Shown here: positions 1 to 64,000 of the stretch, piece by piece | Numbering within the stretch: position 1 is the stretch's first letter | How the letters are laid out: every line of letters starts with the position of its first letter | Assembly: GCF_018986735.1 (NCBI RefSeq) | Contig: NZ_CP065521.1 | Span: forward strand, 992,001-1,056,000 | DNA length: 64,000 nucleotides | From: Schaalia sp. 19OD2882 | Lineage (GTDB): Bacteria > Actinomycetota > Actinomycetes > Actinomycetales > Actinomycetaceae | Reading direction: 5' to 3' | The notes under the pieces: model-generated | Seen by the model: only the letters and a program-made list of their open reading frames with translations | The model's database searches: none | What the model was told of the DNA's origin: nothing | Translations under genes and position numbers: made by a program

Positions 1-2
1 TC

Positions 3-377
3 ACCTTGGAGGACGTCGTCGAGGAGATCGTCGGCGAGGTCTCCGACGAACACGACCACCGGCGCCTTGGCATCCGCACCCGCTCGGACGGGGTGCTCCT
101 GGTGCCCGGGACACTGCGCCCCGACGAATTGCTCGAACGCGCCGGAGTCGCCCTGCCCGACGACGGCCCCTGGGACACGGTGGCGGGCCTGGTCATGACG
201 CAACTCGGACGCGTCCCCGTCGTCGGAGACGTCACCGAGGTGGCGGGATCGGTCCTGGAGGTCACCCAGGTCCAGGGACGCAGGGTCACGCAGATCGCCC
301 TGACCCCTCCACCCGAACGTGACGGGGAGGCCATCGATCCCCTCGGGCGGGGAGAGCCGGAGGAGGGTGCGCGATGA
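3..377 (+). CDS. CNNM/CBS-domain membrane protein (HlyC/CorC family), C-terminal part
   Basis: This is the end of a gene that begins before the window; about 124 codons are visible. It opens inside the second CBS domain (T-L-E-D-V-V-E-E-I-V-G-E, the usual end of the CBS pair in this family). A CorC/HlyC-type C-terminal domain follows (about residues 20-100 of the visible part, with GRVPVVGD and VTQVQGRRVTQI). The family comprises membrane proteins with an N-terminal DUF21/CNNM domain, linked to magnesium or cobalt export or resistance. Its stop overlaps the ATG of a second family member by four bases (ATGA), so the two are surely co-translated and may form a heteromer. The membrane part is outside the window, so the family call rests on the tail and on the neighbour. 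Confidence 0.85.
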   Translation, partial: TLEDVVEEIVGEVSDEHDHRRLGIRTRSDGVLLVPGTLRPDELLERAGVALPDDGPWDTVAGLVMTQLGRVPVVGDVTEVAGSVLEVTQVQGRRVTQIALTPPPERDGEAIDPLGRGEPEEGAR

Positions 378-1420
378 GCACGACCCTCGCCCTCGTCCTG
401 ACGGTCCTCCTGCTGGCCGTCAACGCCTTCTTCGTCGCAGGGGAATTCGCCACCACCTCCACCAGACGTTCCCAGGTCGAGCCCCTCGTGGAGGCGGGCG
501 CTCGCGGCTCCACGCAGGCCATGTACGCCCTCGAACACGTTTCCCTCATGCTCGCCATCTGCCAGCTCGGCATCACGGTGGCCTCCACCTCGCTCGGTGT
601 GGTGGCCGAACCCGCCATCGCCCACTTGGTCGAGATGCCGCTGGAGCGGATCGGCCTGCCTGCCGCCTCCTCGCACGCAGTGGGCTTCACGGCGGCACTG
701 GTCCTGGTGCTCGTGGCGCACGTGGTCCTTGGGGAGATGGTCCCCAAGAACGTGTCCATCGCCTCCCCGGTGCGGATCCTGCTGGTCCTGGCGCCGCCGC
801 TGGTGGCCCTTGGTCGCGTGCTGCGTCCAGTCATCCAGGCGATGGATGCGACTGCGAACTGGTTCCTCCGCCGCCTGAGTGTGGAACCGCGTTCGGAGAT
901 CTCCTCGACCTTCACCGTGGAGGAGGTGGCCTCCATCGTCGAACTCTCCCAACAGGAGGGAATGATCGAAGACGAACTCGGGCTGCTCTCGGGCACCCTG
1001 GAGTTCTCCACGGAGACCGCCGAGACGGCCATGGTGCCGCTGGCCGACCTTGTCGTCCTGCCGCGAACTGTCACACCCGAGCAGGTCGAACGGGAGGTGG
1101 CCCGGACCGGGTTCTCGCGTTTCCCCGTCAGCGACGAGGACGGGCGCGTGTGCGGATACGTCCACCTCAAGGACGTACTGCATGCGGTGGGGCAGCAGCG
1201 GGCCGAGCCCGTGGAGCCCTGGAGGATCCGTCGTCTGGAATCGGTCAGAGCCGGTGACGAGGTCGAGGACGCCCTGCGGCACATGCAACGCACGGGCACG
1301 CACTGCGCGGAGGTCAAGGACTCCTCGGGGGCTGCCGTGGGGGTCCTGTTCCTTGAGGACATCCTCGAAGAACTCGTCGGCGAGGTGCGTGACTCCTTGC
1401 AGCGGGACGGACGATTGTGA
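374..1420 (+). CDS. CNNM/CBS-domain membrane protein (hemolysin C / CorC family)
   Basis: A 348-aa paralogue of the upstream gene. Residues 1-185 form a DUF21/CNNM membrane domain: a first hydrophobic helix at about 3-25, then helices near 50-70 and 95-160, with the family stretch VLGEMVPKN. Two CBS modules follow at about 200-345. Unlike the upstream partner it stops soon after the second CBS domain (LFLEDILEELVGEV) and has no CorC/HlyC C-terminal domain. Tandem pairs of a long and a short member are common in Actinobacteria. A role in divalent cation transport is family knowledge; the substrate cannot be read here. Start ATG at 374 overlaps the upstream stop. Confidence 0.88.
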   Translation: MSTTLALVLTVLLLAVNAFFVAGEFATTSTRRSQVEPLVEAGARGSTQAMYALEHVSLMLAICQLGITVASTSLGVVAEPAIAHLVEMPLERIGLPAASSHAVGFTAALVLVLVAHVVLGEMVPKNVSIASPVRILLVLAPPLVALGRVLRPVIQAMDATANWFLRRLSVEPRSEISSTFTVEEVASIVELSQQEGMIEDELGLLSGTLEFSTETAETAMVPLADLVVLPRTVTPEQVEREVARTGFSRFPVSDEDGRVCGYVHLKDVLHAVGQQRAEPVEPWRIRRLESVRAGDEVEDALRHMQRTGTHCAEVKDSSGAAVGVLFLEDILEELVGEVRDSLQRDGRL

Positions 1421-1485
1421 GGTCCCGGAGTGGCCCGGGACAAACGGCTGCGAGGGGCACCACACCCCCCATGTACAGTTCCTTG

Positions 1486-1491
1486 TACAAT
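1486..1491 (+). promoter_or_regulatory. candidate -10 box (TACAAT) for the M23 peptidase gene
   Basis: TACAAT matches the -10 consensus at five of six positions. It sits in the 160-bp gap before the peptidase, inside a doubled TGTACA motif (1472-1477 and 1484-1489). No good -35 box is visible. Transcription from here would give a leader of about 80 bases. Confidence 0.3.
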
Positions 1492-1580
1492 CTGCGACCG
1501 GGTGGCGTTGGAGCGGTCTCTTCACGCTAATTTGGACGGCGGTGCCAGAGTTGTCGGGCATCTTTGAAGGTCGTCTGATC

Positions 1581-2921
1581 ATGGAGGAGCCGGTTTTGGC
1601 AGAGGAACGTCGCAGGTGCCCGCTGCCGAAGCGTCGGCAGATCCACTCGCCCGCCCCGAGCCTCACCTCAGAGCCCGCCCCCACTCCGCCTGCGCGCTCC
1701 CGCGCCGCCGCCGCACGTCAGCGCTTGGCCGCCCAGGAGGCCGCCGAAGCGGCACGTCAGCGAGTCGAAGCCCGTGAGGAGGCCCGCCCTCGGGTGACGA
1801 CCGGCGCCCGGGTCACCTCTTCCCTGTCGGCAAAGGCCTGCACCACGAGCCCCTCGACGCGTGCGACGACCACAGTGGGTGCCGCCCATGCGACCTCGGC
1901 TCCTGTCATGGCCCCCACGGTGCCCGTGCCCGCCAAGGAGGTGCCTGTCGCCTCCGCGCCAGTGAAGCGATCCGCTCCGGTGCCCGCGCCGGTCAAGCGG
2001 GCGTCAGAATCCGGTGCATCCGAGCCGGTCGCCTCGAAGGTGGAGGCGAAGATCTCACAGGCCCCCACGCCTGCCGCGAAGTCCCCGACCCCCGCATTGC
2101 GCAGCCGTCGCACCGCCTCGACTGCCGGCAGCCGGAGCGCGGGCCGGCGCGGGGGCCGCCCTCGTCGTGAACCCGGTACTCGCAGGCGCGCCACCGTCAA
2201 GGGCGTCCTGCTGACCGCCTTGGCCGCCGTCACCGTCGCCACACCACTGAGCGGCATGCTCTCCCCGGCCTCGTCGATCGCACTGCCGGTGCGCGCCATC
2301 GGCACCCCGGTGGGAGGAAGCACGTGGGTGTCCGCCGCCGCAGGACTCACCGACGCCCACGCTCTGACCGAAGACCTCACCGCAGCCTCGCGGACCCGCG
2401 TGCGTTCCCCCTTGACCGTGTCGCAATGCGTCCCCGCCGCCGCTGCCGACGGCACCCGGACCCTGAACCAGGTTGCCGCACTGTACTGGCCGGTGGCCGA
2501 AGGAGCCTACGAGATCACCTCGCCCTACGGGCCGCGCATCTCGCCGATTTCCGGCCAGCTGCTCATGCACGAAGGCATCGACATGTCCGGTGCCATGGGC
2601 GAACCCCTGTACTCTGTGGCCGACGGCGTGGTCACGGAGGTGTCCGAGAACTCCCGCTCCGGCGCGCTGGTCGGCATCAAGCACGTGGGCCAGGACGGAG
2701 AGGTCTTCTACTCGTACTACCTGCACCAGTACATGGACAAGATCCTCGTCAAGCAGGGTGAAGAGGTCAAGGCCGGCCAGCACATCGGCGCCATCGGCTC
2801 CAACGGGTGGTCCACCGGCCCGCACCTGCACTTCGAGATCCACGATTCGGCCGACAAACACGTCGATCCCCAGGCCTGGATGATCGCCCACAAGGCCCAA
2901 CACGTGGGAGGAGGCTGCTGA
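1581..2921 (+). CDS. M23-family metallopeptidase (LytM-type cell wall endopeptidase)
   Basis: 446 aa. The N-terminal half (about 20-170) is a low-complexity Ala/Pro/Arg/Val segment, probably disordered. A single hydrophobic segment lies at about 210-235 (VKGVLLTALAAVTVATPLSGM), so the protein looks membrane-anchored or secreted with a long cytoplasmic N-terminus. The last 140 residues are an M23 domain: YGPRISPISG, HEGIDMSG (zinc His and Asp), YYLHQYM, and GPHLHFEIH with the final zinc His. M23 enzymes cleave peptidoglycan cross-bridges. ATG 1581 follows GAAGG and was preferred because the reading frame further upstream overlaps the preceding gene. The stop overlaps the next ATG (TGATG), so it is coupled to the phosphodiesterase gene. 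Confidence 0.85.
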   Translation: MEEPVLAEERRRCPLPKRRQIHSPAPSLTSEPAPTPPARSRAAAARQRLAAQEAAEAARQRVEAREEARPRVTTGARVTSSLSAKACTTSPSTRATTTVGAAHATSAPVMAPTVPVPAKEVPVASAPVKRSAPVPAPVKRASESGASEPVASKVEAKISQAPTPAAKSPTPALRSRRTASTAGSRSAGRRGGRPRREPGTRRRATVKGVLLTALAAVTVATPLSGMLSPASSIALPVRAIGTPVGGSTWVSAAAGLTDAHALTEDLTAASRTRVRSPLTVSQCVPAAAADGTRTLNQVAALYWPVAEGAYEITSPYGPRISPISGQLLMHEGIDMSGAMGEPLYSVADGVVTEVSENSRSGALVGIKHVGQDGEVFYSYYLHQYMDKILVKQGEEVKAGQHIGAIGSNGWSTGPHLHFEIHDSADKHVDPQAWMIAHKAQHVGGGC

Positions 2922-3745
2922 TGTACCCGGTCACCGGCGTGCGTGGTCCCCTCGTCCTGGCCCACAGGGGCGGGGGAGACGAACACCCGGAGAACTCACC
3001 GGCGGCCTTCGCCGCCATGCGCGGGCTCGGGGTCCGTCACATCGAGACCGACGCCCACCTCAGCAAGGACGGAGTGGTGGTCGTCAACCACGACGCCACC
3101 GTCGAGCGCACCTATGACGGCAAGGGGGCCATCGGCGACCTCATGTGGTCCGAGCTGCGCGACCTCGTGGGCACCGACGGTGAACGCATGATGACCCTGT
3201 CCGAGGCCCTGCTGACGCACCCGGACATGTACTTCAACATCGACGCCAAAAGCGATGCGGTGGCCGAACCGCTTCTGCGCGTCATCGAGGACCACGACGC
3301 CTTCGATCGGGTCCTCGTCGCATCCTTCAGCGAGCGCCGCCTGGCACGTCTGCGTGCCCTGGCCGGGCCGATGCTCACCACCTCCATTGGCACCACCGCA
3401 GTGGCACTGCTGGTCGGGGCCGCCCAGACGGTCTCCGACGCCACTGCGTGGGGTGTGCCGGGTCCCAAGCAGGGAGTGCGCGCCGTGCAGGTTCCTGTGC
3501 GACAGGGATTCCTGCGGATCGTCGACCGGCGCTTCGTCGCCACCGCCCACCGGGCCGGCTTGGCAGTCCACGTGTGGACCGTCAACGACGAGGCCACCAT
3601 GCGCGAACTCGTCGGCCTCGGAGTCGACGGCATCGTCACCGATCGACCGAGTCTGGCCAAGGACGTCCTGGTGGACATGGGGCTCTGGCGCGAAGTGCCG
3701 CCGCCCTCGCGCACGCCCTCGACGTGGACCGCGCCGAAGGACTGA
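2921..3745 (+). CDS. glycerophosphodiester phosphodiesterase family protein
   Basis: 274 aa, the normal size for bacterial GDPDs, which hydrolyse glycerophosphodiesters to glycerol-3-phosphate plus an alcohol. The GDPD motifs are in order: LAHRGGGDEHPENSPAAF with the catalytic His, then HIETDAHLSKDGVVVVNHD with the Glu-x-Asp metal ligands and the second catalytic His. A TIM-barrel C-terminus follows, ending with VHVWTVNDEATMRELVGLGVDGIVTDRP. No signal peptide is evident, so it is probably cytoplasmic. The start overlaps the M23 gene's stop by one base. The phosphodiesterase stop is directly adjacent to an in-frame ATG of the next reading frame, but that gene most likely starts later. Confidence 0.9.
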   Translation: MYPVTGVRGPLVLAHRGGGDEHPENSPAAFAAMRGLGVRHIETDAHLSKDGVVVVNHDATVERTYDGKGAIGDLMWSELRDLVGTDGERMMTLSEALLTHPDMYFNIDAKSDAVAEPLLRVIEDHDAFDRVLVASFSERRLARLRALAGPMLTTSIGTTAVALLVGAAQTVSDATAWGVPGPKQGVRAVQVPVRQGFLRIVDRRFVATAHRAGLAVHVWTVNDEATMRELVGLGVDGIVTDRPSLAKDVLVDMGLWREVPPPSRTPSTWTAPKD

Positions 3746-3892
3746 ATGGCGCCCGTCCGGGAACACCCGGATCCCTCCCCGAAAGAACCCCGGCCACCGG
3801 CCAAGCCTCTTCGCACTGTGCGCACATGTGCGAGGATCGTTACGCACTTCGGACAGACCCCGGCAATCAAGTCACTGGTACTAGGAGGAATC

Positions 3893-4849
3893 GTGGGCAG
3901 TGCGACATCACACGCCGAAAGGGACCGGTCATGGGTGGGCAAGCCGTGGGAGCCGCCCTCGTCCCACCCGGATGGACGCGTTGACAGGATTCAGCGCTGG
4001 CGCGGATGGCAGCTGCTGGCCTCCTTTGCCCTCCTCATCGCCGCCCAAGTCATGGGCATCGCCCCCTACTACGCCCTCAAGGGCATCAGGCCCGACGATC
4101 CCCTTCTGGCCGCCACCGTCTTCCTGCTGAGCGCTGTGGTGGCCGCCGCCGTTTCCGTCGGCGGTCATGCGCTGATCGTCAAGCATCTCGGTGGGCGGCC
4201 CGGCACGGGCTTGGCCGGGCCCGGGAAACTGCGCGAGTTCGGGGCGGGGCTGGGCATGGGCTTCGCGCTGATGACTTTCATGTTCGCAGTGCTGTGGATC
4301 CTTGGGGTCTACCGTGTGCACGACATCGGATGGAACCCGGGCATCGTCTCCGGCTTGGCGATCGGCATCGCCGCAGGATTCAACGAGGAAGTCTTCTTCC
4401 GCGGCAACCTGCTGAGAATCCTGGACGATTGGATCGGCTCCTGGGGCGCGCTGGCCGTCACGGCGCTCTTCTTCGGTGTCGCCCACATCTTCAACCCGGG
4501 CGCCTCGCTCTTCACCAGCCTCGCCTTGGTCCTGGAGGCGGGCATTCTCCTGGGAGCCACCTACTTGCTCACGCGCAGACTGTGGCTGGTGATCGGTCTG
4601 CACATCGCATGGAACACCACCATGGCCTCGCTCTTCGGCGGAGTGGTCTCTGGTGCAACCAACGAAGGGGGCCTTTTGACGTCGAGCCTGGAAGGGCCGC
4701 AGTGGCTCACCGGTGGGGCAATGGGAGTCGAAGGCTCCGTGGTGGCCATCGCGGTGGCGGGTCTCCTCGGCCTGGTCATCCTCGTCCTGGCGGTGCGCAA
4801 GGGCCGGATGCTGCCGCCGACCTGGTACCACGGCGCCGCACGGGAGTGA
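3893..4849 (+). CDS. CPBP family intramembrane metalloprotease
   Basis: 318 aa with about eight hydrophobic segments. The CPBP (Abi/CAAX protease) signature is complete: FNEEVFFRGNLLRIL (EExxxR), then FFGVAHIFN and GLHIAWNTTMA carrying the further zinc-ligand His residues. Family members act as membrane-embedded proteases, some linked to bacteriocin immunity or prenyl-protein processing; the substrate here is unknown. The reading frame is open from ATG 3746, but GTG 3893 has a strong AGGAGG five to seven bases upstream, and the 49 codons before it are low-quality Pro/Arg-rich sequence, so 3893 was chosen. It faces the antiporter gene tail to tail. Confidence 0.82.
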   Translation: MGSATSHAERDRSWVGKPWEPPSSHPDGRVDRIQRWRGWQLLASFALLIAAQVMGIAPYYALKGIRPDDPLLAATVFLLSAVVAAAVSVGGHALIVKHLGGRPGTGLAGPGKLREFGAGLGMGFALMTFMFAVLWILGVYRVHDIGWNPGIVSGLAIGIAAGFNEEVFFRGNLLRILDDWIGSWGALAVTALFFGVAHIFNPGASLFTSLALVLEAGILLGATYLLTRRLWLVIGLHIAWNTTMASLFGGVVSGATNEGGLLTSSLEGPQWLTGGAMGVEGSVVAIAVAGLLGLVILVLAVRKGRMLPPTWYHGAARE

Positions 4850-4866
4850 AGACGGCCGTGGGGTCC

Positions 4867-4888
4867 GACCTCGGTGCGAACCGGGGTC
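4867..4888. terminator. short hairpin between convergent genes
   Basis: A nine-base-pair stem (4867-4875 with 4880-4888, one G-U pair) and a GCGA loop lie between the converging CPBP and antiporter genes and overlap the antiporter stop codon. No T-run follows on either side, so intrinsic termination is only plausible. Confidence 0.45.
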
Positions 4889-6302
4889 AGAGCTGCGTGC
4901 GAGCCAAGGAGTTGTCCTCCAGCTGGCGGGCCCGGACGATGCGGATGACGGCGAGCAGGGCGATCGCGGCGGCCAGCACCCACCCCATGATGTGTGCCCA
5001 CCAGATCTCGGCGACGAAGATCAGAGCCATCGAGGCCAGGACCGGCACCAGCAGCAAGAAAGCGTCGACGACATAGCGTCCGAAGGACGGCATCTCGACG
5101 CCGTCGGATTCGGCGACCGATTTGACCATGAAGTTCGGGCCATTGCCGATGTAGGTGATCGCCCCGCAGAAGACCGCGCCCAGTGAAATGGGAACCAGGA
5201 AGTGCTCCGGGACTCCCGCCACCAGGGTTTGTCCGGGTTGGGCCAGCACCTTGGCCATCTCGAAGAAGGTGAGGTAGGTCGGGGCGTTGTCCAGGACGGA
5301 GGACAATCCGCCGGTGAAGATGAAGAAGGTCACCCGGTTCAAGGGCAGGGACGGGGCGACCTGCTCCAGGAAGCGCAGCGCCGGGGCCATCGTGGCGAAG
5401 ATGCCGATGAACAGGACGGCGACCTCGGTGATCGGCGTCCACGTGAAGGCGTTGTCTTCGAAGCGCACCTTCTTCGAGCCCAGGAAGTACGAGGCCGCAG
5501 CGATGGAGACCATGGCGATCTCACGGAAGGGAACCAGGGCCAGACCGTGCGCGTGGCCTGCGGCGACCTCGTGGGCGTCCACGGAAGGGATGAAGGCCAC
5601 GGAGGCGACGATCGCCGCGAAGAAGACAAGGTTGAGTTTGCCGTCCAGGCGCAGGGGAGTGATCTCGGTACGGTCCGCGATGACGGCGCGCTGCGGCTCG
5701 GAGGCGTGGTACGTCGAGTCCAGCGAATAGTAGGTGAGCAGTAGCAGGACCAGCACGAAGAGCCATTCGACCCACAGGTTGAAGGTCCAGGTGAAGGGCA
5801 CTCCCTTGAGGAAGCCGAGGAAGAGCGGCGGGTCGCCCAAAGGAGTGAGCAGCCCTCCGCAGTTGGCCACGATGAAGATCGTGAACAAGACGGTGTGCAG
5901 CCGGTGGGTGCGTTCTCGGTTGGTGGCCAGGATCGGGCGGATCAGCAGCATCGCCGCGCCTGTGGTGCCGACGAAACTGGCGAGGAGACCTCCGACGGCC
6001 AGGAAGATCGTGTTGTTGCGTGGGGTCGCTTCGATGTCGCCGGCCAGGTGGATGCCGCCTGAGACCACGAAGAGGGACAGGAGCAGGCAGATGAATTGGA
6101 TGTAGTCGATCCCCGTGGACACCAGCGGTTCAGATCCTGCGAAGAGGAACAGCCAGATGGAGGTGGGGATCGCCAGGCCCAGGGCGACCAGGAGTTGACT
6201 GGATGTCTTCTCCCACCAGTGGGTTGCGCCCGAGATCGGCAGGATCGCGATTGCCGCGAGCATGAGGACGAAGGGGATGAGCGACCACCAGGGATATGTC
6301 AC
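4887..6302 (-). CDS. sodium:proton antiporter of the ArsB/NhaD-like ion transporter superfamily
   Basis: 471 aa with about 12 membrane segments. The internal stretch NCGGLLTPLGDPPLFLGFLKG, and later VLDNAPTYLTFFEMAK, are typical of the bacterial group annotated as sodium:proton antiporters within the ion transporter (IT) superfamily. Such proteins exchange sodium for protons across the cytoplasmic membrane; the ion is inferred from the family. The start is a GTG at 6302 preceded by AAGGA; an upstream methionine is not available. It lies alone on the minus strand between a CPBP gene and an EamA gene, with 112 bp to the latter. Confidence 0.8.
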   Translation of the reverse strand: MTYPWWSLIPFVLMLAAIAILPISGATHWWEKTSSQLLVALGLAIPTSIWLFLFAGSEPLVSTGIDYIQFICLLLSLFVVSGGIHLAGDIEATPRNNTIFLAVGGLLASFVGTTGAAMLLIRPILATNRERTHRLHTVLFTIFIVANCGGLLTPLGDPPLFLGFLKGVPFTWTFNLWVEWLFVLVLLLLTYYSLDSTYHASEPQRAVIADRTEITPLRLDGKLNLVFFAAIVASVAFIPSVDAHEVAAGHAHGLALVPFREIAMVSIAAASYFLGSKKVRFEDNAFTWTPITEVAVLFIGIFATMAPALRFLEQVAPSLPLNRVTFFIFTGGLSSVLDNAPTYLTFFEMAKVLAQPGQTLVAGVPEHFLVPISLGAVFCGAITYIGNGPNFMVKSVAESDGVEMPSFGRYVVDAFLLLVPVLASMALIFVAEIWWAHIMGWVLAAAIALLAVIRIVRARQLEDNSLARTQL

Positions 6303-6414
6303 GAGGAGTCCTTGCCTGTGTCGAGGGCGGGTGCGTTCCGTTCCGCACGCATTGCTTCCACTTTACGTGGCGGTGAGGTGCCGTGTGGGTGCTCCATGTG
6401 CAGTTGCCGTCCTC

Positions 6415-7356
6415 TCACTGGGCACGGGTGGCCTCGTCATGGGGCCCGGGGGAGGAGGGCGCCAGGGTGAGGATCCCTAGGACCAGGGCGAACAGCGCCA
6501 CAGCGGTCCACGCGAGTGGCGTCAACCTTTCGCCGACGACGACGATGGCCAGTAGCGCAGCCACCGCCGGTTCGACCAGGGTGATGACGGTGGCCGTGGA
6601 GGCGCGGATCTTGGACAGTCCGTAGCCGAAGAGGACGTAGGCGGCGAACATGGGGACGAGGGCGGTGTAGGCCGCGACGCAGAAGGCCCGCGCCGAGGCG
6701 AGCAGCGGTGCGCCTGTCAGGAGCAGGACCGGAAGGAGCATGAGGCCGCCCAGACCGAAGACGGAACCCATTGCGGCGGTGCGCGGGACGGCGTCGAGCA
6801 TGAGGCGTTGGGCCGCCCACGAGTAGGCCGCGTACGTTCCGCCGGATACGAGGGCGAGTGCCAATCCGATGACGGTGTGTGTGGGTGCGGTGGCGGATGC
6901 TCCGAGATTCGAGATGGCCAGCAGTGCGGAGGCGAGGATTCCGATGCCGGCGGCGAGCAGCCATGCCGCTCCCAGGCGGTGTCGGTCGACGACTGCTTCG
7001 AGGATGCCTGCCAGGACGGGGGCCGAGGCGATCGCGACCACGGTTCCGATGGCGACTCCGGCCATGTCGACCGCCGCATAGAAGGCCAGTGGGTGGATGG
7101 CCACCATGAGTGCCCCGAAGAGGATGGTCCCCATGTGTCGGCGCAGGTGGGGGAGTCCCTGGCGGATGGTTTTCGCGCCGAGCAGGCCTTGGAGCAAGCC
7201 GCCGATTCCCAGCGAGGCCGCGCCGATGGACAAGGGGCCGACCTCCGGTGCGAAGGTGGCTGCGGTTCCCAGGGTGCCCCAGATCGCCGCAGTGACGAGG
7301 ACGGCAAGGATGCCGAGCAGTCGATCTCGGGAGCGTCGAGGCGTGGGGTGGTTCAT
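6415..7356 (-). CDS. EamA/DMT family transporter
   Basis: 313 aa with ten hydrophobic helices arranged as two EamA repeats (about 12-145 and 165-300). The second repeat contains the usual end-of-repeat pattern LSKIRASTATVITLVEPAVAALLAIVVVGERLTPLAW. DMT-family proteins export metabolites such as amino acids or threonine/homoserine; nothing here fixes the substrate. It diverges from the CPBP/XRE operon, and the shared 170-bp promoter region is unusually rich in repeats (21-bp units and 22-bp-spaced GTCAAG sites). Confidence 0.85.
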   Translation of the reverse strand: MNHPTPRRSRDRLLGILAVLVTAAIWGTLGTAATFAPEVGPLSIGAASLGIGGLLQGLLGAKTIRQGLPHLRRHMGTILFGALMVAIHPLAFYAAVDMAGVAIGTVVAIASAPVLAGILEAVVDRHRLGAAWLLAAGIGILASALLAISNLGASATAPTHTVIGLALALVSGGTYAAYSWAAQRLMLDAVPRTAAMGSVFGLGGLMLLPVLLLTGAPLLASARAFCVAAYTALVPMFAAYVLFGYGLSKIRASTATVITLVEPAVAALLAIVVVGERLTPLAWTAVALFALVLGILTLAPSSPGPHDEATRAQ

Positions 7357-7432
7357 CCCCGGATACTAACCTTCCCTTCCTCTGGTCCGACTTGAGCTCT
7401 GGTGCGCTGAGATTCGTCGCTCTGACCGTGAA

Positions 7433-7495
7433 GGAGGAATCTCACGGATCGGCGGAGGAATCTCGCGAGATGACGGACGAATCTCGCGGATGGGG
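7433..7495 (+). repeat. three tandem 21-bp units, locus 1 of a dispersed repeat family
   Basis: Units start at 7433, 7454 and 7475, exactly 21 bp apart, with core GGAGGAATCTCACGG, GGAGGAATCTCGCGA and GGACGAATCTCGCGG. An inverted partial copy (GATTCGTC) lies at 7411-7418, so the array is flanked by an opposed half. The same unit recurs at 34682-34765 (four copies) and 41813-41854 (two copies, minus strand). Read in one frame from GTG 7428 the array encodes repeated E-E-S-H-G / E-E-S-R-E / D-E-S-R-G and stays open for 33 codons to TGA 7527-7529, which overlaps ATG 7529. Whether it works as DNA sites or as a tiny coupled leader ORF cannot be told from this sequence. Confidence 0.85.
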
Positions 7496-7508
7496 GATGA
7501 GCTGTGGT

Positions 7509-7571
7509 GTCAAGGGTGCTGAACATTGATGTCAAGGTGGCTTGACTTGGATGTCAAGGACCCTGTACATT
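7509..7571 (+). promoter_or_regulatory. promoter with three 22-bp-spaced GTCAAG sites (probable XRE operator)
   Basis: GTCAAG occurs at 7509-7514, 7531-7536 and 7553-7558, each exactly 22 bp from the next. The middle copy forms a perfect palindrome GTCAAG-GTGG-CTTGAC (7531-7546). Its right half is part of the -35 box TTGACT (7542-7547), which is followed after 18 bp by the -10 box TACATT (7566-7571). A repressor bound here would occlude RNA polymerase. The obvious candidate is the XRE-type regulator encoded as the third gene of the operon it would control; this link is inference. Confidence 0.6.
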
Positions 7572-8320
7572 CATGGGCATGGAAACGACAACTTCTCCCC
7601 TTGACCAGCAAACCTCCGCCTCCCCCGCCGCCGTCCGTCCACACCCCGTGGGGCCGCATTGCGCTGGCGATGTCGCTCCGCCTGGTGCCCCTCCTGGCCG
7701 CCGGAGCCGCCCTGCTGGCCACCCACCAGTCACTCATCTGGACCAACCTGGCCGTCATCGCCGTCGACATCCTCACCTTGGTCGTCCTTGCCCGCCTCAT
7801 GCGCGCAGAAGGAAAGCGCCTGGTGGACCTCTACCGGCCCTTCGCCCTGAAAGACATCGCCTGGGGCCTGCTGTGCTTCGTCATCGTGTGGGTCGCCTGG
7901 CTGCCCGCCACCTTCATCGGCAACCTCGTCGCCCACCACGGAGCCCCGCCCGCCCCCACAAGTTCCATGCCCGAGGTGCCGCTGTGGCTCGGCATCCTTG
8001 CCCTGACCGTCATGCCCATGACCATTGCTGTGGCAGAAGAAGGCCTCTATCGCGGCTACCTGCAGTCCCGTGTGGCCGGGCGCCTGTCGCTGGTGCCGTC
8101 AATCCTTCTGGTCAGCCTGGTCTTCGGTCTGCAGCACATCGGGTTCACCGTCGGCGACCCGCATGCCACCCTTGCCAAGGTCATCACGACATTCCTGGCC
8201 GGACTGGTCTTCTCGGGCCTCATGGTCTGGCATCGCACCACCTCCCCCTTGGTCATTGCACACTGGCTGTTCGACCTGCTCGGCCTGGGGCTGCCCGTCT
8301 TCTTCCTCGCACTGTCCTGA
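7529..8320 (+). CDS. CPBP family intramembrane metalloprotease (operon with XRE regulator)
   Basis: 263 aa from ATG 7529, with about seven membrane helices and the CPBP motifs AEEGLYRGYLQ (EExxxR), FGLQHIGF and VIAHWLFDLLG. The N-terminus is unsettled. ATG 7529 lies upstream of the apparent -10 box (7566-7571). The best-placed start for that promoter, ATG 7579 (leaderless, seven bases after the -10), is in another frame. That frame has good actinobacterial third-position C/G usage until about 7640, whereas the 7529 frame there reads poly-proline. A conservative in-frame start is ATG 7670, directly before the first helix. A one-base indel in the C-runs at 7597-7600 or 7622-7626 would reconcile the two frames. 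The core domain call is secure. Confidence 0.75.
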   Translation: MSRWLDLDVKDPVHSWAWKRQLLPLTSKPPPPPPPSVHTPWGRIALAMSLRLVPLLAAGAALLATHQSLIWTNLAVIAVDILTLVVLARLMRAEGKRLVDLYRPFALKDIAWGLLCFVIVWVAWLPATFIGNLVAHHGAPPAPTSSMPEVPLWLGILALTVMPMTIAVAEEGLYRGYLQSRVAGRLSLVPSILLVSLVFGLQHIGFTVGDPHATLAKVITTFLAGLVFSGLMVWHRTTSPLVIAHWLFDLLGLGLPVFFLALS

Positions 8321-8368
8321 CCGGGGCACCCACGGCCTTCGCGCCCGACACAAGAAAGGAACACTCCA

Positions 8369-8755
8369 ATGCAGACTCCGGAGCCGCCCACCCGCCGCTA
8401 CCTCGCCCGCATGGGCGCCGCCACTGGCGCCTACGTGTCGCTGCTCACCGCCGCACTTGCCCTGTCCCGTCTCCTGCCCGGAGCGTGGGCATCGTGCACC
8501 CTGGTCCTCGTCCTGCCCGCCGTCCCCCTGTTCGTCCGGGCCGTCCGACTGCTGTGGGCAGAATCCGACGAGTTCGCCCGCACACAGATGCAAGAGGCCA
8601 TGGCCCTCGGATTCTGCATCGGCGCCCCGATCCTGTGCACCGCGGGCCTGCTGGAGATCGTCGCCAAGATCCATGTGCCCTTCATCGCCTCATTCGGGAT
8701 CGTCATGGTCGCATGGGCCATGGGTGCCGCCATCAGCGCGAGGAAGTACCGCTGA
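8369..8755 (+). CDS. 128-aa four-helix membrane protein, function unknown
   Basis: A small membrane protein with four predicted helices (about 16-36, 40-60, 78-97 and 102-120). A short polar loop between helices 2 and 3 (WAESDEFARTQMQEAM) is rich in acidic residues. ATG 8369 follows GAAAGGA. Its stop overlaps the ATG of the XRE regulator (TGATG). Small integral proteins of this kind with a conserved E-x-D-E-F/E-R-type loop are often encoded beside XRE regulators in Gram-positive bacteria. No function is established that I can name. It is likely co-regulated with the CPBP protease in front of it. Confidence 0.8.
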   Translation: MQTPEPPTRRYLARMGAATGAYVSLLTAALALSRLLPGAWASCTLVLVLPAVPLFVRAVRLLWAESDEFARTQMQEAMALGFCIGAPILCTAGLLEIVAKIHVPFIASFGIVMVAWAMGAAISARKYR

Positions 8756-8961
8756 TGAAGAACAAGGTCAAGGAGCTGCGCACCGAAGCCAGACTCACCC
8801 AGGCCGAACTGGGAGCGCGACTGGGAGTTTCCCGTCAGACGGTCATCGCCATTGAAACCGGCAAGTACGACCCCTCGCTCGCACTGGCCTTCACCATCGC
8901 CCGAGAATTCGCCTTGAGCATCGAAGAGGTCTTCGACCCCGAACTGCCAAGCGCTGACTGA
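8755..8961 (+). CDS. XRE-family helix-turn-helix transcriptional regulator
   Basis: 68 aa, the whole length being one HTH domain: KVKELRTEARLTQAELGARL, then GVSRQTVIAIETGKYDPSLALAFTIAREFALSIEEVF. This is the compact Cro/YozG-like class with no sensor domain. Such proteins usually bind as dimers near their own promoters. The ATG overlaps the stop of the 128-aa membrane protein, so the three genes form one operon. The GTCAAG array in front of the operon is a natural target. The signal it answers to may come through the two membrane partners; that is inference. Confidence 0.9.
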   Translation: MKNKVKELRTEARLTQAELGARLGVSRQTVIAIETGKYDPSLALAFTIAREFALSIEEVFDPELPSAD

Positions 8962-9075
8962 GCGGCATGCCATCCGATGGAATCCGGAACTTGAGGCACC
9001 TGGCTCCCCGCAAGGAAGCAGGAGCCCTCCTCATCGGCACTGCCGAAGGAAGGAAGCCCCCGGACTTCCCATGTG

Positions 9076-9148
9076 TGCCCCGAACAGGATTCGAACCTGC
9101 GACCTTTCGCTCCGGAGGCGAACGCTCTATCCACTGAGCCATCGGGGC
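9076..9148 (-). tRNA. tRNA-Arg (anticodon CCG)
   Basis: Read on the minus strand the 73 bases fold as a cloverleaf. The acceptor stem is GCCCCGA/TCGGGGC, the D arm is GCTCAGTGGATAGAGC, and the anticodon arm is TTCGC-CTCCGGA-GCGAA with loop anticodon CCG (reads CGG, Arg). The T arm is CAGGTTCGAATCCTG. The discriminator is A and CCA is not encoded. Confidence 0.95.
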
Positions 9149-9160
9149 CGACGAATGAAC

Positions 9161-9166
9161 AGTCTA
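9161..9166 (-). promoter_or_regulatory. -10 box (TAGACT) of the tRNA-Arg gene
   Basis: On the minus strand TAGACT ends 13 bases before the tRNA 5' end and is preceded by TGT (extended -10). No clear -35 is seen. The same TAGACT box occurs before the sugar ABC operon. Confidence 0.4.
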
Positions 9167-9274
9167 ACAGCCCCCGACCGGCCCGCTCGCGGGCCAGTGG
9201 CCCCACAAAGCCCCGCGTGAGGGATGACATACTTGCGCTCGTACCACTGTTGCTGCACTTGGGAGGAAGACCTC

Positions 9275-9727
9275 ATGCGCGTTCACATCGGCACTGACCA
9301 CGCCGGCTTCGAACTCAAGAACACTGTCGTCGAGCACCTGCGTGCACAGGGCCACGAGGTCGTCGACCACGGTGCTCACGTCCACGACGCCTTGGACGAC
9401 TACCCGCCCTTCTGCATCGAAGCGGCCGAGGCCGTCGTCGCCGAGCCCGGTTCTCTCGGCATCGTCATCGGAGGCTCCGGCAATGGTGAACAGATGGCCG
9501 CCAACTGCGTCAAGGGCGTGCGCGCCGCCCTCGTGTGGAACGAGGCCACCGCCGCCTTGGCCCGCGAGCACAACGACGCGAATGTCGTGGCCGTGGGAGG
9601 ACGTCAGCACAGCGTCGAGGAAGCCATCCGCCTCATCGACATCTTCCTGGCCACCCCCTTCTCGGGTGACCAGCGCCACCAGCGCCGCATCGACCTCATG
9701 CGCGCCTACGAGGACTCCAGGAACTGA
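9275..9727 (+). CDS. rpiB: ribose-5-phosphate isomerase B
   Basis: 150 aa, normal for RpiB/LacAB enzymes, which interconvert ribose-5-phosphate and ribulose-5-phosphate in the non-oxidative pentose phosphate pathway. It starts with the characteristic MRVHIGTDHAGFELK. It has DYPPFCIEAAEAV, the GGSGNGEQMAANCVKGVRAAL anion-binding loop and NDANVVAVGGRQ. ATG 9275 has GGGAGGA nine bases upstream; the longer reading frame from 9224 lacks a ribosome binding site. A strong hairpin follows the gene. Confidence 0.93.
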   Translation: MRVHIGTDHAGFELKNTVVEHLRAQGHEVVDHGAHVHDALDDYPPFCIEAAEAVVAEPGSLGIVIGGSGNGEQMAANCVKGVRAALVWNEATAALAREHNDANVVAVGGRQHSVEEAIRLIDIFLATPFSGDQRHQRRIDLMRAYEDSRN

Positions 9728-9737
9728 GCCCGGATCC

Positions 9738-9782
9738 ACCCCGCACCCGAATCCGCGTCCTGACAGCATTCGGGTGCGGGGT
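9738..9782. terminator. strong hairpin between rpiB and mntH (convergent)
   Basis: A 15-base-pair perfect stem (9738-9752 with 9768-9782, ACCCCGCACCCGAAT) around a 15-base loop lies between the converging rpiB and mntH genes. There is no T-tract; it would serve both directions as a GC-rich actinobacterial terminator. Confidence 0.7.
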
Positions 9783-9800
9783 TCCTCATGAGGAGTCGGC

Positions 9801-11057
9801 TCAGGCGCCGCCGGTCAGGGTCAGCCAGACGAGGAGCAGGTTGAGGGCGACGATGAGGGCCGTCACGGCCCAGCCCGCCACTCGGGTGACCGTCGCGTTG
9901 ACGTACTCGCCCATGAGGGCCCGGTCCTCGGTCAGGCGCACCAGCGGGATGACGGCCATCGGGATGCCGAAGGAGAGAAGCACCTGCGACAGGACCAGCG
10001 CCCATGTGGGTTCGGCTCCCATGGCCAGGATGGCCAGGGCGGGGGCCAAGGTGACCAGACGCCTCACCAGCAAGGGCACCTTCACATGCAGCAGCCCCTT
10101 CATGATCTCCGAGCCCGCGTAGGCGCCCACGGAGGTGGAGGCCAGACCCGAGGCCAGCAGACCCACGGCGAAGACTGCACCCACTCCGCCGCCCAGGGCC
10201 GCAGTGATCGCCGCATGGGCGCCCTCGATGGTGTCCGTGCCCTCCACGCCCTGCAGGGCCGAGGCCGCGAGCAGGAGCAGGCCGATGTTGACCATTCCGG
10301 CCAACGACAGTGCCCACGTGACGTCGATGCGCGTGGCGCGCAGCAGGCGCCGAATGTGGCCCGGCCCTGCGGCCTCGTCGTCCCGCCCGTGCCGGTCGTT
10401 GACCAGTGAGGAGTGCAGGTAGACCGCGTGGGGCATGACCGTGGCCCCCAGCATGGAGGCGGCGACCAGGACCGAGTCGGTGCCGGCGAATCGGGGAATC
10501 ATGCCTGCGGCCACTTCGCCCCACTGTGGTGGTGCTACGACCAGGCCGGTGAGGAAGCCGACGGTGATGACCAGGAGCAGGGCGATGATCGCCCACTCGA
10601 AGACGCGTTGACGGCCGCGGCCCTGCAGGGCCAGGAGGAGCATCGACACCGAGCCGATGATGGCGCCTCCCCACAGCAGTGGGATGCCGAAGAGCAGGTT
10701 GAGGGCTAGAGCTCCGCCGATGACTTCGGCCAGGTCGGTGGCGGCGGCGACCAGTTCCGCCTGCGCCCAGAAGAGCAGGCGGGGGATGCGGGGCAGGTGC
10801 TCGCCGAGGAGCTGGGGCAGTGAGCGTCCGGTGACCAGACCAAGTTTGGCCGAGAGGTACTGGACGAGCATGGCCGCAGCATTCGAGGCGACGAGGACCC
10901 ACACGAGCAGGTAGCCGTAGCGGGCGCCTGCGGTGACATTCGCGGCGACATTGCCGGGGTCGACATAGGCGATGGCGGCCACGAAGGCGGGACCGAGCAG
11001 GGGGAGGAGCCTGCCTTTGGTGGCTCTGCTCGATTTGGCGGCGGCGGGGGTGCTCAT
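9801..11057 (-). CDS. mntH: Nramp-family manganese/iron transporter
   Basis: 418 aa with 11 membrane helices. It carries the Nramp metal-site motifs: AYVDPGNVAAN in helix 1 and GATVMPHAVYLHSSL in helix 6 (the bacterial form of M-P-H). It imports Mn2+ (and Fe2+) with protons. ATG 11057 is preceded by GAGG. It lies 56 bp downstream of the yesL-like gene on the same strand and may be read from the sugar operon, though an own promoter in the gap is possible. No MntR-type palindrome was evident in that gap. Confidence 0.92.
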   Translation of the reverse strand: MSTPAAAKSSRATKGRLLPLLGPAFVAAIAYVDPGNVAANVTAGARYGYLLVWVLVASNAAAMLVQYLSAKLGLVTGRSLPQLLGEHLPRIPRLLFWAQAELVAAATDLAEVIGGALALNLLFGIPLLWGGAIIGSVSMLLLALQGRGRQRVFEWAIIALLLVITVGFLTGLVVAPPQWGEVAAGMIPRFAGTDSVLVAASMLGATVMPHAVYLHSSLVNDRHGRDDEAAGPGHIRRLLRATRIDVTWALSLAGMVNIGLLLLAASALQGVEGTDTIEGAHAAITAALGGGVGAVFAVGLLASGLASTSVGAYAGSEIMKGLLHVKVPLLVRRLVTLAPALAILAMGAEPTWALVLSQVLLSFGIPMAVIPLVRLTEDRALMGEYVNATVTRVAGWAVTALIVALNLLLVWLTLTGGA

Positions 11058-11113
11058 CGTGCCTCGTTCGGGAGGACCTTTCGGACAACAGGAAGATTAC
11101 TCCTTCCGCGCCT

Positions 11114-11779
11114 TCACTCATCCGCCTCAGGGGGAATGTCGGGAGCCACCCGAAGCCTGGCCGCGAGGACGCCCGCATACGCCCCGAAGCTGATGCCGAT
11201 GGACAGGTACCAGAAGATCACCCAGGCAGCCCATTGCAGGGAGGCGAGGGCGGCGACCAGTGGCGCGACCAGCACCAGGCACGCGCCCACCGAACGCGGC
11301 AGGGAGGCAACCGACAGGAGCAATGCGTGTGCCAGCAAAGTGGGCACGTCACCCACACCAGTCACCACGCCGTCCATGACGCGAGCCGCCAGAATCGGCC
11401 AGAGCCACACGTGAGTCAGTGCCAGGACAAAGGCGACGAAGAGGATGAGGGCGCGGGCCAGGATCTGCATGGTGAGGGAGGCGAGTGCCCCCACCACGAG
11501 CCACTCCCATCCGAGGAGGAGGGCCAGGGCGCCCTCGCCGATTGCGAGGAGGACGGCCGGAAGGACCACTGGCGAACGAAGGCGGGAAAGCGCGGCTCCA
11601 AGGCGCCCGGGGCCGCCCCTGACCAGGTCGAGTCCGACGAGAGAACACAGGAGCTGGCCCGGACCTGCGCCGATGACGGTGAACGTGGACACGAAGGCCA
11701 CCGCATTGGCCGCAACCAAGGACCCCGTCCACGACAAAAGGGAGTGGATCCGCGAATCGGGTCCCAGGCCGCCGCTCAT
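11114..11779 (-). CDS. YesL/DUF624-like membrane protein
   Basis: 221 aa with five to six hydrophobic helices; W and G placement (GWEWLVVGALASL, WAAWVIFWYLSIGISFGAY) resembles DUF624/YesL proteins. These accompany LacI regulators and carbohydrate ABC transporters in Firmicutes and Actinobacteria. Their molecular role is not known. The ATG overlaps the stop of the LacI gene by four bases. The C-terminus is short, polar and acidic. The family call rests mainly on gene context and topology. Confidence 0.65.
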   Translation of the reverse strand: MSGGLGPDSRIHSLLSWTGSLVAANAVAFVSTFTVIGAGPGQLLCSLVGLDLVRGGPGRLGAALSRLRSPVVLPAVLLAIGEGALALLLGWEWLVVGALASLTMQILARALILFVAFVLALTHVWLWPILAARVMDGVVTGVGDVPTLLAHALLLSVASLPRSVGACLVLVAPLVAALASLQWAAWVIFWYLSIGISFGAYAGVLAARLRVAPDIPPEADE

Positions 11780-12864
11780 CGAGCCGCCTTCCGGGTCGAG
11801 TCGCGAACGGGGCCGGTGGTGCCCCGCAGGAGGAGCTCGGCCGGCAGATCCACGTGACGCGGAGCGCCTCCCCGCATGCGTTCGAGCAGCAGGTCGCAGG
11901 TGGCCGAGGCCAGATCGACGGCAGGCTGGCGCATGGTCGACAGGGGAGGGTGCATGTAGTCGCCGAAGGGCAGGCCGTCAAAGCCCATGACGGAAATGTC
12001 CTCGGGCACACGCAGCCCCGCCTCCCTGATCGCCCGCATCGCCCCCAGCGCCATGATGTCCGCGACGGCGAAGATCGCCGTGACATCATGACGCTCGCGC
12101 AGCAGGCGGGCGGTCAGTCGGTAGCCGTACTCCATCGAAAAGGGGGTGGAGAATGGGGAAGAGGAGTCCAAGTCCTCGGCAAGGACCAGTGTGGGATCGA
12201 CGGGCACACCGGCGCGAGCCAGCGCCTGCATGCACCCCTGGACGCGAGGGGCCCCGATGGACTGGTCACCCGGCATCACCCCGAGAACCGCGATTCGGCG
12301 GTGGCCAAGTGCCACCAGGGCCTCGGCGGCTCGCCCGGATTCCAGGCGGTCATCAACGCTCACCGAGGAATAGGCCTGTTCCGGAACGTGTTCGAGGTGC
12401 CTCACCGTTGACAGGACGAAAGGCACGCGGATCCTGTCGAAGACGTCTTCCTCGTGAGCGAATCTGCCTCCGAGGAAGATGATGCCGGCCATGAGGTCCT
12501 CATCGACGAGTTTGGCGGCCTCGTCGACTTCGTCTGCCCAGTGGGGAACCTTGGCGACGGTGAGCAGATGCTCGCTCTGGCGTGCACGCTGCTCAATGAC
12601 GTCCACCATCATCTGGAAGAAGGGGTTGCCCACGCCTTTGATCATCAGGGCGATGGCCCGAGAGCTTCCGAGTTTGAGCATCCGGGCATGGCGGTTGGGG
12701 CGATAGTCCAAGCGACGGGCCACCGCCAGGACCTTCTCGCGGGTCTCGGCAGAGACCTCGGGCTCCCCGTTCAGGGCGCGCGACACGGTCACCAGCGCGA
12801 CTTCCGCTTCGCGCGCGATGTCCTTCATGGTCGGACGCCCTGAACGGGAACGCACCTCAATCAC
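11776..12864 (-). CDS. LacI-family transcriptional regulator of the sugar ABC operon
   Basis: 362 aa. The N-terminal LacI HTH (about 12-60) reads [22 protein letters not shown] with hinge helix [12 protein letters not shown] periplasmic-binding-protein-like sensor domain fills the rest ([58 protein letters not shown]). The GTG start overlaps the permease stop (GTGA), so the repressor is made from the operon it probably controls. The matching operator GGAAACGTTTCC lies at 16121-16132 in front of the binding-protein gene. The effector is presumably the imported sugar. Confidence 0.9.
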
Positions 12865-13748
12865 CCCTTCACGGCCCCTGCGACGACGCCTTCGATGATG
12901 TACTTCTGACTGGCCAGGTAGAAGACGATGATGGGCACGATCGCCAGGACCAACATGGCCATGAGAGCCCCCATGTCATTGGAACCGTAGGAGCCGACCA
13001 GCTGCTGGACCACCACGGGGATGGTCTTGTACGGCGTGGACAACCCGATGACGAGGTAGGGCAGCAGGTAGTCGTTCCACACCCACATGGCGTTGAGGAT
13101 CGCCACCGTGATCATCACGGGCTTGAGCATGGGCATGACCACCCGGAAGTAGTTCTGCACGGGCCCGCATCCGTCGATCATCGAGGCCTCTTCGATCTCC
13201 AGGGGGATCGACTTGACGAAGCCGGAGAAGACGAAGACCGACAGTCCCGAGCCGAATCCTAGGTAGAGCACGACCATGCCCAGTGGGTTGTCGAGGTTGA
13301 GGATGTCGGCGATCTTGACGGTCGGGAACATGACCATCTGGAAGGGCACCACCATCGAGAAGACGAACAGCAGGTACAGGGCGCTGGTCCAGCGGCTCTT
13401 CACGCGGGTGATGTAGTAGGCGGTCATCGCGCAGAAGAAGACGATGACGACCACCGACAGGATCGTGATGAGGAAGGACCATCCCATCGCGGTGAAGAAT
13501 CCGGTGGCCTGCAATCCGTTGAGGTAGTTGTCGGCTCCGACGAAGTAGTCGCCGAGCGGCAGGGCGAAGGGCTGGTCGGAGATGAAGAAGCGTCCCTTGA
13601 AGGAGTTCATGAGGATGAACATCAGGGGGCCCAGGAACACCAGGGTGAGGGCGACGAGGACGACGTGCAGGAGGATCTTTGCCCCTGCCCCGCCGGTGCT
13701 CGGTCCGGAAACCTGTGCCGTGGTGCGGGTGGGTGCTGCGGTGCTCAT
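12861..13748 (-). CDS. carbohydrate ABC transporter permease (MalG/LacG-type)
   Basis: 295 aa with six membrane helices. It carries the cytoplasmic coupling EAA loop EIEEASMIDGCGPVQNYFRVVMPMLKP, and YLLPYLVI near the end. The short C-terminus ([13 protein letters not shown]) is typical of MalG-type permeases. The ATG at 13748 overlaps the stop of the first permease gene by three bases and has GGAGG upstream. With the other permease it forms the membrane channel for an oligosaccharide. Confidence 0.93.
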   Translation of the reverse strand: MSTAAPTRTTAQVSGPSTGGAGAKILLHVVLVALTLVFLGPLMFILMNSFKGRFFISDQPFALPLGDYFVGADNYLNGLQATGFFTAMGWSFLITILSVVVIVFFCAMTAYYITRVKSRWTSALYLLFVFSMVVPFQMVMFPTVKIADILNLDNPLGMVVLYLGFGSGLSVFVFSGFVKSIPLEIEEASMIDGCGPVQNYFRVVMPMLKPVMITVAILNAMWVWNDYLLPYLVIGLSTPYKTIPVVVQQLVGSYGSNDMGALMAMLVLAIVPIIVFYLASQKYIIEGVVAGAVKG

Positions 13749-14590
13749 GCCTCGACCTCCTTGGAACGGGTGGAACGCAGCTGGATGAAGGCGATGGCCG
13801 AGACCAGCAGGAAGAAGACGACGGCCTTGGCCTGACCGACCCCTTCGAATCCCGAACGGGCGAAGAAGGTGTTGACGATGTTCAGGGCCGCCATCTCCGT
13901 CTCGGCCAAGGGGGCGCCGTTGGTCAATGCGAGGTTCTGGTCGAAGAGCTTGAAGGAGCCGCTCAGGGTCAGGAAGGTGCAGATGGTGATGGAGGGCATG
14001 ACCATCGGGATGGTGACGTTGCGCAGGGTCTGCCACTTTCCGGCGCCGTCGATCTGTGCTGCCTCGATGAGTTCCTTGGGCACGGATTGCAGGCCGGCGA
14101 TGTAGATGATCATCATGTATCCGACCATTTGCCAGTTGATGAGGACGACCAGGCCGATGAAGCCGTGGAGGGAGTCGGTGACCAGTGTCGTGTTCCAGTG
14201 GAGCAGGACCGCGTTGATGATCGTCTGCCACGTGTAGCCCAGGACGATGCCGCCGATGAGATTGGGCATGAAGAAGACGGTCCGGTAGAAGTTGGTGCCC
14301 TTGAGTTTGCGGGTGAGGGCGTAGGCGATGGCGAAGGCGAAGATGTTGACGCTGACCACCGAGACAATGGTGACCAAGGCGGTGAAGCCGATGGCGCGGA
14401 CGAAGCCTTGTTCCTCGGTGAAGGCGTCGATGTAGTTGCTGATCCCGATGAAGGTGGCGTCGGTGACCGTGGTGAACTGGCACAACGAGAGGTACAGGCC
14501 GATGGCGAAGGGGACGAGGAATGCGATGAGGAATGCGATCAGAGTTGGGCCGACGAACACCGGGCCGAACCTGCGAAGACTCTTGAGCAC
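13745..14590 (-). CDS. carbohydrate ABC transporter permease (MalF/LacF-type)
   Basis: 281 aa with six helices and the EAA loop KELIEAAQIDGAGKWQTLRNVTIPMVMPSI. This is the first of the two permeases of a CUT1 (MsmF-like) importer. It lies 87 bases downstream of the binding-protein gene; that gap is filled by a perfect 14-bp hairpin, which would let the binding protein be made in excess. No ATPase gene is present in the operon, so the importer must use a shared MsiK/UgpC-type ATPase from elsewhere, as is usual in Actinobacteria. Confidence 0.93.
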   Translation of the reverse strand: MLKSLRRFGPVFVGPTLIAFLIAFLVPFAIGLYLSLCQFTTVTDATFIGISNYIDAFTEEQGFVRAIGFTALVTIVSVVSVNIFAFAIAYALTRKLKGTNFYRTVFFMPNLIGGIVLGYTWQTIINAVLLHWNTTLVTDSLHGFIGLVVLINWQMVGYMMIIYIAGLQSVPKELIEAAQIDGAGKWQTLRNVTIPMVMPSITICTFLTLSGSFKLFDQNLALTNGAPLAETEMAALNIVNTFFARSGFEGVGQAKAVVFFLLVSAIAFIQLRSTRSKEVEA

Positions 14591-14622
14591 GGGGTATTTC
14601 TCCTGACGAGGTCGGGGATGGG

Positions 14623-14654
14623 GCCGGCGCCCGGTGCACGCACCGGGCGCCGGC
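14623..14654 (-). terminator. intercistronic hairpin between binding protein and permeases
   Basis: A perfect 14-bp stem (14623-14636 with 14641-14654) with a four-base loop in the gap of a co-transcribed operon. Such GC-rich stems stabilise the upstream mRNA and attenuate the downstream part. No T-run follows, so partial read-through is expected. Confidence 0.7.
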
Positions 14655-14677
14655 TGGTCAGTGCAGGTCCGCCGGGA

Positions 14678-16018
14678 TCAGGCGCCCTTTTCCGACTTCC
14701 AGGTCTTGACGAAGGTCTCGACGACCTTGTTCCACTCCATCTTGCCGACGGCGTACTGGGACAGGGCCGCGCCGAAGTCCTCCTTGAACTTCTGGCTGGG
14801 GAAGGTGGTGAAGACCCACGGAACCGACTTGAGCTCCTTGTCCGACATGTAGCGCACGACCTCCTTGGCCAGCGGGTCGGTCGGCTGCTCGGCTTCGGTG
14901 AAGGTGTTGAAGGGGGTGATGAAGCCAAGGTCCTCGACCATGTGCTTCTTGCCCTTCTCGGAGGTCACCAGCCACGTGACGAAGTCGATGGAGGCCTTCT
15001 GGTCCGCCGCCGAGGCCTTGGAGTTGACCGAGAAGAAGTTCTCGGTGCCGATGTTGATGCCCTGGGTCTTCTCGTCCTTGGCGCCGGTGTAGATCGGCAT
15101 CATCTTCACGTCTTCGGGCTTGACGGTGTTGCCCGGGATCTCGGAGACCTGGCCGTAGGCCCAGTTCCCGTTCTGGACCATTGCGGCTTGGCCCAGGGCG
15201 AATTCGGCCATGGAGTCGGTGACTGCCTTGGAGGGGGCCAGGCTCGGGTCGATGGTGGAGTTCTTCAGGTACAGGTCGAAGATGTTCTTGAACTCCTGGT
15301 TGTGGCTGAAGGTCAGGTCCTTCATGTCATCGACCTTGTTGTCCTGGTACTCGAAGTGGACGGGCAGGTCTGCCAGGTGGGTCTGCCAGCGCCAGTCCTC
15401 GCCGGGCTTGAGAGAGGTCGAGGCGAAGACGCCCTTGATGCCCAGTGCGTCCTTCTTGGACTGCATGTCTTCGACGACGGACTTGAGGGTGGCGAAGTCC
15501 TTGATCTCGTCGATGGATGTGGCCTTCGCACCGGACATGGCGAAGTACTTGTCCATGATCGCCTTGTTGTAGATGATGCCGTAGCCCTCGACGACGTAGG
15601 GGACCCCGTAGACCTTGTCGTCTTCGCCCACGGCCATGGTCGGGTCGAGCAGTGCCTTGTTGAACTCCGTGCCCGACAGGTCCGCCAAGTAGTCCTTCCA
15701 CAGACGCATGCCCACCGGACCGTTGATCTGGAACAGTGTCGGTGCGTCGGACTTTGCCAGCTCGGACTTGAGGGTCTGCTGGTAGGTGCCCTGTGCCGCG
15801 GTGACGACGCGGACATCGACGCCGGTTTCGGCGCTGTATTCCTTGGCGATCTCCTGCCAGGTGGCATCCGACTCGGGTTTGAAGTTCAGGTAGTAGACCT
15901 TGCCCTTGCCGTCCGCGCTGCCCGACTGGCCGCCGGCGTCGCTGGAGCAGCCTGCGAGCAGGGCGATGGCGGTCAGACCGGCAAGGGTCGTCGCGGTGAT
16001 TCTGGTGAACCTGGACAT
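14678..16018 (-). CDS. extracellular sugar-binding lipoprotein of an ABC importer
   Basis: 446 aa. A lipoprotein signal peptide ends in the lipobox L-L-A-G-C with the lipidated Cys at residue 24. The mature part is a family-1 solute-binding protein (MsmE/MalE-like): VKVYYLNFKPESDATWQEIAKEYSAETG at the start, then YGVPYVVEGYGIIYNKAIMDKY, AMVQNGNWAYGQV and DFVTWLVTSEKGKKHMVEDLGFITPF. ATG 16018 has GAAGGAG nine bases upstream; the frame is open further up but that part covers the operator region. First gene of the operon. The sugar is not deducible; multi-subunit oligosaccharides are typical. Confidence 0.92.
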   Translation of the reverse strand: MSRFTRITATTLAGLTAIALLAGCSSDAGGQSGSADGKGKVYYLNFKPESDATWQEIAKEYSAETGVDVRVVTAAQGTYQQTLKSELAKSDAPTLFQINGPVGMRLWKDYLADLSGTEFNKALLDPTMAVGEDDKVYGVPYVVEGYGIIYNKAIMDKYFAMSGAKATSIDEIKDFATLKSVVEDMQSKKDALGIKGVFASTSLKPGEDWRWQTHLADLPVHFEYQDNKVDDMKDLTFSHNQEFKNIFDLYLKNSTIDPSLAPSKAVTDSMAEFALGQAAMVQNGNWAYGQVSEIPGNTVKPEDVKMMPIYTGAKDEKTQGINIGTENFFSVNSKASAADQKASIDFVTWLVTSEKGKKHMVEDLGFITPFNTFTEAEQPTDPLAKEVVRYMSDKELKSVPWVFTTFPSQKFKEDFGAALSQYAVGKMEWNKVVETFVKTWKSEKGA

Positions 16019-16120
16019 CTGTTCGTTCTCCTTCGAACTGGGATGCGGTGTCTCCGGGGTCTCCTGGCTCCGGAGCCCTGCCGCTCCGTGAGCCCGACAA
16101 GTGGCTGCTGCGCTGCGACA

Positions 16121-16132
16121 GGAAACGTTTCC
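16121..16132. promoter_or_regulatory. LacI-type operator (GGAAACGTTTCC)
   Basis: A perfect 12-bp palindrome with the central CG and flanking AAA/TTT typical of LacI/GalR sites. It lies about 100 bp before the binding-protein gene, just downstream of a candidate minus-strand -10 box (TAGACT, 16144-16149). Bound repressor would block early elongation. The only LacI gene in view is in this operon. Confidence 0.8.
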
Positions 16133-16290
16133 GTTCGGCAGTGAGTCTAACGCCCCGGTGATGGCCACCACAGGTCCTTGGGCATCTGGCGAGTATCGAT
16201 CTGGTCACGAAGACTCTGGAGGCCGGTGGTCGCGTGCCCGGTGCGCGCCCGCCCCGCCGACGCAGGTGGCCCGCGCCAGCACGAGGGGCC

Positions 16291-16296
16291 TACCCT
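16291..16296 (+). promoter_or_regulatory. -10 box placing the argS start at +1 (leaderless)
   Basis: TACCCT fits TAnnnT and ends exactly six bases before the argS GTG at 16303, so the transcript probably begins at the start codon. No ribosome binding site is present at the right distance, which agrees. No clear -35 was seen. Confidence 0.5.
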
Positions 16297-16302
16297 TTGA
16301 GG

Positions 16303-17982
16303 GTGACTCCAGAAGAACTCGCCGAACTCATCCGCTCCGCCCTCGTCGAAGCCGCCGCCACCGGCACCCTGCCCCTGGCCGAAGCCGATCTTCCCGACAC
16401 CGTCAAGGTCGAGCGACCCCGCAACCGCGACCACGGCGACTGGGCCACCAACGTCGCCATGCAGCTCGGCAAGAAGGCCGGAATGGCCCCCCGCGACTTC
16501 GCCGTGGCCCTCACCGCCCTGCTGCGCGGCAAGGACGGAATCGACGAGGTCGAGGTCGCCGGCCCCGGCTTCATCAACATCCGCCTGGGTGCCGCCTCCG
16601 CGGGAGAACTCGCGCGGACAATCGTCGAGGCCGGCCCCGCCTACGGCGCCAACTCCTCCATGGCCGGAACCCACGTCAACCTCGAGTACGTCTCGGCCAA
16701 CCCGACCGGCCCCGTCCACTTGGGCGGCGCGCGCTGGGCGGCCGTCGGCGACTCACTGGCACGCCTCATGGTGGCCTGCGGCGCGCAGGTCACCCGCGAG
16801 TACTACTTCAACGACCACGGCAGCCAGATCGACCGCTTCGCCCGTTCGCTGCTGGCCCGCGCCTGCGGCCAGGAGGCCCCCGAGGACGGCTACGGCGGCC
16901 AGTACATTGCCGACATCGCCGCCCAGGTGCGTGCCGACGCCGCGGCCGCCGGTGAGCCCGACCCGGTGACCCTTGACCAGGACGCCGCAGTCGAAGCCTT
17001 TCGGGCTCGTGGCGTGGAACTCATGTTCACCGAGATCAAACAGCGCCTGGCCTCTTTCCGCAGCGAATTCGACGTCTTCTTCCACGAGGACTCCCTGCAC
17101 GCCTCGGGCGCCGTGGCCCGCGCCATCGACGTCCTGCGTGAGCGCGGAGAGGTCTTCGACCAGGACGGCGCCGTGTGGCTGCGCACCACCACCTACGGCG
17201 ACGACAAGGACCGGGTCCTCATCAAGTCCGACGGACAGGCCGCCTACTTCGCCGGAGACGTCGCCTACTACTTGGACAAGCGCCGGCGCGGGGCCGACGC
17301 CGCGATCTACCTGCTGGGAGCGGACCACCACGGCTACATCGGTCGCATGATGGCAATGTGCGAGGCCTTCGGTGACACGCCGGGCGTCAACATGCAGATC
17401 CTCATCGGTCAGATGGTCAACCTCGTCAAGGACGGGGCTCCTGTGCGCATGTCCAAGCGTGCCGGCACCATCGTCACCCTGGACGACCTCGTCGACGCCG
17501 TCGGGGTGGACGCCGCCCGCTACGCCCTGGTGCGCGTGTCCATGGACTCCAACCTGGACATCGACCTGGACCTGCTGTCCTCGCACACCAATGAGAACCC
17601 CGTCTACTACGTCCAGTACGCGCACGCCCGCACATGCAATGTGGCCCGCAACGCCGGCGAACACGGGGTCGCCCGAGAGGCGGGCTTCGACCCGGCCGCC
17701 CTGGACACCCCGGCCGACGCCGAGCTTTTGGGGGCACTGGCCCAGTTCCCCGCCCAGATCGCCCAGGCCGCCCAGCTGCGCGAACCCCACCGAGTCGCTC
17801 GCTACTTGGAGTCCCTGGCCGCCGCCTATCACACGTGGTACGGCCAGTGCCGTGTCACCCCCCGCGGGGACGACCCGGTCGAGGCCGGTCACGTGGCCCG
17901 CCTGTGGCTCAACGACGCGGTCACCACCGTGCTGCGCACAGGCCTGGCGCTGCTGGGCGTGGACGCCCCCGAGAGGATGTGA
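16303..17982 (+). CDS. argS: arginyl-tRNA synthetase
   Basis: 559 aa, the usual length. It charges tRNA-Arg. The N-terminal additional domain (1-110) contains [15 protein letters not shown]. The class I signatures are [12 protein letters not shown] (HIGH equivalent, His 139) and VRMSKRAGT (KMSKS equivalent near 382). The anticodon-binding C-terminus (DALR domain) has [14 protein letters not shown] and ends [17 protein letters not shown] 16303 begins the conserved sequence; the longer frame from 16234 adds only an Arg/Pro-rich stretch. It overlaps or abuts lysA, the classic actinobacterial argS-lysA pair. Confidence 0.96.
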
Positions 17983-17984
17983 GC

Positions 17985-19430
17985 GTGGAGTCCACCGACC
18001 TGGACCACGTGCCCGTCGGCGACCTGGTCTGCCCCGAACCCGACGAGCGGCCCGACATCTGGCCGTGGACCGCCACCAGGGACGAGGACGGGGTCCTGCG
18101 CCTGGGTGGTGTGGCCGCCACGGACCTGGCCCGCGACCACGCCACCCCGATCTTCGTCATGGACCGCGCCGACCTGCGCGGACGCGCCACCGTGTGGGCC
18201 ACCACCATGGCCGAGGAGTTCTGGGAGGGCTACGGCATGGCCGGCGGCGACGCCTTCTACGCCGGCAAGGCGTTCCTGTGTGCGGATGTGGTGCGCACCG
18301 TGACCGAAGCCGGAATGGGGGTCGACACCGCATCCCTTGGGGAACTCACCCTGGCACTGCGAGCCGGCGCCGCGCCCTCGAAGGTGGGCCTGCACGGCAA
18401 CAACAAACTGGATGCGGAGATCGAATTGGCCCTGTCCGCCGGAAACGGTCAGGGCATCGAACGCATCTTCGTCGACTCCCTGCCCGAGGTCGCCCAGATC
18501 GAAGGAATCGCCGCCGCCAAGGGCGTCGTGGCCCGGGTGATGATCCGCATCAAGACCGGAGTGCACGCCGGCGGCAACTCCTACATCTCCACCGGCCACG
18601 AGGACCAGAAGTTCGGCGTGGGTGCCTTCGACGGCCAACTGGACCAGGTCGTGGACGCCATCAAGGCCAGCCCCCACCTGGAGCTGCGTGGCCTGCACAG
18701 TCACATCGGCTCACAGATCCAGGGCAGCGCGGGTTTCGTCGAAGCCGCCGGGATCGTCATGGACGTCCTGGCGAAGGTCAGCGCCCAGGTCGGCGCCCCC
18801 CTGCGGGAGATCGACCTGGGTGGGGGAGTGGGCGTGGCCCACACCGGCGCGGATCCGGTCCCCACTTCTCCGGCCGAGGTCATCCGCGAGGTCGCCCGCG
18901 TCATCCGCGACAAGGCTGACGCACTGGGCATCCCCGTGCCGAGGGTCTCGGTCGAGCCCGGCCGCAGCGTCGTGGGACCGACCACCGTCACCCTGTACCG
19001 TGTCGGCGCCGTCAAGGACGCGATCCTGGGCGAGGACTTGAAGAGGCGCCGTTACGTTGCCGTTGACGGAGGCATGGCGGACAACATTCGCCCGGCCCTG
19101 TACGGGGCCCGCTACACCGCGACTTTGGCCAACCGCGTCTCCGAAGCGCCCTTGGTGCGCTCACGGGTGGTCGGCAAGCACTGTGAGAGCGGGGACGTGG
19201 TCGTGTGGGACGTGGACCTGCCCTGTGACGTCACCGCCGGTGATCTGCTGGTCGTGCCGGTGACCGGCGCCTACGGGTACTCGATGGCCTCGAACTACAA
19301 CATGCTCACCAAGCCCGGTGTCGTGGCTGTGGAGGACGGCCGCACCCAGTGGATCGTGCGCCCGCAGACCGTTGAGGACCTGCTGGCCTTGGATGCGGGC
19401 CTGGACGCGGGGCCGTCGGGTCGGGGTTGA
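17985..19430 (+). CDS. lysA: diaminopimelate decarboxylase
   Basis: 481 aa. Converts meso-diaminopimelate to lysine with PLP. Key elements are FYAGKAFLCADVVR with the PLP lysine (Lys 95), GLHSHIGSQI, the phosphate-binding DLGGGVGV, VEPGRSVVGPT, and CESGDVVVWD with the active-site Cys. Two GTG starts are possible: 17979 overlaps the argS stop (GTGA), while 17985 is seven bases after GAGAGGA and is preferred. In most Actinobacteria hom, thrC and thrB follow directly; here hom lies 15 kb further on. Confidence 0.95.
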   Translation: MESTDLDHVPVGDLVCPEPDERPDIWPWTATRDEDGVLRLGGVAATDLARDHATPIFVMDRADLRGRATVWATTMAEEFWEGYGMAGGDAFYAGKAFLCADVVRTVTEAGMGVDTASLGELTLALRAGAAPSKVGLHGNNKLDAEIELALSAGNGQGIERIFVDSLPEVAQIEGIAAAKGVVARVMIRIKTGVHAGGNSYISTGHEDQKFGVGAFDGQLDQVVDAIKASPHLELRGLHSHIGSQIQGSAGFVEAAGIVMDVLAKVSAQVGAPLREIDLGGGVGVAHTGADPVPTSPAEVIREVARVIRDKADALGIPVPRVSVEPGRSVVGPTTVTLYRVGAVKDAILGEDLKRRRYVAVDGGMADNIRPALYGARYTATLANRVSEAPLVRSRVVGKHCESGDVVVWDVDLPCDVTAGDLLVVPVTGAYGYSMASNYNMLTKPGVVAVEDGRTQWIVRPQTVEDLLALDAGLDAGPSGRG

Positions 19431-19559
19431 GGTCCGGGGGTGCGTGTGGCCCCAGAATCGACCGGAGGGAGACCTCTTGTGGCCTCCACTGCAGGTGCTG
19501 TGCACTGAGTCTGCGCCACAGACTGCACGTCCATTTCAGATGTGTGCGAGTATTGTCGC

Positions 19560-21242
19560 GTGAGCGATCTGGATCATCAGAGTACGGATCAAGGGCCTGG
19601 AAATCCCGAAGCCACACATTCACGTGGAAGGCGCGATCGTAGCATTTCGGTGACGGCGGATGAAGAAGTGAAGGCCGCTCGCTCCGGTTCCCGGTATGTG
19701 TGGAGTGCACTGGTTGCCACCATCGTGTTCTCGCACCTGACCTCTGTTGTGCTGGTGTCTCTGATGGCTCCTGGGGACGTTGACATTTCTCAGTCGTCCT
19801 TCGCGGAGGACTTGGTCAAGACCCTGACAACTCGGCTCGATCGAATTCTTGAGTGGGATGACTTCTCACAGGTGACGTCGTTGTTGGCCTTCGTCGCCGC
19901 AATGATCTTCCCGCTGGGTGCCGCTCTGAACCAGTGCATTGATCGCCTGAGGGGACTTTGGTACGCGGTTGACCAAGAGCCCGGCCTGCGCCGGCGCAAC
20001 GCAAATTGGGGTGAGATGGGGTCGCTGCGGCTCCTTGTTCTCATGCTCCTGTTGGTGCATGTCGTTGTTTCGGCACTCCCGTTGGTGGCGTTCTATGGGG
20101 TCGCCCTGCACTCGGGGCCTCGAATCCTTGCAGCCCTTTCGCTGGTGCTTGCGATGAGCTGCCTGATCCAGGTGGTGCGCCTGTTGGTGAGTTACTGGAC
20201 ATTCAGTGACTTCGAGGTTGCCCTCTCGCTTCCGGAGCACAGATCTCGCGTGCAATCGTTGCATGATCGTGATTCGAAATGGCCGAAGTGGATTTCTGGA
20301 ATTCTCCTCGTAGTCGCCATCTGCGTGGGAGCATGTCCCATTCTTTGCGCTGCGCAAGGGGCGAATCCGTGGTCGCAGTTCCCCGTGCTCGTGTTCGCCT
20401 CGTGGCCGGTTGTCATCAACTCCTGGCGCCATGCGACGATCTTGACCTCAAGGCGCTCTTTGCTGGTGAACCTACTCTTCTACGATCTGCCTGGACTCTT
20501 CGTTGCGGCGGTGATACTGATCGCCCTCGAAATCAGTTTCGATCATGGAAAGGAGGGCAACTGTCAATTGTCCACCTGGGTGTTTGGAATGGCCGGACTG
20601 TTGCTCACTCTTGCCGTGATCCTGCGTGATGCGCGACTTGCCGGGTACCTTGGCGGGGCAGGAGACCTGGGATGCCTGCTTGTCGAAGACCACAGGAACA
20701 GGCGGGCAGTGAGCGGTTGGCAAAAGGCGTGGGCGATTGCCTTCTGTGCAGGAGTCATTCTCCTGGTGTGCGGCCCCTGGATTCTTGTCGGCGATGTCGG
20801 CCTGTCATTCGTGAGCCTCTTGGCTGTGTCCGCGGGCCTGCGTGCGGCGTATGTGACATTACGTGCAGGTTTTTGCGCCGTCATGAGCTCGTCGTTTGCA
20901 GGTGTCGGAATCCTCGTCTCCATGCTCGTGCTGCTGGTGGGCCGTGCGGCCACGAGTGAAAGCTTCGGCCCAGCGGTCATCAGCTTGGTCGGAGTCCTGA
21001 TCGTCCTGGTTTTCGGCTGGGGACCATTGCTCACCCCGCGCTGGCCGTGGTTGAAGAGGTGCCCCCTCGATCTCTTGGCGGCATGGGGCCGCGAAGCTGA
21101 TCTGGCCGCTCTGGACCGAGGGCTCAAAGAACGCGGAGACACCCTCGACGACCTCGTGAAGCGCCTGGAGGAGGGAGTCTGCGAGGGGCGACCGGTGGCT
21201 TGCTGGGCGCCGCCCCGCTCGGCACGCACAGGGGCGAAGTAG
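19560..21242 (+). CDS. orphan membrane protein with about 12 helices, unknown family
   Basis: 560 aa; I do not recognise a family. After a polar N-terminus there are about 12 hydrophobic segments (near residues 42-65, 98-120, 150-200 as a pair, 240-262, 270-285, 300-320, 332-352, 388-408, 411-433, 443-464 and 471-491). A soluble tail of about 65 residues follows with a short predicted helix (ADLAALDRGLKERGDTLDDLVKRLEE). Several membrane-embedded Cys residues are notable. Codon use differs from the neighbours: many TTG, GTT and TCG codons and visibly lower third-position GC, which suggests recent acquisition or weak selection. The start is uncertain (GTG 19542, 19560 or 19650; none has a clear ribosome binding site). 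It stands alone between lysA and the subtilase gene. Confidence 0.65.
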   Translation: MSDLDHQSTDQGPGNPEATHSRGRRDRSISVTADEEVKAARSGSRYVWSALVATIVFSHLTSVVLVSLMAPGDVDISQSSFAEDLVKTLTTRLDRILEWDDFSQVTSLLAFVAAMIFPLGAALNQCIDRLRGLWYAVDQEPGLRRRNANWGEMGSLRLLVLMLLLVHVVVSALPLVAFYGVALHSGPRILAALSLVLAMSCLIQVVRLLVSYWTFSDFEVALSLPEHRSRVQSLHDRDSKWPKWISGILLVVAICVGACPILCAAQGANPWSQFPVLVFASWPVVINSWRHATILTSRRSLLVNLLFYDLPGLFVAAVILIALEISFDHGKEGNCQLSTWVFGMAGLLLTLAVILRDARLAGYLGGAGDLGCLLVEDHRNRRAVSGWQKAWAIAFCAGVILLVCGPWILVGDVGLSFVSLLAVSAGLRAAYVTLRAGFCAVMSSSFAGVGILVSMLVLLVGRAATSESFGPAVISLVGVLIVLVFGWGPLLTPRWPWLKRCPLDLLAAWGREADLAALDRGLKERGDTLDDLVKRLEEGVCEGRPVACWAPPRSARTGAK

Positions 21243-21410
21243 GTGCTCGGGGCCGGCAGTGGGCGCACAGCGGATCCTCATGCGTTGCCGTGTCTCACAT
21301 CACGGGAAGTTCTGCGTCTGATCAGGAGCTTCGACAAAGCTTGATGGAAGTGGTCCGCTCGAACGAGTGTGGACCACGCCGATCCACATCGACAACGTGA
21401 GAGGAACATG

Positions 21411-23612
<2,202 letters not shown>

Positions 23613-23656
23613 GCGGCAGGTCACCTTGGAAGACTCCCGGTGACTGAACACACGAG

Positions 23657-23692
23657 CGGATCCGGGGTGCCCACCAGGGTGCCCCGGATCCG
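23657..23692. terminator. hairpin between the subtilase and hrpB (convergent)
   Basis: A perfect 11-bp stem (23657-23667 with 23682-23692, CGGATCCGGGG) with a 14-base loop, extendable by further pairs outside. It lies after the subtilase stop and before the hrpB stop. The remaining intergenic sequence (23613-23861) shows nothing else. Confidence 0.65.
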
Positions 23693-23861
23693 TGTGCCCC
23701 CATCGTCCGCCCAACCATGGCCGGGCGAAAAGGCCGGGCAGGGGATGGCTGCTCCGCCCTGGGTACCGGGCGTACCGGAGAGTTTCGACTTCCCGCCAGA
23801 CATCGGAGGACATGACCGTCCTCGGCGAGGGCGAGGACCGACTCCTCGGCTCGCCCCGACC

Positions 23862-26459
23862 TCAGGTGCGGGGCCGAGGCTTTGCCCGCGACGTCGGCTT
23901 CTCGGTGAAGGGGTCCTCCGGCCAGGGATGCTTCGGGTAACGGCCCCGCAGGTGGGAGCGCACCTGCTGATAGGGGCCGGACCAGAAACTCCTCAGGTCG
24001 GAGGTCACCGCCGTGGGGCGCCCCGCCGGGTCCGTCAAGTGGACGACAAGAGCGACACGCCCATCGGCGAAGGTCGGGGAGTCGACCCAACCGAAGGCCT
24101 CCTGCACACGCAAGGTGAGGATGGGGCGACCGCTGGACCAGTCCAAGGAGCGGGTGGCGCCCGTGGGTATCTCCACACGCTCCGGGGCCAGTTCGTCCAG
24201 GCGCGCGGCCTCGGGCCACGGCAGCATGGCCCGAAGGGCAGCGAGGGTGTCGATCCGTGACAGTGGTGCTCCCGCGGCGAGCCCCGGCAGGTCGCCGGCC
24301 AGCCACATGGCTGCCCGGGCGGCCAAGGCGGCGTCGGAGACATCCGGCCAGGGTGGGCCCAGTGCCTCGTGCAAGGCGGTCATGCGCCAGCGCAGTTCCT
24401 GGGCGGCGCGCGGCCATTCGAGCAGGCCAAGACCCTCTCGCTGCAGCGCCTTGCCGAGAACGTCGAGCGCCGTTCCCTCAGGCACTGCGTCCAGGTGTCG
24501 CGAGACCAACTCAATGGCGCCAAGGGCCTCCACGCGGCGCCCTCGAATGCGCCCCTGGACCAGGTTCGCCTCGAAGCGCCCCTGACGCATGGGTGTGGCC
24601 GCGTACTCGGCGACCACGGGGTTGATCGGGGCGGCGGAGCGGATGAGGGCGTCGCTGACGCCGGGGGTCCTTTGCAACTCGGCGACCGCCAACCATGTGC
24701 TGCCCTCGAGTGGTGACGAGGGCGGCAGTTGTGCGCCCTGTCCGTCCACCATCAGGTAGCGGCTCGTCCCCGGGCGCAGGCGGGCGATCCACCGCGGGTG
24801 CGCCAATGCGACGACGAGGGCGAGGGCTTCGGAGGAAGTGCCCGGTCGAAGGGCCTTCGCCCACTGGTCACCTTCGACGGCGAGGCCCAGCCCCGCCCAC
24901 GTGTCCTGGACCATGTCAGCGCTGACAAGACGCTCCAGGCGCTGGGCCTGTGCACGCATTCGCCCGCCGAGCTCAAGCTCCGACCCGTGCTTGACCTGTG
25001 TGAACAGCCTCGCAAGGTCCGCGTCCCGGACGCGCGGCTCCTCCGCAAGGAAAGCGACCAGGCCTGCGGCCTCATGTGCACCCACCAGAGCGGCCGATTC
25101 GAGCAGAGCGCGGGCCAGTCCGGGCTCCAGCGGAAGCGCAGCAAGGCTGACGCCCAGGTCCGTGACCTCTCCGCTCTCCTCCAACGCCCACATCGCCTGC
25201 AAGGACTGCCGGGCGGCCGTGGCCGCACCATCGGGCACCGGAGTGGGAAGGGCGGGTTCGGGAAGGCCCAGGCGGCGCCAGGTCGCGCACTGGAGAACCA
25301 CCTCGGTGACGTCGGCGGTCTCGATCTCGGGGCGCGTGCGGGCGGGTCTGCGCGCGGACTCCGCCTCCTCCCAGCAGCGCAGGACCGTGCCCGGCCCCAG
25401 TCGGGCGGCGCGCCCGGCCCGCTGGTCGCCACGGGCCCGCGAGGCGGGAACCGTCACCAACATGCCTGCACCCCGCGCCGGATCGAAGCGCGGCTCGCGG
25501 GCAAGGCCAGCGTCGACGACCGTGCGCACACCGGGCACCGTCAGCGAGGACTCCGCCACGGAGGTGGACAGCACCACGTGGCGACGCCCGTCATTGCGGG
25601 GGCTGAGGATGCGGTCCTGCGTGGAGGCGCTCACATTGCCGTGCAGGACGAGGACCTCGACCCCCTCGGGGTTGCCCAGAGAGCGGGCGACCTCGTCGAT
25701 CTCCCACACTCCCGGAAGGAAGACGAGGACGTCGCCATCGCCCTCGTCCAGGGCGCGAGCGATCGTGCGGGCCACATGCGCGCAGAAACGGCGGTCCACG
25801 ACGGTGCGTCCCAAGCGGTCGGTCACCAGCGGGCCGACACCGCGCGGAGGCGGCGCCCACAGGGTGCGAAGGGGGTGGATGCGTCCGGGGACATCGACCA
25901 GGGCAGGCTCCGCATCGCAGTGCCTTCGCAGGTGCGGCAGCAGCATCGCGGTGTCCAGGGTGGCCGAGGTCACCGTCAGGTGAGCTTTCGTACGTCCCGC
26001 TTGGCGACCGGCCAAGAGCATTGCCAGGACCAGATCAGTGTCGAGTTGGCGTTCGTGGAACTCGTCGATCATCACCGCGTCGACCCCGTGCAGGTCAGGA
26101 TCGCGTAGGAGGCGCCGCACCAGGACACCGGGGGTGGCGAATTCGACGCGCGTCGTGCCCGAGCACGAGGACTCGCCGCGCACCGTGTGCCCGACGGATT
26201 CTCCCAAGGGCTCACCGAGCAGGCCTGCGAGCCGCCTGGCGGCCGCTCGCACTGCCACACGCCGCGGCTGGGTGACGAGGATCCTGCCGTCGAAGTGGCC
26301 GGCAAGAAGCGCCGGAAGCAGGCTCGTCTTGCCCGAGCCCGGGGGAGCAGTGACCACCAGTGTGTCTGCGCCAACGAGAGCTCGGACCACCTCCGGCAGG
26401 CCCTCGACGACGGGGAGTTCGGGCGGCCGGGCCAGCAGACGGTCGAAGTCGGAGGTCAC
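23862..26459 (-). CDS. hrpB: ATP-dependent RNA helicase HrpB
   Basis: 865 aa, close to the usual 800-850. DEAH-box superfamily 2 helicase: Walker A in APPGSGKTS (41-45), IDEFHERQLDTDL (a DEFH form of motif II), TVTSATLD (motif III), SVAESSLTVPGVRTVVDAG and QRAGRAARLGPG (motif VI). The HrpB-specific C-terminus ends in SGPYQQVRSHLRGRYPKHPWPEDP. Its physiological RNA target is not known in most bacteria. The ATG lies 26 bp after the epimerase stop, so the two are probably one transcript. Confidence 0.93.
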   Translation of the reverse strand: MTSDFDRLLARPPELPVVEGLPEVVRALVGADTLVVTAPPGSGKTSLLPALLAGHFDGRILVTQPRRVAVRAAARRLAGLLGEPLGESVGHTVRGESSCSGTTRVEFATPGVLVRRLLRDPDLHGVDAVMIDEFHERQLDTDLVLAMLLAGRQAGRTKAHLTVTSATLDTAMLLPHLRRHCDAEPALVDVPGRIHPLRTLWAPPPRGVGPLVTDRLGRTVVDRRFCAHVARTIARALDEGDGDVLVFLPGVWEIDEVARSLGNPEGVEVLVLHGNVSASTQDRILSPRNDGRRHVVLSTSVAESSLTVPGVRTVVDAGLAREPRFDPARGAGMLVTVPASRARGDQRAGRAARLGPGTVLRCWEEAESARRPARTRPEIETADVTEVVLQCATWRRLGLPEPALPTPVPDGAATAARQSLQAMWALEESGEVTDLGVSLAALPLEPGLARALLESAALVGAHEAAGLVAFLAEEPRVRDADLARLFTQVKHGSELELGGRMRAQAQRLERLVSADMVQDTWAGLGLAVEGDQWAKALRPGTSSEALALVVALAHPRWIARLRPGTSRYLMVDGQGAQLPPSSPLEGSTWLAVAELQRTPGVSDALIRSAAPINPVVAEYAATPMRQGRFEANLVQGRIRGRRVEALGAIELVSRHLDAVPEGTALDVLGKALQREGLGLLEWPRAAQELRWRMTALHEALGPPWPDVSDAALAARAAMWLAGDLPGLAAGAPLSRIDTLAALRAMLPWPEAARLDELAPERVEIPTGATRSLDWSSGRPILTLRVQEAFGWVDSPTFADGRVALVVHLTDPAGRPTAVTSDLRSFWSGPYQQVRSHLRGRYPKHPWPEDPFTEKPTSRAKPRPRT

Positions 26460-26485
26460 AGGCCAAGTGTGCCCGGCGGAGGGGC

Positions 26486-27382
26486 TCAGGCCACGTGCCC
26501 GCGCACAGTGAAGGTCAAGGAATGTGTGACCCCGGGTTCCAACTCGACCAGGCCGTCCCCGGAGTTGAAGGCGTTGGGGGCGCAGGTCATCGGTTCAACT
26601 GCCACCCCGCGTCGGCCCAGCCTTTCGCCCGTGTAGACCTGGACCCATCGCGCGTCGGACTCGATCTCCACCCACGAGCCCGTGGCCGGGATCGTCAGAC
26701 GCACCGTCCACGGCCCCTCCGGAAGATCGGTGAAGGCGTGGTCGATGCGAGCGGTCCCGAGGACCCGTCCCTCGCGCAGATCCAGGTCCAGGTCGCCCGC
26801 AGGGCGCAGGGCCACAGGGATGAGGTCCTCGTCGACTTCGGCCACCGTCGCAGCGGGAATCGTCATCGAGTACTCGTCCACCTCGGTCAGGCCCACGGTC
26901 AGGTAAGGGTGACTGCTGGCCCCGTAGGGAGCGGCCTCGACGCCGATGTTCTTCGTCGCAACGGTCACCGACAGGCCCTTTTCCGCGCACAACGCGTAGG
27001 TGACCCAGCATTGGAGGGCCCACGGGTAACCGGGCCTGGGAGCGATGAAGGTCCCCAGAGTCGCCGAGTCCTTGTCCGCGTGCACCACCTCCCAGTCAAC
27101 CCAGCACATGAGCCCGTGCAGGGCGCAGCCCGTCTCGCCCTCGTTGACAGGCACGTCGTGGCGGATCCCCTGCCACGTGTAGGAGCCGTTGGCGATGCGA
27201 TTGGGCCACGGGACCAGCGTCTTGCCCAAGTACCCTTCGGGGATCTCGGTCACAGCATGCGGTTGGAGCAGATCGACCCCGCGCAGAGTCAGCCCGGCGA
27301 TCCCAGCCCCCACAGTGACGACTCGTGCGACGTAGTCGCCACTGGTCAGGACGAGTTCCTTGCCGGATGCTGCAGGGGGCAT
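26486..27382 (-). CDS. aldose 1-epimerase family protein (galactose mutarotase-like)
   Basis: 298 aa with the galactose-mutarotase fold. It carries the substrate Arg in PWPNRIANGSY, the catalytic His in GASSHPYLTVG and the catalytic Glu in GVAVEPMTCAPNAFNSG. It belongs to the compact GalM-like group that equilibrates alpha and beta anomers of aldoses or sugar phosphates. It may serve sugar uptake or glycogen turnover. ATG 27382 is preceded by GGGAGA-type sequence. It shares a short transcript with hrpB; no functional link is obvious. Confidence 0.88.
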   Translation of the reverse strand: MPPAASGKELVLTSGDYVARVVTVGAGIAGLTLRGVDLLQPHAVTEIPEGYLGKTLVPWPNRIANGSYTWQGIRHDVPVNEGETGCALHGLMCWVDWEVVHADKDSATLGTFIAPRPGYPWALQCWVTYALCAEKGLSVTVATKNIGVEAAPYGASSHPYLTVGLTEVDEYSMTIPAATVAEVDEDLIPVALRPAGDLDLDLREGRVLGTARIDHAFTDLPEGPWTVRLTIPATGSWVEIESDARWVQVYTGERLGRRGVAVEPMTCAPNAFNSGDGLVELEPGVTHSLTFTVRGHVA

Positions 27383-27583
27383 GGGTGTCTCCCAAGGTTG
27401 AGGGGCTACTTCGGCGGCGTCGTTGCCTCACCCATGATCCTAGTGCGCATGTCGGATCGGCGGGCGCCGACCGGTCGGCGAGGACGCCATCCGTGTTGAG
27501 AATGGGTCGCGACAAGCAGGAGTAGGATGTATCGACCCCATGGGGAAGACCCCAACCTTCGACACCTACTGAGGAGACACGGC

Positions 27584-28945
27584 ATGACCGCCCCTGCCAC
27601 CGGTTCCGACAACGCCCGCACACCCATCACCACGGAAACGATCGAGGCTTGTGTGCGCGCGGCACAGGACCCGCAGGCCCTTGTCGCCCGCAACGCGGTC
27701 ACCCGCAGTGGTGTCGACGCATGCGCGACCGACCGGACAAAGGTCGTCGCCACACCCACGGTCGTCTCCCACAAGCTCGACACGTGGAAGGTCACCTCCC
27801 AGAAGAAGTCCGGCAGGTGCTGGCTCTTCTCCTCACTGAACCTGCTGCGAGACACCGCCCGGGCGCGTCTGGGAATCAAGGACTTCGAGTTCTCCCAGAA
27901 CCACGCGATGTTCTGGGACAAGTTCGAACGCGCCAACTGGTTCCTCACCGACATCATCGCCACCGCCGACCAGCCACTGGACGGCCGTCTGCTCCAGTTC
28001 CTCCTGGCCGATGTCCTCGGAGACGGTGGCCAGTGGGACATGGCGGTCTCCGTCTACCTCAAGCACGGGGTCGTCCCCAAACAGGCCATGCCCGAGACCG
28101 CATGCTCTGGCAACACCGACGACATGAACCCGATCCTGCGCACCCTGCTGCGCCGCAGCGCCCTCGAACTGCGAGAACTCGCCGCCGCCGGAGCCGGTGC
28201 CGAGACGCTGGCCGCCGCGAAGGACGACGTCCTTGCCAAGGTCTGGCGGATCCTCGTCATCTGCCTGGGCGAGCCCCCGACCTCGATCGAATGGACGTGG
28301 CGCGACGACGAGGGCGAATTCCACCGTGGCGGCACCCTGACCCCCACCCAGTTCTACGACACCTATGTCGGCATCGACCTCACCCAGTACGTGTGCCTGG
28401 TCGACGACCCCCGTCCCGAGCACCCCAAGGGGCGGGCCCTGAGCGTCGACAACCTTGGAAATGTCGTGGGCGGGCGCCGGATTCGCTACGTGAACACCGA
28501 CATCGACGTCATCAAGCGTCTCGCGGCAGCCACGATCGTTGCAGGCGAACCCGTGTGGTTCGGTGCCGACGTCACACCCCAGTCGGACCGCGACTCCGGT
28601 CTGCTGGTCTCGGGACTGTACGACCACACGGGCCTGTTCGGCCTCGACCTGTCAACGTCCAAGCTCCAGAGGGTCCTCACCGGCGAGTCGGCCATGAACC
28701 ACGCCATGCTCTTCACCGGAGTCGACCTTGACGATGCCGGGAGCCCGCGCCGCTGGCGCGTGGAGAACTCCTGGGGTGAAGAGCCCGGTGACAAGGGCTT
28801 CTACACGATGGACGACCAGTGGTTCACGGACTACGTCTTCGAGGTCGTCGTCCACGTCGACCGTCTGCCCGAGGACCTGCGCCCGGCACTGTCCGAAGAG
28901 CCCATCCACCTGCCCGCCTGGGACCCGATGGGCACGCTGGCCTGA
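27584..28945 (+). CDS. pepC: aminopeptidase C / bleomycin hydrolase (peptidase C1)
   Basis: 453 aa, the usual length for PepC, a cytoplasmic cysteine aminopeptidase that forms hexamers. The papain-like triad is complete: Cys 79 (SGRCWLFSSLN), His 373 (MNHAMLFTGV) and Asn 395 (RVENSWGEEPGDKGFY). Other family stretches are NFVF-type FSQNHAMFWDKFERANWFL and GDGGQWDM. ATG 27584 has GAGGAG seven bases upstream; the longer frame from 27527 lacks one. The final residues (WDPMGTLA) match the conserved PepC end. The 3' end is overlapped on the other strand by the open frame of the hydrolase gene. Confidence 0.94.
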   Translation: MTAPATGSDNARTPITTETIEACVRAAQDPQALVARNAVTRSGVDACATDRTKVVATPTVVSHKLDTWKVTSQKKSGRCWLFSSLNLLRDTARARLGIKDFEFSQNHAMFWDKFERANWFLTDIIATADQPLDGRLLQFLLADVLGDGGQWDMAVSVYLKHGVVPKQAMPETACSGNTDDMNPILRTLLRRSALELRELAAAGAGAETLAAAKDDVLAKVWRILVICLGEPPTSIEWTWRDDEGEFHRGGTLTPTQFYDTYVGIDLTQYVCLVDDPRPEHPKGRALSVDNLGNVVGGRRIRYVNTDIDVIKRLAAATIVAGEPVWFGADVTPQSDRDSGLLVSGLYDHTGLFGLDLSTSKLQRVLTGESAMNHAMLFTGVDLDDAGSPRRWRVENSWGEEPGDKGFYTMDDQWFTDYVFEVVVHVDRLPEDLRPALSEEPIHLPAWDPMGTLA

Positions 28946-30136
28946 ACAACCACCCACCCGTGATCCGGGGCGGCGCCGACGAGGCGCCGCCCCGTCCCCA
29001 TCCCCCGGGCAAAAGCCGTGCACGAACGCGAAAGTGTCAGACAAGGAACGGACCGCCTCGACGAAGACCTCAGGCTCTTCCGCATGGATGTCGTGGCCGC
29101 AGTCCACATCGACCCGGCGCGCACCGGGGTTCAGAGCCGCCATGACACGCGCGGCGTCCTCCTCCGTGTTCGCCGCGAACAAGGTCCCGTCATTGCCGTA
29201 CTTCGTGACGGCCTTGAGGTAGACGGTCGGCGCCTTGATCCCGCCCAGTGTCGCCTCCTGGTCCACGCCCTCCATCCACGTGCCCGAATGGAAGGCTTCA
29301 CCGAAGGCCAGGTCGTAGGAGTCGATCGAGCGGAAACCGCGGAGGAGCTGTGGTGGCACCCAGTCGAGTTTGAGGCGCTCACCCGGATGGGCCAAGCGCC
29401 GCTCGCGCGTCCACTTTGCCAGGGTCGGCTGCAGCCCACCGAAGAGGTGCGCCATGTACGCATGCTCCATGTAGTACGTCGGGTAGTCGCCGAGTGCGTC
29501 CTGGCCGAGGAAGTCGTGGATCGTGGTGAAGGAGTCCTTCCAGACGAAAGTGCCCGCCCCTTCGCGCATCTCCTGCGGGGTCACCGAGAACAACGGTGGA
29601 TCCTCCAGGACCAGTCCCCTCACGTCATCGGGTGCTTCGGCGGCCACCAGGGCCGCGATGATCCCACCGGAGGAGTGCCCAGAGACGATCGCCGGCTCCC
29701 TGACCACCTCACGGAGGAACCACACGAAATCCTGTGCGCCACGGCGCGCCGTGTAGGCGGCGGGGTCGTGCGAGGACTTCCCATGGCCGTGGCAGTCGAC
29801 GGCGAAGACGTGAAACCCCTTGGCAAGCTCGGGCAGTACCGCGTGGTAGTCGTCCCAGGACATCTGCTGGCCGTGGACGAGCAACAGCGCGGGCCCGTTG
29901 TCCGGCCCCTCGACGTAGTTCAGGGTCGTCCCCGAAGCGGTGTGTGCCTGCTTCTCCACGTAGCCGGCCGCCCACGTGGCGTCAAGCTCGCCCTCGTCGA
30001 AATGCAGGTTGTGGTGCCGGTAGGCGGCGGCAGCGCCCGCCAGGGCGAGCAGTGCGACCAGCGTGCACACACCCGCCCACATCAGCCACCGTCGCAATCG
30101 ACGAGGTCGACTCCTGCGCTGGGTCCGTTCCGTCAT
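28652..30136 (-). CDS. membrane-anchored alpha/beta hydrolase with an abnormal C-terminal extension
   Basis: 494 aa as read. An uncleaved N-terminal anchor (about 16-38) follows a basic leader. The hydrolase fold spans about 65-375: LLVHGQQMSWDDY, HGHGKSSHDP, the nucleophile elbow GHSSGG (Ser near 153) and the catalytic His in DVDCGHDIHAEEPEVFVEAV. The domain ends around 29015. No stop follows: the frame runs through the hairpin at 28967-28993 and then 294 bp antisense into pepC. The extra ~115 residues are Arg/Gly/Val-rich shadow-like sequence, so the stop has probably been lost by a point change or indel (or by sequence error). Substrate unknown. The start has GGAGG upstream. Confidence 0.8.
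   Translation of the reverse strand: MTERTQRRSRPRRLRRWLMWAGVCTLVALLALAGAAAAYRHHNLHFDEGELDATWAAGYVEKQAHTASGTTLNYVEGPDNGPALLLVHGQQMSWDDYHAVLPELAKGFHVFAVDCHGHGKSSHDPAAYTARRGAQDFVWFLREVVREPAIVSGHSSGGIIAALVAAEAPDDVRGLVLEDPPLFSVTPQEMREGAGTFVWKDSFTTIHDFLGQDALGDYPTYYMEHAYMAHLFGGLQPTLAKWTRERRLAHPGERLKLDWVPPQLLRGFRSIDSYDLAFGEAFHSGTWMEGVDQEATLGGIKAPTVYLKAVTKYGNDGTLFAANTEEDAARVMAALNPGARRVDVDCGHDIHAEEPEVFVEAVRSLSDTFAFVHGFCPGDGDGAAPRRRRPGSRVGGCSGQRAHRVPGGQVDGLFGQCRAQVLGQTVDVDDDLEDVVREPLVVHRVEALVTGLFTPGVLHAPAARAPGIVKVDSGEEHGVVHGRLAGEDPLELGR
28967..28993. terminator. hairpin between pepC and the hydrolase gene (convergent)
   Basis: A perfect 11-bp stem (28967-28977 with 28983-28993, GGGGCGGCGCC) with a five-base loop, 21 bp after the pepC stop. 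It is a likely bidirectional terminator, yet the hydrolase reading frame passes through it. Confidence 0.7.
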
Positions 30137-30170
30137 CGTTCCTCCTGAGCCCGGACTCGAGTGCCGGGAC

Positions 30171-30176
30171 TACGCT
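30171..30176 (+). promoter_or_regulatory. -10 box (TACGCT) before the def leader ORF
   Basis: TACGCT fits TAnnnT and ends seven bases before ATG 30184, so the mRNA probably starts at or next to that ATG. The hydrolase gene diverges only 47 bp away. Confidence 0.45.
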
Positions 30177-30183
30177 GGGACAC

Positions 30184-30234
30184 ATGAGTCAGTACGAGAT
30201 TCGCACAATCACCGAGGTGATGGGGGCCCAATGA
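30184..30234 (+). CDS. 16-aa leader ORF coupled to def
   Basis: ATG 30184 opens a 16-codon frame reading MSQYEIRTITEVMGAQ. Its TGA (30232-30234) overlaps the def ATG (30231-30233) as ATGA. The upstream -10 box suggests it is translated from a leaderless mRNA. def itself has only a weak ribosome binding site (GGGGGC), so ribosomes finishing the leader may start def. Codons are normal for the genome. No protein family is recognised. Whether the peptide has a role or serves only for re-initiation is unknown. Confidence 0.45.
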   Translation: MSQYEIRTITEVMGAQ

Positions 30235-30893
30235 GCATTCTGCCGATCCGAGTGTGGGGCGACGAGGTCCTGCACAACCGAGCCCGCGAGGTGGGCGAGA
30301 TCGACGAGGCCGTGCGCACCTTGGTTGCCGACATGGTCGAGACCATGCACGCCGCCGACGGAGTCGGGCTGGCGGCCCCGCAGGTGGGGCATGGGCTGCG
30401 GATCTTCGTCTGGCACCATGAGGGCGGCCACCCGTGGGACGCTCGCCTGGATCCCGCCGAGCGGCCGGGGCCGAGTTCGGGCGTGGTCATCGACCCGGTC
30501 CTGGAACTGTCCGACCTGCCTCAGCGTGCAGCCGACCCGGACACGGAGATGGAGGGGTGCCTGTCGCTGCCGGGACTTGCCTACCCGGTGGTGCGAGCCA
30601 CACGCGCCATCCTGACTGGGCGTGACCTGGATGGAGAGCCACTGCGCATCGAGGCGTGCGGGTGGCTGGCGCGTATTTTCCAGCACGAGTTCGACCACCT
30701 CGACGGCATTGTCTACACCCAACGTCTGGGGTCCCCGTGGGCCCAGCGAGCTGAACGAGCCATCGCCGCAGCCGGGTGGAACGGGGGACAATGGGACCCG
30801 AGTGCAGCAGAGGACGACGCGCCCTCCCGGACGCGGGCACGCCGCCCTCGTCGAGGGCCAGGAAGAATGCGCCTGGCAGGCCGTGGCAGGTGA
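30231..30893 (+). CDS. def: peptide deformylase
   Basis: 220 aa. Removes the formyl group from the N-terminal Met of new proteins. The three PDF motifs are present: GVGLAAPQVG, EGCLSLPG (metal Cys) and QHEFDHLDG (two metal His and the catalytic Glu). A Glu/Asp/Pro-rich insertion lies between motifs 1 and 2, and a basic C-terminal tail of about 35 residues (SRTRARRPRRGPGRM) follows the domain; both are common in actinobacterial PDFs. The ATG overlaps the leader ORF. It ends 30 bp from the convergent pflA. Confidence 0.93.
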   Translation: MSILPIRVWGDEVLHNRAREVGEIDEAVRTLVADMVETMHAADGVGLAAPQVGHGLRIFVWHHEGGHPWDARLDPAERPGPSSGVVIDPVLELSDLPQRAADPDTEMEGCLSLPGLAYPVVRATRAILTGRDLDGEPLRIEACGWLARIFQHEFDHLDGIVYTQRLGSPWAQRAERAIAAAGWNGGQWDPSAAEDDAPSRTRARRPRRGPGRMRLAGRGR

Positions 30894-30923
30894 GGCGGAT
30901 GCTCGCCGGTGGTGCGGACGCCT

Positions 30924-31856
30924 TCAGGTGACGACGAAGCCCAACGAGCGGAAGTGGTCGCGCACCTCGGTCGTGGCCTGGACGCTCGGCGGTTGCGTGG
31001 CGTCCAGGGTGTAGTGCAGGCCCAGTGACTTCCACTTGTCGCGACCCATCTGGTGGAAGGGCAGGACCTCCACGCGATCGATGACATTGCGCCACTTCGA
31101 GATGATCCGGCCGATCGCCTCGATGTTCTCCTTGGCGTCCGTCAGATCGGGCACCAGGACGAATCGGATCCACACGCGCGTGGTCCCGCGCGCCGCCAAC
31201 CGGTCGCCGAAGTCGATGGTCGGCTGCAACTCGCCGCCGGTGACCTTCCGGTAGGTGTCCGGCAGCCCGGACTTGACGTCCAGCAGGACCAGGTCGATGT
31301 CGTCGAGCATTGCGTCATCACAGTTGACGCCCAAGAACCCCGAGGTGTCGAGGCAGGTGTGCACACCCATTTCCTTGGCTCCGCGGAAGATGCGACGCAC
31401 GAACTCGGGCTGCATCATCGCCTCTCCACCGGAGATCGTCACGCCTCCGCCACTGGCGCGGAAGATCCGGCGGTAACGGCGAATCCTGGCCAGAATGTCC
31501 TCGATGCTCACCGGCGCCCCGTCCTTCATGAGGAAGGTGTCGGGGTTGTGGCAGTACTGGCAACGCAGTCCGCACCCGTTGAGGAACACGGTCAGTCGGG
31601 TACCGGGGCCGTCCACGGCGGTGACGAGCTCCCACGAATGCACCGACCCCAAGGTGCCTTCACGCATTCGGTGCAGCCGGTCGGCCCTTTCCAGGTCGGA
31701 CAGTACCTCCAGACCTGCGATGCCCAGGCCGACCGCGCGAGCGGTCGGGGCTTCGAAGTCCTGGTCGCGCAGGTTTTGGGCGCGTTCGGACACGGGTCCG
31801 GTGGGGACGATGCTCGATCCGTCTCCGAGGGCGACGGGCGTGGGCAGGTCGGTCAT
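30924..31856 (-). CDS. pflA: pyruvate formate-lyase activating enzyme (radical SAM)
   Basis: 310 aa. Installs the glycyl radical on pyruvate formate-lyase with S-adenosylmethionine and a 4Fe-4S cluster. The cluster motif CxxxCxxC is Cys 95, Cys 99 and Cys 102 (NGCGLRCQYCHNPDT). GGVTISGGEAMMQPEFV and DVKSGLPDTY follow, and VEVLPFHQMGRDKW near the end. The family normally begins at the equivalent of GTLGSVHSWE (residue 67); here about 65 extra residues precede it with coding-like composition and no better internal start. It is the last gene of the pflB-grcA-pflA operon. Confidence 0.93.
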   Translation of the reverse strand: MTDLPTPVALGDGSSIVPTGPVSERAQNLRDQDFEAPTARAVGLGIAGLEVLSDLERADRLHRMREGTLGSVHSWELVTAVDGPGTRLTVFLNGCGLRCQYCHNPDTFLMKDGAPVSIEDILARIRRYRRIFRASGGGVTISGGEAMMQPEFVRRIFRGAKEMGVHTCLDTSGFLGVNCDDAMLDDIDLVLLDVKSGLPDTYRKVTGGELQPTIDFGDRLAARGTTRVWIRFVLVPDLTDAKENIEAIGRIISKWRNVIDRVEVLPFHQMGRDKWKSLGLHYTLDATQPPSVQATTEVRDHFRSLGFVVT

Positions 31857-31883
31857 GGGTCCTCGTCGGTGGTGTCAGTGCGG

Positions 31884-31924
31884 CGGCGCCGCGGGGCAGG
31901 GGAGCCCCTGCTCTCGCGGCGCCG
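31884..31924 (-). terminator. large hairpin between grcA-like gene and pflA
   Basis: A two-part stem: CGGCGCCGCG pairs with CGCGGCGCCG (31884-31893 with 31915-31924), and inside it GCAGGGG pairs with CCCCTGC. It lies in the 143-bp gap of the operon and would lower pflA expression relative to the enzyme subunits. A second stem follows at 31937-31965. Confidence 0.65.
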
Positions 31925-31936
31925 TGCGGGTGGTCT

Positions 31937-31965
31937 GCTTCGGGGTGCCGAGGGCACCTCGAAGC
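31937..31965 (-). terminator. second hairpin between grcA-like gene and pflA
   Basis: A 13-bp stem with one G-U pair (31937-31949 with 31953-31965, GCTTCGGGGTGCC) and a three-base loop. On the transcript it comes before the larger hairpin. The pair probably protects the 3' end of the highly expressed mRNA. Confidence 0.6.
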
Positions 31966-31999
31966 GTTCAGCCGTCCGGAGTCCGGGCGGACTCGGAGC

Positions 32000-32251
32000 T
32001 CAGGCCGAGTGGTGGAAGGTCCGGGACAGGACGTCCAGCTGCTGCTCGCGGGTGAGCTTGACGAAGTTCACCGCGTAGCCGGAGACGCGCACCGTGAGGT
32101 TCGGGTACTTCTCCGGGTGGTCGATGGCGTCCTCGAGGGTGGCGCGGTCCAGCACGTTGATGTTTGCGTGGTACAGGCCGGCGATGCCGCCGTGCTCCTC
32201 ACGGGCGGCCTTCATCGCGGCGAGACGCTCTTCGTAGGTCCTGGTTGCCAT
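32000..32251 (-). CDS. grcA: stand-alone glycyl-radical domain of pyruvate formate-lyase (GrcA/YfiD-like)
   Basis: 83 aa. From residue 27 it matches the last ~57 residues of [40 protein letters not shown] then [13 protein letters not shown]. The radical-bearing glycine is Gly 58 in R-V-S-G-Y-A. The first 25 residues are a charged helix absent from full PFL. In E. coli GrcA is a spare part that repairs oxygen-cleaved PFL. Here the main PFL gene upstream lacks this domain, so the small protein must supply the radical for every catalytic cycle. It lies 58 bp after the main subunit gene and before pflA. Confidence 0.92.
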
Positions 32252-32309
32252 GTGTGTGTCCTCTTTCGGTTCTCAGTGTGCAGTGGTGAAGGTCAGGGGT
32301 GGGCGGAGG

Positions 32310-34424
32310 TCAGTGGCTCGGGACGAGACCGCATTCCTCGTCCGGGACGAAGCCCGCGTCGAGGATGCCGACGAGGTTGGTGATCTGCTCGTCCTTCGTG
32401 CGGCCAAGGCCCGAAGGTGTGATCGTGTTCGTCAGCGAGATGCCGTCGAGCGCGTCGTTGTAGTCGAGTTTTCCGACCGAGAGCATCGAGGCCACCATTC
32501 CGTGGGTGTCGATGCCGTTCTCGGGGTTGGCGCCCGGGGCGAAGGGGGTGCCGGCACGGTGACCCGAGGGGAAGTTGCCGGTGGCCTTGCCGTAGACGAC
32601 GTTCGAGGTGATCGTGAGCACCGACTGGGTCGGGATTGCGTCACGGTACATGGGGATCTGGCGGATCTTGTCCATGATCGTGTGAACCACTGTGGCGGCG
32701 ATGTCGTCCGCGCGGTCGTCGTCGTTGCCGTAGGTCGGGAACTCGCCCTCGGTGACGTAGTCGACGACCAGGCCGGACTCGTCACGAACCGGGGTGACCT
32801 TCGCGTACTTGATGGCCGCCAAGGAGTCGGCGACGATGGACAGACCCGCGATGCCGCAACCCATGGTGCGGACGATCTCCGAGTCGTGCAGAGCCATCTC
32901 GATCGACTCGTAGGCGTAGCGGTCGTGGCAGTAGTGGATGATGTTCAGGGCTTCGACATAGGTGCCGACGACCCAGTCCAACATGTCCTCGTACTTGGCC
33001 CAGACCTCGTCGAAGTCCAGCGGGCCGTCACCCTCGATGCCGGCCAGGCCGGTGACGACCTGCTTGCCGCTCATCTCGTCGCGGCCACCGTTGATGGCGT
33101 AGAGCAGGGACTTGGCGGCGTTGACGCGCGCGCCGAAGAACTGCATCTGCTTGCCCACCCGCATGGGGGACACACAGCAGGCGATGGCAGCGTCGTCTCC
33201 CCAATGTTCACGGATCTGGCCGTCGGACTCGTACTGGATCGACGAGGTCTCGATGGAGATCGCGGCGCAGAACTCCTTGTAGCCCTTGGGCAGGTTCTCG
33301 TCCCAGAAGATCGTGATGTTCGGCTCCGGGGCGGGGCCCAGGTTGCGAAGGGTCTGCAGCAGACGGAAGGAGGTCTTGGTGACCAAGGTGCGGCCGTCAT
33401 CGCCGAAGCCTGCGTCCGACCACGTGGCCCAGTAGGGGTCGCCCGAGAAGATCTGGTCGTAGTCGATGGTGCGCAGGAAGCGGGTGATGCGCAGCTTGAT
33501 GACCAAGGCGTCGATCATCTCCTGGGCATCGGTCTCGGTGATGGCACCTGCGGCCAGGTCGCGCTCGAAGTAGATGTCGAGGAATCCCGACAGGCGGCCG
33601 ATGGACATGGCCGCGCCGTCCTGGCTCTTGACCGACGCCAAGTAGCCGAAGTACGTCCACTGGACTGCTTCCTGGGCGGTGCGGGCCGGGCCCGAGATGT
33701 CGAAGCCGTAGTCGGCCGCCATCATCTTGAGCTTCTTCAGGGCCTTGATCTGCTCGGAGTGTTCCTCGCGGTAGCGGGCCCAGTGCTCGGAGAAGCCCTG
33801 GTCGGCGTAGCGGTCCTTGTCCTGCTGCTTCCACTCGATGAGCTTGTCCACGCCGTACAGGGCCACACGGCGGTAGTCGCCGATGATGCGGCCGCGGCCG
33901 TAGGCGTCCGGCAGGCCGGTGATGATGTGCGAGGAGCGAGCTGCGCGGATGCGCGGGGTGTAGATGTCGAAGACCGCGTCATTGTGGGTCTTGCGGTACT
34001 GGGTGAAGATCTTCTTGACCTCGGGGTCGATCTCCTTGCCGGCCTCGTGGATGGCCGTCTCGACCATGCGCCAGCCACCATTGGGCATCATTGCGCGCTT
34101 GAGTGGGGAGTCGGTCTGCAGGCCCACGATGACGTCGTCATCATCGCTGATGTAGCCGGGGCGGAAGGCGTCGATGTCCGCAGGTGTATGGGTGTCGACG
34201 TCGAGAATCCGGACCTTGCGCTCCTCCTTGAGGAATTTCTCCTCCAGGGTCTGCCACAGACGAAGGGTCTTTTCCGTGGGGCCGGCGAGGAAGCTCGCGT
34301 CGCCCTCGTAGGGGGTGTAGTTGCGCTGGATGAAGTCACGCACGTCGACGGCTTGCGTCCACGGCCCGGTTTCGAATCCCTCCCACGCATCGGTCACTGT
34401 TGCGGGAGCGGTCTCCTCTGTCAT
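32310..34424 (-). CDS. pflB: pyruvate formate-lyase main subunit, lacking the glycyl-radical domain
   Basis: 704 aa. Formate C-acetyltransferase converts pyruvate and CoA to acetyl-CoA and formate. The PFL barrel is complete with the catalytic Cys pair at 416-417 (AIACCVSPMRVG), close to E. coli Cys418-Cys419. The chain follows PFL to KLDYNDALDGISLTNTITPSGLG and NLVGILDAGF, then ends in an unrelated acidic tail (VPDEECGLVPSH). In E. coli PFL some 60 further residues carry the glycyl radical; here they are encoded by the next gene. ATG 34424 follows AAGGA; a longer frame adds eight residues. Divergent from hom across a long regulatory gap. Confidence 0.95.
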   Translation of the reverse strand: MTEETAPATVTDAWEGFETGPWTQAVDVRDFIQRNYTPYEGDASFLAGPTEKTLRLWQTLEEKFLKEERKVRILDVDTHTPADIDAFRPGYISDDDDVIVGLQTDSPLKRAMMPNGGWRMVETAIHEAGKEIDPEVKKIFTQYRKTHNDAVFDIYTPRIRAARSSHIITGLPDAYGRGRIIGDYRRVALYGVDKLIEWKQQDKDRYADQGFSEHWARYREEHSEQIKALKKLKMMAADYGFDISGPARTAQEAVQWTYFGYLASVKSQDGAAMSIGRLSGFLDIYFERDLAAGAITETDAQEMIDALVIKLRITRFLRTIDYDQIFSGDPYWATWSDAGFGDDGRTLVTKTSFRLLQTLRNLGPAPEPNITIFWDENLPKGYKEFCAAISIETSSIQYESDGQIREHWGDDAAIACCVSPMRVGKQMQFFGARVNAAKSLLYAINGGRDEMSGKQVVTGLAGIEGDGPLDFDEVWAKYEDMLDWVVGTYVEALNIIHYCHDRYAYESIEMALHDSEIVRTMGCGIAGLSIVADSLAAIKYAKVTPVRDESGLVVDYVTEGEFPTYGNDDDRADDIAATVVHTIMDKIRQIPMYRDAIPTQSVLTITSNVVYGKATGNFPSGHRAGTPFAPGANPENGIDTHGMVASMLSVGKLDYNDALDGISLTNTITPSGLGRTKDEQITNLVGILDAGFVPDEECGLVPSH

Positions 34425-34594
34425 GCGTCCTTCTTTCGGGAGTTCCACCGACGCGGGTGTGACGGTGGCAGTCGTGGCACCCGGTGGGGTGCTTCAACAA
34501 TCATCCCGGCCATTTGTGAACAAGGCAGGCCTCACTGCGACAAAGGCGTGTGGCATCCCTCCCACAGGGCCGGACGGCAATCCAGCTTACGCCT

Positions 34595-34620
34595 CCATCT
34601 GGGACTTGGGTCCCAGATGG
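34595..34620. repeat. perfect inverted repeat in the pflB-hom control region
   Basis: CCATCTGGGAC (34595-34605) pairs with GTCCCAGATGG (34610-34620) around TTGG. It may be a terminator for the minus strand's upstream neighbour or a large operator; its place in a divergent promoter region, with no converging gene, favours regulation. Confidence 0.6.
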
Positions 34621-34681
34621 GGGTTGGTGCCTGCGAGGTTCGCCCTCGTCAGTGCGTCTGGGCTCCACCGCGTGGGGCGAT

Positions 34682-34765
34682 GGACGAATCTCGCGGATCC
34701 ACCGACGAATCTCGCGGATCGGCGAAGGAGTCTCGCGGGATGGCGGACGAATCCCGCGGGGAGGT
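34682..34765 (+). repeat. four tandem 21-bp units, locus 2 of the dispersed repeat family
   Basis: Units begin at 34682, 34703, 34724 and 34745. Cores are GACGAATCTCGCGGATC, the same again, GGAGTCTCGCGGG and GACGAATCCCGCGGG. From ATG 34680 the array lies in a 31-codon open frame (stop TAG 34773-34775) whose product would be four heptapeptides of the type D-E-S-R-G-x-x. All changes in the Glu and Ser codons between units are synonymous. The array sits upstream of hom and is the most regular of the three loci. Confidence 0.9.
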
Positions 34766-34862
34766 GGGACCGTAGAATCGGCGGCAGGCGTGACGAATAC
34801 CCGCCTGGCAGCACCAGACCGTCACACTGACCGACGGAAAGCGCAAAACCCGAGGAGCCGCA

Positions 34863-36170
34863 GTGACCGACACCCACCCCACCATCGACGTCGCAGTCCT
34901 GGGCGCAGGAACGGTCGGCTCCCAAGTCATCCGGATCCTGGGCGAACAGGCCGACGACCTCACTGCGCGTTCCGGGGCGAAGATCCGCGTCGCCTCCGTC
35001 CTCGTGCGCAATCCCGAAGCGCCCCGAGACGTCGACGTCGACCCGTCGGTCCTGACCACCGATCCGGCCACCGCCATCGACGGCAGGGACGTCGTCGTCG
35101 AACTCATCGGCGGAATCGAACCGGCCCGCACCTTCGTGCGCCGTGCCCTGGACCAAGGAATCTCCGTCGTCACCGGCAACAAGGCCCTCCTGGCCGCACA
35201 CGGCCCCGAACTCTACGAGGCCGCCGCCGCCAGTGGAGCCGACCTCTACTACGAGGCCGCAGTGGCCGGCGCCGTCCCCGTGGTCTACGGGTTGCGCGAG
35301 TCCCTGGCGGGGGACCGCGTCACCCGCGTCATGGGCATCGTCAACGGGACCACGAACTTCATCCTCGACTCCATGGCCACCAAAGGCATGACCTACGAGG
35401 AGGCCCTGTCGCAGGCGCAGCGTCTGGGCTTCGCCGAAGCCGACCCCAGCGCCGACGTCGACGGCCTGGATGCCGCCGCCAAGTGCGCGATCCTGGCCTC
35501 CTTGGCCTTCCACACGCGGGTCGGCATCGAGGACGTGGCCGTCGAAGGCATCACCGGCATCACGACCGAGGACATGGCCGAGGCGGCCCTGACCGGGCAC
35601 GCCGTCAAACTGCTGGCCATCGCCGAGCGTCGTGTGGGCGAGGACGGCACCGAAGGGGTCTCTGCGCGTGTCCACCCCGCCCTCGTGCCCGGGGACAACC
35701 CCTTGGCCACCGTGGCCGGCGCCTTCAACGCCATCGTCGTCGAAGGAGAAGCCGCAGGGCGCCTCATGTTCTACGGCCAGGGGGCGGGCGGCGCCCCGAC
35801 CGCCTCCGCCGTCCTGTCCGACCTTGTCGCAGCCGTTCACCACCGCGCCCACGGCGGCAACGCCCCGCGCGAATCCGTCTACGCGCACCTGCCGATCCTG
35901 GACGCCGGACTGTCGCACACCCGCTACCAGATCCGCCTCAAGGTCGAGGACCGCTTGGGGGTCCTGTCCGACGTGGCCGGCATCTTCGCCCGGCACGGGG
36001 TGTCCATCCAGTCCGTCCACCAGCGCTACAACACCGACCCCGGAGCGGCCACCATCGTCATCGCCACCCACACCGCACGTGAGGCCGACCTGCGGGCCGT
36101 GGCCAATGCCCTGGGCCAGTCCGGCGCGGTGCGTGAGGTCCTGTCCACCTTGCGCGTGGAGGGGGAGTGA
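34863..36170 (+). CDS. hom: homoserine dehydrogenase
   Basis: 435 aa. Reduces aspartate semialdehyde to homoserine, the branch point to threonine and methionine. The NAD(P) Rossmann loop is VAVLGAGTVGSQV. The catalytic region has GNKALLA, YYEAAVAGAVPVV, GIVNGTTNFIL, FAEADPSADVDGLDAAAKCAILASLAF. The last 80 residues are an ACT domain (YQIRLKVEDRLGVLSDVAGIFARHGVSIQSV) for threonine feedback control. GTG 34863 follows GAGGAG. thrB follows after six bases. Confidence 0.96.
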   Translation: MTDTHPTIDVAVLGAGTVGSQVIRILGEQADDLTARSGAKIRVASVLVRNPEAPRDVDVDPSVLTTDPATAIDGRDVVVELIGGIEPARTFVRRALDQGISVVTGNKALLAAHGPELYEAAAASGADLYYEAAVAGAVPVVYGLRESLAGDRVTRVMGIVNGTTNFILDSMATKGMTYEEALSQAQRLGFAEADPSADVDGLDAAAKCAILASLAFHTRVGIEDVAVEGITGITTEDMAEAALTGHAVKLLAIAERRVGEDGTEGVSARVHPALVPGDNPLATVAGAFNAIVVEGEAAGRLMFYGQGAGGAPTASAVLSDLVAAVHHRAHGGNAPRESVYAHLPILDAGLSHTRYQIRLKVEDRLGVLSDVAGIFARHGVSIQSVHQRYNTDPGAATIVIATHTAREADLRAVANALGQSGAVREVLSTLRVEGE

Positions 36171-36176
36171 CACGCC

Positions 36177-37151
36177 GTGAAGCTGCGTGACGACTTCGTC
36201 GCGGTCTCCGTGCCCGCCACGACGGCGAATCTGGGGCCGGGTTTCGACTCGATGGGCATGGCGCTGGACCTGTGGGACGACGTGTCCGTCCACGCGATCA
36301 CCGGGCCCACGCAGGTCGTCATCGAGGGCGAGGGTGCGGGTGAAGTCGCCACGGGCGAGGACAACCTGGTCGTCAAGGCCCTGCGCCTGGCCCTGGACCG
36401 CGTGGGCGCCCCGCAGGTGGGGGTGCGCATGCGCTGCGTCAACCGCATCCCCCATGGGCGAGGGCTGGGGTCTTCGGCGTCCGCTATCGTCGCCGGTCTG
36501 ACTCTGGCCCGCGCCCTGATCGGCGACCCGGAGGCGTTGACCGAGGCGGATCTGCTGGACCTGGGCACCGAGATGGAAGGGCATCCGGACAATGTGGCTC
36601 CTGCCGTCCTGGGTGGGGCGACGGTGGCCTGGGTCAACCGTGGCCATGCGGGAGCCGTGCGCCTGGACCCGCCCGAGGGGATCTCGCCGGTGGCCTTCAT
36701 CCCCGACTTCGAGTTGTCGACCTCCCTTGCGCGGGCGGCCATTCCCGACCAGGTGAGTCATCGGGACGCGGTCCACAACGTGTCGAGGGTGGCGCTGCTG
36801 GTCGCCCTGCTCAGCGGTGCTTCGAGGGACCACTTGGTGGCGGGCGCCCAGGGCACACCCATGCACGAGATGCTCATGGCGGCCACCCAGGACCGCCTGC
36901 ACCAGGAGCAGCGTCGAAGCACGATGGAGACCTCCATGGAGATGGTCGACTGGCTGCGCTCGGCCGGAATGGCCGCCGTGGTCTCCGGCGCGGGTCCCAC
37001 TGTGCTGTCCCTGGAACACGTGCTCACCCAGGTGCGCATCGACGCCAAGGCAGCCGGGTGGCGTGTGCTGCCTCTGGCGGTGACGATGACCGGCGTGCGG
37101 ATCACCCGCGGGCGCATCATGAAGGACCTTGGTACCTCGTCCCACATGTGA
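36177..37151 (+). CDS. thrB: homoserine kinase
   Basis: 324 aa. GHMP-family kinase that phosphorylates homoserine on the way to threonine. The GHMP motifs are VPATTANLGPGFDSMGMAL (N-terminal), PHGRGLGSSASAIVAGL (ATP loop) and AVVSGAGPTVLSL (C-terminal). GTG 36177 lies six bases after the hom stop, so the two are co-translated. The threonine synthase gene thrC, which in many Actinobacteria lies between hom and thrB, is absent from the window. Confidence 0.95.
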   Translation: MKLRDDFVAVSVPATTANLGPGFDSMGMALDLWDDVSVHAITGPTQVVIEGEGAGEVATGEDNLVVKALRLALDRVGAPQVGVRMRCVNRIPHGRGLGSSASAIVAGLTLARALIGDPEALTEADLLDLGTEMEGHPDNVAPAVLGGATVAWVNRGHAGAVRLDPPEGISPVAFIPDFELSTSLARAAIPDQVSHRDAVHNVSRVALLVALLSGASRDHLVAGAQGTPMHEMLMAATQDRLHQEQRRSTMETSMEMVDWLRSAGMAAVVSGAGPTVLSLEHVLTQVRIDAKAAGWRVLPLAVTMTGVRITRGRIMKDLGTSSHM

Positions 37152-37222
37152 GCCCAGTGGCCGTGCGCCTCCTTCGCCGTGTGTGATCTGTGGCGCAGCG
37201 GGGCCGGGTGTCCGCTCTTCAC

Positions 37223-37253
37223 TGGACATCGACCCGCTGTGCCTTGCTAGCAT
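37223..37253 (+). promoter_or_regulatory. candidate rho promoter
   Basis: TGGACA (37223-37228) and TAGCAT (37248-37253) with a 19-bp spacer; TTGC in front of the -10. This leaves a 5' leader of about 135 bases before rho, which fits autoregulated rho genes. The spacer is longer than ideal. Confidence 0.4.
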
Positions 37254-37394
37254 GGCGCTCATCAAGCCCTCCGAGGCCCAGCCGATGATCGGCATCCAAA
37301 GTGGCGAAGACGTGTTCCGCCACATCAGGCTCGTACTCCGTGCAGGACTGCGGGCAAGACCCGCCTCCGGGCGAATCCAGCAGAGGATCAATCG

Positions 37395-39227
37395 TTGAGC
37401 AACGACACCCACGCAGCAGACGCCACATCACTTGCGGCGAAGAAGCTGCCTGAACTCAAGGCCCTCGCCTCCCAACTCGGCCTCAAAGGCATCTCGGCCA
37501 TGCGCAAGGGCGACCTCGTCGCCGCCATCGCTGCAGCCGCCTCCGGCTCGTCCTCCGGTGCAGCGGACGCCTCGACCTCGTCGGCGGCCCCCACCCGCGC
37601 GCGCCGTACGCGTCGCGCCGTGGAGGTTCCGGCCACCGAACCCTCCACCGCAGAGTCGGCACCCGCACCCGCTCCTGAGGCGGCGTCGGCTCCGGAGGAG
37701 GTCCCGGCCTCGGCTCCTGCCCCCGCCGACTCGGGTGCGCCCGCCCAGTCCCCGCGCAAGTCCCGCCGTCGCCGCGCGGTCACCACCGAGTCCGCCGAGC
37801 CGGCCCAGATCGAACTCGACCTGCCCGCGCCGGTCAAGGCCGACATCGCCTCCGCAAGCGGCGAGGACTCGGGCCCCGAGGCAGGTCAATCCCGCGCCGA
37901 CGAGGCCCCCAAGGCCTTGGAGTCCATCGAACTTCCCGAGGGCGACGAGGCCGAGGCGGGCCGTCGCAACCGTCGAGGACGCGACCGCCGACGCGGACGC
38001 GACCGTGAGCGCACCCGTGAGGATCGCGGTGGCCGCGAGAACCGTCGTGAGCGCAACCGTGACCGCGACGCGGATGCGCCCCTGCGTGAGGACGAAGTCC
38101 TGGCCCCCATTGCGGGCATCCTCGACGTCCAGGAGAACCACGCCTTCGTGCGCACCTCCGGCTACCTGCCCGGCCCGAATGACGTGTACGTGACCTTGGG
38201 CAATGTGCGCCGCTGGGGACTGCGCCCCGGTGACGCCGTGCTCGGCGCGGTGCGCCAGCCCCGCGAGGGAGAGCGTCAGCGCCAGAAGTTCAACGCCCTC
38301 GTGCGTGTGGACGCCGTCAACGGCATGTCCACCGAGGAAGCGGCGGCCCGCCGCGAGTTCGGCAAGCTCACCCCGCTGTACCCGAATGAGCAGCTGCGCA
38401 TGGAGACGTCGCCGAAGGCCTTCACCCCGCGTGTCATCGACCTTGTGGCGCCCATCGGCAAGGGTCAGCGCGGCCTCATCGTCTCCCCGCCCAAGGCCGG
38501 CAAGACGATGGTCATCCAGCAGATCGCCAAGGCCATTGAGCTGAACAATCCTGAGGTGCACCTCATGGTCGTCCTGGTGGACGAGCGTCCCGAGGAAGTC
38601 ACCGACATGCGTTCCATCGTCAAGGGAGAGGTCATCGCCTCGACCTTCGACCGTCCCGCCTCTGACCACACGATCGTCGCGGAGCTGGCCATCGAGCGCG
38701 CCAAGCGCCTCGTGGAGTTGGGCCAGGACGTCGTCGTGCTGCTGGACTCGCTGACCCGCCTGTCCCGCGCATACAACTTGGCCGCCCCGGCCTCGGGCCG
38801 CATCCTCTCCGGCGGCGTGGACGCCTCGGCCCTGTACCCGCCGAAGAAGTTCTTCGGTGCCGCCCGCAACCTCAAGGAGGGCGGCTCGCTGACCATCATC
38901 GCATCTGCGCTGGTGGAGACCGGTTCGAAGATGGATGAAGTCATCTTTGAGGAATTCAAGGGCACCGGCAACATGGAGCTGCGCCTGTCGCGTCAGCTGG
39001 CCGAGCGTCGCATCTTCCCGGCGATCGACGTCAACGCGTCGGGCACTCGTCGTGAAGAGGTCCTCTTCCGTCCCGAAGAACTGCGCATCATGTGGAAGCT
39101 GCGCCGGGTCCTGGGCACCCTGGACCAGCAGAGCTCACTGGAGCTGGTGTTGGACAAACTCAAGGAGACCCAGTCGAACGCCGAGTTCCTCATGCTCGTG
39201 CAAAAGACCACACCCAGCAACGACTGA
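37395..39227 (+). CDS. rho: transcription termination factor Rho
   Basis: 610 aa against about 420 in E. coli. Hexameric RNA-dependent ATPase that ends transcription. The N-terminal domain ([29 protein letters not shown]) is followed by an insertion of about 170 residues, first Ala/Pro/Ser-rich and then Arg/Glu/Asp-rich ([21 protein letters not shown]), as known in Micrococcus and mycobacteria. The cold-shock RNA-binding domain ([22 protein letters not shown]) and the ATPase with Walker A PPKAGKT (about 365-371) complete it. Start TTG 37395 is seven bases after AGAGGA; no ATG or GTG fits. Confidence 0.96.
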
Positions 39228-39372
39228 GTTCGCCCTGTCCCCCACGGCGCCCCTGTGGGCAGCGTGTGCTCCACCCATCGGGGCGAGCGTGCAGGCGGAA
39301 GCACCAGGGGGCGTCCGGGTCATGCCGGACATCCGTTGTCGTCGACCTCACGCGGCCGTGGCGGGACCTGCG

Positions 39373-39402
39373 TGGACCGTGCGGGTGAGGAAGTGGCAGA
39401 AT
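39373..39402 (+). promoter_or_regulatory. candidate rpmE promoter
   Basis: TGGACC (39373-39378), an 18-bp spacer and CAGAAT (39397-39402) lie about 80 bp before rpmE in the 251-bp gap after rho. Nothing else stands out in that gap. Confidence 0.35.
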
Positions 39403-39478
39403 CGAGCACTGGTTCCGGTTCACCTCGCGGCAGGAGTCGCCAGGACCCGGCATCCTCGAATCCCTTAAGGAGAACACC

Positions 39479-39700
39479 ATGAAGCAGGGAGTCCACCCTG
39501 AGTACGTCGACACCAATGTGACGTGCACCTGCGGCAACACCTTCACCACCCGTTCGACCATCGCCTCTGGCGAGATGCGCGTCGACGTGTGCTCGGCCTG
39601 CCACCCCTTCTACACGGGCAAGCAGAAGATCCTCGACACCGGCGGCCGCGTCGCCCGCTTCGAGGCCCGTTACGGAAAGCGCGTGCGCCCCTCCAAGTGA
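39479..39700 (+). CDS. rpmE: 50S ribosomal protein L31 (zinc-binding form)
   Basis: 73 aa, starting [16 protein letters not shown]. The four zinc ligands Cys 16, Cys 18, Cys 38 and Cys 41 are intact, so this is the C+ form rather than the zinc-free paralogue. [23 protein letters not shown] is the usual end. AAGGAG lies seven to twelve bases before the ATG. A GC-rich hairpin separates it from prfA. Confidence 0.97.
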
Positions 39701-39707
39701 CCTCGTC

Positions 39708-39742
39708 GGCGGCGCCGGTGGCCATGAGCCGCCGGCGCCGCC
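39708..39742 (+). terminator. hairpin between rpmE and prfA
   Basis: An 11-bp stem GGCGGCGCCGG/CCGGCGCCGCC (39708-39718 with 39732-39742) continued by three inner pairs. It begins eight bases after the rpmE stop and probably lets part of the transcripts stop there while others continue into prfA. Confidence 0.6.
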
Positions 39743-39827
39743 GCACATCCGCGCCGGCCCCGCACAGGCGCCCTCGGCTCACTCCACCGCACCCCGCGCA
39801 CGAGCGCGCACACAACCAGGACCCCAT

Positions 39828-40931
39828 GTGAACAGCACTGACCCGGCTGTCAGACAGTTCCCCGCCCTTGAACCCCTGCTGGCAGAACGCGGCGCCGTCG
39901 AAGCCGCCATGTCCGACCCCACCACTGTCGCGGACCCGGCGGCCCTGCGGCGCGCAGGTAGGCGCCTGGCCGAGTTGCAGCGCATCCACACTGCTGCCGA
40001 GCGATTTTCCGCCGCCACCGGCGATCTTGCCGCCGCCCTCGAACTGGCCGCCGAGTACCCTTCCTTCGCCGAGGAGGTGCGGGCCCTGCGCGCCGAGGAG
40101 GCTGCCGCACGCGCCGCCCTCGTGGCGATCCTCGTCCCCCGGGATCCCGACGACGCCCTCGACGTCATCCTGGAGGTCAAAGCCGGGGAAGGAGGCGAGG
40201 AATCGGCTCTCTTCGCCGCCGATCTGGCCCGCATGTACACACGCTACGCGGCAAGTCGCGGATGGAAGGTCACGGAATTGTCCGCGACCCACACCGAGCT
40301 CGGCGGCTTCAAGGACATCTCCTTCGCGATCCGCGCAAAGGGGACTCCCGCACCCGAGGACGGCGTGTGGGCCAGCCTCAAGTACGAGGGCGGCGTCCAC
40401 CGCGTCCAACGCATTCCCGTCACCGAATCGGCCGGACGCATCCACACCAGTGCCGTCGGTGTCTTCGTGGTTCCCGAGGTCCAGGACGACTCAGAGATCG
40501 TCATCGACCCCGCCGACCTGCGCATCGACGTCTACCGGTCTTCGGGCCCGGGCGGACAGAGCGTGAACACGACCGACTCGGCGGTACGCATCACCCACCT
40601 GCCCAGCGGCATCGTCGTGGCCATGCAGAACGAGAAGTCGCAGCTGCAGAACAAGGAGGCCGCCCTGCGAGTCCTGGCCAGCCGCCTGGCGGCCGAGGCG
40701 AAGGCACGCAAGCAGGCCGAGGACTCGGCGCAGCGCCTGTCCCAGGTGCGCACCGTGGACCGCTCCGAGCGCATCCGCACCTACAACTTCCCCGAGAACC
40801 GGATCGCCGACCACCGCACCGGGTACAAGGCCCACAACCTGGACCAGGTGCTGGAAGGAGCCTTGGGGCCGGTCATCGAATCGGCCGTCGCCGCCGACGA
40901 GGCCGCCCGACTGGCCGAGGTCGAGGGGTGA
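39828..40931 (+). CDS. prfA: peptide chain release factor 1
   Basis: 367 aa. Reads stop codons UAA and UAG. The decoding motif region is [21 protein letters not shown] (PxT form: P-V-T), and the peptidyl-hydrolysis motif is [18 protein letters not shown] with GGQ. The Gln of GGQ is the usual target of PrmC, encoded next. GTG 39828 starts the conserved length. The stop overlaps the GTG of prmC (GTGA). Confidence 0.96.
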
Positions 40932-41845
40932 ACGCGGGAGCCACCCAACAGGAACTGCTTGCCAAGGCGCGTGCGGCGCTGGCCCACATCGAGGGGGCCA
41001 ACGCGCACCAGGAGGCGCGAATCCTGCTGGAATGGGCGATGGGCGCCGACGACCTGTGGACCGCCCCGGCCACACTGACCCGCAGCCAGGAGCGCCGCTT
41101 CCATGAAGCCTTGGCGCGCCGGTGTGCGCGAGAGCCCCTCCAGCACGTCGTGGGGCGCATGTGGTTCCGCGACTTGACTCTTGTCGCGCGCCCCGGGGTC
41201 TTCGTGACCCGACCCGAGACCGAGGTGGTGGCGGGCTGCGCCATTGACGAGGCCGCCCGCCTGGCGGGCGAAAGCGCCGGGCAGGGGCGCCCGGGGCCGC
41301 TGGTCGTCGACCTGTGCGCGGGTTCGGGAGCCATCGCCATTGCCGTGGCCACGGAAGTGCCCTCCGCGCGGGTGGTGGCCGTCGAGATCGACGAGGACGC
41401 TGCGGACCTGGCGCGCACGAACATCGACGCGCTGGCACCCGGACGGGTTGACCTGGTGGTGGGGGATGCGACCTCCCGTTCGACGTTGGACCTGTTGGAG
41501 GGCGGCGTGGACGTCGTCGTCTCGAATCCGCCGTACGTACCCGACCGCGAGCCCGTCACCCAGGCCGAAGCGCTGGTCGACCCGGAGCGTGCGCTGTACG
41601 GGGGAGGGGAGGACGGAATGGTCGTTCCCCGTGGAATCGTCGAGGTCGCCTGGCATCTGTTGGCTCCTGGGGCCCTGCTGGTGGTCGAGCACGCCTCGTC
41701 CCAGTCCCGGGAGATGCGTCGCGAGGCCCGCCAGCGCGGGTACGCCGAGGTGCGGACCCTGCCGGACCTGACTGGGCGGGACCGTCTGCTCCACGCCCGC
41801 CGCCCCCTTGCCCCACCCCCGTGGGATTCGTCCGTCGACCGGTGA
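40928..41845 (+). CDS. prmC: release factor glutamine methyltransferase
   Basis: 305 aa. Methylates the Gln of the GGQ motif in release factors. The N-terminal helical domain (1-90) is followed by the SAM fold: [33 protein letters not shown], and the substrate-binding NPPY ([15 protein letters not shown]). The C-terminal ~12 residues ([10 protein letters not shown]) are read from the 21-bp repeat at 41813-41854, so the repeat appears to have entered or created the 3' end of the gene. The start GTG overlaps the prfA stop by four bases. Confidence 0.94.
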
Positions 41846-41854
41846 GATTCGTCC
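41813..41854 (-). repeat. two 21-bp units, locus 3 of the dispersed repeat family, overlapping the prmC 3' end
   Basis: On the minus strand the units read GGACGAATCTCACCGG (41854 downwards) and GGACGAATCCCACGGG (41833 downwards), 21 bp apart. They encode D-E-S-H in the same phase as the other loci. The prmC stop lies inside the first unit. This is the least regular locus. Confidence 0.8.
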
Positions 41855-41917
41855 GTCGGGGACCTGTCGGTGAAGTAGGTCAACCGGTCGGCAGTGGGAG
41901 AGTGGGAGGATGTGCGC

Positions 41918-42595
41918 GTGGAACGAACAGCGCAGGTGCCCATTGTCGACTGCTCCGAGGGATGGCGACAAGCAGATCTCGACACCCTCACGCTCATTGT
42001 GAAAGCAGGGGAACTCATCGTCCTGCCGACCGACACCGTGTACGGGATCGGGTGCCGAGCCGACGACCCGGTGGCGGTGACGGCCTTGCTCGACGCCAAG
42101 GGACGAGGCCGCCAGATGCCGCCCCCCGTCCTGGTCGCCAGTGCCGCCGACCTGGACCGACTGTGTGTCGACGTCCCGGACGAGGCCCGCACCCTGGCAA
42201 ACGCCCACTGGCCCGGAGCCCTCACCCTGATCCTTCGAGCGCGCCCCGACCTCGGATGGGACCTGGGGGACAGTGACGGCACCCTGGCTCTGCGCATGCC
42301 CGACCACCCGCGCACCCTCGACTTGCTTGCGGCCACGGGCCCCATGGCCGTCACTTCGGCCAATCCCACCGGGCGGGTGGCCGCCACCGATGTCGACCGG
42401 GCTCGCAACTACTTCGGCACTCGTGTCGCCGCCTACGTCGACTCCGGACCCACAGCGGGCTCCACGCCCTCAACGATCCTCGACCTGGCCCACGGGGGGA
42501 TTCGTCCCCTTCGCAACGGGGCAATATCCTTGGAGGACTTGGCCGCCACCGTCGGCCACCCGATCCTCGACGAGCGGAGCCCCGACACCCCATGA
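41918..42595 (+). CDS. tsaC: L-threonylcarbamoyladenylate synthase (YrdC/Sua5 type)
   Basis: 225 aa. Makes threonylcarbamoyl-AMP from threonine, bicarbonate and ATP for the t6A37 modification of tRNAs reading ANN codons. The YrdC fold shows KAGELIVLPTDTVYGIGCRADD, the stretch AKGRGRQMPPPVLV (KR-type loop), LPGALT-like HWPGALTLIL and AVTSANPTGRVAATD. It lacks the C-terminal Sua5 domain. GTG 41918 is seven bases after GGGAGGA; GTG 41894 and 41912 are alternatives. The stop overlaps the next ATG. Confidence 0.92.
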   Translation: MERTAQVPIVDCSEGWRQADLDTLTLIVKAGELIVLPTDTVYGIGCRADDPVAVTALLDAKGRGRQMPPPVLVASAADLDRLCVDVPDEARTLANAHWPGALTLILRARPDLGWDLGDSDGTLALRMPDHPRTLDLLAATGPMAVTSANPTGRVAATDVDRARNYFGTRVAAYVDSGPTAGSTPSTILDLAHGGIRPLRNGAISLEDLAATVGHPILDERSPDTP

Positions 42596-43725
42596 AGGTC
42601 TACATCCTGCTGGCACTGGTGGCGGCGGGCCTGACGGCGCTGCTCACGCCGCTGGTGCGCTGGGTGTGCCACCGCTGGGGGATCCTTCCGGCCCTGCGTG
42701 AACGTGACATCCAGTGCGTGCCTCTGCCGCGCCTGGGGGGAGTGGCCATGACGGTGGCCTTCCTCATCACCGTCCTCATCGCTTGGCGCATCCCCTTCCT
42801 CGCACCACTCTTCCAAACCTCCGTGCCATGGGCCCTGGCCGGTGGCGCAGCGGCCATGAGCGTGGTCGGGGTGGTCGACGACCTCATCGACCTGGACTGG
42901 CAGACGAAACTCTCCGGCCAGGTCCTCATCGTCGGACTCATGGGACTGGGCGGGGTCCAACTGGTGAACTTCCCGATCTTCGGTCTGACGATCGGCAGTT
43001 CCCGCTTCTCCATCATCCTCACGGTTCTCGTCATCGTGGCGATCATCAATGCGGTGAACTTCATCGACGGTCTGGACGGACTGGCCGCAGGAGTCGTGGG
43101 CATCGGCGCCGGCGCATTCTTCATCTACTCCTACCTCATCACCGTCATCATGGGAGCCCCCTCCTACGCGACGACCGCCTCGCTGGTGGTCGTCACCTTG
43201 GTGGGAGTGTGCATGGGTTTCCTGTGGTTCAACTACCACCCCTCGTCGATCCTCATGGGCGGCGGCGCCGAGACACTGGGGCTGATCCTGGCCGGAGCAG
43301 GCGTGGTCGTCACCGGCCAGATCGATCCGAGCCTGCTGGGCGGGCAGCAGATCCTCGTCGGGTGGCTGCCCATCATCCTGCCGCTGTCGGTCATCACCAT
43401 TCCCATGGGTGACCTGCTGACCACCGCCTTCATCCGACTGCTCAAGGGACGCAACCCCTTCCGCGCGGACCGCTCCCACTTCCACGACAACCTGCTGGCC
43501 AGGGGCCACTCACACCGCGGAGTCGTCGCGATCCTGTGGCTGTGGACGGCGATCGTCGCCTTCTCGGCGGCCGGACTCCTGGTGGCCCGGTGGCAGGTGG
43601 TGGTCGCCTTCGCCGCCGTGCCTTTCTTCATCGGTGTGGCGGCGACCATGTGGGAGTTTCCCCGCCCCAACGTCACCGAGGACGATCCTTGGCAGCCAAC
43701 GACCTCGTCCCGGAAGGACCAGTGA
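42592..43725 (+). CDS. wecA: undecaprenyl-phosphate GlcNAc-1-phosphate transferase (WecA/TagO/Rfe family)
   Basis: 377 aa, about 11 membrane helices. Transfers a sugar-1-phosphate from a UDP-sugar to a polyprenyl phosphate to start a cell-wall glycan. Motifs are VVGVVDDLIDLDWQTKL (Asp pair and Mg site), NFIDGLDGLAAG, and RADRSHFHDNLLARGHSHRG in the C-terminal cytoplasmic loop. Its place between tsaC and atpI is the same as that of Mycobacterium rfe (wecA), which begins arabinogalactan linker synthesis; the product in this organism is not known. ATG overlaps the tsaC stop (ATGA). Confidence 0.9.
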   Translation: MKVYILLALVAAGLTALLTPLVRWVCHRWGILPALRERDIQCVPLPRLGGVAMTVAFLITVLIAWRIPFLAPLFQTSVPWALAGGAAAMSVVGVVDDLIDLDWQTKLSGQVLIVGLMGLGGVQLVNFPIFGLTIGSSRFSIILTVLVIVAIINAVNFIDGLDGLAAGVVGIGAGAFFIYSYLITVIMGAPSYATTASLVVVTLVGVCMGFLWFNYHPSSILMGGGAETLGLILAGAGVVVTGQIDPSLLGGQQILVGWLPIILPLSVITIPMGDLLTTAFIRLLKGRNPFRADRSHFHDNLLARGHSHRGVVAILWLWTAIVAFSAAGLLVARWQVVVAFAAVPFFIGVAATMWEFPRPNVTEDDPWQPTTSSRKDQ

Positions 43726-44135
43726 TGACCCCGCCTCCCCCAACTCCTCTGGCCGCGGCTCTGCGGCGCATGCAGCGCATTCTTTGCATCGCAGGTGTCG
43801 TCCTGGTCATCGGCGAGGTCGGTGCCGCCCTCGTCCTTTCGACGAATGTGGCCTCACTGGCGTTGGCCGTGGTGGCGACGTCGCTGCTGGTGGCCGTCCA
43901 GGTGTTGGTGCTGCCCAGGGTCGCCTCGGATCCTGACCGTTTGGTTCTGTGGGTGGGGCTGAGTTATGTCGCCAAGATCCTCGTCCTGCTCGGCGCCGTC
44001 CAAGCGGCCAAGGTCTTCGACGGGGACGTCCGATTCGTCGCCGTCTCGGCGGTGGTCGTCGTCCTCGTGGCGCTGGGGGTGGAGATGTGGGTGCTGGTCA
44101 GGGCGCGTGTGCCGGCCGTCGACCCGAAATCCTGA
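43725..44135 (+). CDS. atpI: AtpI-like small membrane protein of the ATP synthase operon
   Basis: 136 aa with four helices (about 17-37, 39-60, 70-90 and 98-120). Position directly before atpB and topology fit the actinobacterial AtpI/I-subunit, which helps assemble the c-ring; sequence conservation in this family is low, so the name rests on context. The ATG overlaps the wecA stop by one base (TGATG). A 171-bp gap with a candidate -10 box follows. Confidence 0.75.
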   Translation: MTPPPPTPLAAALRRMQRILCIAGVVLVIGEVGAALVLSTNVASLALAVVATSLLVAVQVLVLPRVASDPDRLVLWVGLSYVAKILVLLGAVQAAKVFDGDVRFVAVSAVVVVLVALGVEMWVLVRARVPAVDPKS

Positions 44136-44238
44136 GGCTGTCGGGCGGAGCAGGCCGGGTGCCTCACATGCCTTGGGACGAGGGCGGGGCCGCATCTCGC
44201 AGTGGGAAGGGGTGCGCCCCGGTTCCTGCACGAACTGT

Positions 44239-44244
44239 TAGCAT
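44239..44244 (+). promoter_or_regulatory. candidate -10 box of the atp operon
   Basis: TAGCAT preceded by TGT, in the 171-bp gap between atpI and atpB, about 60 bp before the likely atpB start. No good -35 is visible. The same TAGCAT box occurs before rho. Confidence 0.35.
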
Positions 44245-44306
44245 GTTCCAGTCGGGCCGGCGCTCGACGCCCCATCGATGCTGACCGACGACCAGGGGAG
44301 GGCACA

Positions 44307-45465
<1,159 letters not shown>

Positions 45466-45466
<1 letters not shown>

Positions 45467-46023
45467 TGTTCGCGCTCCTGGCATCCTCCGAGGAGGAGGT
45501 CGGCGGTCTGGCCACCGTCGTTCCGCCGTTGTACGAGGTCTTCTGGGCGGCAGTCATGCTGCTGCTCCTGGTCCTGGTGGTGGGCCGCTACGGGCTGCCC
45601 AAGATCTACGCGATGCTCGACGAGCGTGCCCGCGTCATCGAAGAAGGCGTCAATGCCGCGGACAAGGCCGCCAAGGAACTCGCCCGGGCCCAGCAGGATC
45701 GTGACGAGATCCTCCGGGAGGCGAACGCCGAGGCACACCAGATCCGTGACAAGGCGAACGAGGACGCCAAGGGCATCATTGCCGCGGCGCGCACCGAGGC
45801 CCAGGCCGAGGCCGCACGCATCACCGAGGCCGCCCAGCGTCAGATCCTCGCCGAAAAGCAGGCGGCCGAGATCTCTTTGCGTGCCGACGTGGGTCTGTTG
45901 GCCACCGAGTTGGCCGAGCGGATCGTCGGCGAGCAGTTGAAGGACACCGCGCTCACCTCGCGAGTCGTCGATCGTTTCCTCGATGAACTCGAGTCCGCGA
46001 ACACCGTGGGGGAGAAGGCCTGA
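45466..46023 (+). CDS. atpF: ATP synthase subunit b
   Basis: 185 aa. A single membrane helix (about 20-40, FWAAVMLLLLVLVVGRYGLPKI) is followed by a long charged coiled coil of the peripheral stalk (DERARVIEEGVNAADKAAKELARAQQ and repeated Ala/Glu/Lys heptads). It has the short extracellular N-terminus usual in Actinobacteria. The ATG is inside the atpE stop (TGATG). Confidence 0.95.
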
Positions 46024-46841
46024 TGACGATCGTTTCGGAGTCGATCCCCGCCGGGGCACGCACCGCACTCGAAACCGCCCTGACACCGGCGGACGTCGAT
46101 GCGATGCGAGTTGGCGAGGACCTCTTCGGACTCTCCGACATTCTCCAGGGCGATGCGCGTGCACGCCGCGCTCTGTCGGACCCTTCCCGGTCAACCGCCG
46201 ACAAGCAGAAGCTGGCGGCCGACGCCTTCGGACGGGCGCTTGCCCCGGCCTCGTTGGAAGTCGCGCAGGCAGTCGTCGGTGAACACTGGAGGCGCCCCGA
46301 AGCCCTGCCCAAGGCATTCGAAGCACTCGGTGTCCTGGCAGTCCTTGGCGACACCCAGCGGGCCGGCTCCTTGGCGCAGGTCGAAGACGAACTCTTCCAA
46401 CTCCAAGAGATCCTCAAGGACCAGAGGGACCTGCGCATCACACTGTCCGACCTGTCCGACGCCACCCCGCACGAGCGTGCGAATCTCGCGCAGAAGATCT
46501 TCGCCCCCCACGTGAGTGCATGGACACTGCGTCTGCTGCGCCGGGCCGTGGGGCGCACCGCACACGGTCGCCTTATCCAGAAACTGCGCTCCTTCGCCGA
46601 GAGCGCTGCCCGCCTGGAAGAACGTCAACTGGTCACGGTCGAGACCGCTGTGCCCTTCACCGAGGCCCAGATGCAGCGACTGCGGCGCACGCTGACCACC
46701 CGCTTCGGCTCCGAAGTGACCTTGGCGGTTTCCGTCGACCCCACCGTCGTGGGCGGATTCCGCCTGAGGACCGCCAGCGAGGCCGTCGACGCCTCGGTGC
46801 GCACCCGCCTGTCGGATCTTCGACGCACCCTGGTCGGCTGA
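46023..46841 (+). CDS. atpH: ATP synthase subunit delta
   Basis: 272 aa, longer than the ~178 of E. coli, as in other Actinobacteria. The N-terminal half binds the top of F1; the C-terminal OSCP/delta domain ends LAVSVDPTVVGGFRLRTASEAVDASVRTRLSDLRRTL with the family glycine-rich loop. The ATG overlaps the atpF stop. It links the b-subunit stalk to the alpha/beta hexamer. Confidence 0.95.
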   Translation: MTIVSESIPAGARTALETALTPADVDAMRVGEDLFGLSDILQGDARARRALSDPSRSTADKQKLAADAFGRALAPASLEVAQAVVGEHWRRPEALPKAFEALGVLAVLGDTQRAGSLAQVEDELFQLQEILKDQRDLRITLSDLSDATPHERANLAQKIFAPHVSAWTLRLLRRAVGRTAHGRLIQKLRSFAESAARLEERQLVTVETAVPFTEAQMQRLRRTLTTRFGSEVTLAVSVDPTVVGGFRLRTASEAVDASVRTRLSDLRRTLVG

Positions 46842-46889
46842 GCCCGACCACCACCCCCAACTTCACCCCGCTCACAGAAGGAACGCTCA

Positions 46890-48527
46890 ATGGCTGATCT
46901 GTCCATCAGACCCGAGGAGATCCGGGCAGCACTGGACTCCTTCGTCGACTCCTACCGCCCCTGCGAGGTCGCCACCGAAGAGGTCGGTCACGTCACGGAG
47001 ACTGCTGACGGCATCGCCCACGTCGAAGGCCTGCCGGGCACGATGGCCAATGAGCTTCTCCGTTTCGCCGACGGGACCCTGGGTGTGGCCATGAACCTCG
47101 ACCGCAGGGAGATCGGCGCCGTCATCCTGGGTGAATTCGGCAAGATCGAGGAGGGGCAGACCGTCCAGCGCACCGGCGAGGTGCTCTCGGTCCCGGTGGG
47201 TGACGGCTACCTGGGTCGCACCGTCGATCCGCTGGGCAGGCCCATCGACGGCCTGGGTGAGATCACCGACGTGGAGGGCCGCCGCGCCCTCGAATTGCAG
47301 GCTCCCGGCGTCATGATGCGCAAGTCCGTCCACGAGCCCCTGCAGACCGGACTCAAGGCGATCGACTCGATGATCCCGATCGGCCGCGGCCAGCGTCAGC
47401 TCATCATCGGTGACCGTCAGACCGGCAAGACGGCCATTGCCATCGACACCATCCTCAACCAGCGTGAGAACTGGAAGAGCGGCGACCCGAAGAAGCAGGT
47501 CCGCTGCATCTACGTGGCCGTGGGGCAGAAGGGCTCGACCATCGCTTCGGTGCGTTCGACCCTGGAGGACGCCGGCGCCCTGGAGTACACGACGATCGTC
47601 GCCTCCCCGGCTTCGGACCCGGCAGGCTACAAGTACATGGCGCCCTACACGGGTTCTGCCATCGGCCAGCACTGGATGTACCAGGGCAAGCACGTCCTCA
47701 TCGTCTTCGACGACCTGTCCAAGCAGGCCGAGGCCTACCGCGCCGTGTCCCTGCTGCTGCGCCGCCCGCCGGGGCGTGAAGCCTACCCGGGCGACGTCTT
47801 CTACTTGCACTCACGCCTCCTGGAGCGCTGCGCGAAGCTCTCCGACGACCTCGGCGGCGGCTCGATGACAGGCCTTCCGGTCATCGAGACCAAGGCGAAT
47901 GACGTGTCGGCCTACATTCCGACGAATGTGATCTCCATCACCGACGGCCAGATCTTCCTGCAGTCCGACCTGTTCAACTCCAACCAGCGTCCCGCCGTGG
48001 ACGTGGGCATCTCGGTGTCCCGTGTGGGTGGCGCCGCTCAGATCAAAGCGATGAAGAAGGTTGCCGGTACCCTCAAACTCACCTTGGCCCAGTACCGCTC
48101 GATGGCCGCCTTCGCCATGTTCGCCTCGGACCTGGACGCGGTCACCCGCCGCCAGCTGACCCGCGGCGAGCGCCTCATGGAGCTGCTCAAGCAGCCGCAG
48201 AACTCGCCCTACATGGTCGAGGACCAGGTCGCGGCCATCTGGGCGGGTACCAACGGCTTCCTCGACGACCTGGAGGTCGCCGACGTCCTGCCCTTCGAGA
48301 AGGCCCTGCTGGACCACCTGCGTGCCAACTCCACCGCCTTGGCGACCATCAAGGAGACGGGGCTGCTCACGGAGGAGACCGAGGCCGAGCTGCGCGAGGC
48401 CGTCACCACCTTCCACGACCAGTGGATCAGTGGCGGTCGCGGCATGACCCGCCTGGACGAGGCCGACACCGAGGCAGAGTTCTCCCGTGAGGAGATCACC
48501 CGCGCCCGTCCCGCCCAGAAGGCCTGA
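46890..48527 (+). CDS. atpA: ATP synthase subunit alpha
   Basis: 545 aa. Regulatory nucleotide-binding subunit of F1. Walker A is GDRQTGKT (174-181), and the crown domain [20 protein letters not shown] and the VISVTDGQIFL-type stretch ([18 protein letters not shown]) are intact. A C-terminal tail of about 30 acidic residues ([13 protein letters not shown]) extends the domain, as in mycobacteria. GAAGGA lies nine bases before the ATG. Confidence 0.98.
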
Positions 48528-48530
48528 GGC

Positions 48531-49460
48531 ATGGGCGGCAAGCAGAGGATCTACAAGCAGCGGATCGCGGCGACGACCACGCTGAAGAAGGTCTTCCGCG
48601 CGATGGAGATGATCGCTGCGTCAAGGATCGGCGCAGCCCGGCGCGCGGCGACCGAACTCGGTCCCTACGAGAAGGCGCTGACCCAGGCCGTGGCGGCGGT
48701 GGCGGTCCACACGGACATGAACCACCCGCTGACCGACCCGCGTCACGACACGCACCGGGTGGCTGTCCTGGTCATCGCCTCCGACCGAGGCATGGCGGGC
48801 GCCTACTCGGCGACCATCCTTCGTGAAACCGAACGCCTGCTGGAGCGTCTGCGCGAGGACGGGAAGGAGCCGGTGCTCTACACCTGCGGGCGTCGCGCCC
48901 AGTCCTACTTCCGCTTCCGCGGGGTGGCGATCGAGAAGGCATGGGAAGGCGAGTCCGACTCGCCCACGGTGGAGACCTCGCGTGAAATCGCTGGTGAACT
49001 GCTGGCACGTTTCATGGACGGGGAGCTCATGACGGGAGTCGCCGAGGTGCACTTGGTGTACACCCGTTTCCACACGATGGTCAGCCAGGTCCCCGAGGTC
49101 CGCCAGATGCTTCCCCTGACGGTGGTCGACGCCCCGTCCTCGGATGCGGAACGTCAAAGCGAGCTCGGCTTCGAGGACCGCCCGGAGAACGCCTTCCCGC
49201 AGTACGAGTTCATCCCCTCACCCGAGCACGTCCTGGACACGCTGCTCCCGCTGTACGTGGAGAGCCGCATCCACAACGTCCTGCTCCAGTCGGCCGCCTC
49301 GGAACTCGCCGCCCGTCAACGGGCCATGCACACGGCCACCGAGAACGCCGAGGAGCTCATCACGAAGTACACGCGCCTGGCCAATTCGGCCCGTCAGGCG
49401 GAGATCACGCAGGAAATCAGCGAGATCGTCGGTGGGGCCGACGCACTGGTCAAGGGCTGA
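48531..49460 (+). CDS. atpG: ATP synthase subunit gamma
   Basis: 309 aa. Central rotor shaft: the N-terminal helix (QRIYKQRIAATTTLKKVFRAMEMIAASRI) and the C-terminal helix (LQSAASELAARQRAMHTATENAEELITKYTRLANSARQAEITQEISEIVGGADAL) pair as the coiled coil, with the Rossmann-like middle between. It lies three bases after atpA. Confidence 0.97.
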   Translation: MGGKQRIYKQRIAATTTLKKVFRAMEMIAASRIGAARRAATELGPYEKALTQAVAAVAVHTDMNHPLTDPRHDTHRVAVLVIASDRGMAGAYSATILRETERLLERLREDGKEPVLYTCGRRAQSYFRFRGVAIEKAWEGESDSPTVETSREIAGELLARFMDGELMTGVAEVHLVYTRFHTMVSQVPEVRQMLPLTVVDAPSSDAERQSELGFEDRPENAFPQYEFIPSPEHVLDTLLPLYVESRIHNVLLQSAASELAARQRAMHTATENAEELITKYTRLANSARQAEITQEISEIVGGADALVKG

Positions 49461-50935
<1,475 letters not shown>

Positions 50936-50936
<1 letters not shown>

Positions 50937-51202
50937 TGACCGACAGCACCGGATTGCAGGTCGAGGTCGTCGCCCGTGAGGGGCGCCTGTGGAGCGGCAA
51001 GGCCTCACAGGTGCGCATCCCCGCCCAGGACGGTTCGCTCGGCATCCTGCCGGGGCGCCAACCCCTGCTGGCCATGCTGGGGGTGGGAGAGTTGGTCGTG
51101 GAGTCCGCCCAGGGCGCACGCACCTTCACCATCGAGGGCGGTTTCGCTTCGGTTGACTCCGACTACGTGACCGTCGTCGCAGATCACGCTACCGTGGCCT
51201 GA
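50936..51202 (+). CDS. atpC: ATP synthase subunit epsilon, beta-sandwich domain only
   Basis: 88 aa. The N-terminal beta-sandwich is complete (LQVEVVAREGRLWSGKASQVRIPAQDGSLGILPG, then TFTIEGGFASVDSDYVTVVAD), but the C-terminal helical hairpin that inhibits ATP hydrolysis in other bacteria is missing; the gene ends right after the sandwich. Reduced epsilon subunits are known in some Actinobacteria. A strong terminator follows, closing the operon. Confidence 0.95.
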
Positions 51203-51212
51203 GAAAGGCCGA

Positions 51213-51240
51213 TGAGCGGGGCCCTCTCGGGCCCCGCTCA
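51213..51240 (+). terminator. terminator of the atp operon
   Basis: A perfect 12-bp stem (51213-51224 with 51229-51240, TGAGCGGGGCCC) with a TCTC loop, ten bases after the atpC stop. No T-run, as usual for this genome's hairpins. Confidence 0.75.
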
Positions 51241-51271
51241 CGCATTGAGCACGTGAGGAGGCGGACACGTC

Positions 51272-51682
51272 ATGGGACCTGTTCTCGACATCGCCGGGTG
51301 GGCGCTGGGTCTTGCGGCGCTCAGCCTGTTCTTCGCCTGGGTCTACCTCATGCTTCGCGCACGGCGCCTCTACGGCCGCTTCGGGTCCTTCCAGTGCTCA
51401 ACCCGTGAGGACACGCAGTCGGGGTGGGTCACGGGAATCGGCATGTACGGCACGGAGTCCCTGACCTGGTATCGCCTGGTCTCCTTCTCCCGCCAGCCCG
51501 CGTACGCCTTGCCGCGTCGCGGGCTGGAGGTTTCTGTGCCCTATCCCCTGACCGCGGACGGCAGCGTCGTGGTCGTCAGTCTCACCTCGGGGCAGACCCG
51601 GGTCCAGGTGGCCGTGGAAGCCTTGACGTACAACGGTCTGGTCTCGTGGGTGGAGTCCGGCCCACCGGCCGGGCGAGGCTGA
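51272..51682 (+). CDS. DUF2550 family membrane protein
   Basis: 136 aa. One N-terminal membrane helix (about 6-28), then a cytoplasmic PH-like domain beginning RRLYGRFGSFQCSTREDTQSGWVTGIGMYGTESLTWYRLVSFSRQP. This is DUF2550, found between the atp operon and nucS across Actinobacteria (Mycobacterium Rv1312c region). Function unknown. GAGGAGG precedes the ATG. The conserved neighbourhood is the main clue; there is no direct evidence that it serves ATP synthase. Confidence 0.85.
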   Translation: MGPVLDIAGWALGLAALSLFFAWVYLMLRARRLYGRFGSFQCSTREDTQSGWVTGIGMYGTESLTWYRLVSFSRQPAYALPRRGLEVSVPYPLTADGSVVVVSLTSGQTRVQVAVEALTYNGLVSWVESGPPAGRG

Positions 51683-51690
51683 AGCCCTGC

Positions 51691-51696
51691 TAGGCT
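51691..51696 (+). promoter_or_regulatory. -10 box placing the nucS start at +1 (leaderless)
   Basis: TAGGCT fits TAnnnT and ends exactly six bases before the nucS GTG at 51703, the same spacing as at argS. No ribosome binding site is present. Confidence 0.5.
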
Positions 51697-51702
51697 CGCC
51701 GG

Positions 51703-52401
51703 GTGCGCCTGATCATTGCCCGATGCACCGTTGACTACTCCGGACGCCTTGCCGCCCACCTCGACCTGGCCACCCGTGTCGTCATGGTCAAAGGGGACGG
51801 TTCCGTCCTCGTCCATTCCGACGGAGGCTCCTACAAGCCGCTGAACTGGATGACGGCGCCATGCACGTTGAGTGTGGACTCCCCGGGTGAGGACGACCGG
51901 GCCGACGGAGTCAGCCAGGTGTGGACCGTCCAGGCGACCAAGACGGACGACCGCCTGGTCATCCGCGTCCACGAAGTTCTCCACGACGTGTTCGAGGACT
52001 TGGGCGTGGACCCGGGGCTGGTCAAGGACGGGGTGGAGACCCACCTGCAGGAACTCCTTGCCGAACAGGTCCCGCAGGTGCTCGGCCAGGGCTGGGAGCT
52101 TGTCCGGCGTGAGCATCCGACCCCGGTGGGGCCGGTGGACCTCATGGTGCGTGACCCGCAGGGAGCCTCGGTGGCCATCGAGGTCAAGAGGCGCGGCGGC
52201 ATCGACGGCGTCGAGCAGCTGACCCGCTACCTGTCGCTTCTGGGCCGCGACCCACTGCTGCGCGGACTGAGGGGAATCTTCGCCGCCCAGGAGATCACCA
52301 AGCAGGCGCGCACACTCGCCGAGGACCGCGGCATCGAGTGCCTGGTCCTGGACTACGATGCGATGCGGGGCATGGACGACCCGGACTCGCGCCTGTTCTG
52401 A
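51703..52401 (+). CDS. nucS: endonuclease NucS (EndoMS), mismatch-specific
   Basis: 232 aa. NucS/EndoMS replaces MutS-MutL mismatch repair in Actinobacteria. The N-terminal DNA-binding domain ([19 protein letters not shown]) is followed by a RecB-like nuclease: [35 protein letters not shown] (catalytic D, E-x-K). The extreme C-terminus D-S-R-L-F is the sliding-clamp-binding motif. GTG 51703 is the start in line with the family. The leaderless start suggests constitutive expression. Confidence 0.95.
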
Positions 52402-52478
52402 CCGTTGCCCCGACACGGATTCGCATCCGCCCTCGTCCCGCCCCACTTCGCCGAGGACACGGCAACCCAGGAGGGCCC

Positions 52479-53711
52479 TTGCCCACGCTGAAACCTCTGC
52501 CCACGCAGATCACACTGTGCCGCCTGGTCGCCCAAGGTCTGGTTCCCGCAACCGCCGCACAGGAGGTGACCTCGGCGGTCGGCTCCCTGCTGGCGCTCCA
52601 GGGACAACAGGTCAGCGCCGTCCCCCACGCGCTGCTGGCCAGGACCCCTTCCGCCACCGTGCGCGACGTGCGCGCCGCCTTCGACGAGATCGCCCTGGTG
52701 CGTTCGTGGCCCATGCGCGGAACCGTCCACATCACCACCGCCCAGGACCACCACTGGCTGCGTGCCGCCTTGCTGCACCGCTATGACACCTATCGCCACG
52801 ATGCCGCCGAGAACCATGGAATCGACGCGAAAACCCTGGGCGTGGCGGCCGCGACGGTCCTGGAGGAGATCGACAGGGAGGGCCCGATCACGCGGGCCCG
52901 CGCGGTGGAACTGTGGGCCGAGGCCGGCCTGATGGATCCGGCACGCACGGTCAGTGCCGGTGCGTCGATCGAAGAGGCGTGGCAGGAGACCTCGCGCCGC
53001 CGGCGCCTTGTCATGCTCTTGCACCTGGAGGGGATTCTCGTCCAGGCTCCGGCCGGGGTCAATGAACACCTGCTGGTCGATGCGCGTGACCTGCCGGACG
53101 AGACCTGCGGTGCGGTGCCGGGGGAGAAGGTCGGGCGCGGAGAGAGCGGCCATGAGGCCGCCTTGGCGGAGATTGCGCGCCGATTCGCCCTCGGACACGG
53201 TCCGGTGCAGGTGGCGGACCTGGCGCGCTGGCTGATGATCCCCGCGGGGGAGTGCTCGCGCGCACTGGAGGCGGCGGTGGAGTCCAGCGCGCGGACCGAC
53301 ACCCCGGTGGCGCGGATGCGCCTTGACGAGGGCGGGGCCCGCCTGGTGCCGTGGGAGACCCCGATCTCGGCGCGTGAACGCAACGCCCACGCGTTTTACA
53401 TGAGGGCTGACCTTCCAGAGCTCGTGGAGGCCTCACGCCGACGCGCGCTCGGTACCGTGTACCTGGGGATGTTCGACGAGATGCACGTGGGGTACAAGGA
53501 CCGCAGCTGTCTGACCGACACGGTGGGGGAGAACCTCATCTGCCCGGCGAAGAACGGGATGTTCCGCCCCTTCGTCGTGGATCGCGGGCGTCTGGTGGCG
53601 GTCCAGCGGGGTTCCGACCTGCTCTGGCACCCGAAGGCGCAACTCAGTGCCCGTCTGGAGGCGGATGTGCGACGCGCGGTGGATCGCATGACGAGGCGTC
53701 TTTCCGCCTGA
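52479..53711 (+). CDS. winged-helix DNA-binding protein, AlkZ/YcaQ-like DNA glycosylase family (HTH_42)
   Basis: 410 aa. Tandem winged-helix architecture of the HTH_42 family. The N-terminal motif SLLALQGQQVSAVPHALLARTP corresponds to the catalytic Q-x-Q region of AlkZ enzymes, which excise bulky alkylated bases or unhook crosslinks. RSWPMRGTVHITTAQDHHWLRA is the second family signature (R-x-x-M-R-G-T-x-H). VDRGRLVAVQRGSD near the end is also typical. Start TTG 52479 is five to ten bases after CAGGAGGG. In Streptomyces such genes protect from self-made genotoxins; here there is no such cluster, so general repair is more likely. Confidence 0.82.
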   Translation: MPTLKPLPTQITLCRLVAQGLVPATAAQEVTSAVGSLLALQGQQVSAVPHALLARTPSATVRDVRAAFDEIALVRSWPMRGTVHITTAQDHHWLRAALLHRYDTYRHDAAENHGIDAKTLGVAAATVLEEIDREGPITRARAVELWAEAGLMDPARTVSAGASIEEAWQETSRRRRLVMLLHLEGILVQAPAGVNEHLLVDARDLPDETCGAVPGEKVGRGESGHEAALAEIARRFALGHGPVQVADLARWLMIPAGECSRALEAAVESSARTDTPVARMRLDEGGARLVPWETPISARERNAHAFYMRADLPELVEASRRRALGTVYLGMFDEMHVGYKDRSCLTDTVGENLICPAKNGMFRPFVVDRGRLVAVQRGSDLLWHPKAQLSARLEADVRRAVDRMTRRLSA

Positions 53712-53793
53712 AGCCCGTGGTCCGGCGGCCCGGTCGAGGTCGAGGGGCCCGGGGTCCTCCCGCGGCGGCTGCACATGGGTGCACAATGGAGCC

Positions 53794-55023
53794 ATGGCCT
53801 CTGAATGCTCGATCCTGCGCGCCCGTGTCCTTTTCGACGATGAAATGATCAACGACGGTGTGGTCGTCATGGAGGGAGAGCGGATCCGCGCCACCGGCCC
53901 TGTGGAGCGCATCTCCTCCGAGAACCCCGACCTGGCCGACGCCATCGCCCAGACCCCGTGGCGTGATGCCATCATCATCCCGGGCCTCGTCGACGTCCAC
54001 TGCCACGGTGGGGGCGGCGAGTCCTTCCCCAATGCCGAGACCCGCGACCAGGCCATGGTGGCCGTCATGGAACACCGGCGCCACGGGACCACGTCCTTGG
54101 TGGCGTCCTGCGTGACCGCCGCCGCCGATGTCCTCCTGCGACGAGGTCGCCTTCTGGGTGAACTCAGCCAGGACGGCGAACTGGCCGGCGTGCACTATGA
54201 GGGCCCCTTCGTCTCCCATGAACGCAAGGGCGCCCAGGACCCCACCTTCATCATCGCCCCCGACCCGGAGCTCACCAGGCAACTGCTCGAGGCTGCCGGC
54301 GGACACGCTGTGACGATGACGCTGGCTCCGGAAAAGGACAAGGCCTACGGCCCGGGATCAGTGGCGGAGGTCCTCATCTCGGGCGGCGCCCTACCCTCTT
54401 GGGGGCACACCGACGCCGATCCGTTCAAGGCCCGCCATGCGCTGGAGTTCTCACGCGAATGCCTTGCCCGGACCCCCGTGGCCCAGCGGCGTTCCCCGCG
54501 GGCCACCGTCACCCACCTCTTCAACGGCATGCGCCCCCTGCACCACCGCGACCCGGGGCCCATCATGGAGTTCCTCTCCGATGCCGCCCGCGGCGGCGCC
54601 GTGGTGGAGATGATCTGCGACGGAGTGCACTTGGATCCCGAACTGGTCCACACAGTGGTGGAGACCGTGGGGCGAGGATCCTGCGTCCTGGTCACCGATG
54701 CCATGGCCGCATGCGGCATGGCGGACGGCTCCTACGTGCTGGGGCCCCAGGAGGTCACCGTCAAGGACGGCATTGCGCTGCTCACCAAGGAGGACACGAT
54801 CGCCGGTGGCACCGCGCACCTGCTGGACTGTGTGCGCACCGCTGTCCAAAAGGGCGGGATCGACTTGGCGGACGCCGTGTTCATGGCCACCGCCCAGGGG
54901 GCCGCAATCCTCGGCCGGAGCGACATCGGTTCCCTGGAGAGCGGGTGCCGTGCGGACGTCCTGGTCCTGGACGAGGACCTGCGGGCGCTGGAGGTCTGGT
55001 TCCGCGGCTCTCGCGTCGAGTGA
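53794..55023 (+). CDS. nagA: N-acetylglucosamine-6-phosphate deacetylase
   Basis: 409 aa. Deacetylates GlcNAc-6-P to glucosamine-6-P in amino-sugar use and wall recycling. Amidohydrolase motifs: GLVDVHCHGGGGESFPNAE, GVHYEGPFVS (metal Glu), SWGHTDAD and VTHLFNGMRPLHHRDPG (metal His residues), EMICDGVHLDPE and LVTDAMAACGMADG (catalytic Asp). No nagB or PTS gene is adjacent. ATG 53794 gives the usual length; the frame is open from GTG 53779. No clear ribosome binding site. Confidence 0.94.
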   Translation: MASECSILRARVLFDDEMINDGVVVMEGERIRATGPVERISSENPDLADAIAQTPWRDAIIIPGLVDVHCHGGGGESFPNAETRDQAMVAVMEHRRHGTTSLVASCVTAAADVLLRRGRLLGELSQDGELAGVHYEGPFVSHERKGAQDPTFIIAPDPELTRQLLEAAGGHAVTMTLAPEKDKAYGPGSVAEVLISGGALPSWGHTDADPFKARHALEFSRECLARTPVAQRRSPRATVTHLFNGMRPLHHRDPGPIMEFLSDAARGGAVVEMICDGVHLDPELVHTVVETVGRGSCVLVTDAMAACGMADGSYVLGPQEVTVKDGIALLTKEDTIAGGTAHLLDCVRTAVQKGGIDLADAVFMATAQGAAILGRSDIGSLESGCRADVLVLDEDLRALEVWFRGSRVE

Positions 55024-55049
55024 GACCCGCCCTCCGACAAGACTGAACA

Positions 55050-55346
55050 GTGGCCAGACGATCCTCCAAACGCCCGTGGTCCGCGCCCCACCGCGCTTTC
55101 GATCCGAGTGCCCTCGGAGCCCCTCGGCACAGTGAGACCGGCCCGGACGGCACGCAGTGGCAGGTCCAGCGTCTGCGTTCGGCCTCCAAGGAGTACACGT
55201 GTCCCGGGTGCCTCGCTCCGGTGAGGACGGGTTCAGCGCATGTGGTCGCTTGGCCGGAGGAGGCCCCGTGGGGGCGCGAGGCCGGCGCCGAGGCCAGAAG
55301 GCACTGGCACACGGAGTGTTGGAGGCGTCGCCTGCGACCCCGCTGA
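55050..55346 (+). CDS. small zinc-ribbon-like actinobacterial protein
   Basis: 98 aa. Basic N-terminus, then YTCPGCLAPVRTGSAHVVAWPEE and RRHWHTECWRRR: one C-x2-C pair and a later H/C group that could complete a zinc site. The H-V-V-A-W-P and H-W-H-T-x-C-W stretches are shared by a widespread actinobacterial family often labelled ATP/GTP-binding protein without good reason. Function unknown. GTG 55050 is 26 bases after nagA and may be read with it. Confidence 0.7.
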   Translation: MARRSSKRPWSAPHRAFDPSALGAPRHSETGPDGTQWQVQRLRSASKEYTCPGCLAPVRTGSAHVVAWPEEAPWGREAGAEARRHWHTECWRRRLRPR

Positions 55347-55474
55347 ACCGTGAATGCCAGAACTCATCTACGTGAATGTGTGCGGATCCATGCGTTTCGA
55401 GCGTGCGAACCACGCATGTCACACCGTATCGTGGTCGGGATGTGGACCGATTCCCGCCTGCGAGGAGGAATCCA

Positions 55475-57112
55475 GTGGAACGGTTGAAGGAGAACGTCTG
55501 GGCTGCGACCGCCGCATTGCTCGCGGTGGTGTGCTTGGTGGTCGGGGTGCTCGCCCTGACCGTCCTGCGCCCGGCACAGGAGATCAACGCGAGTGTGACA
55601 CCGTCGAGCCCCCTCGTCACCACACGTGACGGGCTCTTCTCCCTCATCGGGACTGAAGCCAGTGTCACCGCGACGAACACCTCCGGCGGCACCGTTTCGA
55701 TCGCCTTGGGCACGACGACCGACGTCAAGGGATGGGTCGGTTCTTCGGCACACACCGAAGTCGTCGGTGTCGCAGCCGATCGGGTGACCCTCAAGACGGA
55801 GGAACACGCCATCGCCGACCTCGGCCAGTCGGGCGAGACCGCCCAGTCGGGTGAACTGCCCCAGTCGGTGCCCGCCCTGCCCGCGGTCGAGACACCGCAG
55901 TCCGATGCCGGCCAGTCCGACGCCTCCCAGTCGGTGGCCATGCCACCGTCGGTCATCGACTCCGACATGTGGCTGGACCAGATCACCGGCACCGGTTCTG
56001 TGACCATGAAACTTGCCGATGTGCCCAAGGACCGCGCGTTGCTCATCGCCACCGACGGCACCTCGAAGGACCTGCAGGTCTCGATCGTCTGGCCCACTCC
56101 ACAGGCGAATCTCCTTGCCTGGATCGCCCTCGGCGTCGGCCTCTTCTTCGCCGTCCTCGCCGGGATCCTCCACCTGGTGTCCAGACGTGGCCGAAGCGCG
56201 ACTGCCGCTGCGCCGATGCCGGCGCCCAAGGGTGAGGACGGCGAGACGATCCCGGCCCCGTCACCCTCCCAGGAGCCTGAGCAGGACGAAGCCGCCTCCT
56301 TGGCCGCCGAAGCGATTGTGCGCCGCTCCTCCTTCGGGGGCGCCTCGACGGATGCGGCCGACGCCGACTCCGACGACCCGGAGGTCACCTCCTTGGCGAT
56401 GCCGGCCGCCGACGAGAACCCTCAGACCCCCGCCAGTGCGGCCGTCGACTTCGGCTGGGAGCCCAAGGAGCCTGCGACCTCGTACGAGACCGGCTCCGAC
56501 GATGCCGATGATGCGCAGGTGCCCGCCGTGGGTGCCACCACTGGGGCCGAGGACGAGACCGTCGATGGGGCTGACGCCTACGAAATCGGGATCGAAACCG
56601 CCGAGGTCGAAAAGGTCCAGCCCGCGGCGACACCACGCGCCTTCGCCCCATTCGGCACCCAGGCGGGTGCCGACGCCCCAGCGGCCTTCGGCCAGGACGT
56701 CCGCGAGGAATCCTTGGTGCCCCGGACGGAGGCCGCCACCGGCGAAGAATCGCCCGCCACGGATTCGGAGACCTTCGGTGTCACCGGTCGCCACGGCGTC
56801 GTGAGCCCCCACGGCTTCGACCCGCCCGCAAAGGAGCCGACCGACACGGGCATCATCGACCTGTCCTCGATCCGCCCGGGAGCGGCCCTCCCCACCCGCC
56901 GTGCGCTGCGCGAGGCCCGCGAACGCGGCGACGAGCGTTTCACCGTCGAAGGACACGAGTTCGACACCGGCCTGATCCCGGTCCTGTCCCAAAAGCCCCA
57001 GCAGGGCCAGGCATCCGCCGCGGACCAGACAGAGGACCCGTCAACAGGATCGTGGACGTCGATCATGGCCGGCTGGAAGCGCCGCACCGGCCACAACACG
57101 GAAGGCAAGTGA
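55475..57112 (+). CDS. two-pass membrane protein with a long acidic cytoplasmic tail, unknown
   Basis: 545 aa; no family recognised. First helix at about 9-30, then an extracytoplasmic domain of about 180 residues with beta-like Thr/Ser/Val-rich segments and a linker of repeated Q-S dipeptides (AQSGELPQSV, PQSDAGQSDASQSV, about 118-152). A second helix lies at about 211-233, followed by a 310-residue acidic low-complexity tail ending in a more conserved-looking part (TGIIDLSSIRPGAALPTRRALREARERGDERF). GTG 55475 has GAGGAGG seven bases upstream. The stop overlaps the ATG of the lipoprotein gene. The domain facing outwards and the lipoprotein may act together. Confidence 0.75.
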   Translation: MERLKENVWAATAALLAVVCLVVGVLALTVLRPAQEINASVTPSSPLVTTRDGLFSLIGTEASVTATNTSGGTVSIALGTTTDVKGWVGSSAHTEVVGVAADRVTLKTEEHAIADLGQSGETAQSGELPQSVPALPAVETPQSDAGQSDASQSVAMPPSVIDSDMWLDQITGTGSVTMKLADVPKDRALLIATDGTSKDLQVSIVWPTPQANLLAWIALGVGLFFAVLAGILHLVSRRGRSATAAAPMPAPKGEDGETIPAPSPSQEPEQDEAASLAAEAIVRRSSFGGASTDAADADSDDPEVTSLAMPAADENPQTPASAAVDFGWEPKEPATSYETGSDDADDAQVPAVGATTGAEDETVDGADAYEIGIETAEVEKVQPAATPRAFAPFGTQAGADAPAAFGQDVREESLVPRTEAATGEESPATDSETFGVTGRHGVVSPHGFDPPAKEPTDTGIIDLSSIRPGAALPTRRALREARERGDERFTVEGHEFDTGLIPVLSQKPQQGQASAADQTEDPSTGSWTSIMAGWKRRTGHNTEGK

Positions 57113-58122
57113 TGGCACGCCACTTCCGCGCGTTCCTCGCGCTCACCGCAGCAGCGTCCTTGGGCTTGGCGGCCTGCTCCGCAGGGGACCTCGTCGCCCA
57201 GTCGGGCGACACGATTCCCCAGTCGGGGCCGACCATCGACGCCGACCGCGCTTCGCATGTCCTCAAGGACCTTGAATCCGTGGTCGCCAGCGCCGACGCA
57301 ACCAACGACACCACCCTGTTGGCCAGCCGCCTGGCCGATCCGGCCCTTCGAATGCGCAAGGCGCAATACGCCCTCGCCAAGGCCGGTGGCCCTGACGTGC
57401 CCCGCATCAACGCGACCCCGGACACGCTCTCCGTGTCGGACTCGGCCACCTGGCCCCGCGCAATCCTCAACGTGACCACGCAGGACGGCATTGCGCTTCC
57501 CGTGGTCGAGATGCTCGTCCAGTCCGACGCGCGTTCGCCCTACAAGCTCCATTCCTGGACCCGTATGCTCGGCGGCACCGAAGTGACCCTGCCGAATGTC
57601 GCCAAGGGCTCCAAGACCCTGTCGGATGACTCCAATGGATTCGTCAAGACCCCGCGTGAGGCCGTGGCGGCCTACGTGGAGATGCTCAATTCGGGCAAGG
57701 CCGGCAACGACGTGTTCACTGCCGACGAGTTCTCCACCAAGATCCTCTCCGACACGGCGAAGGTCGACGAGTCCGCCAAGGCCGCGGGGTCGGTGACCTT
57801 CCAGGCCGCCGAGAACACAGACCCCCTCGTGGGCGTCACCCTTGAGGACGGAGCTGCGCTTGTCTCGGCCCCGCTGGTCTACACGGTGACCTACAACAGG
57901 ACCATCGCCAAGTCGACCATGACCTTGGCCGGAATGCCCAAGGTGCTCAACCCGGGCGACGAGGACAAGGTCGAAGGCAAGGCCGTGGTCACCTTCGCGG
58001 GCGCCGTCCTGCTCAAGATCCCGCCGGCCACCCAGCCGGGCTCGATCTCGGTGGTCGGCGCGGAGCAAGTGATCCAGGGTGTGACCCTGGACCCGTCGAC
58101 CAACCCCGACAACGCCGGCTGA
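57112..58122 (+). CDS. putative lipoprotein, unknown function
   Basis: 336 aa. Lipoprotein signal with lipobox L-G-L-A-A-C, Cys 22. A short linker repeats the Q-S-G motif of the neighbouring membrane protein (VAQSGDTIPQSGPTI). The mature domain (about 40-330) has alternating helices and strands (HVLKDLESVVASADATNDTTLLASRLADPALRMRKAQY and a later Thr/Val-rich beta region) and no recognised family. The ATG overlaps the upstream stop; the thioredoxin-like gene follows after 19 bases. The shared linker motif and overlap suggest the two exported proteins partner. Confidence 0.78.
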   Translation: MARHFRAFLALTAAASLGLAACSAGDLVAQSGDTIPQSGPTIDADRASHVLKDLESVVASADATNDTTLLASRLADPALRMRKAQYALAKAGGPDVPRINATPDTLSVSDSATWPRAILNVTTQDGIALPVVEMLVQSDARSPYKLHSWTRMLGGTEVTLPNVAKGSKTLSDDSNGFVKTPREAVAAYVEMLNSGKAGNDVFTADEFSTKILSDTAKVDESAKAAGSVTFQAAENTDPLVGVTLEDGAALVSAPLVYTVTYNRTIAKSTMTLAGMPKVLNPGDEDKVEGKAVVTFAGAVLLKIPPATQPGSISVVGAEQVIQGVTLDPSTNPDNAG

Positions 58123-58141
58123 AGCCACCAAGGAGATTCGC

Positions 58142-58999
58142 GTGCCAGATCTTGACTCGACCCCAGTGGCCGGAGCCGCGGGGCAGAACCCCGAGGGCGA
58201 GGCCGTCGTGCGCCTGCAGATTCCCTTGGTGATCGACGGCAACGACTCGAACTTCGAGGACATTGTCGCGACCTCGCAGGCGGTGCCCGTCGTCCTGCTG
58301 GTCTGGTCACCCAGGTCCCTGGAGTCCAAGCAGCTCATCGCCGCCATGGAGGACCTGGCGCGTGATAGCGCCGGTGACTTCCAGCTGGTGCGCATCGACG
58401 CGGACGCCTGCCCGGCCATCGCCCAAGCGCTGCGTGTGCAGGAGATTCCGACCCTCCTCGCCCTGCTCGGTGCCCGCCCGATCCCCATTGGACAGGGACC
58501 GCTGACCAAGGAACAGATCCGCCCGGCGCTCCCGCAGCTGCTCGAGGCCGCTGCCCAATTGGGTGTCACCGCGAAGATCGCGGTTGACGAGGCCGACACG
58601 GCCGAGCCCACCCCGGAGGAGCACCTGCCGGCCTTGGAAGCCGAGGCCGCCGGTGACCTGGACGCCGCCCTGGCCGCGTGGGAGAAGGTCGTGGACCTGA
58701 ACTCACGCGACGAGAAGGCAAAGGCCGAGCTCGCCCGCGTGCGTCTGCTCCTGCGCAGCGCTGCTGCTGACGTGGAAGGCGCACCTGCCGAGGATCCGCA
58801 GGCCCGCGCGGATGCCCTGCTCGCCGCAGGACGCCCCGCCGAGGCCTTCGACCTGCTTCTGGACGCCATGTCCGCCTCGAGGCAGGCGGAGGAACGCGAC
58901 CGGATGCGTGAGCGCCTGGTCGACCTGTTCCGCATTGCCGGTCCCACCCCAGAGGTCCGCGCAGCTCGAAAGCGTCTGACGACACTTCTCATGGTCTGA
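58142..58999 (+). CDS. YbbN/CnoX-like thioredoxin-fold protein without active-site cysteines
   Basis: 285 aa. A thioredoxin fold (about 33-145) is followed by a TPR-like C-terminal domain (about 155-280, AEAAGDLDAALAAWEKVVDLNSRDEKAKAELARVRLLL), the YbbN/CnoX layout. The WCxxC site is replaced by W-S-P-R-S (55-59), so it cannot do disulfide exchange; the cis-Pro loop QEIPTLLAL is kept. E. coli CnoX is a redox-active holdase working with GroEL; this version can only be a chaperone-like adaptor, as in other actinobacterial homologues. GTG 58142 follows AAGGAG. Last gene of the trio; a strong terminator follows. Confidence 0.87.
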   Translation: MPDLDSTPVAGAAGQNPEGEAVVRLQIPLVIDGNDSNFEDIVATSQAVPVVLLVWSPRSLESKQLIAAMEDLARDSAGDFQLVRIDADACPAIAQALRVQEIPTLLALLGARPIPIGQGPLTKEQIRPALPQLLEAAAQLGVTAKIAVDEADTAEPTPEEHLPALEAEAAGDLDAALAAWEKVVDLNSRDEKAKAELARVRLLLRSAAADVEGAPAEDPQARADALLAAGRPAEAFDLLLDAMSASRQAEERDRMRERLVDLFRIAGPTPEVRAARKRLTTLLMV

Positions 59000-59053
59000 G
59001 GCGCCCGACACTCCTGCGGAGCCTTGTGCTCTGACGCGCCTCGGCTTCGCGTG

Positions 59054-59089
59054 CAGTGCCCCCGGTCCCCGAAGGGACCGGGGGCACTG
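59054..59089. terminator. strong bidirectional terminator between the YbbN-like gene and glgB
   Basis: A perfect 16-bp stem (59054-59069 with 59074-59089, CAGTGCCCCCGGTCCC) with a CGAA tetraloop, lying between converging genes. The strongest hairpin in the window. Confidence 0.85.
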
Positions 59090-59113
59090 GGCATCAGGCC
59101 CGGCGGGCGCCGA

Positions 59114-61300
59114 TCAGTCGACCTTCGGGGTCAACCAGACGGCTCCCAAGGGCGGCACGCGCAGTTCGGCGGAGGCAGGACGGCCGTTCCACGGCACCTC
59201 CTCGGCGATCACCGGTCCGACATTCGTCACCCCGGACCCGCCGAAGGCCACGTCGTCGGTGCTCAGCACCTCGCCCCACTCTCCGGCGAAGGGCAGGCCC
59301 ACGCGGTAACCCTCGTGCGGGTTACCGGCGAAGTTCGACACGCACACGATGATCTGCTGCCTCCCGTCCTCGTCCACGCCCTTGCGCAGGTAGGAGATGA
59401 CGTTGTGGTCCCCGTCGGAGGCGTCGATCCACTCGAAGCCCGTGTAGTCGTCGTCCCACATGGCCGGATGTGTGGAGTAGACGCCGTTGAGGGCGGCCAC
59501 CAGACGCTGCACACCGGCGTGCTCCTCCTGGTCGGTGAGCCACCAGTCAAGGGAGTAGGCCTCGACCCACTCCTGCTCCTGGCCGAATTCCTGACCCATG
59601 AAGAGCAGCTGCTTGCCGGGGTGCGACCACTGGTAGGCAAGCAGGGAACGCAGACCGGCCAGACGCTGCCACTTGTCGCCGGGCATCTTGTTGATGAGCG
59701 AACCCTTGCCGTGCACGACCTCGTCATGGGACAGGGGCAGGACGTAGTTCTCGGAGAAGGCGTACACCAGCGAGAAGGTGAGTTCCCCGTGGTGCCAGCG
59801 GCGGTTGACCGGGTCCTCTCGCATGTAGCGCAAAGTGTCGTTCATCCACCCCATGTTCCACTTCATGCCGAATCCCAGGCCGCCGGAAGAGGTGGGCGCG
59901 GTGACACCGGGCCAAGCGGTGGACTCCTCGGCGATCATGACGATTCCGGGATTGCGGCGGTAGGCCGTGGCATTGGCTTCCTGCAGGAACTCGATGGCTT
60001 CCAGGTTCTCGCGGCCGCCGTACTGGTTGGGACGCCACTGGCCGTCCTTGCGCGAGTAGTCCAGGTACAGCATCGAAGCGACCGCGTCGACGCGCAGGCC
60101 GTCGATGTGGAACTCTTCGAGCCAGTACAGGGCGTTGGCCACCAGGAAGTTGCGGACCTCGCGCCGGCCGAAGTTGAACACGTAGGTGCCCCAGTCGGGG
60201 TGTTCACCGCGCATGGGGTCCGGGTCCTCGTACAGGGGGGTCCCGTCGAAGCGGGCCAGCGCCCACTCGTCCTTGGGGAAGTGGGCGGGCACCCAGTCCA
60301 GAATGACTCCGATACCTGCCTGGTGCAATTTGTCGATGAGGTAGCGGAAGTCGTCGGGCGTGCCGTAGCGTGACGAGGGCGCGAAGTAGGAGGTGACCTG
60401 GTAGCCCCAGGATCCGCCGAATGGGTGCTCCGCCACGGGCATGAATTCCACGTGGGTGAAGCCCATGCGGGTCAGGTAGGGGACCAGTTCGTCGGCCAGG
60501 CCCCGGTATCCCAGACCCTGACGCCAGGATCCGACGTGGACCTCGTAGACGGACATGGGGCCGCGGTGGACGTTGCGCTGCGCGCGCTGATCCATCCACG
60601 TCCGGTCCGCCCAGTCGTGGTGCAATGCGGTGACCACCGAGGCGGTGGCCGGCGGGATCTCGGTGGCGCGGGCCATCGGGTCGGCCTTCTGGAACCAGTT
60701 GCCTCCGGGGCCCTGGATCTCGAACTTGTAGCGTGCGCCGATGCCCACACCGGGGATGAAGATCTCCCACACGCCCGAAGCACCCAATGAGCGCATCGCG
60801 GTGGCGGTGCCGTCCCAGTAGTTGAAGTCGCCGACGACGCGCACCGCGCGGGCGTTGGGGGCCCACACGGCGAAGGCCACACCGTCCACGGGGCCCATCT
60901 CGCCCTCGTAGTGCTTGACGTGGGCACCCAGGACCTTCCACAGTTCCTCGTGACGGCCTTCGGAGATCAGGTAGGTGTCCATCTCGCCCAAGGTCGGCAG
61001 GAAACGGTAGGGATCGTCCTTGGTGACGATCTGGTCGCCGTAGGTGACGCGCACGCGGTAGTCGGGAATGTCCTCCAGAGGAAGGACGGCGACCCACACT
61101 CCATTGCGTTCGTGGGTCGCCGGGTAGGAGGCGTTGGCGGTGACGACGTCGACCGCGTCAGCAAGGTGATGAACGGTGCGGACAGTCACACCGCCTGCAC
61201 CCAAGTGGGCTCCGAGGACGGAGTGGGGCATGTAGTGCGTGCCGTATGCGACTGCGTCCAGGAGGTCCGTGTCAACGGCGATCGGGGTGTCATTTTCCAT
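59114..61300 (-). CDS. glgB: 1,4-alpha-glucan branching enzyme
   Basis: 728 aa, the same length as E. coli GlgB. Introduces alpha-1,6 branches into alpha-glucan. An N1 segment (1-115) and a CBM48 domain ([25 protein letters not shown]) precede the GH13 barrel. The catalytic residues are Asp 405 ([16 protein letters not shown]), Glu 458 ([12 protein letters not shown]) and Asp 526 ([13 protein letters not shown]), matching E. coli numbering exactly. ATG 61300 has GAGGATGG upstream; the longer frame overlaps the maltokinase gene. It is the last gene of the glgE-mak-glgB operon. Confidence 0.97.
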
Positions 61301-61343
61301 GGGTCCATCCTCGCACGTGAAGTGGCTTGGTGTGTAACGTCGG

Positions 61344-62699
61344 TCACTGAGCTGTGCGGCCCGGGCCTTCCGGGGTCCGTCCACCCGCGATCTCCTCCAG
61401 GGCATGCAGGGGAATGTCCGTCCACGTGGGGCGCATCGACGCCTCGTAACGCAGTTCGTAGCACGCCTTTTCCACGACGAGGGAGTCCAGGACCGCCTGT
61501 TCCGTGGCATCCAGCCCGCGGCCCCCACTCCACCCGTGAAGGAAGGCACGTACGCACTGTCGCTCCCAGGTGCAGGCGGCGCCCTCGTCAATGGGCGAGT
61601 CGGCCTGGCGGGCCTGCCGTTGTCCCAGCGCACGCGCGTAGCCGAAGGAACGGAGCATCCCGGCCACGTCCCTGAGGGCGAGGTCGGGGCGGCTGCGTTC
61701 TTCCAGGGGACGCAGTGGCTCTCCCTCGAAGTCGAGGACGTACCACCGGGCGGCGTCACTGCTGAGCAACACCTGTCCCAAGTGGTAGTCACCGTGCACC
61801 CGCTGGGGCAGTGGCATCCGGTCGAGCCGCCCAAGGGGTTCCACGCACATGTGGAGCCTTCGAGCCAGGTCCGCGTCCAGGAGGGGGACCTCCGCGCGGG
61901 TTCGGTCGATCTCGCCGTGGACCCTGCCCGCCAACTCCTGCGGGAGGATCGGGTCTGCCGTGCCGAGGACCTCCGCGAGCCTGACATGCATCTGCCGGGT
62001 GACACTTCCGAGCTCCTGGGCCTGCCCTCGGCAGTCCCGGCCGCGCGAGGCGCCGTCGATGAAGTGTGCGAAGGCGTCGACCGCCCCGGGTACCAGCGGG
62101 GTGAGCAGACTGGACAGCGCCTCCCCGTCGTCGAGTCGGAGGTGGGTGCACGCCAGGGGCGTGGCCACATGAGTCCAGCCGGAGCCGGCCAAGGCGGCAC
62201 CCAGGTGCAGGTCCGGGTGTTCGCCCGCACTCAGGGTCCGGTAGACCTTGAGCACCAGCGGCCCCGCAGGGCCTTCGATGATGAAGGAGGAGTTCGACTG
62301 CTCGGCGCCGACAAGACGCATGCGCGACCCGGCAGGGACCAGGGCGCCGGGCTCCCGCTCACAACCGGGCACGCGGCGGGCCTGGTCTCGCCAGTTCTGC
62401 CACCACGCCGAATGCATCGGCCCGTCCACGACCCACTGGCCCTCGAAGCGGGTGATGACTCCGGCGGAAGGTTCGCCGGGGGTGAGCACCAGCGGCACGT
62501 TCAGGCGCACCTGATCCACCAGCACCACCAGATCGATGCACATGTCCTCGCCCACGCGGCGAGCCGTGCACTGCCCGGCAAGGATCTTCGAGTGGTCGTC
62601 TCCCGGGAACCAGCGGCGGCCGGCCAACCATGAGGTGACGGCCCGCACCAGATCGTCGGCGGAGGGGAGAGCAGGGGGCGACATCGTCGACACGTCCAC
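61344..62699 (-). CDS. mak: maltokinase (Pep2)
   Basis: 451 aa. Phosphorylates maltose to maltose-1-phosphate, the substrate of GlgE. The N-terminal domain (1-110) is followed by a eukaryotic-like kinase fold: [20 protein letters not shown] (ATP Lys), [57 protein letters not shown] (catalytic loop and metal Asp). Trehalose synthase, sometimes fused to Pep2, is not attached. The start may be GTG 62699, GTG 62693 or ATG 62684; none has a clear ribosome binding site, and 20 bp separate it from glgE. Confidence 0.92.
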
Positions 62700-62718
62700 G
62701 GTTGAGGACGGGCGGCTG

Positions 62719-64000
<1,282 letters not shown>

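Follow-up and report, generated by a model that had tools for sequence, protein, structure and literature searches.

The window, a 64,000-nucleotide stretch of the Schaalia sp. 19OD2882 genome, carries on its minus strand, in this order, the core gene of a pyruvate formate-lyase (PFL; pflB), a gap of 58 nt, a small gene for GrcA2, a gap of 143 nt, and pflA. The features on which the analysis rests are the following.

32310–34424, minus strand: PFL core (pflB without the glycyl-radical domain), 704 aa (TIGR01255; matches to E. coli PFL 1H16 and to 38LB)
33174–33179, minus strand: codons of the catalytic pair Cys416–Cys417, E. coli C418–C419 (pairwise alignment to E. coli PflB)
32313–32348, minus strand: non-homologous 12-residue C-terminal tail of the core, after F692 (end of alignment; tail variable in 45 related loci)
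32252–32309, minus strand: 58-nt intergenic gap with Shine-Dalgarno-like AAAGAGGA (sequence reading)
32000–32251, minus strand: GrcA2, stand-alone glycyl-radical subunit, 83 aa (NCBIfam NF008341; Gly_radical 66–106 of 106)
32198–32239, minus strand: GrcA2 codons 5–18, conserved N-terminal helix with R9, M13, and R17 (46 sequences; predicted helix)
32078–32080, minus strand: Gly58 codon (GGC), counterpart of the radical Gly734 of E. coli PflB (alignment, sequence)
30924–31856, minus strand: pflA, PFL-activating radical SAM enzyme, 310 aa, 143 nt downstream of GrcA2 (TIGR02493)

The core frame runs from an ATG at 34424 to a stop codon at 32310–32312, and in a profile search it covers positions 1–681 of the 744 in the PFL model TIGR01255, at 997.8 bits against a curated cut-off of 994.2. 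Both this score and the adjacent catalytic cysteines mark the chain as a PFL, and residues R179, W332, C416, C417, and R433 align with E. coli R176, W333, C418, C419, and R435. Absent from the chain is the C-terminal glycyl-radical domain: The match stops at model position 681, only positions 1–65 of the 106 in Pfam Gly_radical are found, and F692, which pairs with F693 of E. coli PflB, is the last residue that aligns. An earlier sequence-only reading of this DNA had described a main chain that keeps its Cys416–Cys417 pair and ends before the radical domain, and both profile and alignment bear this out. The core is very probably a normal PFL that stops just short of the strand and loop of the radical glycine, a judgment that we make jointly for the whole two-subunit explanation developed below.

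The missing part, with Gly58 in RVSGYA, is supplied by the small gene, as that reading had also proposed. Its product is a member of the GrcA2 family (NF008341; 162.7 bits against a cut-off of 145), covers TIGR01255 positions 681–743, the part absent from the core, and aligns with E. coli PflB 699–758, where RVSGYA corresponds to the motif of Gly734. Its scores for GrcA (TIGR04365; 86.7 against a cut-off of 170) and GrcA3 (NF038360; 97.2 against 158) fall below the thresholds of those families, and it matches the autonomous glycyl radical cofactor 6OWR at 75.5 bits. The neighboring PflA scores above its own cut-off (TIGR02493; 296.9 bits against 231.75) and has about 70 residues (31644–31856, minus strand) ahead of the part that matches the model (72–303 of 310). 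In our own reading of the sequence, AAAGAGGA lies upstream of the ATG of the small gene, and Shine-Dalgarno-like sites precede both the core and GrcA2 in the window. A scan of the window, covering certain types of promoter, found no promoter-like or terminator-like site on the strand of these genes.

The two-gene layout across related loci

In the first 60 loci compared, the split of the window (type A) occurs 37 times and a different split (type B) 8 times; the other 15 are full-length. Eighty named loci comprise 11 with the type A split (the cores of L146 and L147 being incomplete), 67 in which a single frame holds both core and domain (those of L182, L184, and L201 being partial), and two others: L183 (Silvimonas terrae; 1525–4183, plus strand), where, after a full-length PFL, a short frame encodes the radical domain once more, on its own, and L200 (Clostridium sp. 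DSM 8431; 2265–4237, plus strand), where the PFL is divided between two frames and looks broken. Ten later loci gave five type A splits and five full-length genes, with the core of L231 identical to that of L154. Measurements were made on 45 type A loci and the window, leaving out L146, L147, and L144 (the last apparently being on the same contig as L117).

The core is followed by the small gene, in the same order, in all 45 measured type A loci and in the window. The gap between the two genes ranges from −1 to 378 nt, a purine-rich stretch lies ahead of every small-gene ATG in the 45 loci, and the stop codon is TGA in 28, TAA in 15, and TAG in 2. The 378-nt gap belongs to a locus of the same genus (L123, genome G161) and results from an inverted copy of the core C-terminus (residues 608–700; 2877–3224, minus strand) lying between core and GrcA2. 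Another locus of the genus (L126, genome G188) has a partial downstream duplication (3790–6034, plus strand) in which GrcA2 residues 56–83 close a 408-codon frame, followed by a second pflA.

There is practically no chance that a sequencing error, a frameshift, or a decaying gene explains the arrangement: Although the two pieces together make up one normal PFL, the 45 loci share the two-gene layout with differing stop codons and varying gaps, and the small gene begins at a start codon of its own, with an N-terminus that is both new and conserved. The 58 nt from core stop to small-gene start are not a multiple of three. The joining frameshift against which the sequence-only reading had cautioned is rejected. 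Stop-codon read-through or frameshifting that yields some fused full-length PFL is likewise extremely improbable. The two genes share a frame in 18 of the 45 loci, with a single stop between them in 12, as such a mechanism would allow; however, chance alone would put about one third of the loci in frame, close to the 18 of 45 observed, the gap of the window is out of frame, and both stop codons and gap lengths vary.

The core tail is 4–14 residues long in the 45 loci, just four in 23 of them, and several tails are basic (for example, IKKG). The acidic tail of the window's core had been proposed as part of a docking interface, an idea that so short and variable an element does not support.

Occurrence of GrcA2 and of full-length PFL

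The source genome consists of one contig of 2.56 Mb (99.94% complete), across which a Pfam Gly_radical search matches only the core and the small gene; a second full-length pflB, which would have made the split copy redundant, does not appear in this search. Within the genus, the small gene exceeds the curated cut-off in 34 of 35 genomes, and the sole miss is a 70%-complete genome.

Across 200 genomes sampled from the family, TIGR01255 has matches in 183. These include 143 genomes in which GrcA2 exceeds the NCBI cut-off, every one with a PFL core match, and 32 with a full-length PFL in one frame; the rest include six weak matches (best E about 1e-16 to 1e-18) and one at 1e-4. The 79%-complete genome G036 has a TIGR01255 match as well, with a domain match resembling that of a full-length PFL. 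GrcA2 exceeds its cut-off in none of the 32 genomes with an intact full-length PFL (the GrcA2 and TIGR01255 tables were matched up by eye). In the rows listed for the GrcA2 genomes, which are fewer than all 143, the TIGR01255 match ends at 676–702 of 744, in a few of them past a stop; the exception among these rows is G171, whose match passes through a TGA to 743. A two-piece PFL is common in the family and is no oddity of a single genome, and the comparison of full-length with split PFL that the sequence-only reading had called for thus finds the two without overlap. More widely, GrcA2 exceeds the cut-off in 27 of 198 genomes of an order sample, 14 of these lying outside the family, and in 2 of 396 genomes of a phylum sample, the window included; named carriers include Actinomyces, Trueperella, Corynebacterium, Brachybacterium, and Dermabacter.

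Because a core match accompanies GrcA2 in all 143 genomes, and GrcA2 stays below its cut-off in the 32 genomes with an intact PFL, we infer that GrcA2 is best read as an obligate radical subunit and not as a spare part of the E. coli type, in agreement with what had been supposed from the window. That GrcA2 only repairs oxygen-cut PFL, as a spare part would, is very unlikely. Its NCBI name, "autonomous glycyl radical cofactor GrcA2," and the likeness of its domain to GrcA (the 6OWR match above) suit such a role, but the search of this genome revealed no intact PFL in need of repair, its single detected pflB being without the domain, GrcA2 is missing from the 32 family genomes that do have one, and its TIGR04365 score falls short of the GrcA cut-off.

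Kinship to fused PFLs and origin of the pair

Among fused PFLs, those of Bifidobacteriaceae and of Cellulomonas citrea with three similar genomes are the closest to the split cores. They read unbroken across the cut, with ILDAG or ILDSG leading directly into the domain (for example, GLFHANINVL); in the split loci, the core ends at DAGF, and about 24 new residues precede the homologous part of GrcA2. Over the radical domain, GrcA2 is identical to the C. citrea PFL at 49 of 56 residues, to two Bifidobacterium PFLs at 47 and 48 of 56, to E. coli GrcA at 38 of 55, and to E. coli PflB at 34 of 55. Recruitment of a proteobacterial GrcA as the source of GrcA2 was considered and rejected, the domain being nearer, over the 55–56 residues compared, to fused actinobacterial PFLs. 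Since the nearest full-length PFLs read unbroken across the cut, gene fission of a fused PFL is the simplest reading and appears the most likely origin of the pair. We consider it highly likely, on sequence grounds, that the window encodes a two-subunit PFL composed of the core and GrcA2, most likely derived by such a fission.

In a 72-row tree, the type A cores, C. citrea, and the Bifidobacteriaceae are joined at 100 (SH-aLRT), and type B lies far away, among PFLs of Bacillota, Pseudomonadota, and others. Cellulomonas citrea and the three like genomes (L157, L224–L226) fall among the split cores in three trees, and the Bifidobacteriaceae do so in two of these three. In careful trees, the type A cores are not monophyletic, and none of the 200 bootstrap trees unites them; AU tests with these cores held as one clade do not reject that arrangement in any of three sets (one-clade tree 8.19 better, p = 0.617; 5.62 worse, p = 0.32; 13.79 worse, p = 0.176). 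Type A may reflect one fission without reversal, several fissions, or re-fusion in C. citrea and like genomes.

A second split with a different cut site

The eight type B loci have a separate radical piece of the GrcA3 family (NF038360) and a PFL core without the domain. The small protein of one of them, L112, has its best named match in Collinsella tanakaei (99%), and type B belongs to Collinsella and Enorma. Holding types A and B as one clade is rejected (326.8 log-likelihood units worse, p = 0.00019), and the cut sites differ as well, at TIGR01255 position 681 in type A and 665 in L112; for both reasons, the type B split seems to have an origin separate from that of type A. The L112 small piece retains NLVGMIDAYA, and its core, unlike that of the window, has a long, cysteine-bearing tail. 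All eight type B cores (L108–L115) carry at least two cysteines in their last 20 residues (for example, ENPDCSCC or PDCGCC).

Two formate acetyltransferase structures in the PDB, 38LA and 38LB, have no radical domain by sequence, and 38LB aligns with a type B core into its tail (1–702 versus 22–724). Cores such as those of type B have probably been solved as structures already, although 38LA could also be an engineered truncation; a PDB search with a type B small protein found no partner chain for 38LA or 38LB at E up to 1.

How the two chains may work together

Work on E. coli provides a close parallel. In PMC8683613, a truncated enzyme, tPFL (residues 696–759 removed), shows no YfiD binding detectable by ITC and 32-fold less radical, and tPFL complexes with YfiD match wild-type activity once activated; its authors regard residues 696–733 as a recognition element and the N-terminal half of YfiD as required for binding. 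In vivo, E. coli PflB-G734A yields intermediate formate with GrcA and none without it (PMC12338860), so that a radical in trans can run PFL. The last homologous residue of the window's core corresponds to E. coli F693, within two residues of the tPFL end, so that the core looks close to a natural tPFL. Given that tPFL has no detectable YfiD binding, core and GrcA2 would have to bind by means other than those of YfiD.

R9, M13, and R17 of GrcA2, which follow one another at intervals of four residues, are the same in all 46 sequences (among five later loci, L228 has Lys at position 17). The mean majority share in the 46 sequences is 0.75 for residues 4–18, 0.92 for the radical domain (25–80), and 0.44 for the joint between them (19–24). 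In a tethered single-chain model of the same-genus locus L121 (33 alignment rows; mean pLDDT 85.5, pTM 0.88), residues 720–734 (GrcA2 6–20) are helical, with ten-residue blocks at pLDDT 95 and 86; the linker has values below 50, and confidence is lower in the region of the radical loop (blocks 72–78). The model fits PFL 1MZO with an rmsd of 1.6 Å over 745 residues (model range 12–797); its tether forces proximity and its alignment contains 24 natural fused PFLs, so the result is biased and is no test of binding. The charged N-terminus of GrcA2 had been put forward as a docking element: Its conserved residues and confidently modeled helix give this partial support, and the helix is the best candidate for a replacement anchor.

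In the mechanism that we propose, GrcA2 would bring the strand HANINVL and the Gly58 loop to the core in trans, docking in the gap of the core, where its conserved N-terminal helix would hold it. PflA, encoded next door, would install the radical on Gly58, which would then hand it to Cys416/Cys417, the role played by Gly734 in E. coli. Exchange of GrcA2 after oxygen damage is plausible. We advance more tentatively, as a possibility, that the radical domain is a routinely exchangeable subunit: Oxygen would cut GrcA2 at Gly58, the damaged 9-kDa protein would leave, and a fresh one would dock with no leftover segment to displace, so that the core is reused; the N-terminal helix would be an evolutionary novelty, an anchor that overcomes the binding problem of tPFL, and the design would have arisen at least twice, with different cut sites.

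We give roughly even chances to the alternative that core and GrcA2 form a permanent two-chain complex whose split is neutral, with no exchange, which differs from the two-subunit explanation only in the purpose of the split (the odds of the two are not mutually exclusive). The adjacency of the genes, both with Shine-Dalgarno-like sites, and the existence of fused relatives of the same PFL clade in nearby families agree with such a complex. So does the second split: Collinsella-type bacteria are strict anaerobes, in which oxygen repair should matter less, and the suggestion that a detachable radical domain suits a microaerophile may therefore not generalize. However, the persistence of the arrangement in 143 of the 200 family genomes, together with its second, apparently separate origin, hints at some benefit.

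Relation to known systems

In textbook glycyl-radical enzymes, the radical resides in the same chain. The window shares with PflB (TIGR01255; E. coli, Bifidobacterium) the homology of the core, the cysteine pair, and a neighboring pflA, and differs in that a second protein carries the radical domain, with the cut falling where E. coli has F693/H694. With GrcA/YfiD (TIGR04365), GrcA2 shares a stand-alone glycyl-radical domain and an expected action in trans; it differs in its roughly 24 extra residues, in a core that lacks 696–733, and in not occurring beside an intact full-length PFL, either in its own genome or in the 32 full-length family genomes. The protein is a member of NCBIfam GrcA2 (NF008341), a family whose name says cofactor.

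Already known are the NCBI curated families GrcA2 and GrcA3, named as autonomous cofactors, and the structures 38LA and 38LB; added here are the exclusive pairing of GrcA2 with a domain-less core, the two origins, and the parallel with tPFL. Literature searches, covering sources other than bioRxiv and most subscription journals, returned no paper on a naturally split PFL, and a term search of PMC11528403 returned nothing on the subject.

If GrcA2 is the second subunit of a two-chain PFL, then in Schaalia, Actinomyces, and Trueperella, and in some Corynebacterium, Brachybacterium, and Dermabacter, a central fermentation enzyme appears to be permanently without a radical domain of its own. This would change how the annotations GrcA2 and GrcA3 are read, as a subunit and not a repair kit. 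It would also provide a natural system for asking whether oxygen damage is followed by exchange of the radical subunit, and by what means GrcA2 binds a core cut almost exactly where E. coli YfiD binding is lost.
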